DNA of 39,103 nt from contig JAQUQE010000014.1 in assembly GCA_028716225.1 (NCBI GenBank), forward strand, positions 1 through 39,103, given 5' to 3'. Source of the DNA: Dehalococcoidales bacterium (GTDB taxonomy: Bacteria; Chloroflexota; Dehalococcoidia; Dehalococcoidales; UBA5760). Of this stretch, positions 1 to 39,103 are shown in pieces (the stretch's first letter is position 1; every line of letters starts with the position of its first letter). The translations under genes were made by a program, and so were the position numbers. Under the pieces are notes generated by a model that worked only from the letters and a program-made list of their open reading frames with translations, was not told the DNA's origin and did no database searches.

Positions 1-127
1 TATGGTTGCAAATAAATCAGTTGGCGCGGCTATTGTTGTTAATGGGTCCATTGCCACCCAACTTGTGCTTCATACTGCTTTAATCGATTACATAAATGTA
101 CCTATACCAATGTTTGGCGTGTCTTTG
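1..127. repeat. Terminal direct repeat, left copy
   Basis: These 127 bases are identical to 38977-39103. The repeat lies inside one gene, the tail fibre, whose frame is continuous across the join. It is therefore best explained as the overlap of a circular contig and not as a biological terminal repeat; 127 is also a common largest assembly k-mer length. The unique genome length is 38,976 bp. Confidence 0.95.
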
Positions 128-244
128 GTTGTCGGTGATTTAGTAGCTTTAGCCGCTATTCATTCCATCGGAGCAGACAATGTTGTGCTCTTTGGTAATG
201 CTGCCACGACATTCTTAAATATAGGTCTAATGGTAGGTTCATAG
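1..244 (+). CDS. Tail fibre protein, C-terminal part (continues from 38180)
   Basis: This is the end of the gene that starts at 38180 and runs off the right edge. The ATG at position 2 corresponds to 38978, which is 266 codons in frame from 38180, so it is an internal methionine and not a start. The joined protein is about 346 residues. The tail end is rich in Val, Ile, Ala and Gly with few charged residues, as in a beta-rich trimeric fibre tip. The stop at 242-244 is followed after a few bases by the ribosome site of the next gene. Confidence 0.8.
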   Translation, partial: MVANKSVGAAIVVNGSIATQLVLHTALIDYINVPIPMFGVSLVVGDLVALAAIHSIGADNVVLFGNAATTFLNIGLMVGS

Positions 245-251
245 GAGTAAC

Positions 252-539
252 ATGGAGATTGGAGAACCAAGAAAATCAGTATTTCAGATCACCCTTTCCG
301 AGAAGGCAACCGACAAGATTTTATTTAGTGCAGACGTGATTGACTACTCCGAGAGCGCAGTCATTGAAAAAGTCAAAGTCGGTTCAATCATAAAAGAACT
401 CGGCCTCAAACGCGAAGATGTGGACTTCTATATTAAAATAGTGGGACACCTTTACGAGGGGGAAACCTTTGCCGAAGCTCTTTCAAAGAAACCGGAATTG
501 ACGGCAGAGGAAAAGGCCAAATGCGCGGAGATTAAATAA
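252..539 (+). CDS. Hypothetical protein, 95 aa
   Basis: A well-formed small gene with GGAG placed before the ATG, directly after the tail fibre stop. The protein is soluble and charged. Its N-terminal half looks like a beta-rich segment (VFQITLSEKATDKILF) and the C-terminal half is helical and Lys/Glu-rich. No family is recognised. Its position between the tail fibre and the membrane-protein cassette suggests a tail accessory or late function, but that is inference only. Confidence 0.7.
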   Translation: MEIGEPRKSVFQITLSEKATDKILFSADVIDYSESAVIEKVKVGSIIKELGLKREDVDFYIKIVGHLYEGETFAEALSKKPELTAEEKAKCAEIK

Positions 540-550
540 GGAGTACGCCG

Positions 551-865
551 ATGGATGAACAGAGATTATTTATTGACATAGGGCGGCTCCAGGAGGGCCA
601 AGCGGCAGTCCGGGCGGCTGTTGAAGATTTAACCACCTCGGCTAATTCACTGGCTGAAAAGGTCAACTCATTGCCCTGCGCTGTTCATTCAGGGGATATT
701 GAAACTCTTTTAAACTGGAAAGCCCAATGCAACGGAAATAAAGAAACCGTCAAGATAGAGAAATTGAAAGGGACAATCAGTCTGAAAAACGGGCTGATTT
801 TGATTGTTATTACAGCCGTAGTCACTGGCTTAATCACAAAGATTATTGAGGCGCTGGTGAAATAA
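551..865 (+). CDS. Coiled-coil protein with C-terminal membrane anchor, lysis-associated candidate
   Basis: 104 residues. The first 45 residues form an amphipathic coiled-coil-like helix (LQEGQAAVRAAVEDL), a Cys-containing linker follows, and residues 80-100 are one hydrophobic segment (GLILIVITAVVTGLITKII). This architecture, a soluble coiled coil plus one C-terminal membrane helix, is seen in phage holin-associated proteins of the XhlA type. GGAG precedes the ATG. The gene ends just before an intrinsic terminator and is followed by a second membrane protein. A lysis role is inferred from topology and position. Confidence 0.65.
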   Translation: MDEQRLFIDIGRLQEGQAAVRAAVEDLTTSANSLAEKVNSLPCAVHSGDIETLLNWKAQCNGNKETVKIEKLKGTISLKNGLILIVITAVVTGLITKIIEALVK

Positions 866-898
866 TGCCGCCCTGATATTTAAAGTTCGCATCTCAAG

Positions 899-930
899 CC
901 GTCACGGAATCTTAACGTGGCGGTTTTTTT
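899..930 (+). terminator. Intrinsic terminator
   Basis: An 8-bp stem CCGTCACG/CGTGGCGG (one G-U pair) with a 9-base loop is followed by seven T. It lies between the genes at 551 and 943 and would end the tail fibre transcript. Confidence 0.85.
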
Positions 931-942
931 ATGGAGGGAAAT

Positions 943-1383
943 ATGAAAGACTTTCAGGAACAGTTTATCACCCTGATAAAAGGGTTAATGCAGCCGATGT
1001 TCTCGGTCTTGGCCGCGTTTATCGTTGTGCGGCTACTTGTGTCTGGCTTTGACCAGTCCATGCTATTCTGGCTGGCCGCCGGCGTGGTCGGCTTCTGGTT
1101 TGGCAAAACTATCGGGCTGTTCGGCAACGGGAAAGTCCCGGAGATCACGGCCAGCTCTACTGCCGAAACCACTCAGGACTTAATCAAGGTCATCAAAAAT
1201 CAGGCGGCCACTATCAATAATCAATCCATCGATCTTGGGGCCTCAGTTCCGGTCACTGTCGTTGAAGGCAAGGCCGCTCCCGTCGTTACGCCGGTCACTA
1301 CGCCGCCCACGTCAACCAGCGATGGCGACAACCCGGACACGTACCTGGCTAATCTGGCTGCTACGCTGGATAAGGAGGTATAA
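943..1383 (+). CDS. Holin-like membrane protein
   Basis: 146 residues. I chose the ATG at 943 because GGAGG at 933-937 lies upstream of it; the in-frame ATG at 931 sits on the terminator U-tract. Residues about 18-34 and 40-58 form two membrane segments (MFSVLAAFIVVRLLV and MLFWLAAGVVGFWFG). A long Thr/Pro/Val-rich tail follows and is probably cytoplasmic. Two membrane helices early in a small protein, beside another anchored small protein, fit a holin (class II topology). No signature motif proves it. The stop is one base before the next ATG. Confidence 0.65.
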   Translation: MKDFQEQFITLIKGLMQPMFSVLAAFIVVRLLVSGFDQSMLFWLAAGVVGFWFGKTIGLFGNGKVPEITASSTAETTQDLIKVIKNQAATINNQSIDLGASVPVTVVEGKAAPVVTPVTTPPTSTSDGDNPDTYLANLAATLDKEV

Positions 1384-1384
1384 C

Positions 1385-1735
1385 ATGGCTTCGATGATTC
1401 TACTCGCTCAAAGATTCTGGCTCGAAACACAGAATCGCTGGCCTCGATTATCGGAACCTCAGCGCAAACAGTGGCTCAATACGGCTGTATTCGTGGCAAC
1501 ACAGGGCTTCCAGTACGCTGTCCGGGGGACCGACATCAAGGCGCCGGCCAAATATGAGGACCTGGCCACAGAGATAAAGACTTTCGATGGTGATACAGAG
1601 AAGGTCTACTCGACCGCCATGTACTACGGGAAATTCAACCGCCAGTGTCGCAATACCTGGAACGCCGAGGAGGTCAAGGTCGCGCTGTCTACCCTGGCCG
1701 CCATCCTACGCAAAAGAGATACGGGGAAGTGGTAA
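1385..1735 (+). CDS. Hypothetical protein, 116 aa, in lysis-position cassette
   Basis: AAGGAGG sits at the usual distance before the ATG at 1385. The frame stays open further upstream, but no ribosome site supports an earlier start. The protein is soluble, rich in Trp, Arg, Gln and Ala, and apparently all-helical (LAQRFWLETQNRWPRL; LSTLAAILRKR). It lies between a two-helix membrane protein and an exported protein, the place where a lysis enzyme is usually found. I see no lysozyme, amidase or peptidase motif, so a lytic role is only a possibility. Confidence 0.7.
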   Translation: MASMILLAQRFWLETQNRWPRLSEPQRKQWLNTAVFVATQGFQYAVRGTDIKAPAKYEDLATEIKTFDGDTEKVYSTAMYYGKFNRQCRNTWNAEEVKVALSTLAAILRKRDTGKW

Positions 1736-1736
1736 G

Positions 1737-2069
1737 ATGAAACCCTGGCTGATATTCCTTATAGCCATAGCGGCGGTGGCGGTGCTGTTCGGCCTGACCG
1801 CTGCCCTTTCCTGTTCGCCGCCTTTGCAGATTGGGGAACCAATCGTAACTCACGACTCATGCGATTGTATTTATCTAACATGGGAAACAAATCAGCCTGC
1901 TATCTGTAAGGTATCATTTTGCACAGAAGGGGCCTGTTATACAAATTCTTTTGAAGATGAATACACGGTATCACATGAATGCGGGTTGCCTGTGCGTTGT
2001 GCCAACAGTCTTACTATAACAGCGGTGACTGAAAGTGGCGAAGCTTGCTCGAGAACCTTTATCAAATAG
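1737..2069 (+). CDS. Exported Cys-rich protein with Ig/fibronectin III-like fold
   Basis: 110 residues starting at ATG 1737, with GGGGAAG upstream. Residues 3-24 are a signal peptide or anchor (WLIFLIAIAAVAVLFGL) ending in ALSC, a weak lipobox. The mature part has about nine Cys, and its spacing (LTWETNQPAICKV, then ITAVTESGEAC) is that of a fibronectin III-like beta sandwich stabilised by disulfides. It probably acts outside the cytoplasm. It could be a spanin-like lipoprotein or a lysogenic surface protein; the sequence does not decide between them. Confidence 0.65.
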   Translation: MKPWLIFLIAIAAVAVLFGLTAALSCSPPLQIGEPIVTHDSCDCIYLTWETNQPAICKVSFCTEGACYTNSFEDEYTVSHECGLPVRCANSLTITAVTESGEACSRTFIK

Positions 2070-2209
2070 CCTTCCATAGAGCGACCGAGGGAATGGAAGG
2101 CCCAGGTCGCCATAAAGTCGTGGGCGGCGGAGTCCGATGTCAGACGTGCTCCTTTAGTCTGAAGCCTTCGGGATAGTAGGACACTAAAGTACGCCTTCGG
2201 CAGCCGCCC
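2070..2209 (+). ncRNA. Candidate structured RNA: pseudoknot plus four-way junction
   Basis: No gene fits this gap. An 8-bp perfect hairpin (2070-2077 with 2093-2100) has GCGACC in its loop (2081-2086), and that segment is perfectly complementary to GGTCGC at 2105-2110, making a pseudoknot. A second domain is closed by GGGCGGC/GCCGCCC (2122-2128 with 2203-2209). It holds GGAG/CTCC (2129-2132 with 2149-2152), TTTAGT/ACTAAA (2153-2158 with 2183-2188) capped near a UUCG loop, and GCC-TTC-GGC (2193-2201). The cloverleaf is tRNA-like in outline but lacks T-arm and D-arm consensus. No known riboswitch or ribozyme core was recognised. It could act in cis on the gene at 2227 or be a free RNA. Confidence 0.5.
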
Positions 2210-2226
2210 GCGCATTTTGAGGTGAT

Positions 2227-2469
2227 ATGAATTTAACCAAAGGCACCAAAATAGTAAAAGTCGAATGGAAAGATGCCTTCGAGACTAACGGCTGGAGCTA
2301 TGACCTATCCGAGATGGTCCCGGCTGACTGCGTTACTATCGGGTATCTTATCCAGGACTGTGAAACCCATATCACAATCGCGTCATCCACCAACGATGCC
2401 GGGGTATGCAACTGCATGACAATCCCCAGAGGATGCATAGTCAAGATTACGGAGCTGAAAGAGGACTGA
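2227..2469 (+). CDS. Hypothetical protein, 80 aa
   Basis: GAGGTGAT precedes the ATG. The protein is mixed alpha/beta with four Cys (DCVTIGYLIQDCE and CNCMTIPRGC), and the strand pattern suggests a small beta barrel. Its stop overlaps the ATG of the DUF4406-like gene, so the two are probably translationally coupled. The strong RNA structure immediately upstream may control its translation. No family recognised. Confidence 0.7.
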   Translation: MNLTKGTKIVKVEWKDAFETNGWSYDLSEMVPADCVTIGYLIQDCETHITIASSTNDAGVCNCMTIPRGCIVKITELKED

Positions 2470-2786
2470 TGCTGGTTTATATTGCCGGCCCTTATTCATC
2501 CGATCCCGAACCAAACACAAAGAACGCCCTCGCGGTGGCCGAGAAGGTCCTTGCCGCCGGGATGATTCCATTCGTCCCCCATCTATCCCACTACTGGCAT
2601 TTACTCTATGAGCACGATTGGGAAACCTGGTTGAGAATCGATGCCGAGGTTTTGTTACGGTGTGATGCCGTCCTGAGAATCCCCGGCGAAAGTAAGGGGG
2701 CCGACTTGGAAATAGAGACAGCCAAAATTAAATGGATACCTGTCTTTTACGATATTGAAAGCCTTGAAAAATGGGCGGGAGGTTAG
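2469..2786 (+). CDS. Nucleoside 2-deoxyribosyltransferase-like protein (DUF4406-type)
   Basis: 105 residues, starting at the ATG that overlaps the previous stop. The N-terminus MLVYIAGPYSSDP is the hallmark of the nucleoside deoxyribosyltransferase/DUF4406 fold. It is followed by an alpha/beta pattern with FVPHLSHYWHLL and a segment (LRCDAVLRIPGESKGADLE) where family members place an acidic residue and bind nucleotide. Phages carry such genes in nucleotide-modification or salvage roles. Fold assignment is confident; the substrate is unknown. Confidence 0.8.
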   Translation: MLVYIAGPYSSDPEPNTKNALAVAEKVLAAGMIPFVPHLSHYWHLLYEHDWETWLRIDAEVLLRCDAVLRIPGESKGADLEIETAKIKWIPVFYDIESLEKWAGG

Positions 2787-2787
2787 T

Positions 2788-2934
2788 ATGGCCTGCGTAT
2801 GCTGTATGCCCGAATGTGACAATCCTTGCGCTTGCGAGGAAACAGTCTGCATATATCACTTAATGGAAGCAATAACGAACGAAAACAGACAGGAGGAACA
2901 GGCCGGCCCGCCGGCCGCTGATGCCGTTACCTAA
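2788..2934 (+). CDS. Small Cys-rich protein, 48 aa
   Basis: GGGAGG precedes the ATG and the frame ends 14 bases inside the next gene. The first 25 residues hold eight Cys (MACVCCMPECDNPCACEE), so this is a metal-binding or disulfide-rich peptide. The C-terminal half is acidic, then Ala/Pro-rich. There is no signal peptide, so a zinc-binding cytoplasmic role is more likely than disulfides. No family recognised. Confidence 0.6.
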   Translation: MACVCCMPECDNPCACEETVCIYHLMEAITNENRQEEQAGPPAADAVT

Positions 2935-3949
2935 GATTGGGACAAAAGAATGGGAAGAGGAAGCCCGATTTTACGAATCATCCACAAGGTCGCAACGAGA
3001 TAAACGAGCACGAGAATTGGGTTACGGCGATCGCAATAATTACGGGATGCAGATGAACAAGCGGGGCGTGCATCTGAAATCAGATAACCCGCCGATCACC
3101 ACGGATTACAAACTTCCCCCGGACAGTACATGGGAAGCCCATATTGAGACTATCCAGCGCCTATCGGAGCTCGTAGCATTCCATGAGCAGGTGCCCAACG
3201 AACTGACTATCAAGATTGACACCGATTTACCTATCGCGCTCACCTTTACCGCTGACTGGCAATTAGGCGAGTTTGGGGTAGATTACTTAGCATTTAAGGA
3301 CGATAATAACTGGTTACGAAATCAACCAGGCTTCAAGGTCCATGTCGGCGGTGACGGATACCAGAACTTAATCCAGGCATCAAAAGTCGGCAGTTCGCAG
3401 AACCAGGTCCCGGTCGCTGTGCAGAAGGGGCTTTACGTTCTTTCATTAAAAAGACTGGCCCCACGTATCCTGACCCTGGGCACAGGTAATCATAATTATT
3501 GGACTAAACTGGCCACGGGCGAGGATTGGGATGGGGAGCTGGCCAAGAAGCTCAAGCTACTCTATATCAAGCATTATGCGCTTGTCCATTTAAAAATCGG
3601 TAAACAAGAATACCCCTATTTAATTTTACACAAAGGTCGTTTTAATTCTGCTTTTAATCTTACCCATACCTGCAAGCAATACCAGCGCCTGCATTTCCCA
3701 CGAGCTCGGATAGTGGTGATCGAGCATCAACATACCTCTGCGGTAGAGCAATACCGCTATGACGGCAAGGAATGTTTAGCCATCCGGCCCGGAACGTACT
3801 CAGTGTATGACGACTTTGCACAGCAGAACGGATTTTTCGGCGCACATGTTGAAAACCCTACAGCCGTGCTTTTCCCCGACCGTGACAAACTTGTCGGTTT
3901 CAAGGATATGCGCGATGCCGCGATCTATTTGAAAGAAGTAAGAAAGTGA
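2921..3949 (+). CDS. Metallophosphoesterase-like protein with altered metal ligands
   Basis: 342 residues. The first 50 or so look like a helix-turn-helix or basic N-terminal region (RSQRDKRARELGYGDRNNYG). From residue about 105 the order of blocks matches calcineurin-like phosphoesterases: LTFTADWQLG (usual DxH), VGGDGYQN (usual GDxxD), GTGNHNYW (usual GNHD/E), ILHKGRF and VIEHQHTSAVE (usual GHxH). Several metal-binding positions differ from consensus, so it may be inactive or bind metal differently. Phage relatives of this fold include SbcD-like nucleases, but activity here is inferred. Confidence 0.6.
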   Translation: MPLPKIGTKEWEEEARFYESSTRSQRDKRARELGYGDRNNYGMQMNKRGVHLKSDNPPITTDYKLPPDSTWEAHIETIQRLSELVAFHEQVPNELTIKIDTDLPIALTFTADWQLGEFGVDYLAFKDDNNWLRNQPGFKVHVGGDGYQNLIQASKVGSSQNQVPVAVQKGLYVLSLKRLAPRILTLGTGNHNYWTKLATGEDWDGELAKKLKLLYIKHYALVHLKIGKQEYPYLILHKGRFNSAFNLTHTCKQYQRLHFPRARIVVIEHQHTSAVEQYRYDGKECLAIRPGTYSVYDDFAQQNGFFGAHVENPTAVLFPDRDKLVGFKDMRDAAIYLKEVRK

Positions 3950-4179
3950 AAACTGTCTTTATCAAATTTGATCGAGGTACATGGTATATCCAGGAAGCTG
4001 ATAACGAATACCATATTTACTATCGGCAGACGGGTGGGCAACCCCAGTTAATGATAATCTGCAAAGGCAAGGACGTATTCAGTACCCTGGCCGAATGCTG
4101 CTCTCTGATGTACGGCCAAATACACCCTGAAGTCAACTGGTCCGATAATCTAACAAAAGAAATTGAGGGATTGCTTTAA
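3946..4179 (+). CDS. Hypothetical protein, 77 aa
   Basis: Starts at GTG overlapping the TGA of the previous gene, so translation is probably coupled. The protein is small and beta-rich at the N-terminus (KTVFIKFDRGTWYIQ). Helical segments follow, with a Cys pair (LAECCSLMYG). It is the last gene before a strong terminator. No family recognised. Confidence 0.6.
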   Translation: MKTVFIKFDRGTWYIQEADNEYHIYYRQTGGQPQLMIICKGKDVFSTLAECCSLMYGQIHPEVNWSDNLTKEIEGLL

Positions 4180-4190
4180 TTCCTTCTGAT

Positions 4191-4228
4191 GCCCGGTGAG
4201 TTTCGACCACTCGCCGGGCGCTTTTTTT
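4191..4228 (+). terminator. Strong intrinsic terminator at convergent junction
   Basis: An 11-bp stem (4191-4201 with 4209-4219, one G-U pair) with loop TTCGACC is followed by seven T. It ends the rightward transcript from 2227-4179. The stop of the leftward zinc-ribbon gene overlaps the T-run. There is no T-run on the other strand, so termination should be efficient only rightward. Confidence 0.9.
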
Positions 4229-4439
4229 ATTTACAGAAGGGACACCGATATGGCGGGCCGTCCTCAGTCGAGGTGATCGATACCCGCCCATGCTCAGGGC
4301 AGTCAAAAACTTGGGTAGTGCGTTCGATTTTCAATTTAACGAATAACCCTTTGGCCGGCCTGACCTCGGCCTCCGTATTCCCACATACACAGGCTTTGGT
4401 GCCCGGAGGGACTTCACGGCCACAGGCAGTACATTTCAT
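4227..4439 (-). CDS. Zinc-ribbon protein, partner of the repressor
   Basis: 70 residues with four paired metal-ligand sites: CTACG, CVCG, CPEHG and CPFC. The pairs at each end would make two zinc ribbons. A basic, Val-rich stretch (GLFVKLKIERTTQVF) lies between. The start codon overlaps the stop of the XRE repressor gene, so the two are one leftward operon. A DNA- or RNA-binding accessory role for repression is plausible but unproved. Confidence 0.75.
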   Translation of the reverse strand: MKCTACGREVPPGTKACVCGNTEAEVRPAKGLFVKLKIERTTQVFDCPEHGRVSITSTEDGPPYRCPFCK

Positions 4440-4723
4440 CGCATATTCATTAAATAAGACGCTAAAAATCTCTCAGCGTCCTCACTGTATCCCCCATTCT
4501 TTCTCGCTTGTCTTTCCCACCTTACAATCTCAGCCAGTGTACTACTTTTGATGCGGTAATATTTCGCAAGGATAAATACCTTATCTGCTCGCGGTAAATA
4601 TATGCCGTTTTCCCATTGGTTAAGGTGGGTGTAAACAATCCCCGTATCTCTTGAAACCTCCCTTAGTGTACGCCCCAGTTCCCGGCGCAACTTCCTTAAA
4701 ACTATCCCAAATTCTCCTGCCAT
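4436..4723 (-). CDS. XRE/cI-type transcriptional repressor (short form)
   Basis: 95 residues. A classic helix-turn-helix occupies residues about 5-60 (LGRTLREVSRDTGIVYTHLN for the turn, then QWENGIYLPRADKV). There is no LexA-like peptidase or dimerisation domain, only a short helical tail (AERFLASYLMNMR). Such short repressors are often inactivated by an antirepressor and not by RecA-driven cleavage, which fits the BRO/ORF6C gene at 5287. The start at 4723 has only a weak ribosome site, and an in-frame stop lies just upstream. Confidence 0.85.
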   Translation of the reverse strand: MAGEFGIVLRKLRRELGRTLREVSRDTGIVYTHLNQWENGIYLPRADKVFILAKYYRIKSSTLAEIVRWERQARKNGGYSEDAERFLASYLMNMR

Positions 4724-4787
4724 CTATTCGCTTGTATGCTCCTCTCATAATTTCACGTATCTGCATCAGCTCACACCTCCAACATTA

Positions 4788-4816
4788 ACTTTAGTAAATC
4801 TTTTTGTTTTTGTCAA
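4788..4816 (-). promoter_or_regulatory. Leftward promoter for the repressor operon
   Basis: Read on the minus strand: TTGACA (4816-4811), a 17-base spacer, then TAAAGT (4793-4788). The -35 is perfect and the spacing ideal. It would transcribe the repressor at 4723 with a leader of about 60 bases. Confidence 0.7.
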
Positions 4817-4824
4817 ACAGGGTA

Positions 4825-4853
4825 TTGACAACCTCTAAATTACATGATAGTCT
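4825..4853 (+). promoter_or_regulatory. Rightward early promoter with operator-like palindromes
   Basis: TTGACA at 4825-4830, a 17-base spacer and TAGTCT at 4848-4853. The perfect palindrome GATAGTCTATC (4846-4856) overlaps the -10, and TAACATGTTA (4859-4868) is another palindrome near the start site. The two -35 boxes of the leftward and rightward promoters form an inverted repeat over 4811-4830, so one bound dimer could block both. Confidence 0.7.
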
Positions 4854-4932
4854 ATCTGTAACATGTTAGAGAATACGGTTACTGGTGATAGGCGCGGAAG
4901 TGTATCTAATGGTATGTCGTGTCAGATAAGGT

Positions 4933-4947
4933 ACATTGTGCGACATT
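4933..4947. repeat. Operator-like direct repeat, copy 1
   Basis: The 15-mer ACATTGTGCGACATT recurs exactly at 5000-5014, 67 bases on. Both copies lie in the untranslated region between the rightward promoter and the first early gene, the expected place for repressor or early-regulator binding. Near-palindromic TAACATGGTTA follows copy 1. Confidence 0.7.
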
Positions 4948-4999
4948 CTAACATGGTTAAGATTCAGTTTCAGAAAAATGAGCATAATTTTAACAACCG

Positions 5000-5014
5000 A
5001 CATTGTGCGACATT
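5000..5014. repeat. Operator-like direct repeat, copy 2
   Basis: Identical to 4933-4947. It is about 60 bases upstream of the ribbon-helix-helix gene at 5075, whose product is a candidate for binding it. Confidence 0.7.
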
Positions 5015-5074
5015 AAAAAGAAACCAAACACCCTCCCTCTACAACCCCCCAACTATTATACAGGAGCTGTCAAA

Positions 5075-5287
5075 TTGAGAAAACGCATCCAGGTTCAATA
5101 CTCCATGTATCAAGATCATCTCGAATACCTACGATCTCTGAAACGAGAGTTCCGTTTGCCTATTTCCCTCATATTGAGGGTAATAATTGAAGATTTCAAA
5201 TTGAGGAGGGCAAATGGCGAAAGTAAAACAATCCTCGATCAACTGGCGGCTGGTCATCGCGATGCTCTTAAGGCTGGAAAAGGATAA
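5075..5287 (+). CDS. Ribbon-helix-helix DNA-binding protein, first early gene
   Basis: 70 residues from TTG 5075; AGGAG at 5062-5066 with 8-base spacing decides this start, and longer upstream reading of the frame lacks a ribosome site. The layout is a short strand (RKRIQVQYSM), helix A (YQDHLEYLRSLKREF) and helix B (PISLILRVIIEDF), as in Arc/MetJ-type ribbon-helix-helix proteins. A Lys-rich tail follows. As the first gene after the operators it is a good Cro-like candidate. Confidence 0.7.
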   Translation: MRKRIQVQYSMYQDHLEYLRSLKREFRLPISLILRVIIEDFKLRRANGESKTILDQLAAGHRDALKAGKG

Positions 5288-5922
5288 TGCAAGCGAATAA
5301 AGAGTTAATTCTATTCCAGGGCAACAATATCCGTATCGAGCGCGATAAGGATGGCAACCCTGGGTTTTGCCTACAGGATATTTGCGAAGCCCTGGGGATT
5401 AAAAAACCGCGCAACGTTATTTCTCGTCTGTCGGGAAAGGAGGCCTTTTTAACGGGCGTCCTTACTCCGGGCGGTATGCAGCAGATGTGGTTTGTAAACG
5501 AAATTGGACTTTATCAGGTAGTCACCGGTAGCCGCAAAGCATGGGCCAAAGATTTAACGAAGGTTATCACTGAGGCATTACCCGGATTAAGAAAGAATGG
5601 GGATATGGAACGCATTGCCGAATTGGAAGCCCGGATCGCCAAACTCGAACGCGGTGGCGGCCATCTTCTCACCACAATCCCGGCAATCTCTCCCCGGTCA
5701 CAACTGAATATGATTATCCGCAAATTTGTTGCCAGACAGACGGGTGGGTACTCATACCCGGACGCATGGCACGAGTTGTATTACCAGAATTACTACCGGT
5801 ACGGAGTGGACCTCAAAGCGCGGGCGCGCAGGAGAAAGGTAGACCCTTTGGATTGTGCCACACCAGAGGAATTAGGGAATCTCGTTATCTTAGCCCATCA
5901 CATTTTCAGAGCAGCAGAATGA
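5287..5922 (+). CDS. BRO-N / ORF6C-type antirepressor
   Basis: 211 residues. Residues about 15-100 match a BRO-N domain (GFCLQDICEALGI, then VNEIGLYQVVTGSRK). A short coiled coil follows (ERIAELEARIAKLER). Residues 135-205 look like the phage ORF6C domain (RQTGGYSYPDAWHELYYQNY). This domain pair is typical of phage antirepressors that bind and relieve the lysogeny repressor, here the short XRE protein across the control region. The ATG overlaps the previous stop. Confidence 0.85.
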   Translation: MQANKELILFQGNNIRIERDKDGNPGFCLQDICEALGIKKPRNVISRLSGKEAFLTGVLTPGGMQQMWFVNEIGLYQVVTGSRKAWAKDLTKVITEALPGLRKNGDMERIAELEARIAKLERGGGHLLTTIPAISPRSQLNMIIRKFVARQTGGYSYPDAWHELYYQNYYRYGVDLKARARRRKVDPLDCATPEELGNLVILAHHIFRAAE

Positions 5923-6149
5923 CAAACGAGGAACGCGCACGTAAGGCAGGGCTTAAAGGCGGACCGGCCACGAAAGCCAAGTATGGATTTATTCGATGCA
6001 ACTGCGGCTTCATACACCGCACAAGTGACTTTTACGCCCAGAACGGCGCGAATGGCGGCAAAAAGACGGTAGAAACTTACGGGCGGGAACACATGGCCGA
6101 ACTCGGGCGCCGAGGCGGGCGCGGTAATAAAGGAGGGGAAAATGGGTGA
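5919..6149 (+). CDS. Small basic KGG-type protein, 76 aa
   Basis: Starts at the ATGA overlap with the antirepressor stop. It contains two Gly-rich basic segments (ARKAGLKGGPATKAK at the N-terminus and LGRRGGRGNKGG at the C-terminus) resembling the KGG motif of small stress-type proteins. Between them is a possible ligand pair (CNCGFIHR). Probably nucleic-acid binding; no closer family recognised. Confidence 0.65.
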   Translation: MTNEERARKAGLKGGPATKAKYGFIRCNCGFIHRTSDFYAQNGANGGKKTVETYGREHMAELGRRGGRGNKGGENG

Positions 6150-6318
6150 ATTAAAGTTAGTTCTATTGACAATTCAATCAATGGTTGTTGTATCCCAGAT
6201 TATCTGTCTGATTTTATACGCAAGAGACAACTCGCGTGATTTCTGCAACTTTTGGTCTATGTTCGCAATGATTCCGGCTTTAATACTCATGGTTATTATT
6301 TTGAGTTTACCGAAGTAA
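6142..6318 (+). CDS. Small two-helix membrane protein, 58 aa
   Basis: AGGAGGG precedes the ATG at 6142. Two hydrophobic segments (VLLTIQSMVVVSQIICLILY and FAMIPALILMVIILSL) are joined by a charged loop. It overlaps the end of the KGG-type gene by 8 bases. Function unknown. Small early membrane proteins of phages often act in superinfection exclusion, but nothing here proves that. Confidence 0.65.
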   Translation: MGELKLVLLTIQSMVVVSQIICLILYARDNSRDFCNFWSMFAMIPALILMVIILSLPK

Positions 6319-6329
6319 GGAGGGAAGCA

Positions 6330-6458
6330 ATGAACTGTTCAGTAGGGAATCATCCGCCTATTAGCGAATGCGCTAAGTGTAAAAAGCAATGTCCCTTTGA
6401 AGTCGAGGACTTCAGCAAATGGGACGTAAGGATGGGCGAAGATGCTATTCGAAGTTGA
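6330..6458 (+). CDS. Small zinc-binding protein, 42 aa
   Basis: GGAGGG precedes the ATG at 6330. The motif CAKCKKQC, with an earlier Cys (NCSVGNHPP), suggests a single zinc site. The remainder is acidic. It overlaps the next gene by 17 bases. No family recognised. Confidence 0.55.
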   Translation: MNCSVGNHPPISECAKCKKQCPFEVEDFSKWDVRMGEDAIRS

Positions 6459-6630
6459 GGTCGAGTTACGCGATAAAAAAACACTGGTAATCGAGGCCGA
6501 GGATCCGGACGATGCGGCCTTCAAAGCAACGGAAAGGTGCGAGGATGACGGCCTAACCGTCACCGGGACCTACGTACAAAGGATGGATGCCTATGATCTT
6601 AAAGAAATGAAAGTCGCACATTTAATTTAA
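6442..6630 (+). CDS. Hypothetical protein, 62 aa
   Basis: A compact acidic alpha/beta peptide: strand LFEVEVEL, strand KTLVIEAED, helix DDAAFKATERC, strand TVTGTYV. This is the pattern of small phage proteins that sense or bind through a ferredoxin-like half fold. Translation probably starts inside the end of the previous gene. No function can be assigned. Confidence 0.6.
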   Translation: MLFEVEVELRDKKTLVIEAEDPDDAAFKATERCEDDGLTVTGTYVQRMDAYDLKEMKVAHLI

Positions 6631-6642
6631 AGGAGGGAAAAC

Positions 6643-6861
6643 ATGAAATCATCTACCATCAATAACTGGTCGAATTTATTGGCATGGCCAGTCAGAGCAC
6701 TTATCGTATGGTGGATATGGAATACGTGGGTTGGGCCAGCCCTTAAAATCCCGCAGATCGATTACTTGACTGCGCTTATGGGATTGCTCATGGTTTCATG
6801 TTTTCGCAGTAGCTATGGTTATCTCATTGGGAAAATCGTTGACAAATTAGAAGGTGAATAA
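6643..6861 (+). CDS. Small membrane protein, 72 aa
   Basis: A strong AGGAGGG site precedes the ATG. Two membrane segments are likely: residues 12-30 (LAWPVRALIVWWIWNTWVG) and 40-60 (YLTALMGLLMVSCF). The tail is short and charged. It is the second small membrane protein of the early operon. Function unknown. Confidence 0.65.
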   Translation: MKSSTINNWSNLLAWPVRALIVWWIWNTWVGPALKIPQIDYLTALMGLLMVSCFRSSYGYLIGKIVDKLEGE

Positions 6862-6902
6862 GGAACGGCAGTTAATCCTATATTCTGCCAAAGGAGAGAA
6901 TA

Positions 6903-7583
6903 ATGGCAAAGGTATTGAGTGTAATCCCAAAGAAGTGGGAACGGGATGGTAAGTCAGGGGAATTCTGGCAACTGGCTGTCACAATGACAGATGGCACGAC
7001 GCGCGGCGTCGATTCGTACCGGGAACTGAAAACCGGCGACGAGATTCCCGACAGCGAAATCAAGCCCGGTAAGAAAGAAGGCACCTGGGTAATCTGGTCA
7101 GACAGAAAAGGTGGTGGGAAAGGGAATTACCAGCGCAATGACGACTCAATCCGGGCCCAGTGTGCTTTCAAAGGAATGGTGGACCTCATCATCGCCAACA
7201 AAATGAACGTCGCCGACCTGAATACACCGACCTGTATCAAGCTGGCAACCATCATCAAGAACACAGAGGAAGCAGTCAAAGGTCAGCAGGTCGGGCTAAA
7301 AAGTGCAGGTGATGCAGGTGGTGCAGCCCATGCCGGTCAGCTCGCAGGTCAACCGCCATCAGCGCACGGCGCAGATCCCAGCAAGGTCCCCCCGCCCCCG
7401 ATCATTCCGGAAAGTGTACCGCCACCTATCAAGTCAATGGGAGAGCTGAGGACTAAGATCAAAAAGACCTATTCGACCCTTCAAACCGTAGCCGCCCAGG
7501 ACTCCATACTCGGGAAAGAACCAATCACGGATTATGACGCGGCCTTTCAGAAGGTAGTCGATTACATGGGAAAGGAGATATAA
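6903..7583 (+). CDS. Putative ssDNA-binding / recombination-associated protein
   Basis: 226 residues. Residues 1-75 look like an OB-type beta barrel (VLSVIPKKWE, FWQLAVTMTDGTT, GTWVIW). Residues 80-125 contain a helical segment seen in phage replication-recombination proteins (SIRAQCAFKGMVDLIIANK). A Gly/Ala/Pro-rich linker (residues 140-180) leads to a helical C-terminus. The overall pattern resembles single-strand binding proteins with a flexible tail, although no acidic SSB tip is present. AAGGAGAG precedes the ATG. Assigned with caution. Confidence 0.55.
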   Translation: MAKVLSVIPKKWERDGKSGEFWQLAVTMTDGTTRGVDSYRELKTGDEIPDSEIKPGKKEGTWVIWSDRKGGGKGNYQRNDDSIRAQCAFKGMVDLIIANKMNVADLNTPTCIKLATIIKNTEEAVKGQQVGLKSAGDAGGAAHAGQLAGQPPSAHGADPSKVPPPPIIPESVPPPIKSMGELRTKIKKTYSTLQTVAAQDSILGKEPITDYDAAFQKVVDYMGKEI

Positions 7584-7585
7584 AA

Positions 7586-7744
7586 ATGGCGATTACTTCA
7601 ATCACGGCAATTAAGTCCTATTTTGAGGCCGATGGCGGTCGCAAGGTCACACTTGAGGAAGTCAAGAATCTTTCAAAGGTCGAGCGTGACGAACTGGCCC
7701 AACTCGCAGCGAAGGAATTGGGCGAGGAAATCGCCCCATCTTAA
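7586..7744 (+). CDS. Small helical protein, 52 aa
   Basis: AAGGAG precedes the ATG at 7586 and overlaps the end of the previous gene. The second half is a helical, acidic segment (VERDELAQLAAKELGEE). It is similar in style to small phage regulators encoded between recombination genes. No family recognised. Confidence 0.6.
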   Translation: MAITSITAIKSYFEADGGRKVTLEEVKNLSKVERDELAQLAAKELGEEIAPS

Positions 7745-7764
7745 AAAAATCTAAAGGAGGGGAT

Positions 7765-8391
7765 ATGATAGACGTCAAACCAAATCTCCAAACACTTGTC
7801 CGCAGAGCAGAAGACCAGTTCTTCCCTTGGATAACGAAATGGTCGGTCGAATCCTTAGTTATCCAGACAGACGAGCAGCTTAAAAACGCCAACGACCTTC
7901 TCGGAATAGGGAAAGCCATACACCGTGACCTCGAAGAGGCCCGGAAAGAGGAGAAGCGGCCTATCCTCGAACAGGCCGAAGCCGTGGACGACAAATACAA
8001 GCCTATCAAGAACAGAATCGCGTTAGGTGTGAGCCTGATCGATAAGGCTGTTTTGACCTACCACGACAAGAAAAAGAAAGAGGCCGACGCACTCCTGTTA
8101 ATGCAGATGCAGGAAGAGGCGCCGAAGATGGCGGAGTGCCGGACAACCGGAGAGGTTTACGAAGCCCCAGAAGCCATAGTCAAGCCGGTCACTAACTCCG
8201 TGCGGGGCAATATGAGCAGCACGGCGATCATCGAGGGGTACGAATACGAGATCATCGACCCGGACGCAGTGCCGCGCGAGCTCTGCAGCCCTGACTTAAA
8301 GAAGATCAAGGCCAAGCATAAGTATGACAAACTCCCGATCCCCGGTGTCCTGATTACGGCGAAATCTCACACGAGCACGAGGCTGGGATGA
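7765..8391 (+). CDS. Coiled-coil protein of the phage recombination cluster type
   Basis: 208 residues. Residues 40-115 are a long charged coiled coil (LEEARKEEKRPILEQAEAV; YHDKKKKEADALL). The C-terminus has IIDPDAVPRELCSPD and PIPGV. As recalled, this C-terminal pattern is common in uncharacterised phage proteins encoded near recombinases and ssDNA-binding proteins. Its placement after a putative SSB-like gene fits. No catalytic motif is seen. Confidence 0.6.
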   Translation: MIDVKPNLQTLVRRAEDQFFPWITKWSVESLVIQTDEQLKNANDLLGIGKAIHRDLEEARKEEKRPILEQAEAVDDKYKPIKNRIALGVSLIDKAVLTYHDKKKKEADALLLMQMQEEAPKMAECRTTGEVYEAPEAIVKPVTNSVRGNMSSTAIIEGYEYEIIDPDAVPRELCSPDLKKIKAKHKYDKLPIPGVLITAKSHTSTRLG

Positions 8392-8693
8392 TAGAAAAAC
8401 TGATGCTCAAATTAGGCTATGTCCCACTCCCCAAAGCCGGAGAAGGGCAGATAGTGGTCGGGCCGGTTGTCAGGAAATTGCCGGTCAGGAAATCAAAGAT
8501 TGGAGTCGGCGATCTGCCGCCAGCGGCCCAGGCCCTTTGTGACGCCATAGAAAATGCAGGTGGGGAAGTCCACATCACTGAAATCCGCGCCAACCTCTGT
8601 GATATCTGCAAGGCCGACTTTAAGGACTGCCTCAAAGCGGTCAAGGAAACCGATCAGGTACATAACACGGTCAAATGCACGGAGTATAAATGA
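8388..8693 (+). CDS. Hypothetical protein, 101 aa, possible winged helix
   Basis: Starts at an ATGA overlap with the previous gene. The first 45 residues are basic and flexible. Residues 48-101 form helix-helix-strand (AAQALCDAIENAGGEVHITE, then LCDICKADFKDCLKAV) compatible with a winged-helix fold. Five Cys are present, three as CDICxxxxxxC. Its stop overlaps the start at 8690. Function unknown. Confidence 0.55.
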   Translation: MIEKLMLKLGYVPLPKAGEGQIVVGPVVRKLPVRKSKIGVGDLPPAAQALCDAIENAGGEVHITEIRANLCDICKADFKDCLKAVKETDQVHNTVKCTEYK

Positions 8694-8878
8694 GGAACCG
8701 CGCCACCCTGAAGGTAACAACAGGGACTCTGCTTGTGACGGCCCGTAGGTCACTGACGCGGCTATCCTCCTTGGGCCGGGCAACCGGCCCGGACATTACC
8801 GCTGGGGCCGGGAAATCTAAAAAGGAGAGGTCAAAAGAATATCACCCCGGCGAGATCCCGGCCTCAGATTTAATATGA
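8690..8878 (+). CDS. Uncertain small basic protein, 62 aa
   Basis: Both ends use ATGA overlaps, with the gene before and the gene after, which argues for real coupled translation; the next gene has no ribosome site of its own. The N-terminal 45 codons run through strongly self-complementary DNA (see 8692-8790) and are basic and low in hydrophobic core residues. The end (KKERSKEYHPGEIPASDLI) looks more protein-like. It may be a real gene, or an RNA element with an incidental frame. Confidence 0.4.
   Translation: MRNRATLKVTTGTLLVTARRSLTRLSSLGRATGPDITAGAGKSKKERSKEYHPGEIPASDLI
8692..8790 (+). ncRNA. Candidate three-way-junction RNA element
   Basis: GAGGA (8692-8696) and CCGCG (8698-8702) pair with CGCGG (8757-8761) and TCCTC (8765-8769). 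Inside are a CCCTG/CAGGG hairpin and a GTGAC/GTCAC hairpin. Immediately after comes a 7-bp GGGCCGG/CCGGCCC hairpin with a GCAA tetraloop of GNRA type (8773-8790). There is no poly-U. The fold overlaps the weak frame at 8690-8878. It may control translation of the gene at 8875. Confidence 0.35.
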
Positions 8879-9180
8879 TCGACCACGAAGCAAAAGCAAG
8901 GGAATGGGGCAAACGTCACCCTGAATTTATCAGAGAGGATGCTTTGAAAAAAGTGAAACGAAAGTACCATAAAAAGAAGCGGTCGTTAGCTGAAGGTGAA
9001 ACGGTTAAAAAGGGAACACACCGGGCATTAAACGGAGGCACCGCGCGATCTGACGCCATAATCCGCAACGCACTCACTCTTAAATGGCTGGCCTTCCTTG
9101 AACAGCCGGACAATGCCAATAAGGTGCTCAACCAGATACGGGCGGACTTCGCAAAGGAGGTTTTGAAATGCACCCAATAG
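8875..9180 (+). CDS. Basic hypothetical protein, 101 aa
   Basis: Starts at an ATGA overlap with the uncertain frame upstream and lacks its own ribosome site. The N-terminal half is very basic (KKVKRKYHKKKRS), and the C-terminal half is helical (ALTLKWLAFLEQPDNANKVL). Nucleic-acid binding is likely. No family recognised. Confidence 0.6.
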   Translation: MIDHEAKAREWGKRHPEFIREDALKKVKRKYHKKKRSLAEGETVKKGTHRALNGGTARSDAIIRNALTLKWLAFLEQPDNANKVLNQIRADFAKEVLKCTQ

Positions 9181-9383
9181 ACACGCCGGTATATGCCGGT
9201 CAAAGGAACAGGTTACACGGAATCATTCAAGGTACTGAATATTATCACGACCCCGAGGAACCGGACGCCACTAAACGATGTGGAAAGACTTATCACGTCA
9301 GGGTGGGTAATCCCTGCGTTGAAGGATTTTTGACTCCGGATTTGCACCAGATTTCAACGGTAAGAGTGAGGGATTTGTTTTGA
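9168..9383 (+). CDS. Hypothetical protein, 71 aa
   Basis: AAAGGAGG lies upstream of the ATG inside the previous gene. The protein is beta-rich and polar (LHGIIQGTEYYHDP, TYHVRVGNP). The TGA stop overlaps the TTG start of the HNH protein. No family recognised. Confidence 0.6.
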   Translation: MHPIDTPVYAGQRNRLHGIIQGTEYYHDPEEPDATKRCGKTYHVRVGNPCVEGFLTPDLHQISTVRVRDLF

Positions 9384-9844
9384 ATTATAAGACGGATTAT
9401 GCACAGAAATTAAAAGACCCACGCTGGCAAAAGAAGCGATTGGAGATTTTAGCACGGGATGAATGGACCTGCCAGAAGTGCCTTGATACCGAATCTACTC
9501 TTATAGTTCACCACCGCTTATATATCTCTGGCAATGATCCCTGGGATTACCCGGATGATTTTTTAATCACACTATGCGAAACGTGCCATGAGAGTGAATC
9601 TCGGAATATGGCCACTATGGAAAAGGGATTGATTGAATCGCTAAAGGCATCATTTTTCGCCGAGGATATACAGGAACTTATCGTGGGGTTCTGGCAAATA
9701 GAGTTGCAATATAAATCAGATATAGTTGCCTCTGCATTAGGATGGGCGATTAGGGACCCTGAAATGCAAAGGGAAATAGTTGATAAGTTCGTGGCGCAAT
9801 TAAAAGAGTTACAGAATGCACTAACAGGGAATCGTAATGCCTAA
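9380..9844 (+). CDS. HNH endonuclease-family protein
   Basis: 154 residues from TTG 9380, supported by GAGGG at 9368-9372 with 7-base spacing. Residues 10-75 hold an HNH fold: a Cys pair CQKC, the LIVHHRLY histidines, and CETCH. An Asp/Asn-rich segment lies between (SGNDPWDYPDDF). The C-terminal half is helical and unlike known nucleases. In an early operon it could be a homing-type nuclease or a phage DNA-processing HNH. The start and zinc ligands are clear; the role is not. Confidence 0.75.
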   Translation: MNYKTDYAQKLKDPRWQKKRLEILARDEWTCQKCLDTESTLIVHHRLYISGNDPWDYPDDFLITLCETCHESESRNMATMEKGLIESLKASFFAEDIQELIVGFWQIELQYKSDIVASALGWAIRDPEMQREIVDKFVAQLKELQNALTGNRNA

Positions 9845-10568
9845 AAATGCTTACTACTTCCCCCATGACAGCAATGCTTCACGGGACCCCAATATTTTAA
9901 AAATGCGATGCGCTTACCAGGCTGAAGGATACGGCTGGTATTGGATGATTATTGAATTACTCCGTGAGCAGGATAATTACAAGTTATCCGTAGCCGATGA
10001 ATGCGATTGCAATGCCATCGCAATGCATTGTTATGCGGACGCATTGCGGTTTAAAACCTACATCGATGATTGTGTTGAAAAGTTCCATTTATTTAACCGG
10101 ACTGACGGCTTTTTATGGAGCGAATCATTGACCCGTCGCATGAAAACCTTTGATGAACGGTCAGAAAAAGCGAGACTAAATGCCCTTGTTAGATGGGATG
10201 GTAATGCAAACGCAATGCAAACGCAATGCGGTGGCAATGCTAAAGATAAGAGAGTAAAGGAAATTAAAGTAAAAGGAAGTAAAGAAGATAAAGTAAAGGA
10301 AACAAAATACGAAGTGAGGAAAGCTGTTTTTCTAACCGCAAAAGAAACAGAGAAAATAATCGACCAATTTGGGGAACAGGGGGCTAATGAACGATTTGAG
10401 GCATTATCCCTGCATATATTATCCACAGGCAAAAAATACGACTCCCATTACTACACGTTGCTTAATTGGGAACGGCGAAAAACATCGGAACGCAACCCAA
10501 AAGGCAACGGCCAGCGTGACCCGGATAGCTATATCAAAGGAAGTCTGGGGCATATGGTGCAGCGATGA
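9837..10568 (+). CDS. Replication initiator / replisome organiser (Lin1244/DUF4373-like)
   Basis: 243 residues. Residues 1-105 match the N-terminal domain of phage replisome organisers (YYFPHDSNASRDPNILKM, then GYGWYWMIIELLREQ). A variable linker (residues 115-165) is Asn/Ala/Gln then Lys-rich, and the C-terminus has a helical domain (HYYTLLNWERRK). The linker DNA carries 11-bp-spaced GCAATGC repeats followed by an A-rich strand, as in initiator genes that contain their own origin. The product probably binds these and recruits host helicase. Confidence 0.75.
   Translation: MPKNAYYFPHDSNASRDPNILKMRCAYQAEGYGWYWMIIELLREQDNYKLSVADECDCNAIAMHCYADALRFKTYIDDCVEKFHLFNRTDGFLWSESLTRRMKTFDERSEKARLNALVRWDGNANAMQTQCGGNAKDKRVKEIKVKGSKEDKVKETKYEVRKAVFLTAKETEKIIDQFGEQGANERFEALSLHILSTGKKYDSHYYTLLNWERRKTSERNPKGNGQRDPDSYIKGSLGHMVQR
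10009..10047. repeat. GCAATGC iterons, cluster 1
   Basis: GCAATGC occurs at 10009-10015 and 10020-10026, 11 bp apart, with an inverted copy GCATTGC at 10041-10047. A further copy is at 9871-9877. All lie in the initiator gene. Confidence 0.6.
10201..10240. repeat. GCAATGC iterons, cluster 2: candidate replication origin
   Basis: Four units start at 10201, 10212, 10223 and 10234: one GTAATGC and three GCAATGC. The 11-bp period is one helical turn and is not a multiple of three, so it is not a protein repeat. An A-rich, purine-only-like stretch (10241-10320) follows and could be the unwinding region. Confidence 0.65.
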
Positions 10569-10870
10569 CAGAGAAAGAATTTGCCACAGCCGTTGAGGAT
10601 TTATTAAATCTCTACTCCTGGACCTGGTGCCATTACCGGCCAGCCAAAACAGACAAAGGCTGGCGCACACCGCTTTCAGGCCATAAAGGGATGCCGGATT
10701 ACATTGCTGTCAAAGGAAAACGGCTTCTGATGTTTGAATTGAAATCAGATACCGGCAAAGTCTCTCCTGAGCAGCAGGGATGGCTTGATGCCCTCGGAAA
10801 GACGAAGGTTGAGGTCTATTGCTGGCGGCCTGACCAGTTCAATGAAATAGTGGAGATATTGACCAGGTGA
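10565..10870 (+). CDS. VRR-NUC domain nuclease
   Basis: 101 residues, ATG overlapping the initiator stop. The core motifs are those of the VRR-NUC/PD-(D/E)XK fold: HKGMPDYIAV (catalytic Asp), LLMFELKSDTGK (E-x-K), then SPEQQGWLDAL and a final strand VEVYCWRP. Stand-alone phage VRR-NUC proteins cut branched DNA and often take the place of Holliday junction resolvases. Position after the initiator suits processing of replication intermediates. Confidence 0.85.
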   Translation: MTEKEFATAVEDLLNLYSWTWCHYRPAKTDKGWRTPLSGHKGMPDYIAVKGKRLLMFELKSDTGKVSPEQQGWLDALGKTKVEVYCWRPDQFNEIVEILTR

Positions 10871-11976
10871 GGCACATCGACCTCTTTTCAGGCATTGGCG
10901 GCTTCGCTTTAGCCTGCCAGTGGGTTGGGATTGAAACGATATGCTTTGTAGAAATAGACAAGTTTTGCCAGAAAGTTTTGAAAAGGCATTGGCCTGATGT
11001 GCCTATTGTCGAGGACGTAAATAATGTCGAAGAAATCAAACGAATTGTTGCCAACGCCATCGGCTTCGATGATGAGCGAGCAGGATTTTGTCCAAGCAAA
11101 AGGCAACAGCAAGACAAGACCAAAATACGAGGACGCGGGGTTTGCCCGATTGTTGCCAACGCCCAAAGGATCGCCATCGGGTCCAGATTACGCCAGACGC
11201 GGCCAGCCGCAGAGCGGAGCGGACGACCTTGTGACAATGATGGCCTCTTACTCACCGCCGGTTTCCCCTGCCAACCCTTCTCAAACGCAGGACGAAAACG
11301 AGGTTCGGCAGATGATCGTTACTTGTGGCCGCAGACTCTCACAGTCATTGAAGCTGTCAAGCCCAACTGGATCATTCTTGAAAACGTGCCTGGAATCCTC
11401 AATATGGTATTCCCCAATAGTGAAGTTGGAGTGGCAAGCCAAGCCACTTTATTCGGTGTTGAGAATGACGAAATCTGCGATTACAACACAATCTCCGGAC
11501 GAATCGAATCAGACCTCAGACAAGCAGGGTATGAAACAGTATGGCTTGTTATTCCAGCTTGCGGTGTCGGCGCACCCCACAGAAGAGATAGAGTGTGGAT
11601 TGTTGCCAACCGCGAGGGCTTGCGATTCAGAAGGGGGGCCGACAAAGGATGTGCAGAACCAGAATGGGCATTGGTTCAGGGAGAATCAAGAGGGCGTACG
11701 TTGGGGGATCAAACTCAAGGATGCGATAGCCATGCTACCGATACCCAAAGAGCGGGACTGGAAAGGGCAAACACAGAGGGGCAAATATCAACAGAACTCA
11801 ATAGCCGATTCGGTGATATTCCAGGATGGTCAGAAAACTGGTATGAAGTTGCAACCCACTTTTGTAGAGTGGATGCAAGGATACCCGATAGGGTGGACCG
11901 ACTTAAATCACTCGGAAACGCCATAGTACCGCAAGTAGCTTATGAACTAATTAAGGCAATTCAGGAGGTCGAATAG
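10867..11976 (+). CDS. dcm: DNA cytosine-5 methyltransferase (dual-coded gene)
   Basis: 369 residues from GTG overlapping the previous stop. Canonical motifs in order: I DLFSGIGGFALA (residues 4-15), IV GFPCQPFSNAG with the catalytic Cys, VI ENVPGI, VIII HRRDRVWIVA, X LGNAIVPQVAYELI. Unusually, about 70 residues of atypical sequence lie between motifs III and IV, and another long stretch lies between VIII and X where the target-recognition region is expected. These stretches repeat VANA/VAN and are exactly where the other reading frame (11024-11926) shows its own repeats. It probably protects phage DNA from restriction. Confidence 0.9.
   Translation: MRHIDLFSGIGGFALACQWVGIETICFVEIDKFCQKVLKRHWPDVPIVEDVNNVEEIKRIVANAIGFDDERAGFCPSKRQQQDKTKIRGRGVCPIVANAQRIAIGSRLRQTRPAAERSGRPCDNDGLLLTAGFPCQPFSNAGRKRGSADDRYLWPQTLTVIEAVKPNWIILENVPGILNMVFPNSEVGVASQATLFGVENDEICDYNTISGRIESDLRQAGYETVWLVIPACGVGAPHRRDRVWIVANREGLRFRRGADKGCAEPEWALVQGESRGRTLGDQTQGCDSHATDTQRAGLERANTEGQISTELNSRFGDIPGWSENWYEVATHFCRVDARIPDRVDRLKSLGNAIVPQVAYELIKAIQEVE
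11024..11926 (+). CDS. Overprinted ORF nested in the methyltransferase gene (LPTP-repeat, GWTDL family)
   Basis: A 300-codon frame lies wholly inside the methyltransferase gene in another frame. GAGG at 11011-11014 precedes the ATG by 9 bases. The protein has repeated LLPTPxxS-type units (LLPTPSAS, LLPTPKGSPSGPDYARRG, LLPTARACDSEGG, MLPIPKERDWKGQ), a central segment (SPTGSFLKTCLESSIWYSP, then LLFQLAVSAHPTEEIECG), and a C-terminal EWMQGYPIGWTDL. From memory these are the features of a widespread phage/bacterial family usually found near cytosine methyltransferases and often mislabelled as one. Function unknown. Confidence 0.6.
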   Translation: MSKKSNELLPTPSASMMSEQDFVQAKGNSKTRPKYEDAGFARLLPTPKGSPSGPDYARRGQPQSGADDLVTMMASYSPPVSPANPSQTQDENEVRQMIVTCGRRLSQSLKLSSPTGSFLKTCLESSIWYSPIVKLEWQAKPLYSVLRMTKSAITTQSPDESNQTSDKQGMKQYGLLFQLAVSAHPTEEIECGLLPTARACDSEGGPTKDVQNQNGHWFRENQEGVRWGIKLKDAIAMLPIPKERDWKGQTQRGKYQQNSIADSVIFQDGQKTGMKLQPTFVEWMQGYPIGWTDLNHSETP

Positions 11977-12149
11977 TGGACTTAAAAGAAGCCGTTATTA
12001 AGACTATTCAAGAAAATTACATAATCTCCATGAGTATGGAAAGTGTACCCGCTGAACCACTTGACCAGAAGATTACCCAAGAAGAACTGGTGAAAAGAGG
12101 ATACTGGCGATTGATTGTTAATTTGCAGCTTACTGAGGATATGAAATGA
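11976..12149 (+). CDS. Hypothetical protein, 57 aa
   Basis: GTG start overlapping the methyltransferase TAG, with AGGAGG at 11963-11968 and 7-base spacing. Acidic and amphipathic, with a pattern helix-loop-helix-strand (TQEELVKRGYWRLIVNLQL). Its TGA overlaps the ATG of the HNH gene. No family recognised. Confidence 0.65.
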   Translation: MDLKEAVIKTIQENYIISMSMESVPAEPLDQKITQEELVKRGYWRLIVNLQLTEDMK

Positions 12150-12442
12150 TACCAGCCAAAACCTTAAAGGAAATCAACCAGCGCAGCGAAGGACTCTGCG
12201 AGAATTGCGGGCGCCCAGCGGCGGACATCATGCACATCATACACAGAAAAATGGGAGGCCGAAACGGTATCTGGAAAAAGATAATCAACGACCCTCGGAA
12301 CTTAGCGGCCGGCTGTAGAGGTTGCCATGATCTGATTGACCTCCGCAGGAAACAACTATTCCCTGGGGAACGGGACAAAGCCCTTGAAATAATCAAAGCT
12401 AAAACGAATTGGTATACATGGGAGAATGAACATTGTGGTTAA
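12146..12442 (+). CDS. Small HNH endonuclease-family protein
   Basis: 98 residues with the full HNH layout: CENCG, the MHIIHRKMGG histidines, an Asn in NDPRNLAAGC, and CRGCHDLI. It is essentially one HNH domain with a short helical tail. The ATGA overlap couples it to the gene before. Comparable phage proteins act as DNA nickases in recombination or as free-standing homing nucleases; the context does not decide. Confidence 0.8.
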   Translation: MIPAKTLKEINQRSEGLCENCGRPAADIMHIIHRKMGGRNGIWKKIINDPRNLAAGCRGCHDLIDLRRKQLFPGERDKALEIIKAKTNWYTWENEHCG

Positions 12443-12608
12443 AAAATCTGCATTTTATTACTCGCGGCAACCATTAAAAGAGGATGATTTCAAGAAATCC
12501 GGCCTCGTGGAATTTGATATTGACTGGTATTTCATCCGCTTTATTAGAGAATGGAAACCAGGCTTATTGTTTTCCAAACATCTCAAGGAAAAGTTCAATG
12601 GAAAATAA
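12426..12608 (+). CDS. Hypothetical protein, 60 aa
   Basis: Begins inside the HNH gene (GGGAGA lies before the ATG) and ends inside the next gene. Basic and aromatic-rich (DIDWYFIRFIREWKPGLLF). The overlapping arrangement suggests a compact operon with coupled translation. No family recognised. Confidence 0.55.
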   Translation: MNIVVKKSAFYYSRQPLKEDDFKKSGLVEFDIDWYFIRFIREWKPGLLFSKHLKEKFNGK

Positions 12609-12981
12609 CGGCGAACACTTTATACGTATGAGTTTACCCACAGTCCGACTGTCGCGTGATAGTCAGAGGGAATATCCGAAAGAGGTTTATCCCTTCGGTG
12701 AAGGCATGGAGCTTTTCGCCCATGAATACGACGGAGCCTGGCACGTCTCTGAAAAAAACACCGGTTTAGTCGTAGGCAGGGGAGCCACTATGGATGAAGC
12801 GGTTGCAGACTCCCACAGGGTGATTGACCAGATGGGATTGGCTAAATTCATCGCTTCGATCAATGAAACGGTTTCCAAATTAAACTCAGGTATGGAATAT
12901 GATTACGGCCGTAAAGAATGGGTCGATCCTGAGAAGCATCCCAACGTAGCGCCGGAGATTTCGTATGCAGCAGACGATTAG
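12598..12981 (+). CDS. Hypothetical protein, 127 aa
   Basis: ATG 12598 is chosen because AAGGAA precedes it; the frame is open further upstream but without a ribosome site. Residues 30-85 follow a strand-strand-strand-helix pattern (LFAHEYDGAWHVSEKNTGLV, then TMDEAVADSHRVI) like HicB-type or other small antitoxin/regulator folds. No DNA-binding tail is evident. The C-terminus is acidic. Confidence 0.6.
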   Translation: MENNGEHFIRMSLPTVRLSRDSQREYPKEVYPFGEGMELFAHEYDGAWHVSEKNTGLVVGRGATMDEAVADSHRVIDQMGLAKFIASINETVSKLNSGMEYDYGRKEWVDPEKHPNVAPEISYAADD

Positions 12982-13120
12982 ATGTTGTCAACACTGCTCC
13001 AAGCCGATCATCCGTAACGGAGAGAGCCCGGCCAACTATCTTAAAAGGAAATACTGCTCTAAAGCCTGCTCTCGCGCCGACCAGAAAGGGAAGCATCCCT
13101 GGGACGCAACGATAAAATGA
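12965..13120 (+). CDS. Zinc-finger protein, 51 aa
   Basis: GGAG at 12954-12957 precedes the ATG by 7 bases. The four-Cys arrangement RCCQHCSK and YCSKACSR, separated by a short basic loop, is a treble-clef type zinc finger commonly seen as tiny stand-alone phage proteins beside HNH genes. Its TGA overlaps the ATG of the HNH gene at 13117. Confidence 0.65.
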   Translation: MQQTIRCCQHCSKPIIRNGESPANYLKRKYCSKACSRADQKGKHPWDATIK

Positions 13121-13761
13121 AATCCTGCACAAAGTGTCACCGCGAGTTATCCAGTGAGGCGTTTTATCCTGATAAGGCGCACAAGGACGGGCTACAATCC
13201 CAGTGTAAAGATTGTATAAAAGCCAACGTAATGGCTTACCGGCATACTGAGGCTGGATTGGTTGTGGCACGGGCAGCACGTAAAAAATATAGCTTGTCTG
13301 AGAAAGGTAAAGCCAGCAGCCTGAGATATAGAAAAACAAAGAAGTGTCGGGCAAAGTCAAATAAAGCGCTCAAAAAATGGAAAGGATCAGAGAAGGGTAG
13401 ATTGTGGCGGGAGCGATATGAAGCCAACGGGAGCATGAGAATATCACGGAAACGATATGACCAGACAACCAAAGGCAAGGCCGCTGTCGCAAGAAAGGGC
13501 AGTAAACGGCGAGCACAAAAGAAAATACTCGCGACTCTCACGGCTAAGGAATGGGCTGATATTAAAAAACAATATAAATACAAATGTGCCTATTGTGGCG
13601 AGAAAAAACCTTTAACAATGGATCATATTATCCCAATTAACAAAGGCGGGCATCATGTTAAAGAAAATATTATACCCGCCTGCCTGCGTTGTAATGCCAA
13701 GAAGGGGGACCGGCCAGTATTATTGCAACTATTAGCTTTGACGGAGGTGAAATGCCAGTAG
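13117..13761 (+). CDS. HNH endonuclease with N-terminal zinc finger and basic linker
   Basis: 214 residues. The N-terminus has a zinc finger (CTKCHRELSSEAFYPDKA, then CKDC). A long Lys/Arg-rich linker with repeated tyrosines occupies residues 45-140. The C-terminus is a full HNH: CAYCGEKKPLTMDHIIPINK, the Asn in ENIIPACLRC, and NAKKGD. This layout is typical of free-standing phage homing endonucleases that bind and cut a long DNA site. It may have spread itself into this position. Confidence 0.85.
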   Translation: MKSCTKCHRELSSEAFYPDKAHKDGLQSQCKDCIKANVMAYRHTEAGLVVARAARKKYSLSEKGKASSLRYRKTKKCRAKSNKALKKWKGSEKGRLWRERYEANGSMRISRKRYDQTTKGKAAVARKGSKRRAQKKILATLTAKEWADIKKQYKYKCAYCGEKKPLTMDHIIPINKGGHHVKENIIPACLRCNAKKGDRPVLLQLLALTEVKCQ

Positions 13762-14222
13762 GGTCATATTCCAATGCGTTACTTAAATTTGTTTTAGTTC
13801 ATTACGTGGAAATAATGCATGGGAAAATAACTCCGGCGGAGATGAGTGAATTTACAAAATCTGCGGGTAGAAAAAACCCTTTAGAGACAGCGATGATCTG
13901 GCGGGCGGACCTGGACCAGGCCATCCATTCCCTGTCACCGCGCGGGATCTGGGCCGAAGCCTGTAAGGACATGACGGATACCATGCTTTATCACCTGGGG
14001 CGCCTCGATAAGCGGGATGACAGCGGGCCGATCCCTTATCCACTGAGCACCATGCAGAGGGTCTTGGTTAACGACTGCATTTTGAAAGGTTGTGGGAAGG
14101 TCTGTAAACGCACGTGTGGTAAGAACGCCCCGGACGTTTGCTGGAACGAAAACATCATTACCCGCTTGAGGCACTTTTTGAACGGCGAAGGCCGGGACCA
14201 GGCCGGGAGATTCAAACGATAA
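13752..14222 (+). CDS. Hypothetical Cys-rich protein, 156 aa, possible late regulator
   Basis: Starts inside the end of the HNH gene (GGAGGTGAA precedes the ATG). Helical N-terminal half (ETAMIWRADLDQAIHSLS), then a Cys cluster CILKGCGKVCKRTC plus a later DVCW, and a helical end (IITRLRHFL). The zinc-like cluster and mid-genome position, after early and before late genes, recall Q-type antiterminators, but no family signature is present and this is only a suggestion. Confidence 0.6.
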   Translation: MPVGSYSNALLKFVLVHYVEIMHGKITPAEMSEFTKSAGRKNPLETAMIWRADLDQAIHSLSPRGIWAEACKDMTDTMLYHLGRLDKRDDSGPIPYPLSTMQRVLVNDCILKGCGKVCKRTCGKNAPDVCWNENIITRLRHFLNGEGRDQAGRFKR

Positions 14223-14239
14223 ACTGTTGGAGGTTAAAC

Positions 14240-14497
14240 ATGGATAAAGAATGGATGCCAGTAAAAGAACCAATTTGCGGTTACTGTAACTTTCAAATGA
14301 CAGGATGCGCTTGTGGGGAAAACACTGAACTCGGATGCCCCTATTTACAAGGTGCTAAAGATTGGCAACTCAAACTACTGGAACACATAGACCGGAAATA
14401 CCGATGCGGAATCAAAGAAGATATGGCCTGTGGATATATTATGATACCACCTGAAGAATTTCAGCAAATGAAATCTCAGTTGGAGAAAGAGAGATGA
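14240..14497 (+). CDS. Small zinc-ribbon-like protein, 85 aa
   Basis: GGAGG precedes ATG 14240. Cys cluster CGYCNFQMTGCACG, then CPYL, CGIKEDMAC. The C-terminal helix (PEEFQQMKSQLEKER) is charged. It opens a run of seven closely packed small genes. No family recognised. Confidence 0.6.
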   Translation: MDKEWMPVKEPICGYCNFQMTGCACGENTELGCPYLQGAKDWQLKLLEHIDRKYRCGIKEDMACGYIMIPPEEFQQMKSQLEKER

Positions 14498-14673
14498 AGA
14501 CACATAAAAGAGGCGATAACAAAGAAAATATAGCACCACAGCCTTATTGCGAGTTTATCTTGTGCGATAGATGGCCACATCCAAGAATAATCAGCACGCG
14601 TGATAACTCCAAAGTAACCTGTAAGAAGTGTCTCAAGATAATGTTCAAACAGGAGCAGAAAGATGGCAACTAA
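14494..14673 (+). CDS. Small basic zinc-binding protein, 59 aa
   Basis: ATGA overlap with the previous gene. Four Cys placed as YCEFILC and TCKKCLK form one probable zinc site, surrounded by basic residues. Nucleic-acid binding is likely. It ends 11 bases inside the next gene. Confidence 0.55.
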   Translation: MKTHKRGDNKENIAPQPYCEFILCDRWPHPRIISTRDNSKVTCKKCLKIMFKQEQKDGN

Positions 14674-14941
14674 AGATTGGCGAATATCTAATTGGGTAAA
14701 CCCTGTTGTTGTGGATGTTGATTCAACGGGCAATCCGAACGAAACTGATATTGCCATGCAGGAGACTTTTGAAGCCGGAGCCTCAGCCATGCACAAGGCC
14801 TCAGTAGATTACTTGGAAGGGAAATGTACTGAGCATTTATGTAATTCACCACTTGTTTTAGCTTGGATAGACGATGGAGAGGCGAGACCCTTACATCGCC
14901 GTGATTGCCCCATCTGTTATGCAGCATGGGAAGGAGAGTAA
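14663..14941 (+). CDS. Hypothetical protein, 92 aa
   Basis: Starts inside the preceding gene (AGGAGCAG before the ATG). The N-terminus is variable and acidic. A helical stretch (TFEAGASAMHKASVDYLEG) and a C-terminal zinc-like set (CTEHLC, then DCPICYAAW) follow. No family recognised. Confidence 0.55.
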   Translation: MATKDWRISNWVNPVVVDVDSTGNPNETDIAMQETFEAGASAMHKASVDYLEGKCTEHLCNSPLVLAWIDDGEARPLHRRDCPICYAAWEGE

Positions 14942-14944
14942 GAG

Positions 14945-15112
14945 ATGATTTGCCCGCTAAAACTAATCGCTTTTGAAGCTCGCCCAGTTAATAAAGAGGC
15001 AAGTACAGATTTTAGTTGTGACTCGGACTGTGCTTGGCATAATGAAATCTGGGGGCAATGTGCTATCGTAATGATCGCAACAGGTATATGGAAATTACTT
15101 GATAAATCATAG
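14945..15112 (+). CDS. Hypothetical protein, 55 aa
   Basis: ATG 14945, with AAGGAGAG at 14932-14939 placed about 5 bases before it. Acidic and Cys-containing (FSCDSDCAWHNEIWGQCA), with a C-terminal amphipathic helix. It belongs to the same small-gene run. Function unknown. Confidence 0.5.
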   Translation: MICPLKLIAFEARPVNKEASTDFSCDSDCAWHNEIWGQCAIVMIATGIWKLLDKS

Positions 15113-15125
15113 GAGAGTGTTAACA

Positions 15126-15593
15126 ATGGCTAATGAAAGACCGGAGTGGATTAACGTTGCTATGCAAGCTGTAGACTACCAAATAGACCGAGAGTTTGAC
15201 GCAGAACCTATTAAAACCATAGGCGAGATAGTTCTGCTTCTTAAACAGCAACCACAGGATAACAAGGTTGTATTGGATTTCGATGATAGCTATGATGTTT
15301 TCCGTCTGGTCAGCTATCGCGGATATTATAGGTTTTTATCTCTTGATTATGATTGCAGCACGAAATTCCAACGACCCTATAATACGGTATCCCAACTGTT
15401 GCGGTCTTTTGAAGGTGCTATAAATAGCGAGTTCGGGGGATATAAGGGCGGACAATTTAAGATGCACTCCAAAACAATAGTATTTGTTTCGCCTTACGGC
15501 ATGGCTTCACAAAGGATGCTTGTTGATATCAAAACAAAAGGCAAATTAACTACTATCTGCACTAAAATCCATGTGGAGGAAGACAATGGCTAA
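15126..15593 (+). CDS. Conserved-type phage protein, 154+ aa, unknown function
   Basis: ATG 15126 is preceded by AGGAGAG. The pattern VVLDFDDSYDVFRLVSYRG followed by GGYKGGQFKM is one I recall from uncharacterised proteins of several phages. Mixed alpha/beta, soluble, no membrane segment or zinc site. The end overlaps the next start by 8 bases. No function can be assigned. Confidence 0.65.
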   Translation: MANERPEWINVAMQAVDYQIDREFDAEPIKTIGEIVLLLKQQPQDNKVVLDFDDSYDVFRLVSYRGYYRFLSLDYDCSTKFQRPYNTVSQLLRSFEGAINSEFGGYKGGQFKMHSKTIVFVSPYGMASQRMLVDIKTKGKLTTICTKIHVEEDNG

Positions 15594-15786
15594 TGATAGG
15601 CTACTGAGTGAACAACTATTAAAACTTCTACAACTGATTCACTGTGAGGCTAAGGCAGCATATTGGGAACATCACACTCGTTGCGGTAGAGATTTTGATG
15701 AACATGATTGCGGACACTGTAATAATTATCAGCAGTGTAAGCGTTGCCACGAGATAACGCAATTATTCAAAGAGGTAACGCCATGA
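15586..15786 (+). CDS. Small Cys/His-rich protein, 66 aa
   Basis: GTGGAGGAA precedes the ATG. The N-terminal helix (LLSEQLLKLLQLIHCEAKAA) is followed by a compact metal-binding cluster (CGHCNNYQQCKRCHE plus upstream HHTRC and HDC). It shares its opening codons MAND/MANE with the neighbouring gene, which may reflect translation-start sequence rather than homology. Confidence 0.55.
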   Translation: MANDRLLSEQLLKLLQLIHCEAKAAYWEHHTRCGRDFDEHDCGHCNNYQQCKRCHEITQLFKEVTP

Positions 15787-16094
15787 CAGACGCACAGATT
15801 AATGAGACACTGGCGCAGGAATCTGGATTTACTGATTTTGAAATTAAACCCTGGAATGCTCTATTTGCGAGATATCCCGATGATAATATCAAGAGGGTTG
15901 TTCCCGATTTCCTCAATGACTTCAACGCCTGCTTGACGCATATTGCCCCCAAAATACCACAATTCACTATACGCAAGTGCGCCTCTGGCATGTTCGAAGT
16001 TATGATGTTTGGTTCTTTTGAAATATTCAGAAATGAACTGTTGTCCCGTGCCTTCTGCATGGCAGCTATTAAATACTTTGAAGGAGAAAAATAG
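15783..16094 (+). CDS. Hypothetical protein, 103 aa
   Basis: ATGA overlap with the previous stop and AGAGGT upstream. Alpha/beta with a helix-rich end (FRNELLSRAFCMAAIKYFEG). Resembles small phage proteins with a strand-strand-helix repeat. No family recognised. Confidence 0.6.
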   Translation: MTDAQINETLAQESGFTDFEIKPWNALFARYPDDNIKRVVPDFLNDFNACLTHIAPKIPQFTIRKCASGMFEVMMFGSFEIFRNELLSRAFCMAAIKYFEGEK

Positions 16095-16268
16095 ATGAAA
16101 ATACCTGTAATTTGTAACAACTGTGGCATTAAGTGGGTTCGGATAACCCAGCATCCGATGGCTGGTGGATTGGATGACATTGAGTACACAGATGATCTCC
16201 AATACAACTGCCCGAAGTGTGGAAGCAATGACTACAAACAACAGGAGGCCACCAATGACACAGTATAA
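16095..16268 (+). CDS. Zinc-ribbon protein, 57 aa
   Basis: AAGGAG precedes ATG 16095. A complete ribbon: CNNCGIKW, a 25-residue loop, then CPKCGSND. The tail is short and polar. Stand-alone zinc ribbons of this size usually bind nucleic acid or protein partners. It overlaps the next gene by 14 bases. Confidence 0.65.
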   Translation: MKIPVICNNCGIKWVRITQHPMAGGLDDIEYTDDLQYNCPKCGSNDYKQQEATNDTV

Positions 16269-16611
16269 CCATCGAATAGTACCGGATGGAGTAAGAGTAT
16301 CAAATCCCTACAAGGAAAAGGGCAAGAAATACGACGAGGGATTTTCTGATGGTGTGGCTATAATGATTGGTTACTCTATCCCCTGTCCTTCTGAATGGAC
16401 AGCAGAGGAAGCGGTAGAGATATTGAAGATTTCGAAAGACGATTGGAACGAGATAGTGCATTGGTATGTGTGGAATAAAGCATATGTGAGAGACGGGAAA
16501 TTTATAGAGGAGGATTTTGCCCCAATTCTCTCCATGCTAATCCATACTGCTCCTCTGAAGGGGCTGAGTAAAGAGGAGATACGAAAACTACATGAAACCA
16601 CGATTGCTTGA
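16255..16611 (+). CDS. Hypothetical protein, 118 aa
   Basis: ACAGGAGG precedes the ATG. Helical and acidic (SEWTAEEAVEILKISKDDW), with aromatic-rich HWYVWNKAY. The last 20 codons overlap the start of the second methyltransferase. No family recognised. Confidence 0.6.
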   Translation: MTQYNHRIVPDGVRVSNPYKEKGKKYDEGFSDGVAIMIGYSIPCPSEWTAEEAVEILKISKDDWNEIVHWYVWNKAYVRDGKFIEEDFAPILSMLIHTAPLKGLSKEEIRKLHETTIA

Positions 16612-17269
16612 TTTATTCTGCGGAGCCGGTGGCGCAGCAATGGGATATTACCGTGCTGGCTTTGAAGTGGTCGGCGTAGATATTAAACCGCAACCACATT
16701 ATCCCTTTGAGTTTCACCAGGCGGATGCCCTTACCTATCCGTTAGATGGGTTTGATGCTTACTATGCCAGTCCGCCATGCCAAAGGTTTTCGCAGGCTGT
16801 AAAGAAAAAACATAGAGACAACTACCCAAACTACTTAGGAATTATTAGAGATATATTGGGAAATACAGGTAAACCGTATGTAATTGAAAATGTCCCACTT
16901 GCACCTCTAATAAACTATTTTACATTGTGTGGTTCATCATTTGGGTTGCCTGTTAGAAGACATCGCAGATTTGAGAGCAACATCTTCATTCCAGTAATGC
17001 GTTGTTCACATACTGAATATCCACGTAAATATAACTGTGCATGGAATAGAACAACTAAATTGCGTGTGCTATCTATTAGTGGTGGTTATCAGCATGGCAT
17101 TACGTTAGATGAATACAAGCAAGCTATGGGAATTGATTGGGAAGTAACTACTAAAGAACTATCAGAGGCAATACCCCCAGCTTATACAGAATATATCGGT
17201 AAACAACTTATGAAGGCATTGTCTCTGCCAGTAGAGGAGATTAAGGCTTTGAAGGAGTTGAATCATTGA
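16592..17269 (+). CDS. Short DNA cytosine-5 methyltransferase
   Basis: 225 residues, starting inside the previous gene. Motifs I LLDLFCGAGGAAMGY, IV ASPPCQRFSQAV (catalytic Cys), VI VIENVPLAPL, VIII RRHRRFESN and X AIPPAYTEYIGKQL are all present, but the target-recognition region is very short. This compact form is common in phages. With the larger enzyme at 10867 it would give two specificities, or one may modify host genes. Activity is likely from motif integrity. Confidence 0.9.
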   Translation: MKPRLLDLFCGAGGAAMGYYRAGFEVVGVDIKPQPHYPFEFHQADALTYPLDGFDAYYASPPCQRFSQAVKKKHRDNYPNYLGIIRDILGNTGKPYVIENVPLAPLINYFTLCGSSFGLPVRRHRRFESNIFIPVMRCSHTEYPRKYNCAWNRTTKLRVLSISGGYQHGITLDEYKQAMGIDWEVTTKELSEAIPPAYTEYIGKQLMKALSLPVEEIKALKELNH

Positions 17270-17421
17270 CAACCGAAATCACCTCTTGGGTTATAGAATT
17301 TCCTTTTAAAGTCCGGTTAAAGGATGCCGAAGATATAGTTACCAGCATGGAGGAATTCATACAGAAGCGCTGCTTTAAGATAACCTCTGATTGGATATGG
17401 CGAAGGGGTTGCTCTCGGTGA
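17266..17421 (+). CDS. Possible small protein, 51 aa
   Basis: TTG start overlapping the methyltransferase stop, with GGAG at 17254-17257 and 8-base spacing. The peptide is alpha/beta (WVIEFPFKVRLKDAEDIV, then CFKITSDWIWRRG), like a small regulator. It is the last gene before the folded non-coding region. Moderate support only. Confidence 0.5.
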   Translation: MTTEITSWVIEFPFKVRLKDAEDIVTSMEEFIQKRCFKITSDWIWRRGCSR

Positions 17422-17444
17422 AGCTAACAAGGTCATCGTTATGA

Positions 17445-17542
17445 GTGTGTCAAGTCCGGGCGTTACGTTCATTTGACATACACAGAGTCGATGCGTTACA
17501 CTATCGTAGATTGGACTTCCTGTGAACGGGAGTCCCTTTTTT
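17445..17542 (+). ncRNA. Folded element 1 ending in an intrinsic terminator
   Basis: GTGTGTCAA (17445-17453) pairs with TTGACATACAC (17474-17484, 2-base bulge). CGAT/ATCG makes a second small hairpin. The final hairpin GGACTTCC/GGGAGTCC (17513-17520 with 17528-17535, one G-U) ends in six T (17537-17542). AAGTCC inside the first hairpin is also complementary to GGACTT of the terminator stem, so an antiterminating fold is possible. It may be a small RNA or an attenuator. Confidence 0.5.
17513..17542 (+). terminator. Intrinsic terminator of the early/middle operon
   Basis: An 8-bp stem with a 7-base loop TGTGAAC followed by CTTTTTT. It would close transcription from the small-gene cluster and the second methyltransferase. 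Confidence 0.85.
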
Positions 17543-17558
17543 ATTGCCCTTAATGGGA

Positions 17559-17656
17559 GCCTGCCTTTAGTGAGTGGATAATCCGCCTGGCCGAGCGGTG
17601 AGAAGCGAGCCACTTAATAAGAACAATGGTTAATTCAGCTAAAGGTGGGCTTTTTT
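17559..17656 (+). ncRNA. Folded element 2 ending in a U-tract
   Basis: A 12-bp closing stem GCCTGCCTTTAG (17559-17570) with CTAAAGGTGGGC (17639-17650), two G-U pairs, is followed by six T. Inside, AGTGG/CCACT and CCGC/GCGG make a nested two-part arm. Same size and same U-tract ending as the element just before it. Together they fill the gap before the packaging genes, a usual location for cos/pac signals or antitermination sites. Confidence 0.45.
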
Positions 17657-17659
17657 ATT

Positions 17660-17860
17660 ATGAACTTCACCGACTGTTTAACACCCCAATCCCTCATTAT
17701 CTGGACCCACTTATCTAAAACACTCCCGCCTCCAGGCTGTGATATCACTATTGATACCAAGATTGAATCTCTGCCGGAGATAGATCGGCTGATGCGGATA
17801 CCCACTAACTTCCTGCATGAAACTCCAATTAACGATAGCCCTCGTGTTCATCCTCATTGA
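17660..17860 (+). CDS. Doubtful small ORF, 66 aa
   Basis: An open frame from ATG 17660 directly after the U-tract, with no ribosome site. The peptide (ITIDTKIESLPEIDRLMRIP) has no recognisable features and overlaps another short frame. It may be non-coding; listed because this stretch otherwise holds no gene. Confidence 0.25.
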   Translation: MNFTDCLTPQSLIIWTHLSKTLPPPGCDITIDTKIESLPEIDRLMRIPTNFLHETPINDSPRVHPH

Positions 17861-17912
17861 TCTTTTCGCTGGAGCGGTCTTACGTCTTAATTCCTCGTGG
17901 TGGTTATTTTGA
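17817..17912 (+). CDS. Doubtful one-helix membrane peptide, 31 aa
   Basis: ATG 17817 opens a short frame encoding one hydrophobic segment (LTIALVFILIDLFAGAVL) with a charged N-terminus. No good ribosome site. Tiny membrane peptides just before terminase genes occur in other phages, but support here is weak. Confidence 0.3.
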   Translation: MKLQLTIALVFILIDLFAGAVLRLNSSWWLF

Positions 17913-17948
17913 ATTTAAACCATGACACCCCTGTGACGAAAAAATGAC

Positions 17949-18413
17949 ATGAAAACTAACTGGATAAAGATAAAACAGGCATATATTGAAGGCACGGAAA
18001 CCCAAGAGGAATTGGCTGATAAGTTCAAGGTCAATTTCGGAACGCTCCGCAACCGGGCATCTAAAGAGAACTGGACCGAGCAGCGTAAGTTATTCACTCA
18101 TAAGGTAGACACCCTCCGCACCGAGCAGAAGTCGATCATCATGGCCGGGGAAAGCGTAGAGTTTGATTCCGAGTGTTTAAAGGCTGCTCGGGCTGGCCTT
18201 GCCCTGGTTAATAAGGAACTCGGTAATCTGTTGAAAGAGGCCCCGGAAGGGTTATCAGGTGAGGACCTTATGAAGTGGATATTCGGTCGCAACGATGCCA
18301 TCACCAAGTACGGTAAGGCACTCAATGATTATCAGAAAGCTGGCCGGCTGGCCTTTGGTGAAAATCCCGAGCCGGATAAACCCGTCACGATAAACGTGAA
18401 GTATGATAAATGA
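17949..18413 (+). CDS. terS: Terminase small subunit
   Basis: 154 residues. The N-terminus is a helix-turn-helix typical of small terminases (KQAYIEGTETQEELADKFKV, then GTLRNRASKENW). The central part is helical and should oligomerise (LALVNKELGNLLKEAPEG). The C-terminus binds the large subunit in known systems. It overlaps the large subunit gene by 11 bases, the usual arrangement. It would recognise the packaging site, probably in the folded region just upstream. Confidence 0.85.
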   Translation: MKTNWIKIKQAYIEGTETQEELADKFKVNFGTLRNRASKENWTEQRKLFTHKVDTLRTEQKSIIMAGESVEFDSECLKAARAGLALVNKELGNLLKEAPEGLSGEDLMKWIFGRNDAITKYGKALNDYQKAGRLAFGENPEPDKPVTINVKYDK

Positions 18414-19686
18414 TTGCACGGTCACGCTCCGCAGGCCGCACGATAAACAACTGGCGATCATCAACTCAAAGGCCAAGCGCAAGATAATCCGTGCTGGCCG
18501 GCGCTCAGGTAAAACGGTAGTCTGTTCCCAGATCGCAGTCAAAGGGTTTCTGGACGGTCAACGGATACTCTATGCCACACCCACCCAAGAGCAGGTGGAT
18601 ACGTTCTGGTTCGAGGTCAAAAGGGCGTTAGCCGAGCCGATTGACGCCGGGATTTACGTCAAGAATGAAACCCTGCACACAATCGAGCTCCCCGGCACCA
18701 AGCAAAGGATACGGGCTAAAACGGCATGGAACAGTGACACTTTAAGGGGAGATTTTTGTAACCTCTTAATCCTCGATGAATACCAGCTTATGAATGAGGA
18801 GGCCTGGGAAGTGGTGGGTGCCCCGATGCTCTTAGACAATAACGGTGACGCTATCTTTATTTACACTCCGCCCTCATTGCATTCAAGGTCAGTCACTAAG
18901 GCCCGGGATCCTCGCCACGCAGCCAAGCTCTACAAGGCGGCGGAGGCCAAGCAAAAGGAAGCAGAGAAAAGTGGGACAGTCCCACGCTGGGAGGTATTTC
19001 ATTTCACTTCACTTGATAACCCCGTCCTGTCAAAAGATGCCCTCGACGAAATAGCCTCCGATATGTCCGCGATCTCTTATAGACAAGAGATTTTAGCAGA
19101 GGATCTTGAGGACGTACCGGGGGCGCTGTGGACACACGCACTCTTAGACCGGACGCGAAAGCAACTGAGCGAAGTCCCGGCATTGACCCGTGTGGTGATT
19201 GGTTGTGACCCCCCAGGCGGCGCTACGGAGTGCGGCATCGTAACGGCGGGCACCTCCAAGATAGACGGCGTGCTGCATGGGTACGTGCTATTCGACAACT
19301 CTTTAAGGACAACTCCTGACCTATGGGCCGGGGAGATTCTGAAAGCATATAACTTCGCCGGCGCTGACAGGGTGATCGGCGAAAAGAACTATGGCGGAGA
19401 CATGGTACAGAACACCATCGAACAGGCCGCCAAATCACGCAGTATGACGGTATCTTATAAAGATGTCCAGGCCACAAGGGGCAAAGCAGTCCGCGCCGAG
19501 CCGGTAGTCGCCCTCTTTGAGCAGGACAGGTGTCATATCGTGGGTGATCTACCTCTCTTAGAAGAGGAGCTCTGCGGCTGGATACCCGGCGAAACAAAGG
19601 AAAGCCCCAACCGTTTAGACGCTATGGTATGGGCCATAACTGAGTTAATGATTACGGGTAAAGACCCGTCTATAAGGTGGATTTAA
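18403..19686 (+). CDS. terL: Terminase large subunit
   Basis: 427 residues. ATPase: Walker A RAGRRSGKT (residues about 30-38), Walker B LLILDEYQ. Nuclease: VVIGCDPPGG and VIGEKNYGGDMV, then a final Asp-rich segment (RLDAMVWAITEL). The motor packages DNA into the prohead through the portal. The starting ATG lies inside the small subunit gene. Everything expected for an active terminase is present. Headful or cos packaging cannot be told from the sequence. Confidence 0.97.
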   Translation: MINDCTVTLRRPHDKQLAIINSKAKRKIIRAGRRSGKTVVCSQIAVKGFLDGQRILYATPTQEQVDTFWFEVKRALAEPIDAGIYVKNETLHTIELPGTKQRIRAKTAWNSDTLRGDFCNLLILDEYQLMNEEAWEVVGAPMLLDNNGDAIFIYTPPSLHSRSVTKARDPRHAAKLYKAAEAKQKEAEKSGTVPRWEVFHFTSLDNPVLSKDALDEIASDMSAISYRQEILAEDLEDVPGALWTHALLDRTRKQLSEVPALTRVVIGCDPPGGATECGIVTAGTSKIDGVLHGYVLFDNSLRTTPDLWAGEILKAYNFAGADRVIGEKNYGGDMVQNTIEQAAKSRSMTVSYKDVQATRGKAVRAEPVVALFEQDRCHIVGDLPLLEEELCGWIPGETKESPNRLDAMVWAITELMITGKDPSIRWI

Positions 19687-19688
19687 AA

Positions 19689-19925
19689 ATGAGAATTTGC
19701 AATCATCCTGAACTTCGGCCCTCTGATTGGAACCAACCAAAGCCAGAACCGTGTGAAATGATAGGATGCTGTGAAGATAATCAAGTTTGCCCTGTCTGCG
19801 GCTGGGGATTTGGTTCATGGCCTTGCCGATGCACAAAGAACATCTCTGATATCACGCATCAATCATTGCTGGCTACCAGTTTGAATCTTCATTCAGGTAT
19901 CTGGGCATCGTTGGCGGTGAAATAA
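19689..19925 (+). CDS. Small zinc-binding protein, 78 aa
   Basis: ATG 19689 is just after the terminase stop. Cys arrangement MRICNHPE, CEMIGCCEDNQVCPVCGWG and CRC, giving one or two zinc sites, followed by a Leu/Ser-rich tail. Its position between terminase and portal is unusual for a metal-binding protein; function unknown. Stop overlaps the next ATG. Confidence 0.6.
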   Translation: MRICNHPELRPSDWNQPKPEPCEMIGCCEDNQVCPVCGWGFGSWPCRCTKNISDITHQSLLATSLNLHSGIWASLAVK

Positions 19926-20218
19926 TGCCGACTAAAGACCCAATCAAAAAGGCCAAAGCCAACCGGGAGAGGCAGGCAAGATTCCGGGCTAAGAAAAAGG
20001 GCGTTACCGTAGCTGACACTAAGGCTGACGTAACACCCTCAGCACCGCCAAAACCGCAGGGCGTTACATCCCCGGTAACCCAGGCCGATTATGACGCGCT
20101 CCCGCCCTCTTTAAAGTTTCAGGTGGAGGCCGGGACACGGTTACGCCAGACTTTACATGCACCATTGGAGATAAAGGAAAGACAGGAGATGGCGGTCAGA
20201 AGATTCAGGGGATATTAA
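19925..20218 (+). CDS. Basic low-complexity protein, 97 aa
   Basis: ATG overlaps the preceding stop (TAATG). The N-terminus is strongly basic (KKAKANRERQARFRAKKKG), the middle is Ala/Pro/Thr-rich and disordered, and the C-terminus is helical (LPPSLKFQVEAGTRLRQTL). DNA binding during packaging is plausible. No family recognised. Its end overlaps the minus-strand gene at 20205-20396 by 14 bases, tail to tail. Confidence 0.65.
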   Translation: MPTKDPIKKAKANRERQARFRAKKKGVTVADTKADVTPSAPPKPQGVTSPVTQADYDALPPSLKFQVEAGTRLRQTLHAPLEIKERQEMAVRRFRGY

Positions 20219-20396
20219 CTTTCGGTGTCCCGACTATTTTATAGTTTGGTTTGGCATCAGGGTTGCCGTTTATTACCTTATCTTCCCATGTCGGCAAAGG
20301 TAGATCAAGTTCCTTAATTATCAAATCCCGTAAATATTCGGACATTACTTGAGCATCTTCCTCAAGTTCACGTGTATCCCAATATTTATTATCCAT
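20205..20396 (-). CDS. Moron-like minus-strand small gene, 63 aa
   Basis: This frame runs against the late operon in the only sizeable gap between terminase and portal. The peptide is acidic and protein-like (WDTRELEEDAQVMSEYLRDL, then PTWEDKVINGNPDAKP). An extended -10 promoter (TGATAAAAT on the minus strand) lies so close that transcription would start about at the ATG, suggesting a leaderless message; AAGG is only 1 base from the ATG. It may be expressed from the prophage. No family recognised. Confidence 0.5.
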   Translation of the reverse strand: MDNKYWDTRELEEDAQVMSEYLRDLIIKELDLPLPTWEDKVINGNPDAKPNYKIVGTPKVNIP

Positions 20397-20401
20397 ACCT
20401 T

Positions 20402-20410
20402 ATTTTATCA
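20402..20410 (-). promoter_or_regulatory. Extended -10 promoter for the minus-strand gene
   Basis: Minus-strand TGATAAAAT is a TGn extended -10 with one mismatch to TATAAT. Only 5 bases separate it from the ATG at 20396. No convincing -35 was seen. Confidence 0.4.
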
Positions 20411-20422
20411 CAAGGATAACAC

Positions 20423-22330
20423 ATGAGCATATTTGATCGATTTAGAAAGAAAAGCATAGTGACCAAAGAGCCTGCCGTTCCGTATTTATTTAACTATGGT
20501 CAGGCTGTGCCTCCCGATAGGGATACGCGGGGTTATATAAATGCGTTCGGCGAGGTCGGCTGGTTGTTTGCTGTTATTTCCAAGATCGCCCAGGGCGTAG
20601 CCGATGCCGATTGGGGACTCTATACCTTTAATAAGGGCGAATATAAAGAGGTAGACAACCACCCTATTCTTGATGTTCTTGAATTCGTCAATCCCTTTCA
20701 GACGAGGCAGGAATTTATTGAGCTGCATGAGATTTACATGGGGCTGGTCGGTGAGTGCTTCTGGGTGATCAACAAAAACAAAGGCGGATTGCCCGGGGAA
20801 ATCTGGATTGCATCGCCGGACAGGATGTCCGTTGTCCCTTCCAAGAAAGATTTTATTGCCGGATATGTTTACCAGGTTGGGAGCGAGAAGATACCCCTCG
20901 ATAAAGAGATTGTCATTCATCATAAACTCCCAAACCCGGCAAACCCTTACCGGGGCCTCGGACCTGTGCAGGCCCTGGCTATTGACCTGGACAGCGAATA
21001 CTACGCCGGGAAATGGAACAGGAACTGGTTTTATAATTCAGCGAAGCCGGATGGGATACTGTCATTTGAGCAGTTATCTGACGAACAATATCAACGCCTT
21101 AAACAGCAATGGAACGAAAAATACAGAGGGACGGCCAACGCTCACAAAATGGCCCTCGTTGAAGGCGCCGCTAAATATCAGCAAATATCGATCTCAGCTA
21201 AAGACATGGACTTCCATGCACTGAGACTTCTTAACAGAGACAATATCCTGGGTGTGTTCGGCATGCCTTTGTCTGTGATGGGGATAACGGAAAACGTCAA
21301 CCGGGCAAATGCCGAGGCCGGGGATTACACATTCGCCCGCTGGATAGTCACTCCACGTTTAAAGAGGCTTCAAGGAAAATTAAACGAGCAGTTTATCCCG
21401 ATGTTCCCGAACTCACATAACCTTATCTTAATGCCCGATGATGTAGTGCCTGAGAGCATAGAGGAAAACCGGATGCTTGCTGAATCGGGTATCAAAACGG
21501 GCTATATGAAGATCAATGAGGCCCGCGAGCTCGTAGGGCTGGAATCATTGGGTGACGAAGGTGATGTGCTGGTTACTCCGAACCAAAATCCCTTCGGCAG
21601 TATGGGGCTATCTGTAAAAAAAAAGCGTGAACTATCCCTTGAATGGAAAGAGACCTACTGGAGAGGGTATGTAACCCGAGCTGAGACCTACGAAAAAAGA
21701 ATGATCGAAGCCTTAAAAGGAATGTTCGATCATCAGGAATCTCAAGCTATACAGCGACTTGAGAATGGGAGCAAAACTCTCATCGACCAATTCGAAGCAA
21801 AGATAGCCTATACTAAACTTGCCACTCCCATATTGACCGATCTTTTTAAACTCTCAATTGACAATGGCAGGGAACTTATAAAACCAAAACCCGTCCATAC
21901 CGAGGCGGCGCCCGAAGATGAGCCCTTAAATGATTCGGCCCGGAAGTGGCTTTTAACAAGGATAGGCTGGGCTGCTGAACAAGTCGGTGAGGAAACGGCG
22001 CGTAAACTGGCTGCCGCTTTAGCTGTAGGCTATGGCGAAGGTGAGAGCATCCCCGACTTAGCGAAGCGCATCCGTGAAGTATTCGTTGACTGCGACCGCA
22101 GGCGGTCAATCCTTATCGCCCGGACTGAAACTCTCAGCGCGTCCGCGCAGGGTGCCATCGAAGGGTATAAGGAAGCCGATCTTGAGAAGGCCGAGTTCAT
22201 GGCGAGCATGGACGAACGCTTATGTGAGGATTGCGAGGCTATGGATAATGAAACCTTTACCTTAGACGATTGCCAGGGCATTTTGCCGCTGCATCCCTCG
22301 TGTAGATGTTGTTGGCTACCTGTAGTATGA
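20423..22330 (+). CDS. Portal protein fused to MuF-like head morphogenesis domain
   Basis: 635 residues. Residues 1-390 are an HK97-type portal (FAVISKIAQGVADADWGLY near the N-terminus, GLGPVQALAIDLDSE, NWFYNSAKPDGIL, then RANAEAGDYTFARW). Residues about 470-635 are a MuF/SPP1 gp7-like minor head domain (AEQVGEETARKLAAALA, IARTETLSASAQGAIEG, CEDCEAMDNETF, LHPSCRCCWLPVV). These are usually two genes. The last codons have been replaced by a homing endonuclease insertion: an older copy of the same C-terminus lies at 22781-22807. The dodecameric portal anchors the terminase and tail. Confidence 0.93.
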   Translation: MSIFDRFRKKSIVTKEPAVPYLFNYGQAVPPDRDTRGYINAFGEVGWLFAVISKIAQGVADADWGLYTFNKGEYKEVDNHPILDVLEFVNPFQTRQEFIELHEIYMGLVGECFWVINKNKGGLPGEIWIASPDRMSVVPSKKDFIAGYVYQVGSEKIPLDKEIVIHHKLPNPANPYRGLGPVQALAIDLDSEYYAGKWNRNWFYNSAKPDGILSFEQLSDEQYQRLKQQWNEKYRGTANAHKMALVEGAAKYQQISISAKDMDFHALRLLNRDNILGVFGMPLSVMGITENVNRANAEAGDYTFARWIVTPRLKRLQGKLNEQFIPMFPNSHNLILMPDDVVPESIEENRMLAESGIKTGYMKINEARELVGLESLGDEGDVLVTPNQNPFGSMGLSVKKKRELSLEWKETYWRGYVTRAETYEKRMIEALKGMFDHQESQAIQRLENGSKTLIDQFEAKIAYTKLATPILTDLFKLSIDNGRELIKPKPVHTEAAPEDEPLNDSARKWLLTRIGWAAEQVGEETARKLAAALAVGYGEGESIPDLAKRIREVFVDCDRRRSILIARTETLSASAQGAIEGYKEADLEKAEFMASMDERLCEDCEAMDNETFTLDDCQGILPLHPSCRCCWLPVV

Positions 22331-22779
22331 ATAAATTAGATTTAGCTTACATCGGCGGGTTATTTGATGGCGAGGGAAATATCCAGATTGTCAAGCGTAG
22401 CCCGTTATCAAACAGAAGGGACACATACCACTTAGTTGTCCGTGTGTGTTTGGTGGAAGATTATATCCCCAAGTGGTTAGCCTTCGCTTTTGGTGGCAGT
22501 GTTAATAAAAGGTTAAGGGAACAGGTTAACCCACATCATCGTGACGTATATACATGGTATTGCAGCCAGCAAATAGCTGCTAATTTCTTACGGGCAGTAT
22601 TGCCATACCTAAAATTGAAAAAGGCACAGGCTGAGATAGCGCTCAAGTTTCAGGAAAGGAAAAGATGTGGTCGGCCTCGTAAAGTAAACGGAACTTTTAC
22701 CCCTAAAACGGAAGGGGAATTAGCCGTTGAGGAAGCCGAGTATATTTTAATGAAACAACTGAAACACCAGAAATATTAA
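22327..22779 (+). CDS. LAGLIDADG homing endonuclease, intronless, inserted in the portal gene
   Basis: 150 residues. The start overlaps the portal TGA as ATGA; an in-frame ATG at 22306 lies inside the portal. One LAGLIDADG motif is visible near the N-terminus (LAYIGGLFDGEGNI), with the acidic DGEG catalytic segment, so it should act as a dimer. Basic DNA-contact segments follow (KRSPLSNRRD, then ERKRCGRPRKV). It is not inside an intron: there is no space for one on either side. It probably cuts the end of uninvaded portal genes. Confidence 0.85.
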   Translation: MNKLDLAYIGGLFDGEGNIQIVKRSPLSNRRDTYHLVVRVCLVEDYIPKWLAFAFGGSVNKRLREQVNPHHRDVYTWYCSQQIAANFLRAVLPYLKLKKAQAEIALKFQERKRCGRPRKVNGTFTPKTEGELAVEEAEYILMKQLKHQKY

Positions 22780-22780
22780 C

Positions 22781-22807
22781 GAGTGCTGCTGGCTGCCCGT
22801 TGTATAG
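22781..22807 (+). pseudogene. Displaced original 3' end of the portal gene
   Basis: Read in the right frame this encodes E-CCWLPVV-stop. The active portal ends R-CCWLPVV-stop at 22304-22330. The seven shared codons CCWLPVV are identical in protein but five of the seven differ by silent bases. The TAG stop joins the ribosome site of the protease gene, the arrangement expected of the uninterrupted operon. It begins one base after the endonuclease stop. Confidence 0.85.
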
Positions 22808-22817
22808 GAGGCATTTT

Positions 22818-23936
22818 ATGACTGAAACTATATTTAAAACATTCCGCCCGGAAGTGAAGGCCGTCAATTCAGAGGACGGCACAATCGATATGCTAATCCC
22901 TATGTCTACAGCTTCGACTGACAGAGACGGGGAGAGTATCGACCCTCTTGGCTGGCGCAAGTCACTCCCGGCCTTCCGCAAGCGCCCGGTCCTGCTGTCC
23001 TCTCATAATTACGGCGATCTCAGGAAACAGATCGGTGAGTTTACGAAACTCAAAGTATCCGAGGACGGCCTTTTCGCGAGCCCGCGCTACTACATAAACG
23101 AGGGAAACGAGGAAGCGGATTGGGCTTTTAAACTGGCCTCGAAAGGCATGGCCGCCTATTCTGTGGGCTTTATCCCGAAAGCCTGGACGGATGGTGACGG
23201 CGAAAAGGAACCACGCCGGACTTACACTGAGCAGGAGCTTTTGGAAATCAGTCATGTGGTCGTGCCATCTAATCGTGACGCCATTCAAGGGTTAAGGGGA
23301 AAGTCAGTGGACCCTGTGCTTAACTCGGTGATTGACGATATCGTGAGTGCCGAGATTATCGACCTGACCACTAAGCCCGAGGACACCGGCGAGACAATCC
23401 GAATCCCGGTTGATGACGGCAATCACGAAGGCCACGAAAGAAAAACAATACCAATCTCCAAGAAAGAAGGAATCCAAGCTCTCTATTGTGTGGACGATAA
23501 GAAAATCCTTACTTATTTATTCGATAAGGCTGCCGGCTGGACAATGGAAAAAGCCAAAGCTTGGGTAAAAGAGCATGAGAAGTCGGTCAATCTAATCTGT
23601 ACGATGTCAGGCGAAGTGATTGGAGGCGTGGTTTTTGAGCCGCCTGTTACTTTACCAGTAGAGGATATCCCGGCGCCGGCCAAGCACAGTCAAAAGGAAA
23701 TCATGGACGAGATCGACTTCGTTAAGTCACTCATAGCCGAGTACGGGATGAATAAGGAAACCAACGCCCAGGCATGGGATCTGGTCAGGGAAATAATGCG
23801 CGAGAACGGGAGCGACATACCCGCTGACATAAAATTCGGCGTTACCCAGATTTCGCTGGAACCGCCGCCCACTAAAACCATCGATGATCGAATCAATATA
23901 ATCATCGAGCAAACAGTCTCACACTTCATAAAATAA
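22818..23936 (+). CDS. HK97-type prohead protease with long C-terminal extension
   Basis: 372 residues from ATG 22818; TAGGAGG precedes it, and longer reading of the frame runs through the portal remnant. Residues 1-160 are the S78 protease: STDRDGESIDPLGW, LSSHNYGD (catalytic His), AAYSVGFIP (catalytic Ser) and ISHVVVPSNRDA. The remaining 200 residues are not protease. They include a W/K segment (GWTMEKAKAWVKEHEK) and an acidic, helical end that may act as scaffold. It would trim the capsid delta domain. Confidence 0.9.
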   Translation: MTETIFKTFRPEVKAVNSEDGTIDMLIPMSTASTDRDGESIDPLGWRKSLPAFRKRPVLLSSHNYGDLRKQIGEFTKLKVSEDGLFASPRYYINEGNEEADWAFKLASKGMAAYSVGFIPKAWTDGDGEKEPRRTYTEQELLEISHVVVPSNRDAIQGLRGKSVDPVLNSVIDDIVSAEIIDLTTKPEDTGETIRIPVDDGNHEGHERKTIPISKKEGIQALYCVDDKKILTYLFDKAAGWTMEKAKAWVKEHEKSVNLICTMSGEVIGGVVFEPPVTLPVEDIPAPAKHSQKEIMDEIDFVKSLIAEYGMNKETNAQAWDLVREIMRENGSDIPADIKFGVTQISLEPPPTKTIDDRINIIIEQTVSHFIK

Positions 23937-23961
23937 AACCAACTCTCCCAATCGTTTTAAG

Positions 23962-23982
23962 CCGCCCCCGGGCGGTTTTTTT
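23962..23982 (+). terminator. Intrinsic terminator before the capsid gene
   Basis: CCGCC-CCCG-GGCGG followed by seven T. A partial terminator here would let the capsid gene be controlled separately from the protease, although no promoter was seen between them. Confidence 0.85.
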
Positions 23983-24006
23983 GTTGGGAAAAATGGAGGT
24001 AAATCA

Positions 24007-25167
24007 ATGGAACTTACAGATGAAATGACCGCTGAGATAGCCGCGAAAGCAGTCGCGGAATATCAGGCCAAACAGGACAAGGAAATTGTCAAACGCTTCA
24101 CACCTGGCAATGATGGCCCCGAGCCGGAAACGCAGGGCTTTAAATCTCTGGGCGAGCAACTCCACGCTGTCATGCGCGCCAAGTCCGGCGCCCCCGATCC
24201 CCGGCTGAAGTCTATTGTCGGCAACTCGGAAGGCGTACCCGCAGATGGCGGCTTCCTGGTACAGACCGACTTCGCCACCCAACTACTCGAAAAAACCTTT
24301 AATAACAGCGACATAGTAAACCGGGTTTTCCGCATCCCGATCTCAGCCAATGCCAATGCCATTAAAATCCCGGCTGTGTCCGATGCTTCCAGGGCGGACG
24401 GCTCCCGCTGGGGCGGCATCCGGGCTTACTGGATGAATGAGGGCGGTTCTAAGACAGAATCCAATCCCTCTTTCGCACAGGTTAGCTTAGAGCTCAAGAA
24501 GCTCATCGGCTACTGCACCTGCACAGACGAACTCTTACAGGACGCCTCGGCCCTCGAATCCTGGATATCAAAAGCGTTTGCGGCAGAGTTCGACTTCAAG
24601 ATCGCTGACGCTATCATAAACGGTGACGGCGCCGGCAAACCCCTCGGCATCTTGAATTCTCCATGCCTGGTAACGGTAACGGCTGAAACCGGCCAGGGCG
24701 CCTCGACCATCGTCTTTGAAAATATCGTCAAGATGTGGGCTTCAAGGTTCGGCCCCAACACGTCCAACTATGTTTGGTTGATTAACCAGAATATCGAGCC
24801 TCAGCTCTACACGATGGGACTGGCCGTAGGCGCGGGCGGTGGCCCGGTCTATCTGCCCCCCGGAGGTCTTTCGGTCGCACCTTACGGGACCCTCATGGGC
24901 CGCCCGGTAATACCTTGCGAACAATGCGCTTCGCTGGGAACTGCCGGTGACATTATCCTGGCCGATCTCTCGCAGTACGTGATGATCGACAAGGGATCGA
25001 TGCAGAGCGCATCTTCGATTCACGTCAACTTCCAGACTGACCAGACGGCTTTCAGGTTTGTCTATCGCTGCGACGGGCAGCCTATGTGGTCGAATTACCT
25101 GACCCCGTACAAGGGCAGCACTTCTTACCAGAGCCCGTTCATCGTACTGTCCAGCACCAGGACCTAA
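24007..25167 (+). CDS. Major capsid protein, HK97 fold
   Basis: 386 residues. The helical N-terminus (residues 1-60, AAKAVAEYQAKQDKE) is the likely delta/scaffold part. Conserved blocks follow: PADGGFLVQTDF, a long P-domain helix, LIGYCTCTDELLQD, WISKAFAAEFDFKIADAIIN, GDGAGKPLGIL and the C-terminal FVYRCDGQPMW. These match phage_capsid (HK97-like). AATGGAGG precedes the ATG. It builds the icosahedral shell and is trimmed by the protease just upstream. Confidence 0.95.
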   Translation: MELTDEMTAEIAAKAVAEYQAKQDKEIVKRFTPGNDGPEPETQGFKSLGEQLHAVMRAKSGAPDPRLKSIVGNSEGVPADGGFLVQTDFATQLLEKTFNNSDIVNRVFRIPISANANAIKIPAVSDASRADGSRWGGIRAYWMNEGGSKTESNPSFAQVSLELKKLIGYCTCTDELLQDASALESWISKAFAAEFDFKIADAIINGDGAGKPLGILNSPCLVTVTAETGQGASTIVFENIVKMWASRFGPNTSNYVWLINQNIEPQLYTMGLAVGAGGGPVYLPPGGLSVAPYGTLMGRPVIPCEQCASLGTAGDIILADLSQYVMIDKGSMQSASSIHVNFQTDQTAFRFVYRCDGQPMWSNYLTPYKGSTSYQSPFIVLSSTRT

Positions 25168-25199
25168 ATCGACCACTAACTTTTAGGAGGTAATTAACA

Positions 25200-25679
25200 A
25201 TGGGAAAAATGAACATAGCCCAGAATATACACATCGTACCTATCAGGGCGACAACCGATGACTCAGCGACCTTCGCTGCCCCGCATATCAACATGAAGCT
25301 CTATGAAAAAGTGGAGTTCCTTGTCTATGTGGGCAATATCACGGGTGACACCATGACCATGACGGCCACTCAGTCGGCGGTCACAGCCGGCTCTACGTCA
25401 ACCGCCATCGCTGCACGTTACCGCATAACGGCTGCCGCAGGAACTGACACCATGGGCGCGACAACCGCCCTCGCAACAACCGGCCTGGCCCTGACGAACG
25501 GTACTCACGACCTGTTGACCATCATCGTTGACATCGATTCACAGGACATGACCACAGAGAGCAAGCCCTATGCCGGCCTGACATTCACCAAATCCTCATC
25601 CGGCCAGGCGACCACAACCATCTTCGCCCTCTGCTGGCCGAAGTACCCGCAGGAAACCAACGCAAGCGCGTTAACCTAA
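25200..25679 (+). CDS. Putative head decoration protein
   Basis: 159 residues directly after the capsid gene with AGGAGG upstream. Rich in Thr, Ala and Ser, with alternating beta patterns (KVEFLVYVGNITGDTMTM, LLTIIVDIDSQDM). No membrane segment. Such beta-rich proteins after the capsid gene often bind the outside of the shell. Assigned from position and composition only. Confidence 0.6.
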   Translation: MGKMNIAQNIHIVPIRATTDDSATFAAPHINMKLYEKVEFLVYVGNITGDTMTMTATQSAVTAGSTSTAIAARYRITAAAGTDTMGATTALATTGLALTNGTHDLLTIIVDIDSQDMTTESKPYAGLTFTKSSSGQATTTIFALCWPKYPQETNASALT

Positions 25680-25704
25680 TGACAATCCCAAAGCGCAATA
25701 AAAG

Positions 25705-25736
25705 GAGGAGGGGAGTAGACAAACGCTCCCCTCCTC
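25705..25736 (+). other. Strong intercistronic hairpin without U-tract
   Basis: A perfect 11-bp stem GAGGAGGGGAG/CTCCCCTCCTC with a 10-base loop. A small GCGG-AAA-CCGC hairpin follows at 25741-25751. No T-run, so not a standard terminator. It may protect or divide the mRNA between the decoration and fibre-like genes. Confidence 0.75.
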
Positions 25737-25787
25737 AAGTGCGGAAACCGCCGCCAAAAGCTGAAAGGCACGGCTTAGGAGGTAAAA

Positions 25788-28244
25788 ATGTCCACTCAAG
25801 GTAAAGGGACTTACGTAATCAATTCCGGCTGGTCCGAAGGCTCACTCGTTTTCTACGAGAAGGCTGTGGGCCGGACGGTAACTGGCGACATTTTCACAAT
25901 CGGCGCTTCACAGGTCACGGTCGGCGGCACCGGTCAGGACGTAGACTTTCTGGTCTACCTCGGCGGCGCGTCAAACTACTTTAAACTCGACTGCGGCGCC
26001 AAGACAGCCGCTTTCTACGGCGTAGATGTAACCGTAACCGGCGATCTGACCATCGCCACTGAGGACTTAGCCCTCGGCGATAACTGTTCCTTAGAGTTCG
26101 GCGATTCTACTGACGTTCTAATCACATGGGATACCTCTAATCTCACTATCATCCCTGCAACCGACGACACAGGCGAAATCCAGATCGGTAATGACGGCAC
26201 CAAGTCAATGAACGTCAGGTTCTATGGAGCTACGGCTAACTATGGTGTCCTCTGGGACATGAACGGCGATACCAATGGCTCTTGGAACTTCGGCGCCAAC
26301 ACTTACGGCCTCATGGTCAACCTTTACGGTATAACGACCGGGTGCGGTGTGTTTTGGGACCCGGACGGCGATTCAAACAACGGCACTCTGTCAGTCGGCG
26401 CATCCGGCGGCTCGAAAGGTGTTGACCTTTACGCCTACGGTACAACCAACGGCAACTACTTACAGTGGGACCAGTCAGCTAATAAACTTCAACTGGTCGG
26501 GACCTCGACTGTCCTTTCTGTCGCTGGTACGACCGCTTCGTCCAGCACCTCAACAGGCGCGGTCATAATCTCTGGCGGCGTGGGTATTGCTGGCGCGGTA
26601 TTCGGCACCACGATAGGGTTATCCGGCGCTCTTACTGTTACCCCGACTGCTGCCGGAACGTTCCTTGACTTCGTACTTGAAACCGAATGGGTATCAGGGA
26701 CGCTGATTAACGCAGACTTCGGCTCCGCAACAACTCTTACGGGCGCTGTTGTGGGTGTCAACCTGGATATCGGGGCTAATATCGTGGCCACGTCCGAGCA
26801 ATCGGTCAAGGCCATTGACATTAACCTTCCCCAAATGACGGTTGACGCCGCATCTCCTACGGTAAAAGGTATTGAGATCACCGCACAGGGCGCAATCGTT
26901 CAAACCACTTCAGGCACAACCACATGGAACGGCATAGATGTTACCATGCCTGCGACCACTCAAACCGCCGGAACGGTTACGGTCAATGGCATAATAGTAA
27001 CTTCAGGAACCGTTACCAGCGGCACTCAAAACTGCATCAATATCGCCTCTACCGCATCTTCCAACGGCATCGCCTTTACCGGCACGGTAGCAAAGGGCAT
27101 TAACTTCGCCGGCGCAACTCCGGCTCATGCGGATGCTGACGATGCGTTTGTAGCGATAGGTACATGGAATGATCCGCTGGTTATCACTACCCAGGCTTAC
27201 CACTTCGTCCCTATCCAGGTCAACCTCAGAAGCGATACCAGTATCAATGCCGATATAGCGGCTGCCAGGTTCAGGGTTAACACTTCGACCTCTACAGCCA
27301 ATACCCTAACCGCTGTGAATGTACTCGAACTGCGATCTGCGCTGTATACCAATGTCGCTTCCCATGCCAACCTGCAGGTAAGTACGACTATATCTGATGC
27401 CGTACAGGTTCAGACCGGCGAGGCATTGGTAGCCTACTTCGCCTTTGACGGTGCGGCTGCCATGACAAATATCGGGGCCAACCCCAACATAGCGGTAGCT
27501 GAATTCAAGGTCAACAACACGGCAACTACTCTCACCGATGCCGTTATCATCGAAGCCGTCAATAGTTCAACCGTTGGGAACATGCTCAGGATTAAGACTA
27601 ACAGCGCAACGGTAACTGATGGCATAGAGATATCCGGCGACATGACCACCGCCATCTCTATTGAAGCAGGCACAATAACGACAGGTATCAGTATACCGAG
27701 CACTTGTACCACTGGCATTAGCGTTGCTTCCCCGATAGTGTCCACCTCTACAATAACTCAAACCATAGCCGCACTCGGTAACGATGCCAGGGGCGCCAGC
27801 TTCAAATTCACTCAGGCAACCCCGGCGGTCTCAGATGGCTATGCTGCGTTTGAGATTGAAACCACCGTATCGGGAATTGCTACGGGTATGCACTCCGCCC
27901 TCTCGTCTTGGGTAAACATCAGCGGCTCTGGTGCTATGGGTGCTAACCTGGTAGCCGCCCAGCAAAATGGTATATGGGCAGATGCGGGTTCAAATACCGG
28001 CTCAATCGTAATCTTCGGTATGAGGGCGCAGGCAATACTGACTGACGCTCCTACCGTACTCGCCCCGTTCTCCTTAAACACTTCCAACAGGGAAATCACG
28101 GCTCTGTTTGAAATGAACTCCAACCCCGATGTCGGGTATCAGGCAAATGCGAACGAAACCAGCCCGAAAGTAGGTGACGTTCCTCTGTTCTGCGATGCTG
28201 CAGGACAACAGTACTTCGTCCGCATCTACTCTGCACGAGGTTAA
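25788..28244 (+). CDS. Large beta-repeat structural protein, capsid fibre candidate
   Basis: 818 residues, very rich in Thr, Ser, Ala, Gly and Ile and poor in Lys and Arg. It contains many short beta-strand repeats (GDLTIATEDLALGDN; SGGVGIAGAVFGTTIGLSG; GTVTVNGIIVTSG; GNMLRIKTNSATV). The SSTSTGAVIISGGVGIAG block is typical of phage trimeric fibres and structural proteins from environmental phages. The last 80 residues (NREITALFEMNSN) differ and may be a cap. Its place between decoration and connector genes suggests a head-associated fibre. AGGAGG precedes the ATG. Confidence 0.7.
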   Translation: MSTQGKGTYVINSGWSEGSLVFYEKAVGRTVTGDIFTIGASQVTVGGTGQDVDFLVYLGGASNYFKLDCGAKTAAFYGVDVTVTGDLTIATEDLALGDNCSLEFGDSTDVLITWDTSNLTIIPATDDTGEIQIGNDGTKSMNVRFYGATANYGVLWDMNGDTNGSWNFGANTYGLMVNLYGITTGCGVFWDPDGDSNNGTLSVGASGGSKGVDLYAYGTTNGNYLQWDQSANKLQLVGTSTVLSVAGTTASSSTSTGAVIISGGVGIAGAVFGTTIGLSGALTVTPTAAGTFLDFVLETEWVSGTLINADFGSATTLTGAVVGVNLDIGANIVATSEQSVKAIDINLPQMTVDAASPTVKGIEITAQGAIVQTTSGTTTWNGIDVTMPATTQTAGTVTVNGIIVTSGTVTSGTQNCINIASTASSNGIAFTGTVAKGINFAGATPAHADADDAFVAIGTWNDPLVITTQAYHFVPIQVNLRSDTSINADIAAARFRVNTSTSTANTLTAVNVLELRSALYTNVASHANLQVSTTISDAVQVQTGEALVAYFAFDGAAAMTNIGANPNIAVAEFKVNNTATTLTDAVIIEAVNSSTVGNMLRIKTNSATVTDGIEISGDMTTAISIEAGTITTGISIPSTCTTGISVASPIVSTSTITQTIAALGNDARGASFKFTQATPAVSDGYAAFEIETTVSGIATGMHSALSSWVNISGSGAMGANLVAAQQNGIWADAGSNTGSIVIFGMRAQAILTDAPTVLAPFSLNTSNREITALFEMNSNPDVGYQANANETSPKVGDVPLFCDAAGQQYFVRIYSARG

Positions 28245-28256
28245 TCTTCAGGCTTC

Positions 28257-28285
28257 CGGGGGCTGTGCCTTTTAAACAGCCCCCG
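28257..28285 (+). other. Strong intercistronic hairpin without U-tract
   Basis: A perfect 10-bp stem CGGGGGCTGT/ACAGCCCCCG with a 9-base loop, between the fibre-like gene and the next gene. No T-run follows. It repeats the pattern seen at 25705-25736. Confidence 0.75.
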
Positions 28286-28300
28286 TCCTGGAGGTGAAAC

Positions 28301-28516
28301 ATGAAACTTGAAATTAAAGGCGATACCGCCATCATCGACGGAGAAGATAACTTTCTCGGCAAGCTGATAGCTGGCTGTGAAGGTAAAGTTCTAATCAAAT
28401 CGCCCTATATCAAGGGCGGACAAAGGGAAATCAAGTCCGTTAAGGACAAATCCGGCAAGGAACTCGGGTTAAAACTCGGCACACTTAAAAAAGATGTCGA
28501 AAAGAAATCCAAATAG
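28301..28516 (+). CDS. Small basic protein, 71 aa
   Basis: GGAGG precedes the ATG. Beta-rich start (LEIKGDTAIIDG) and a Lys-rich helical end (LGTLKKDVEKKSK). It follows the fibre-like gene. No family recognised. Confidence 0.6.
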   Translation: MKLEIKGDTAIIDGEDNFLGKLIAGCEGKVLIKSPYIKGGQREIKSVKDKSGKELGLKLGTLKKDVEKKSK

Positions 28517-28541
28517 ATTCAAAGAAAGGAGAGTTAAAAAA

Positions 28542-28847
28542 ATGCAACTTGGTGTATTCGACCGGCTAATCCTGCTCAACATTCTACCTAAAGAGGGTGA
28601 CTTCACCACGTTGAAGATCATCCGCAAATTGAGGGAGGATCTGTCTTTCACGGAGGACGAACACAAAGCCCTAAACTTTGTCCAGGAGGAGGGGAATATC
28701 AAATGGCAGACTGAGGCTGACATTCCAAAGGAAATCCTTATAGGCGAAAAGGCCACAGACATCATCGTGGAAGTCCTCAAGAAACTGGACAAGGACAAGA
28801 AGCTGACGGACCAGCATGTCTCGGTATATGAGAAGTTTGTGAGTTAG
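28542..28847 (+). CDS. Hypothetical protein, 101 aa, all-helical
   Basis: ATG 28542 with AAGGAGAG upstream; the longer frame lacks a ribosome site. Helical and charged (FDRLILLNILPKEGDFTTLK; KATDIIVEVLKKLDKD). From memory, phages carry proteins of this type (LILLxxLPxxGxxxTLKxIxxL) in their head-tail region. Function unknown. Confidence 0.65.
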   Translation: MQLGVFDRLILLNILPKEGDFTTLKIIRKLREDLSFTEDEHKALNFVQEEGNIKWQTEADIPKEILIGEKATDIIVEVLKKLDKDKKLTDQHVSVYEKFVS

Positions 28848-28927
28848 CCTGCTTCGGCAGGTTCTCTCCTTTGGCCCTGCTGTCCTGTCCATCGGGGCAA
28901 ACAAGGCGGAGATCCCCGAGGCAGGGC
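28848..28927 (+). other. Folded intercistronic region
   Basis: CCTGC-TTCG-GCAGG (28848-28861) is a stable UUCG hairpin. It is followed by GCCCTGC (28874-28880) pairing with GCAGGGC (28921-28927), which encloses TCGGGG/CCCCGA (28892-28897 with 28914-28919). No clear U-tract. It could attenuate or protect the mRNA before the gene at 28947. Confidence 0.55.
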
Positions 28928-28946
28928 TTATTTATAGGAGGTCAAC

Positions 28947-29399
28947 ATGACTGTAATGTATGAAAAGGGATTCGCACAGACCTGTGAAAAAACAGACGGC
29001 ACCTGTCCGAACGGCGATGACAACCTGTTTACTATCTCAGGCGGCCCGATACTGGTCACTCACTTTTATGGGCTGGTGACTACGATCATAGGTAATAATG
29101 CCTCGACCTGTACGATTCAACACGCCTGTACTGACCCGGCAGCGGACATCGCACTTTCAACAGCAGTCAGAATTGACACCGATGAGGTTGGGACGACTTA
29201 TTATATTGATAATACGGCTCTCGGTATATTTACGCCGATTACGGCAGGCTCTTGTATTATCCCGGCCCTGATGCTGCCCTGGTTGTTGACACCAGGCTCT
29301 TTACAGGCCACGTTCTCAGCGGCCAATACAGGGGCTATCCGGTGGTTTATATCTTATATTCCCCTGTCTCAGTATTCTAAAGTAACGGCGGCAGCATAA
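28947..29399 (+). CDS. Hypothetical structural-type protein, 150 aa
   Basis: AGGAGG precedes the ATG. Beta-rich, Thr/Ala/Ile-rich, with six Cys, some paired (CEKTDGTC; CTIQHAC). The composition matches the other virion proteins here. Possibly a minor head or decoration protein. The stop overlaps the next ATG. Confidence 0.6.
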   Translation: MTVMYEKGFAQTCEKTDGTCPNGDDNLFTISGGPILVTHFYGLVTTIIGNNASTCTIQHACTDPAADIALSTAVRIDTDEVGTTYYIDNTALGIFTPITAGSCIIPALMLPWLLTPGSLQATFSAANTGAIRWFISYIPLSQYSKVTAAA

Positions 29400-29566
29400 T
29401 GGGATTTGAAACCATAAAAGTCATCATGGAAGCCAACGCAGTACAGGCCACTGTCGATCAGGCTATTAAAGATAATCCCACTGAATGCCCAGACTGCGCC
29501 TGGCCGCTTAAAGTAAACTCGGCGGGCCAGAAGGCTTGCCCGATCTGTGAGAGGGTTTGGTCATGA
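29399..29566 (+). CDS. Small zinc-ribbon protein, 55 aa
   Basis: ATG overlaps the preceding stop. A helical N-terminus (KVIMEANAVQATVDQAI) is followed by a zinc ribbon CPDCAWPL and CPICERVW. Such ribbons appear between connector genes of some phages and may be assembly factors. Stop overlaps the next ATG. Confidence 0.65.
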   Translation: MGFETIKVIMEANAVQATVDQAIKDNPTECPDCAWPLKVNSAGQKACPICERVWS

Positions 29567-30390
29567 ACTGTTACGTTCCAATCTCCGATCTCAAAACAGC
29601 TTTAGCTATAACCGCGACTACTGACGATGTTGTCCTGCGGAACATAGCCGATAGTGCCAGCCGGATGATTGATAGGTTCACTGGCCGGGTTTTCTACGTG
29701 ACCTCGGCGACCAAGTATTTCGATGGCCGGACACCTCTTTGGATACCCGACTGCCTGTCGATCACGACTTTGAAAACAGACGAGGACGGCGATGCCACCT
29801 TTGAAAACACCTTCGCGGAAACCGACTATATCTTATATGGCCCCGGCGAGGATGATGCCCTTAACAGATACCCTCGAATAAGAATCGAACTATCTATGGA
29901 CTCCGATTACGGCGGCTTCGCCACAGGCGTTAAAAAAGGTGTGCAGATCATAGGCACATGGGGTTATGGTGACGGTATCTCGGCTACGCCTTACCTTGTT
30001 GATACCACTCTAAGCGCGGCCATCTCGTCAACCTCGGCCACGACCTGTGCGGTGACGGCGGCGACCAATCTCTCAGCCGGCCAGACGATCTTGATTGACA
30101 GTGAGCAGATGTTTATACAAAGCATCTCGACCACGACCTTGACGGTTGTCCGGGGCGTGAACGGCACGACAGCGGCCACGCATTCAAATGGCGCCTCGCT
30201 TTATATTTACCAGTATCCCTTTGATGTGTGGCAGGCTTGCTTGGCCCTGGCCTCGGCGGTTTATCAGAATCGCTCCAAGCAAGGGTTATCAAGTGAAACG
30301 CTCGGTGATTACTCTTACACGCTGGGGAAACAGCAGGTCAACACGATCTGCAACGACTATATTTCATCGTATCGTATATTGAGGGTTTAA
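29563..30390 (+). CDS. Head-tail connector (gp6-like adaptor) with inserted beta domain
   Basis: 275 residues. The first 120 residues match phage adaptor proteins (VPISDLKTALAI, RNIADSASRMIDRFTGR, YFDGRTPLWIPDCLSI). The last 65 are the helical end of the same fold (FDVWQACLALASAVYQ). Between them, residues about 150-215 are a Thr/Ser-rich beta domain (ILIDSEQMFIQSI, LTVVRGVNGTTAATHSNG). A related domain begins the tail fibre at 38180. The ATG overlaps the previous stop. The insertion probably projects from the connector. Confidence 0.8.
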   Translation: MNCYVPISDLKTALAITATTDDVVLRNIADSASRMIDRFTGRVFYVTSATKYFDGRTPLWIPDCLSITTLKTDEDGDATFENTFAETDYILYGPGEDDALNRYPRIRIELSMDSDYGGFATGVKKGVQIIGTWGYGDGISATPYLVDTTLSAAISSTSATTCAVTAATNLSAGQTILIDSEQMFIQSISTTTLTVVRGVNGTTAATHSNGASLYIYQYPFDVWQACLALASAVYQNRSKQGLSSETLGDYSYTLGKQQVNTICNDYISSYRILRV

Positions 30391-30719
30391 TGGGCTTCAC
30401 ATCTCTTTTGAAAGACACCTTCGTTCCGTACACCTTAACCGTGACCGATGATGGCGTGGGCGGCCAGGTGGAAACGTGGACTGAGGGCACGGCCTTTCAA
30501 GGCAGGTTGTCTATCCTCTCAGCCAGTGAACGCCTCGGCGCCGACAAAGTGACTGTCTACGCCTCGCACCGTCTTTACTGTGATGCTTCGGTCAGTCTGT
30601 CAGAGGATGACAAGGTTACTTTCGACAGCCGGACATTCCAGGTAAGAACGATCCAAAAGCCCTCGGAACTCGGAACCGGAATCGGACATCTTGAAATAGA
30701 TGTGTTGGAGTTAGATTGA
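30390..30719 (+). CDS. Head-tail joining / head closure protein
   Basis: 109 residues, start overlapping the previous stop (TAATG). Family-type features: LTVTDDGVGGQVETWTEGT, FQGRLSILSASERL, YASHRLYCDA, DDKVTFDSRTFQVRTI. These match the SPP1 gp16-like/head closure family that seals the connector after packaging. Confidence 0.85.
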   Translation: MGFTSLLKDTFVPYTLTVTDDGVGGQVETWTEGTAFQGRLSILSASERLGADKVTVYASHRLYCDASVSLSEDDKVTFDSRTFQVRTIQKPSELGTGIGHLEIDVLELD

Positions 30720-31039
30720 CCGACGTACGAATGATCTCCTATAAGGCAGAACGGTTAGCTGAGATAAATGCCCGCCTCAAGTCAAATATGACCAAAGCCT
30801 GTCTCTTGGTTGAAAGGGATGCCAAGATCAATGCCCCGGTAGACACCGGGCGGCTCCGGGCCTCGATTACTAACCGATTGGAAGTCGAGAAAGATCAATT
30901 GATCGGGATTGTTGGAACAAATGTTGAGTATGCCCCTTATCAGGAGTTCGGCACGTCAAAAATGCCAGCTCACCCGTTTTTATACCCAGCCCTCGAAGCC
31001 AATAAATCTAAAATCAAAGGGCTTTTGAAAGAGAAATGA
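30716..31039 (+). CDS. HK97 gp10-like head-tail protein
   Basis: 107 residues. TTG 30716 overlaps the previous stop and has GGAG about 8 bases before; ATG 30731 lacks a site. The central segment INAPVDTGRLRASI and GTNVEYAPYQEFGTSKM, with PAHPFLYPAL, is the signature of the HK97 gp10 family that helps attach tails. Confidence 0.92.
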   Translation: MTDVRMISYKAERLAEINARLKSNMTKACLLVERDAKINAPVDTGRLRASITNRLEVEKDQLIGIVGTNVEYAPYQEFGTSKMPAHPFLYPALEANKSKIKGLLKEK

Positions 31040-31602
31040 TAACCGCCTTTATGACAGGATTTCGAGATAAATTAAAATTATGGCCTTCCACATGGGCCGC
31101 AGCCACGGCTTATGCTATAGGTGACATAATTAAGCCCACGACTTATGCTGATCACTGTTACAAATGCACCACAGCAGGGACTTCAGCGGCGGTCACGGAG
31201 CCAACCTGGGGTACTACGAATGGTGGGACTACGGCGGATGGCACAGGAACCTTAGTCTGGACTTGTTATGATAAAAAAACATATAACCTGAAGGCCCCAC
31301 AGGATGCCACTATTCCTTATGTGGTATTTGGGCTTTTAACCGATGTGCCAATAGGGACATTTGAAAATCCTGCCATTATTGAGGATATGGTATTTTACGT
31401 GAACTGTTTCTCTAATATATCACAGGCACACGTAGCACAAATGGCTGATCTTGTTAATACCGCCGTACAAAACACGACATTGACAATTACGGGATATACA
31501 GCAATGAAGTGTGTTAGAGAATATATTGGAGCCCTCTTCTTTGACGATGCAGGGGGAATTTACCAAATACCTATGCGCTACAGAGTGCAGGGGAGTTTGT
31601 AA
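31036..31602 (+). CDS. Tail terminator-like protein with inserted carbohydrate-binding-like module
   Basis: 188 residues; ATG overlaps the previous stop. Residues 22-85 form a module often inserted in phage virion proteins (WAAATAYAIGDIIKPT, YKCTTAGTSAAVTEPTW, GTGTLVWTCY) similar to chitin-binding-type domains. The rest (IPYVVFGLLTDVPIG, MVFYVNCFSN, IPMRYRVQG) fits a tail completion/terminator protein. The module would be exposed at the head-tail joint. Confidence 0.75.
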   Translation: MITAFMTGFRDKLKLWPSTWAAATAYAIGDIIKPTTYADHCYKCTTAGTSAAVTEPTWGTTNGGTTADGTGTLVWTCYDKKTYNLKAPQDATIPYVVFGLLTDVPIGTFENPAIIEDMVFYVNCFSNISQAHVAQMADLVNTAVQNTTLTITGYTAMKCVREYIGALFFDDAGGIYQIPMRYRVQGSL

Positions 31603-31787
31603 TGGCAAAACCACAGAAAGTGAAGATCGATGTCAATAAATTAGCCAGCCAATTCACTGTTTATCTTACTATAACAGGAATGTGCCGATTTAGAATCCGT
31701 CTATGGATAGCACTTCAACTGACAAAGTTGGCTGCTTTGGTAAGTGGTATGAAATGGGAAATATTAGCCAAGCCAAACGGAGAATAA
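31602..31787 (+). CDS. Small phage protein, 61 aa
   Basis: ATG overlaps the tail terminator stop. DVNKLASQFTVYLTITGM followed by FRIRLWIALQLTKLAALVSG; from memory, similar short proteins with this amphipathic segment lie before tail genes in several phages. Function unknown; membrane association is possible. Confidence 0.65.
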   Translation: MAKPQKVKIDVNKLASQFTVYLTITGMCRFRIRLWIALQLTKLAALVSGMKWEILAKPNGE

Positions 31788-31788
31788 A

Positions 31789-32013
31789 ATGGCAGTTAAA
31801 AAAGCAAAGAACACAGCGATCTTAAACGCTGACAAGGTTATTCAAAAGACAGATGATAGGCCGCAGGTGCTTGAGATCCCGGATAGCGACTGGATTAATA
31901 AAAACTCAGTCATATCCGGCAGCGTTGACGTGCTTTCAAAATACGGCGACCGCATAAAATCAGTCACGATCTATAAAGGCCGCAACACAGTCATCGAAAT
32001 ACTCAGGGATTAG
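31789..32013 (+). CDS. Hypothetical protein, 74 aa
   Basis: Follows the previous stop by one base. Basic N-terminus, then beta-rich (SGSVDVLSKYGDRIKSVTIY). Its end overlaps the minus-strand gene at 32003-32131 tail to tail. No family recognised. Confidence 0.55.
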   Translation: MAVKKAKNTAILNADKVIQKTDDRPQVLEIPDSDWINKNSVISGSVDVLSKYGDRIKSVTIYKGRNTVIEILRD

Positions 32014-32131
32014 CTTCGTAGGGTTGAACTGTCACCCCACTCCCATCTATAAAAACCCTATATTCCCCAGGCGGCAATCCCTCAAGGAACCTCTGTTTCA
32101 TCGGGCAATCTAATAATTCAATTTTATCCAC
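32003..32131 (-). CDS. Moron-like minus-strand small gene, 42 aa
   Basis: GTG start at 32131 with AGGAGG 8 bases upstream, and a perfect TATAAT with TGn extension further upstream on the minus strand. The peptide is protein-like (MDKIELLDCPMKQRFLEGLP, then GEYRVFIDGSGVTVQP). It occupies most of the only sizeable gap in the tail operon. Independent promoter and opposite strand are marks of a moron. Function unknown. Confidence 0.55.
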   Translation of the reverse strand: MDKIELLDCPMKQRFLEGLPPGEYRVFIDGSGVTVQPYEANP

Positions 32132-32150
32132 TCTAATCGCCTCCTAAGAA

Positions 32151-32159
32151 ATTATAACA
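32151..32159 (-). promoter_or_regulatory. Extended -10 promoter for the minus-strand gene
   Basis: Minus-strand TGTTATAAT: perfect TATAAT with TGn. No clear -35, as allowed for extended -10 promoters. The start site would be very close to the AGGAGG. Confidence 0.55.
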
Positions 32160-32204
32160 CAGGAGCGCGCTTCATAGGTAAGAATCAATATTGGAGGTGC
32201 AAAT

Positions 32205-32567
32205 ATGGCCCATTTAGCAGGCAAAGCTGGGTACGTCGACACCGGTTCGACAGTAGCCGGCATAAAATCATGGACACTCGACTATACTTCCGATGCCCTC
32301 GAAACAACCGACTTCGGAGATGCCGGGGTAAAGACTTTTATCATCGGCGGCTCGGGATGGTCGGGAACATTTGAAGGTTATAAGGACGGTGTACCTCAGA
32401 CGTTGGCCGGTTCGTCCGTAACCCTCAAACTCTACGAGGACAATACTTACTTCTGGACGGGGACGGCTTACATAACCGGAATCTCGGCTAATACGGCGCA
32501 TGACGGAATCGTGTCTTATAGCTACACATTCCAGGGTACTGGCGCATTAACTGTTCCACTGGGGTAA
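32205..32567 (+). CDS. Major tail tube protein
   Basis: 120 residues with TTGGAGG upstream. Beta-rich and compact: MAHLAGKAGYVDTG, GIKSWTLDYTSDALETTDF, GWSGTFEGYKDG, AHDGIVSYSYTFQGTGAL. This is the phage tail tube fold (gpV-like) in its minimal form. It is followed 4 bases later by a second, expanded copy. It polymerises as the tail tube. Confidence 0.85.
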   Translation: MAHLAGKAGYVDTGSTVAGIKSWTLDYTSDALETTDFGDAGVKTFIIGGSGWSGTFEGYKDGVPQTLAGSSVTLKLYEDNTYFWTGTAYITGISANTAHDGIVSYSYTFQGTGALTVPLG

Positions 32568-32571
32568 AGAG

Positions 32572-33366
32572 ATGGCGCATATAGCGGGTAAAAACGGCAA
32601 CGTATATTCAGGCGCAACGGTAATCGATACGTGCGAGAGCGCATGGACAGCCGGGGGAGCTGGCCGCGCCACCTCAACCACGACCGGAAAGGTCGGGACC
32701 AACTGCACGCGCGTGACCACGACCACAATCGGCGCCACGACCTTACTTCAGTATAAGGACATTGTTTCAAAAGACCTCACATCGTATGACGCCATATACG
32801 CCTGGTTCCGGTCCAGTGTGACCACAGCCGCCGGCGCTTTGCAGTTTTTGGTTGACGAAGGGACAGGCGCCTCCGCCCCGGAGGAAACTTTAAACATACC
32901 GGTTTTAACGACTACCGTTTGGAGAAGATGTCTTTTACCTATGACCACGCCTTCGGCCTTGAATGCAGTCCTGTCGGTCGGGCTTTACCAGGCCACCGAC
33001 TTAGCAGATGGGACGTTCGATGTTGACGATGTTGAGGCCATAGCAGAGGTTGACGGTATCAAGTCATGGTCGCTCGATTACACCGCTGACACGTTGGAAA
33101 CAACGGACTTCGGGGATGCAGGCGTGAAGTCCTACATCATAGGCGGGGCCGGCTGGTCCGGGACGTTCGAGGGCTACAAGGACGGCATACCCCTGTCAAT
33201 AGGGAGCGCCATAATCCTGGCCCTGGGCGAAAGCCTGACACCCGGCCAGCAATGGTTAGGGGACGCTTTCATAACGGAAGTTCACCCCAACGTAGCGCAT
33301 GATGGGATAGTCTCGTATACATACAATTTCGTGGGCTCAGGAGCCTTACAGAGTGCGTCCCTCTAA
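32572..33366 (+). CDS. Second tail tube protein with inserted jelly-roll-like domain
   Basis: 264 residues. Residues 1-17 and 159-264 match the first tube protein nearly throughout (MAHIAGKNGNVYSG; GIKSWSLDYTADTLETTDFG; GWSGTFEGYKDG). Residues 18-158 are an insertion that looks like a carbohydrate-binding jelly roll (VSKDLTSYDAIYAWFRSS, LPMTTPSALNAVLSVGLYQ, DVDDVEAI). Tandem gene duplication followed by domain insertion in one copy. The tube could be mixed, or this copy could form decorated rings. Confidence 0.85.
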   Translation: MAHIAGKNGNVYSGATVIDTCESAWTAGGAGRATSTTTGKVGTNCTRVTTTTIGATTLLQYKDIVSKDLTSYDAIYAWFRSSVTTAAGALQFLVDEGTGASAPEETLNIPVLTTTVWRRCLLPMTTPSALNAVLSVGLYQATDLADGTFDVDDVEAIAEVDGIKSWSLDYTADTLETTDFGDAGVKSYIIGGAGWSGTFEGYKDGIPLSIGSAIILALGESLTPGQQWLGDAFITEVHPNVAHDGIVSYTYNFVGSGALQSASL

Positions 33367-33670
33367 CGGCGAGGTGGGCGTTTTACTTCAGGACGGCAGG
33401 CAGATCGGCGGGTTTATGGGTTGGAGTATTATCCTACTCTTGAACTCGAAGGAAAAACAGGACGGGCGAGAGTACAAAAAGTCCTCTGTCCGGGCCAAAG
33501 CGCAGAAGTTTTGGTTGTTTGAAAAGCCCACCGGTGAGATTACGGCGAAATACTACGGGCTGGTGGAAGATACCCTGGCCATCATCTCTCAGTCCAAGAT
33601 CGAGGCTGACTTCGGGGAATACGAACTTAATAAGATGATTCCCCGCATGTTGGAAATGATATGGATTTAG
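33353..33670 (+). CDS. Tail accessory protein, 105 aa
   Basis: GTG start inside the previous gene with AGGAG and 9-base spacing. Beta-rich then helical (FMGWSIILLLNSKEKQDG, FWLFEKPTGEITAKYYG, ELNKMIPRMLEM). Position between tube and chaperone-like genes, typical for tail assembly accessory proteins. The stop overlaps the next gene by 10 bases. Confidence 0.65.
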   Translation: MRPSNGEVGVLLQDGRQIGGFMGWSIILLLNSKEKQDGREYKKSSVRAKAQKFWLFEKPTGEITAKYYGLVEDTLAIISQSKIEADFGEYELNKMIPRMLEMIWI

Positions 33671-33978
33671 ATTCTGCGGTCGTTTACCTTTGCCTGACCT
33701 TACACTGGACATTCCCGGAAGCGGTCAGGTTCGTCAAAGAAACCCCGATCCGCAAAGTCCGGGCGTTCATGGCCGAACTTGCCTATCAGAAGTCGGTCGA
33801 AGATTACCGGACAGCCTCATACTCAGCCCTTATTATCTGTACCTGGGCCAATGCACAGAAGAAAGGCAACCACTATCAGATTAAAGACTTCATAGGCCAG
33901 CCACCACAGAGGAAAAACGCTAAAAGCACGCTCTCTGAAGCAATTGAAAAAGCTGGTATTAAAATGCCGGAGGGATAA
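33661..33978 (+). CDS. Putative tail assembly chaperone, 105 aa
   Basis: Helical N-terminal half (YLCLTLHWTFPEAVRFVKET, then VRAFMAELAYQK) like small tail assembly proteins, with a basic C-terminus. Lies between tube and tape measure, where chaperones are encoded. No slippery site for a frameshift was found at its end, and the next gene starts directly after. Confidence 0.6.
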   Translation: MDLDSAVVYLCLTLHWTFPEAVRFVKETPIRKVRAFMAELAYQKSVEDYRTASYSALIICTWANAQKKGNHYQIKDFIGQPPQRKNAKSTLSEAIEKAGIKMPEG

Positions 33979-34305
33979 ATGGAACTCTTAAAGGATGAGA
34001 AATACACGATCAAACTCGGCGATAAGGAATACGGAATCCCTGAATTATCCTGGGAGGTGCTGAGTGCTATCGAACAGGAATTTGATTGCAGCATGCGGGA
34101 ACTCCGGGCAAGGTTTGAAGCCAAAGAAGTCACGTCCCTGCTCTCGCTTGTGTATGTGCTTCTGAAATGTAATTACCCCGAGATAACCAAAAAGGAAATC
34201 GGCCAGCAGGGGAAGATAGGCGATATTCAGCCCGTATCCGAAAGGGTATTTGCGGCTATTAAGGCGGCAGAGAGTAATGGACACTTTAGCAGAGCTGGCA
34301 GTTAA
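33979..34305 (+). CDS. Putative tail assembly chaperone, 108 aa
   Basis: GGAGGG precedes the ATG. Pattern IKLGDKEYGIPELSWEVLSA, then LLSLVYVLLKCNYPEITK, as in tail tube chaperones (gpG-like) encoded just before tape measure genes. The last 29 bases overlap the tape measure gene. The frame relation to that gene does not suit a -1 shift, so the usual G-GT shift is not evident. Confidence 0.7.
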   Translation: MELLKDEKYTIKLGDKEYGIPELSWEVLSAIEQEFDCSMRELRARFEAKEVTSLLSLVYVLLKCNYPEITKKEIGQQGKIGDIQPVSERVFAAIKAAESNGHFSRAGS

Positions 34306-35542
34306 GATAACGACCGATACCAAAGGACTCACCGAAGGACTTGGTAATGTCGAGAAAAAGTTATCATCCTTTGCTCCTACTGCCAAGAAAATCGGTGTCG
34401 GGATAGGGATAGGAACTGTGGCTGCCGTTGGTGCTGGCCTGGCGGCTGCGACATCTTTTGCCGGGACTGCTGATGAACTTGAGGAGATGTCCCAGCGGAC
34501 AGGTATCGGCACAACTGCCTTACAGGAACTTCAATACGCTGCCAAATTGACCGGCTCCGATCTTAGCGGATTAGAAGGTGGTGTTAAGAAAATGCAAAAT
34601 GCCATCTCTGACGGCTCGCCCGAACTTGAAAAATTAGGTATCAATTTAACTTCACTTCAAGGCTTATCGGTTGAGGAGCAATTAGCGGCGGTAGCCGACA
34701 TTATAGCTGGGATTGAAGACCCAACCATGCGGGCAAATGTGGCTATGGCAATCATGGGTAAATCAGGAACGGATTTAATACCCATGTTGGCTGGTGGGAA
34801 AGCGGGGTTAAAGGAATATGCCGATGAAGCGCATAACGCCAATGTCATTATGAGTGAGGAATCTGTCAAGGCCGGTGCTGAGTTTCAGGATGGTTTAGAT
34901 AAATTAACATTTGCTATCGGTGGTGTGGTCAACCAGATCGGCGCAGCTCTCATACCTGTCATAACTCCTCTCATACCTTTATTCGAGGAACTTATCAAGA
35001 CGCTTCCGCTTGAGGAGTTTACTAAACTACTAAAGGATTTGCTACCGCCTATCGTGGAACTGTTTTCCAAACTAATGAAGGCCATTCCCCTTGATATTGT
35101 GATTAAGTTTGTCTCGGCGGCGCTTGTGCCTCTACTCCATATACTTGAGGCTATTTTACCTGTGCTGGAACCGATTTTGTATCTGGTGGGGCAGCTTTTA
35201 CAACTACTGACACCTGTCTTAGATGTACTCGGCCAGGTGCTTAGTTTTGTCTTTCGCATATTGGGGTCAGGCATTACCAGTGTTCTGAGCGAGGTTGCTG
35301 GATTGTTCGGCGGCGAACGGGTGAGTTTCAATATGCCATCTTTTGCCTCCGGCGGCATTGTCCCGGGAACCGGCCCTCAGCTTATTATGGCCCACGGCGG
35401 CGAAGGTGTATTGACACCCGACATGATGGCTTCAATGGGCGGGAATATCAACCTCTACATCGACGGTGAGCAGGTTTCAAACGTGGTCGAAAAGAGACTT
35501 TATGACCGGTTAAGGTATCAGGAAATACCGAGTTATCTCTAA
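34277..35542 (+). CDS. Tape measure protein (short)
   Basis: 421 residues from ATG 34277. The Ala/Gly-rich hydrophobic N-terminal region (KIGVGIGIGTVAAVGAGLAA), the segment ELEEMSQRTGIGTTALQELQ, and central hydrophobic helices (VPLLHILEAILPVLEPILYL) fit the tape measure family, with a C-terminal Gly-rich motif (FASGGIVPGTGPQLIMAHGG) seen in many. Its length predicts a tail of about 60 nm. It sets tail length and is ejected before DNA. Confidence 0.92.
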   Translation: MDTLAELAVKITTDTKGLTEGLGNVEKKLSSFAPTAKKIGVGIGIGTVAAVGAGLAAATSFAGTADELEEMSQRTGIGTTALQELQYAAKLTGSDLSGLEGGVKKMQNAISDGSPELEKLGINLTSLQGLSVEEQLAAVADIIAGIEDPTMRANVAMAIMGKSGTDLIPMLAGGKAGLKEYADEAHNANVIMSEESVKAGAEFQDGLDKLTFAIGGVVNQIGAALIPVITPLIPLFEELIKTLPLEEFTKLLKDLLPPIVELFSKLMKAIPLDIVIKFVSAALVPLLHILEAILPVLEPILYLVGQLLQLLTPVLDVLGQVLSFVFRILGSGITSVLSEVAGLFGGERVSFNMPSFASGGIVPGTGPQLIMAHGGEGVLTPDMMASMGGNINLYIDGEQVSNVVEKRLYDRLRYQEIPSYL

Positions 35543-35718
35543 TGTATAACGAATATCTTTACAACGAGGTCGTGTATAACCGTGACCTCATCACACACCC
35601 GATCATTAAAATTTACCTCGAAGGTGTAGACGTGACCTCTCAAACTAAACTGGCGGACTTTTCCATTGAAGATCAACTGGACGGCGTAAGCACGTCCACA
35701 GTGAGGATGAATGGCTAA
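35542..35718 (+). CDS. Split tail hub N-terminal domain, copy 1
   Basis: 58 residues. Encodes the opening beta domain of the tail hub (IIKIYLEGVDVTSQTKLADF, then SIEDQLDG), preceded by YNEYLYNE as in distal tail proteins. It is in the same frame as the main hub gene at 35833 but separated from it by the second small gene. The ATG overlaps the tape measure stop. Confidence 0.65.
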   Translation: MYNEYLYNEVVYNRDLITHPIIKIYLEGVDVTSQTKLADFSIEDQLDGVSTSTVRMNG

Positions 35719-35836
35719 CCAGATCGTTATAACCATAGAGGGCGTTGACGTGACTGCCGATGTGGAACTCCGAGAGTTTATTGTTGAGGATCCCCTCGAT
35801 GGCGAAAAGACGGCAACGGCGGTGATCGAACCATGA
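35711..35836 (+). CDS. Split tail hub N-terminal domain, copy 2
   Basis: 41 residues. Related to copy 1 (IVITIEGVDVTADVELREF, then IVEDPLDGEKTATA). Reads in another frame and overlaps both neighbours: 8 bases at its start and an ATGA overlap at its end. In related phages this domain is continuous with the hub, so these are either split genes, an indel artefact, or a recoding region. Confidence 0.65.
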   Translation: MANQIVITIEGVDVTADVELREFIVEDPLDGEKTATAVIEP

Positions 35837-37482
35837 ACTGTGGCGATGAAATCGTAATCACCGACGCGCGCCTTGGTCCAGCCAATATATTCGGCGGGTA
35901 TATTAAGGACATCACGTACAGATTCTTAACCTATAATACTTACGTCCAGATATGCAAATGCCAGGATTACACGAAGTTAATTACGGACGTTTCCAGCGGC
36001 GTGACCGCTGACTACTCAGCCGGAGCCAACACTGAAAAGGAAATCCTGACCGCTTTATTTGCTGCTCACTGTGCAACGATAACGGTCGGCGCCTCGGTTA
36101 TTGCCGGGGATTTGGCAGCGATTAAGTTCACAGATTCCAGTCTTATAAGGGCGATTGACGAGCTCGCGGCCATCAGTGATCGGAAATGGTATGTTGACTA
36201 TGACAAAGCCCTGCATTATTTTGTCTCAGGGGACGAGGCGTCCACCTTCGACCTGTCGGATTCCCCGAATAACACAACTACATTTCCATACGCCAACCTC
36301 GAATATACGATAGATGAGGATTCCCTTGAAAGAGCGACACTGGTCTGCTGGCAGCCGGGGCTATTCGCTGGACAGACTATCGGGATAACGAACGCCACTC
36401 TTGTATGGGCGGATAAACAGTTCCTGGTCACGAATGTCATCACGAAGCTAAAAGGGAAAACAGATGTTGCGGCCTACACGTTAGAGTATTCGGTCACGCT
36501 GGGGACGATCCCGAAGCAACGGTTCACGAACGAAGTCATCCGGGCCGGCCGGGTAATCACAACAGCGCGCGTTGCTGACGCCGCCATCACAACGGCCAAG
36601 ATCGAAGATTTAGCCTGCACTACAGCCAAAATAAATGACCTCGCAGTCACAACAGCTAAGATCGATTCCCTCGCAGTAACAGAGGCCAAGATCGGCTCCC
36701 TTGCTGTGACAAGCGCTAAAATCAACGATTGTGCAGTATCCAAGCTCACAGCAGGGACAATATCATCAAAAGCCATCACACTGGCTGTTGCCGCAGGTAC
36801 GGGTGATTCTTACATAGCGGCGGGCAAGACAGATTTCACTAACACTGATTCCGGCTTTATTCTTGGATTGGATGACAGTGATAGTGACCTTGCGAAATTC
36901 TATATAGGCAGTTCGACGAATTATCTAAACTGGACAGGCTCGGCATTAAACATCACTTTAGGTTCGGGTGTTTTTGCATTAACCAGCACAGGCGCAAAGG
37001 TGACAGGAAACGGGACATCGAGCATGTCCTTTAAATACGATTCTGGCGATGCAAACGATACGGGGTATATTTGCTCGCTTTCATCGGATATTATTCAATT
37101 CGGAATTCACCAAGAACTCCAAATAACTGCCGGTTTCAGTTTTGCGGCAGAGGGGGAAGCAAATATCAAAATAGGAGTCGGTGCCGCAAACTACATAGAG
37201 ATTGGCGCATCGTATGTAGGACTTCAAGTATATGGGTTGAAAGCTTCAAACTTGATCGAGGCTCAAGCAGGAATAGCCTCAACAGGTGACATCTATCCTA
37301 CAGCGACTAATACCTATGATCTGGGAACCGCAGCTAAAACATGGGAAAACATTTACGGCAGGTGTCATATTTTATATGGGGTTGCACAGGCTATCGCTGG
37401 ATGTTTATTTTATGATACAGACCCATCAATCGGGATTTACGTCAATGGTGGTTGGCATTGGAAGCACTTAGATGATGATTAA
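35833..37482 (+). CDS. Tail hub/tip protein with repeat linker and receptor-binding-type end
   Basis: 549 residues. Residues 1-235 are the hub (GDEIVITDARLG, IFGGYIKDITYRF, IRAIDELAAISDRKWYVDYD). Residues 245-300 are a five- to six-fold repeat near TTAKIxDLAVT (TTAKIEDLACTTAKINDLAV), a trimeric linker pattern. Residues 300-549 are beta-rich fibre (ASTGDIYPTATNTYDLGTAA; KTWENIYG), ending in YVNGGWHWKHLDDD. It joins baseplate and fibre in one chain. Confidence 0.8.
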   Translation: MNCGDEIVITDARLGPANIFGGYIKDITYRFLTYNTYVQICKCQDYTKLITDVSSGVTADYSAGANTEKEILTALFAAHCATITVGASVIAGDLAAIKFTDSSLIRAIDELAAISDRKWYVDYDKALHYFVSGDEASTFDLSDSPNNTTTFPYANLEYTIDEDSLERATLVCWQPGLFAGQTIGITNATLVWADKQFLVTNVITKLKGKTDVAAYTLEYSVTLGTIPKQRFTNEVIRAGRVITTARVADAAITTAKIEDLACTTAKINDLAVTTAKIDSLAVTEAKIGSLAVTSAKINDCAVSKLTAGTISSKAITLAVAAGTGDSYIAAGKTDFTNTDSGFILGLDDSDSDLAKFYIGSSTNYLNWTGSALNITLGSGVFALTSTGAKVTGNGTSSMSFKYDSGDANDTGYICSLSSDIIQFGIHQELQITAGFSFAAEGEANIKIGVGAANYIEIGASYVGLQVYGLKASNLIEAQAGIASTGDIYPTATNTYDLGTAAKTWENIYGRCHILYGVAQAIAGCLFYDTDPSIGIYVNGGWHWKHLDDD

Positions 37483-37780
37483 AGAACCTCTACAAATAAT
37501 CAAGGCCAAACAGAAAGCGCATCCCCATATAACACCGGATAGGAAAACCATGTTTTGCCCTGAGTGTGGGGAAAGCTTGCATGACATTCAAATCATCAAT
37601 GAATACGTGTGTTCGGGTTGCCGCTTTGTGGTGGGCGAGAGTGACAAATTCTGCTGGCATTGTGGGGAGGAGCTAAAGGGCTTATCAGAAGTCCATTACT
37701 GGTGTAACAATAACGAACTTGACCACGAAGCTTTTAAGAACCTGGCGGATGCCTTGAAACTGAAGGGCGTTAAATCATAA
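37472..37780 (+). CDS. Double zinc-ribbon protein, 102 aa
   Basis: ATG inside the end of the hub gene. Zinc sites CPECGESL, CSGCRF and CWHCGEEL plus a later WC. A short helical C-terminus (NLADALKLKGVKS). Placed between tail hub and tail fibre, unusual for a structural block. Possibly an assembly or regulatory protein. Confidence 0.7.
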   Translation: MMIKEPLQIIKAKQKAHPHITPDRKTMFCPECGESLHDIQIINEYVCSGCRFVVGESDKFCWHCGEELKGLSEVHYWCNNNELDHEAFKNLADALKLKGVKS

Positions 37781-37806
37781 CTGGACAACCGATACGTAAA
37801 AGGTAT

Positions 37807-38121
37807 ATGATAAAAGAGATGTGGAAGTTGGGAATACTCTTAGCGATCATCGGCGCTGTTAGTTTAGTCGCCGCAGTCCAAGCTAATGATGTGCCTGTTA
37901 ATTATGATTCAGATACACAAACCCTGACCATTACCACACAGCATTTCAAAGTCCTTTCTCATACCTCGTCATCGGTCACAGTTGAATATCTCGAAGGTGG
38001 CATGTACTACCGTCCTGGTGAACCACCTGGGCCAACTAACCCATTCTATCCCTGTGTAACTACTTTCAGATCATCCGGCTTTCAGTGGGAAAAGGATGCA
38101 GTCGAATTAGTCAATAGGTAA
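37807..38121 (+). CDS. Exported protein, 104 aa
   Basis: Signal peptide at residues 1-26 (LGILLAIIGAVSLVAAVQA, with AND as a likely cleavage end). The mature part is beta-rich (TLTITTQHFKVLSH; SVTVEYLEGGMYY). AAGG is upstream. No enzymatic motif. It could alter the host surface or aid lysis. It ends before a terminator. Confidence 0.65.
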   Translation: MIKEMWKLGILLAIIGAVSLVAAVQANDVPVNYDSDTQTLTITTQHFKVLSHTSSSVTVEYLEGGMYYRPGEPPGPTNPFYPCVTTFRSSGFQWEKDAVELVNR

Positions 38122-38143
38122 ACTTTAAATTCGCTATCCATAG

Positions 38144-38167
38144 GGCGCTCTACGAAGCGCCTTTTTT
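38144..38167 (+). terminator. Intrinsic terminator before the tail fibre gene
   Basis: GGCGCT-CTACGA-AGCGCC with six T. Confidence 0.85.
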
Positions 38168-38179
38168 GTTGGAGAAAAT

Positions 38180-39103
38180 ATGACATACAAAGTCCCAAAA
38201 AATAATGCGTACTCTACTTTAGCGTCCGGTATAGATGATGTAGCCTTGTCGTTATCGGTTGCTGCCGGTGAGGGCGTTCGTTTCCCTGATACCTTCCCGT
38301 TCCATATCACGATTGATTCAGAGATTTTGGAATGTACTAACCGGGCAGTCGATACGTTGACAGTCACAAGGTCGGCGGAAAGCACAAGCGCGGCCACGCA
38401 TGATGCAGGGGCAGCGGTAAGGTTAAATATCACAGCAGAGGCCATTACGGAACTCCAGACAGCAGCACCGGAAGGCCATGCCGCAGCGGTATTATCAAGC
38501 ACGGTACATGGTTGCGACATGTTATGCAGGGCAGCAATTGTAGCTGACCAATCTGCAATCCCGAATAATAAATATGCGAGAGTAGAATTAAACAACGTAG
38601 CTTCTCCGGGGTTTGATTTAGGGTCTAATTTCAAGTCGGGATATGTGCTTGGGGCAGCGGGAGCATACAGACAGGCTGATGCAGATTCTACCTCTACTAA
38701 AATTGAAGATGATGATGCGGCATTTACTACCGTTGCAGGAAAGACCAATGCGCTCAGATATGCTTTGGTGAACTGGTCAAGTGATGCAGCAGGGACATTG
38801 AATACGGGTAGTGGGTATGTTACTGCGGTTACCGATGCAGATACTTTGACAATTTACAAGACCGCCGGTGCTAATTTTGCAGCATCCTATTATTATGCTA
38901 TCAAACAGGCGTGGTTCCTGGTTCCTGCCACGGGTATATATCCTGTGGGCGGCATGATTTACTACAGCAGTACCAGTATGGTTGCAAATAAATCAGTTGG
39001 CGCGGCTATTGTTGTTAATGGGTCCATTGCCACCCAACTTGTGCTTCATACTGCTTTAATCGATTACATAAATGTACCTATACCAATGTTTGGCGTGTCT
39101 TTG
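38180..39103 (+). CDS. Tail fibre protein, N-terminal part (continues at 1-244)
   Basis: TTGGAGAAAAT precedes the ATG. 308 codons to the window end, all open, then through the circular join to the stop at 244: about 346 residues. Residues 1-80 hold a beta domain (FPFHITIDSEILECTN, LTVTRSAESTSAATHDAG) related to the insertion in the connector at 29563. The rest is a beta-rich, Ala/Thr-rich fibre (AKQAWFLVPATGIYPVG-like). It is likely the distal fibre. Confidence 0.75.
   Translation, partial: MTYKVPKNNAYSTLASGIDDVALSLSVAAGEGVRFPDTFPFHITIDSEILECTNRAVDTLTVTRSAESTSAATHDAGAAVRLNITAEAITELQTAAPEGHAAAVLSSTVHGCDMLCRAAIVADQSAIPNNKYARVELNNVASPGFDLGSNFKSGYVLGAAGAYRQADADSTSTKIEDDDAAFTTVAGKTNALRYALVNWSSDAAGTLNTGSGYVTAVTDADTLTIYKTAGANFAASYYYAIKQAWFLVPATGIYPVGGMIYYSSTSMVANKSVGAAIVVNGSIATQLVLHTALIDYINVPIPMFGVSL
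38977..39103. repeat. Terminal direct repeat, right copy
   Basis: Identical to 1-127; see that entry. The in-frame passage of the tail fibre gene through the repeat supports circularity. Confidence 0.95.

Follow-up and report, generated by a model that had tools for sequence, protein, structure and literature searches.

An intronless I-CreI-type endonuclease at a phage portal gene likely carries a recoded copy of the gene's 3' end

Introduction

Why should the last codons of a phage portal gene occur twice, spelled differently, on the two sides of an endonuclease gene? The question is raised by the window, the whole 39,103-nucleotide stretch of Dehalococcoidales contig JAQUQE010000014.1 analysed here. 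An earlier, sequence-only reading of the locus had proposed that the endonuclease entered the final portal codons, bringing a synonymous replacement end and leaving the original one behind as a remnant. This proposal is supported by the comparisons described below. The likely explanation, at a probability of about 0.8, is a homing endonuclease that has no intron and that moves as a unit with the 3' end of its target gene in synonymously recoded form; neither cleavage nor homing has been demonstrated.

Results

Anatomy of the portal-protease junction

All features of the junction lie on the forward strand. The portal gene, target of the insertion, extends from 20423 to 22330 and its translation comprises a portal domain (Pfam Phage_portal, 3.7e-65) and a Mu-F-like C-terminal domain (Phage_Mu_F, 5.7e-14). 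The new, recoded portal end, RCCWLPVV-TGA, occupies 22304-22330, its left border being uncertain by a few codons; the last codons read TGT TGT TGG CTA CCT GTA GTA (22307-22327), followed by the TGA stop (22328-22330). This stop overlaps the start of the endonuclease gene as ATGA (22327-22330). The endonuclease ORF (22327-22779) opens with ATG, closes with TAA and encodes 150 amino acids. Beyond it lies the remnant of the native portal end (22781-22807), in which TGC TGC TGG CTG CCC GTT GTA TAG (22784-22807) is immediately preceded by CGAG. The AG of this TAG belongs to the Shine-Dalgarno sequence AGGAGG (22806-22811) of the next gene downstream, which starts with ATG at 22818, ends at 23936 and encodes a prohead serine protease (Pfam Peptidase_S78, 1.6e-5).

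The two CCWLPVV copies differ in five of seven codons, always at the third position and always synonymously, and their stop codons differ as well (TGA versus TAG). They stand in the same frame, 477 bases apart, and a repeat finder pairs 22304-22327 with 22781-22804 at 67%. The stop-anchored match scores 48, a value never reached in 60 re-pairings of 172 endonuclease loci, and the duplicate is thus not a chance resemblance. The sequence-only reading had reported the duplication, the overlap of stop and start, the link to the protease ribosome site and the five silent codon differences, all of which held. Its placement of the second copy one base after the endonuclease stop is correct for the GAG codon at 22781, where one base is skipped, whereas the matching codons begin four bases past that stop.

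The remnant lies in the portal frame, yet many stops interrupt that frame between the portal end and the remnant, and a scan of the remnant's own open stretch found no ATG, GTG or TTG start. In the absence of a standard start codon we infer that it is an unused relic of the portal end; no RNA data are available. The third positions of the new end are G or C in only one of eight codons, against 0.617 in the preceding 60 portal codons (P 0.006, post hoc), a composition closer to that of the AT-richer endonuclease gene (0.42) than to those portal codons.

The endonuclease

The protein, P0002, contains one LAGLIDADG motif (LAYIGGLFDGEGN) in its 150 residues. By itself it is marginal in Pfam (0.13), but LAGLIDADG_1 is matched by six of seven family members, and over residues 3-108 a profile of these seven matches I-CreI (1e-6) and I-MsoI. 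With an AlphaFold model (mean pLDDT 76.6) as query, the top Foldseek matches were I-CreI, with probability 1.00. Motif and fold therefore identify P0002 as an I-CreI-type LAGLIDADG homing endonuclease by profile and structure, while cleavage has not been demonstrated. By analogy with I-CreI, it would be expected to act as a homodimer. Enzymes of the I-CreI type recognise near-palindromic targets of about 22 bp; inspection of the capsid and portal insertion points revealed no convincing palindromic target. I-CreI and I-MsoI, single-motif LAGLIDADG endonucleases that resemble P0002 in sequence profile and fold, are encoded in group I introns, in contrast to the P0002 gene, which has no intron.

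The native portal end

A profile scan identified portal relatives in L148 (75%), L150-L152 (about 60%) and L012 (43%), the last being a second portal-bearing contig of the same genome as the window. None of these five carries the endonuclease. Their portal genes end in ...PVV or ...PVI followed by TAG, which runs straight into GAGG and the ATG of the protease gene. The downstream copy of the window has this same TAG-GAGG junction, while the upstream copy ends in TGA. Since the junction of the uninvaded relatives is shared with the downstream copy, the downstream copy is the native end and the upstream copy is the new one. If so, uninvaded DNA should be nearer to the downstream copy, as the sequence-only reading had predicted. 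This holds for the stop codon and the ribosome-site junction. The 21 coding bases leave the matter undecided: compared with the portal end of L148, the remnant has 5 mismatches in 21 bases and the new end has 4. Where the window and its portal relatives encode the same residue, the codons are different in about half of the cases, and with silent sites saturated between these phages, the coding bases do not tell which copy is native. For the same reason, a divergence break sought at the insertion by comparing the window with its portal relatives was uninformative, and the comparison was made in the capsid group. The data contain no uninvaded relative very close to the window, so the portal itself gives no means of mapping a donor tract.

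The same junction is occupied differently in other relatives. In L149, a 75% relative, a reverse-strand gene for a DUF559, Vsr-like nuclease is inserted at the same portal end (3579-4368), and the portal-protease junction thus attracts endonucleases of different families. A portal-end relic was considered for this insertion as well and rejected, the resemblance being only vague and unaccompanied by a jump in silent divergence. In L154, a relic between portal and protease (2051-2450) resembles the C-terminus of the present endonuclease family (AIEEAHRILLSGMK) and is apparently a decayed insertion at the same junction. In L147, another close relative, a tRNA-Thr gene (4902-4978) directly follows the portal stop codon.

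Captured ends in the capsid group

A degenerate pattern for the end of a major capsid gene retrieved 17 contigs, of which 14 are uninvaded and three carry an endonuclease at that point: L221 (the same contig as L054), L222 (the same as L065) and L230. Silent differences in the last 21 codons were counted against eight distinct uninvaded genes and amounted to 7-11 of 14-15 comparable codons in L054, 6-7 of 14-17 in L230 and 4-5 of 14-15 in L222, whereas the uninvaded genes show only 1-4 among themselves in the same stretch. The 21 codons just upstream display no such excess (L054 3/16 and L222 1/15, against L220; L230 0/18 to 3/16, against five genes). The contrast between captured and upstream stretches is significant for L054 (11/15 against 3/16, P 0.003) and for L230 (6/17 against 0/18, P 0.008; P 0.002 to 0.05 depending on the relative), but not for L222 taken alone (P 0.08). 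In addition, the three new capsid ends share ACG TAY GAT where every uninvaded gene has ACC TAC GAC. The capsid cases thus contain a discrete stretch of excess silent divergence, which is the captured end.

The remnant in L054 is closer to the uninvaded genes (5-7 of 15-16 silent differences) than is its new end (7-11 of 14-15). Related endonucleases at capsid and terL genes accordingly show this nearness of uninvaded DNA to the downstream copy more completely than the portal does. L222 possesses the endonuclease and the new capsid end but retains no remnant, which means that the relic can be lost.

Recurrence across the endonuclease family

Across 172 distinct family loci, we looked for pairs of stop-anchored gene ends that flank the endonuclease and abut it on either side. 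Five loci score 27 or more, against 0.017 expected from re-pairing of loci: the capsid locus L054 (100, over 21 residues), the window portal (48), L057 (29), L047 (27) and L238 (27). The remnant of L238 overlaps the endonuclease tail in another frame; at L047, relatives of the upstream gene that lack the endonuclease end in similar residues. A sixth case is the terL gene of L155, where the new end, AGA TGG ATA TGA, overlaps the endonuclease start and the remnant reads AGG TGG ATA TAA ATG; uninvaded terL genes in L157 and L158 share AGG TGG and TAA ATG with this remnant and have ATT or GTA in between. The window arrangement recurs in other phages and is therefore not an isolated oddity. About 165 of the 172 family loci have no detectable duplicate end. 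The ATGA overlap is the commonest single arrangement, being found at 18 of the 100 loci having an ORF that ends at the endonuclease start. Three further loci, L274, L273 and L060, scored highly in a looser screen and were rejected, their repeats lying away from the endonuclease borders.

A mirror form is observed in L251. There, the endonuclease stands after TTG GAG AAC ATT GTT GCA ACC, while the next gene opens ATG GAG AAT ATA GTG GCG ACC, its start overlapping the endonuclease stop as TAATG. L104 provides a shorter 5' case (MRLPL). L251 and L104 look like the same strategy applied to the 5' ends of genes, although only few codons support this. In a start-anchored screen for 5' copies, L251 stands out without being significant alone, the null being inflated by tandem endonucleases. 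L251 itself contains two LAGLIDADG-like genes in tandem (2562-4211), and the recoded duplicate of the first codons of the next gene precedes the second of them. In L156, a family member (46% identical) splits a prohead protease gene into a catalytic and a C-terminal part (5956-7400), again with an ATGA overlap.

Related capsid genes occur with and without the endonuclease, and relatives of the family stand at several different genes; movement is therefore implied, although this is an inference unsupported by a homing assay. Among phage records, ten regions were fetched and seven were inspected base by base for duplicate ends (Skinny, Pumpernickel, Vibrio 496E54-1, Caulobacter RBC11, Cyanophage PP, Emma1919 and Anedea). 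None was seen, and there is thus no cultured example. A DNA search of the window region against 50,697 phage records returned no match.

Discussion

Proposed mechanism

In the reading that we prefer, the mobile unit would consist of a new portal end with its stop codon and an endonuclease gene starting inside that stop, placed a few codons before the original portal stop. The enzyme would cut an uninvaded portal end near the insertion point, and repair from an invaded genome would copy in the recoded end together with the endonuclease. The outcome is seen in the window: the native end is displaced downstream and, with identical C-terminal residues encoded by the new end, no part of the portal protein is lost. 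Of the displaced native end, only the stop codon would still serve, as part of the protease ribosome site. The anatomy, the identity of the native copy and the repetition at other genes are shown, whereas the cutting and repair steps are inferred. Counting against this reading are the large majority of family loci without a detectable duplicate end, the lack of an evident palindrome at the insertion points and the absence of a duplicate from the seven phage records inspected.

Recoding may in addition shield the unit from its own enzyme and lower recombination between the two copies. Immunity of this kind is plausible, but removal of the cut site, which the sequence-only reading had also suggested, is inferred and has not been shown. 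Because the differences are almost exclusively silent, selection on the protein probably acted on both copies during their divergence; this is consistent with the recent arrival of a new end that another lineage had either supplied or recoded. Transfer from a diverged donor and selection for recoding cannot be told apart with these data.

A bolder reading, about as likely as not, is that small phage I-CreI-like endonucleases form a class of natural home-and-rescue elements, each with a recoded patch of the essential gene that it targets. The patch would be 3' in most cases, as at portal, capsid, terL and other genes, and 5' in the mirror form (L251, perhaps L104), the insertion would lie in coding sequence without splicing, and the recoding would be kept by selection as a putative block to self-cleavage.

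Alternative explanations

The alternative that survives best, though unlikely, is a simple duplication of the target, like that at transposon ends, followed by silent drift in place, with no foreign end and no selection for recoding. It is favoured by a family member in the same genome (G000:C105), which is flanked by perfect 30-bp direct repeats that are unique to this site in that genome. This locus (2809-3456; L035, L380, L381) looks like a young insertion with target duplication, and its repeats suggest landing by duplication as a possible first step of the preferred mechanism too. Against the alternative, drift of an untranslated relic should gather replacement changes, whereas the copies differ almost only silently: silent and replacement codon differences number 5 and 0 in the window (P 0.001), 9 and 2 in L054 (P 4e-5) and 4 and 0 in L238 (P 0.002). 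Moreover, in the capsid group it is the captured stretch that has diverged silently from all uninvaded genes, not its neighbour within the same gene, and the ACG TAY GAT shared by the three new capsid ends is unlike every uninvaded gene.

A mobile intron, or another spliced or bypassed element whose removal would join the two copies, is very unlikely. The two copies do share a frame at a spacing of 477 bases, and introns are known from the capsid and tail genes of phages (PMC3706429). However, the portal is already complete without splicing, and the endonuclease ORF occupies nearly the whole interval. A search of 21800-23300 against Rfam, up to E = 5, found no match and thus no group I or group II catalytic RNA core around the endonuclease ORF, in agreement with the sequence-only reading, which had seen no room for an intron.

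An assembly artefact merging two strains is conceivable, given that the assembly is in 156 contigs, the window being one of them, and that its contamination is estimated at 3.09%. It is also very unlikely: unrelated contigs show this architecture too, at different genes and with different endonucleases, and the window junctions are both exact and functional (ATGA overlap, intact ribosome site).

Relation to known systems

The closest parallel lies in fungal mitochondria, where mobile endonuclease ORFs have replaced the C-termini of genes: atp6 in Allomyces macrogynus; atp6, atp9, cox2 and nad3 in Glomus; atp9 in Rhizopus; and cox2 in Mortierella (PMC3630166). As in the window, the endonuclease ORF follows a complete foreign gene end and the native end is duplicated downstream; as in the phage cases, the protein is kept while the DNA diverges, and the native copy is nearer to uninvaded relatives. 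The sequence-only reading had drawn a parallel with chytrid mitochondrial atp6; the architecture described in fungal mitochondria is the same. Of these mitochondrial-type features, a complete gene end before the endonuclease with a second copy after it is met in the window and five screened loci (the window included), and a downstream copy nearer to uninvaded relatives is met for capsid and terL, and at the portal for the junction only. The phage cases differ in involving virion genes (portal, capsid) and terL, in captured ends of only some 7-21 codons, in an endonuclease start that overlaps the new stop codon and in the mirrored 5' form (L251).

Free-standing phage endonucleases and intronless homing, exemplified by the T4 seg and mob genes, have been reviewed (PMC2988022). 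Like the window element, these genes lack an intron or intein and lie beside essential genes, commonly with upstream overlap and coupling. Phage enzymes of this kind cut far from their own genes and sometimes split genes (PMC2988022, PMC10448857). The reviewed seg and mob cases cut hundreds to thousands of bases away (PMC2988022), in contrast to the window, where the endonuclease has inserted within the coding end and a recoded copy makes the gene whole again. T4 mobA with the gene 60 bypass, and mobE in nrdA of Aeh1, share with the window an insertion into an essential phage gene together with an accompanying fix; the 50-nt bypassed insert of gene 60 may protect against cleavage (PMC5009743). 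There the gene is split or relies on translational bypass, whereas in the window the frame is restored by a synonymous copy. In mycobacteriophage Omega, an HNH insertion gave lysin A a new 3' end (PMC3706429), and in this respect the case is similar to the window. Unlike the window, 35 bp of the target were lost, the end was changed and no duplicate recoded end was reported (PMC3706429).

Synthetic home-and-rescue gene drives combine a cutter in an essential gene with a recoded target gene. The window likewise presents an endonuclease in an essential gene and a recoded end that restores it, but the element is natural and phage-borne, and neither cleavage nor resistance of the recoded copy has been demonstrated. 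The sequence-only reading had named no phage portal case. No phage precedent for recoded gene ends was found in the open-access literature searched; most subscription journals were outside its scope, and a precedent may exist.

Significance and other features of the window

The arrangement would offer a selfish endonuclease a splicing-free way of living inside an essential phage gene, and it adds phage virion genes to the range of a mechanism described in fungal mitochondria. It may also serve as a natural parallel to recoded-rescue gene drives, with three steps that are each open to testing in vitro: cutting, resistance of the recoded copy, and loss of the relic. For annotation it carries a warning: the last codons of an invaded gene belong to the mobile element, and a short relic of the gene end sits between genes.

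Elsewhere in the window, two ORFs encode C5 cytosine methylases (10867-11976 and 16592-17269), the second of which matches only the first third of the Pfam profile.
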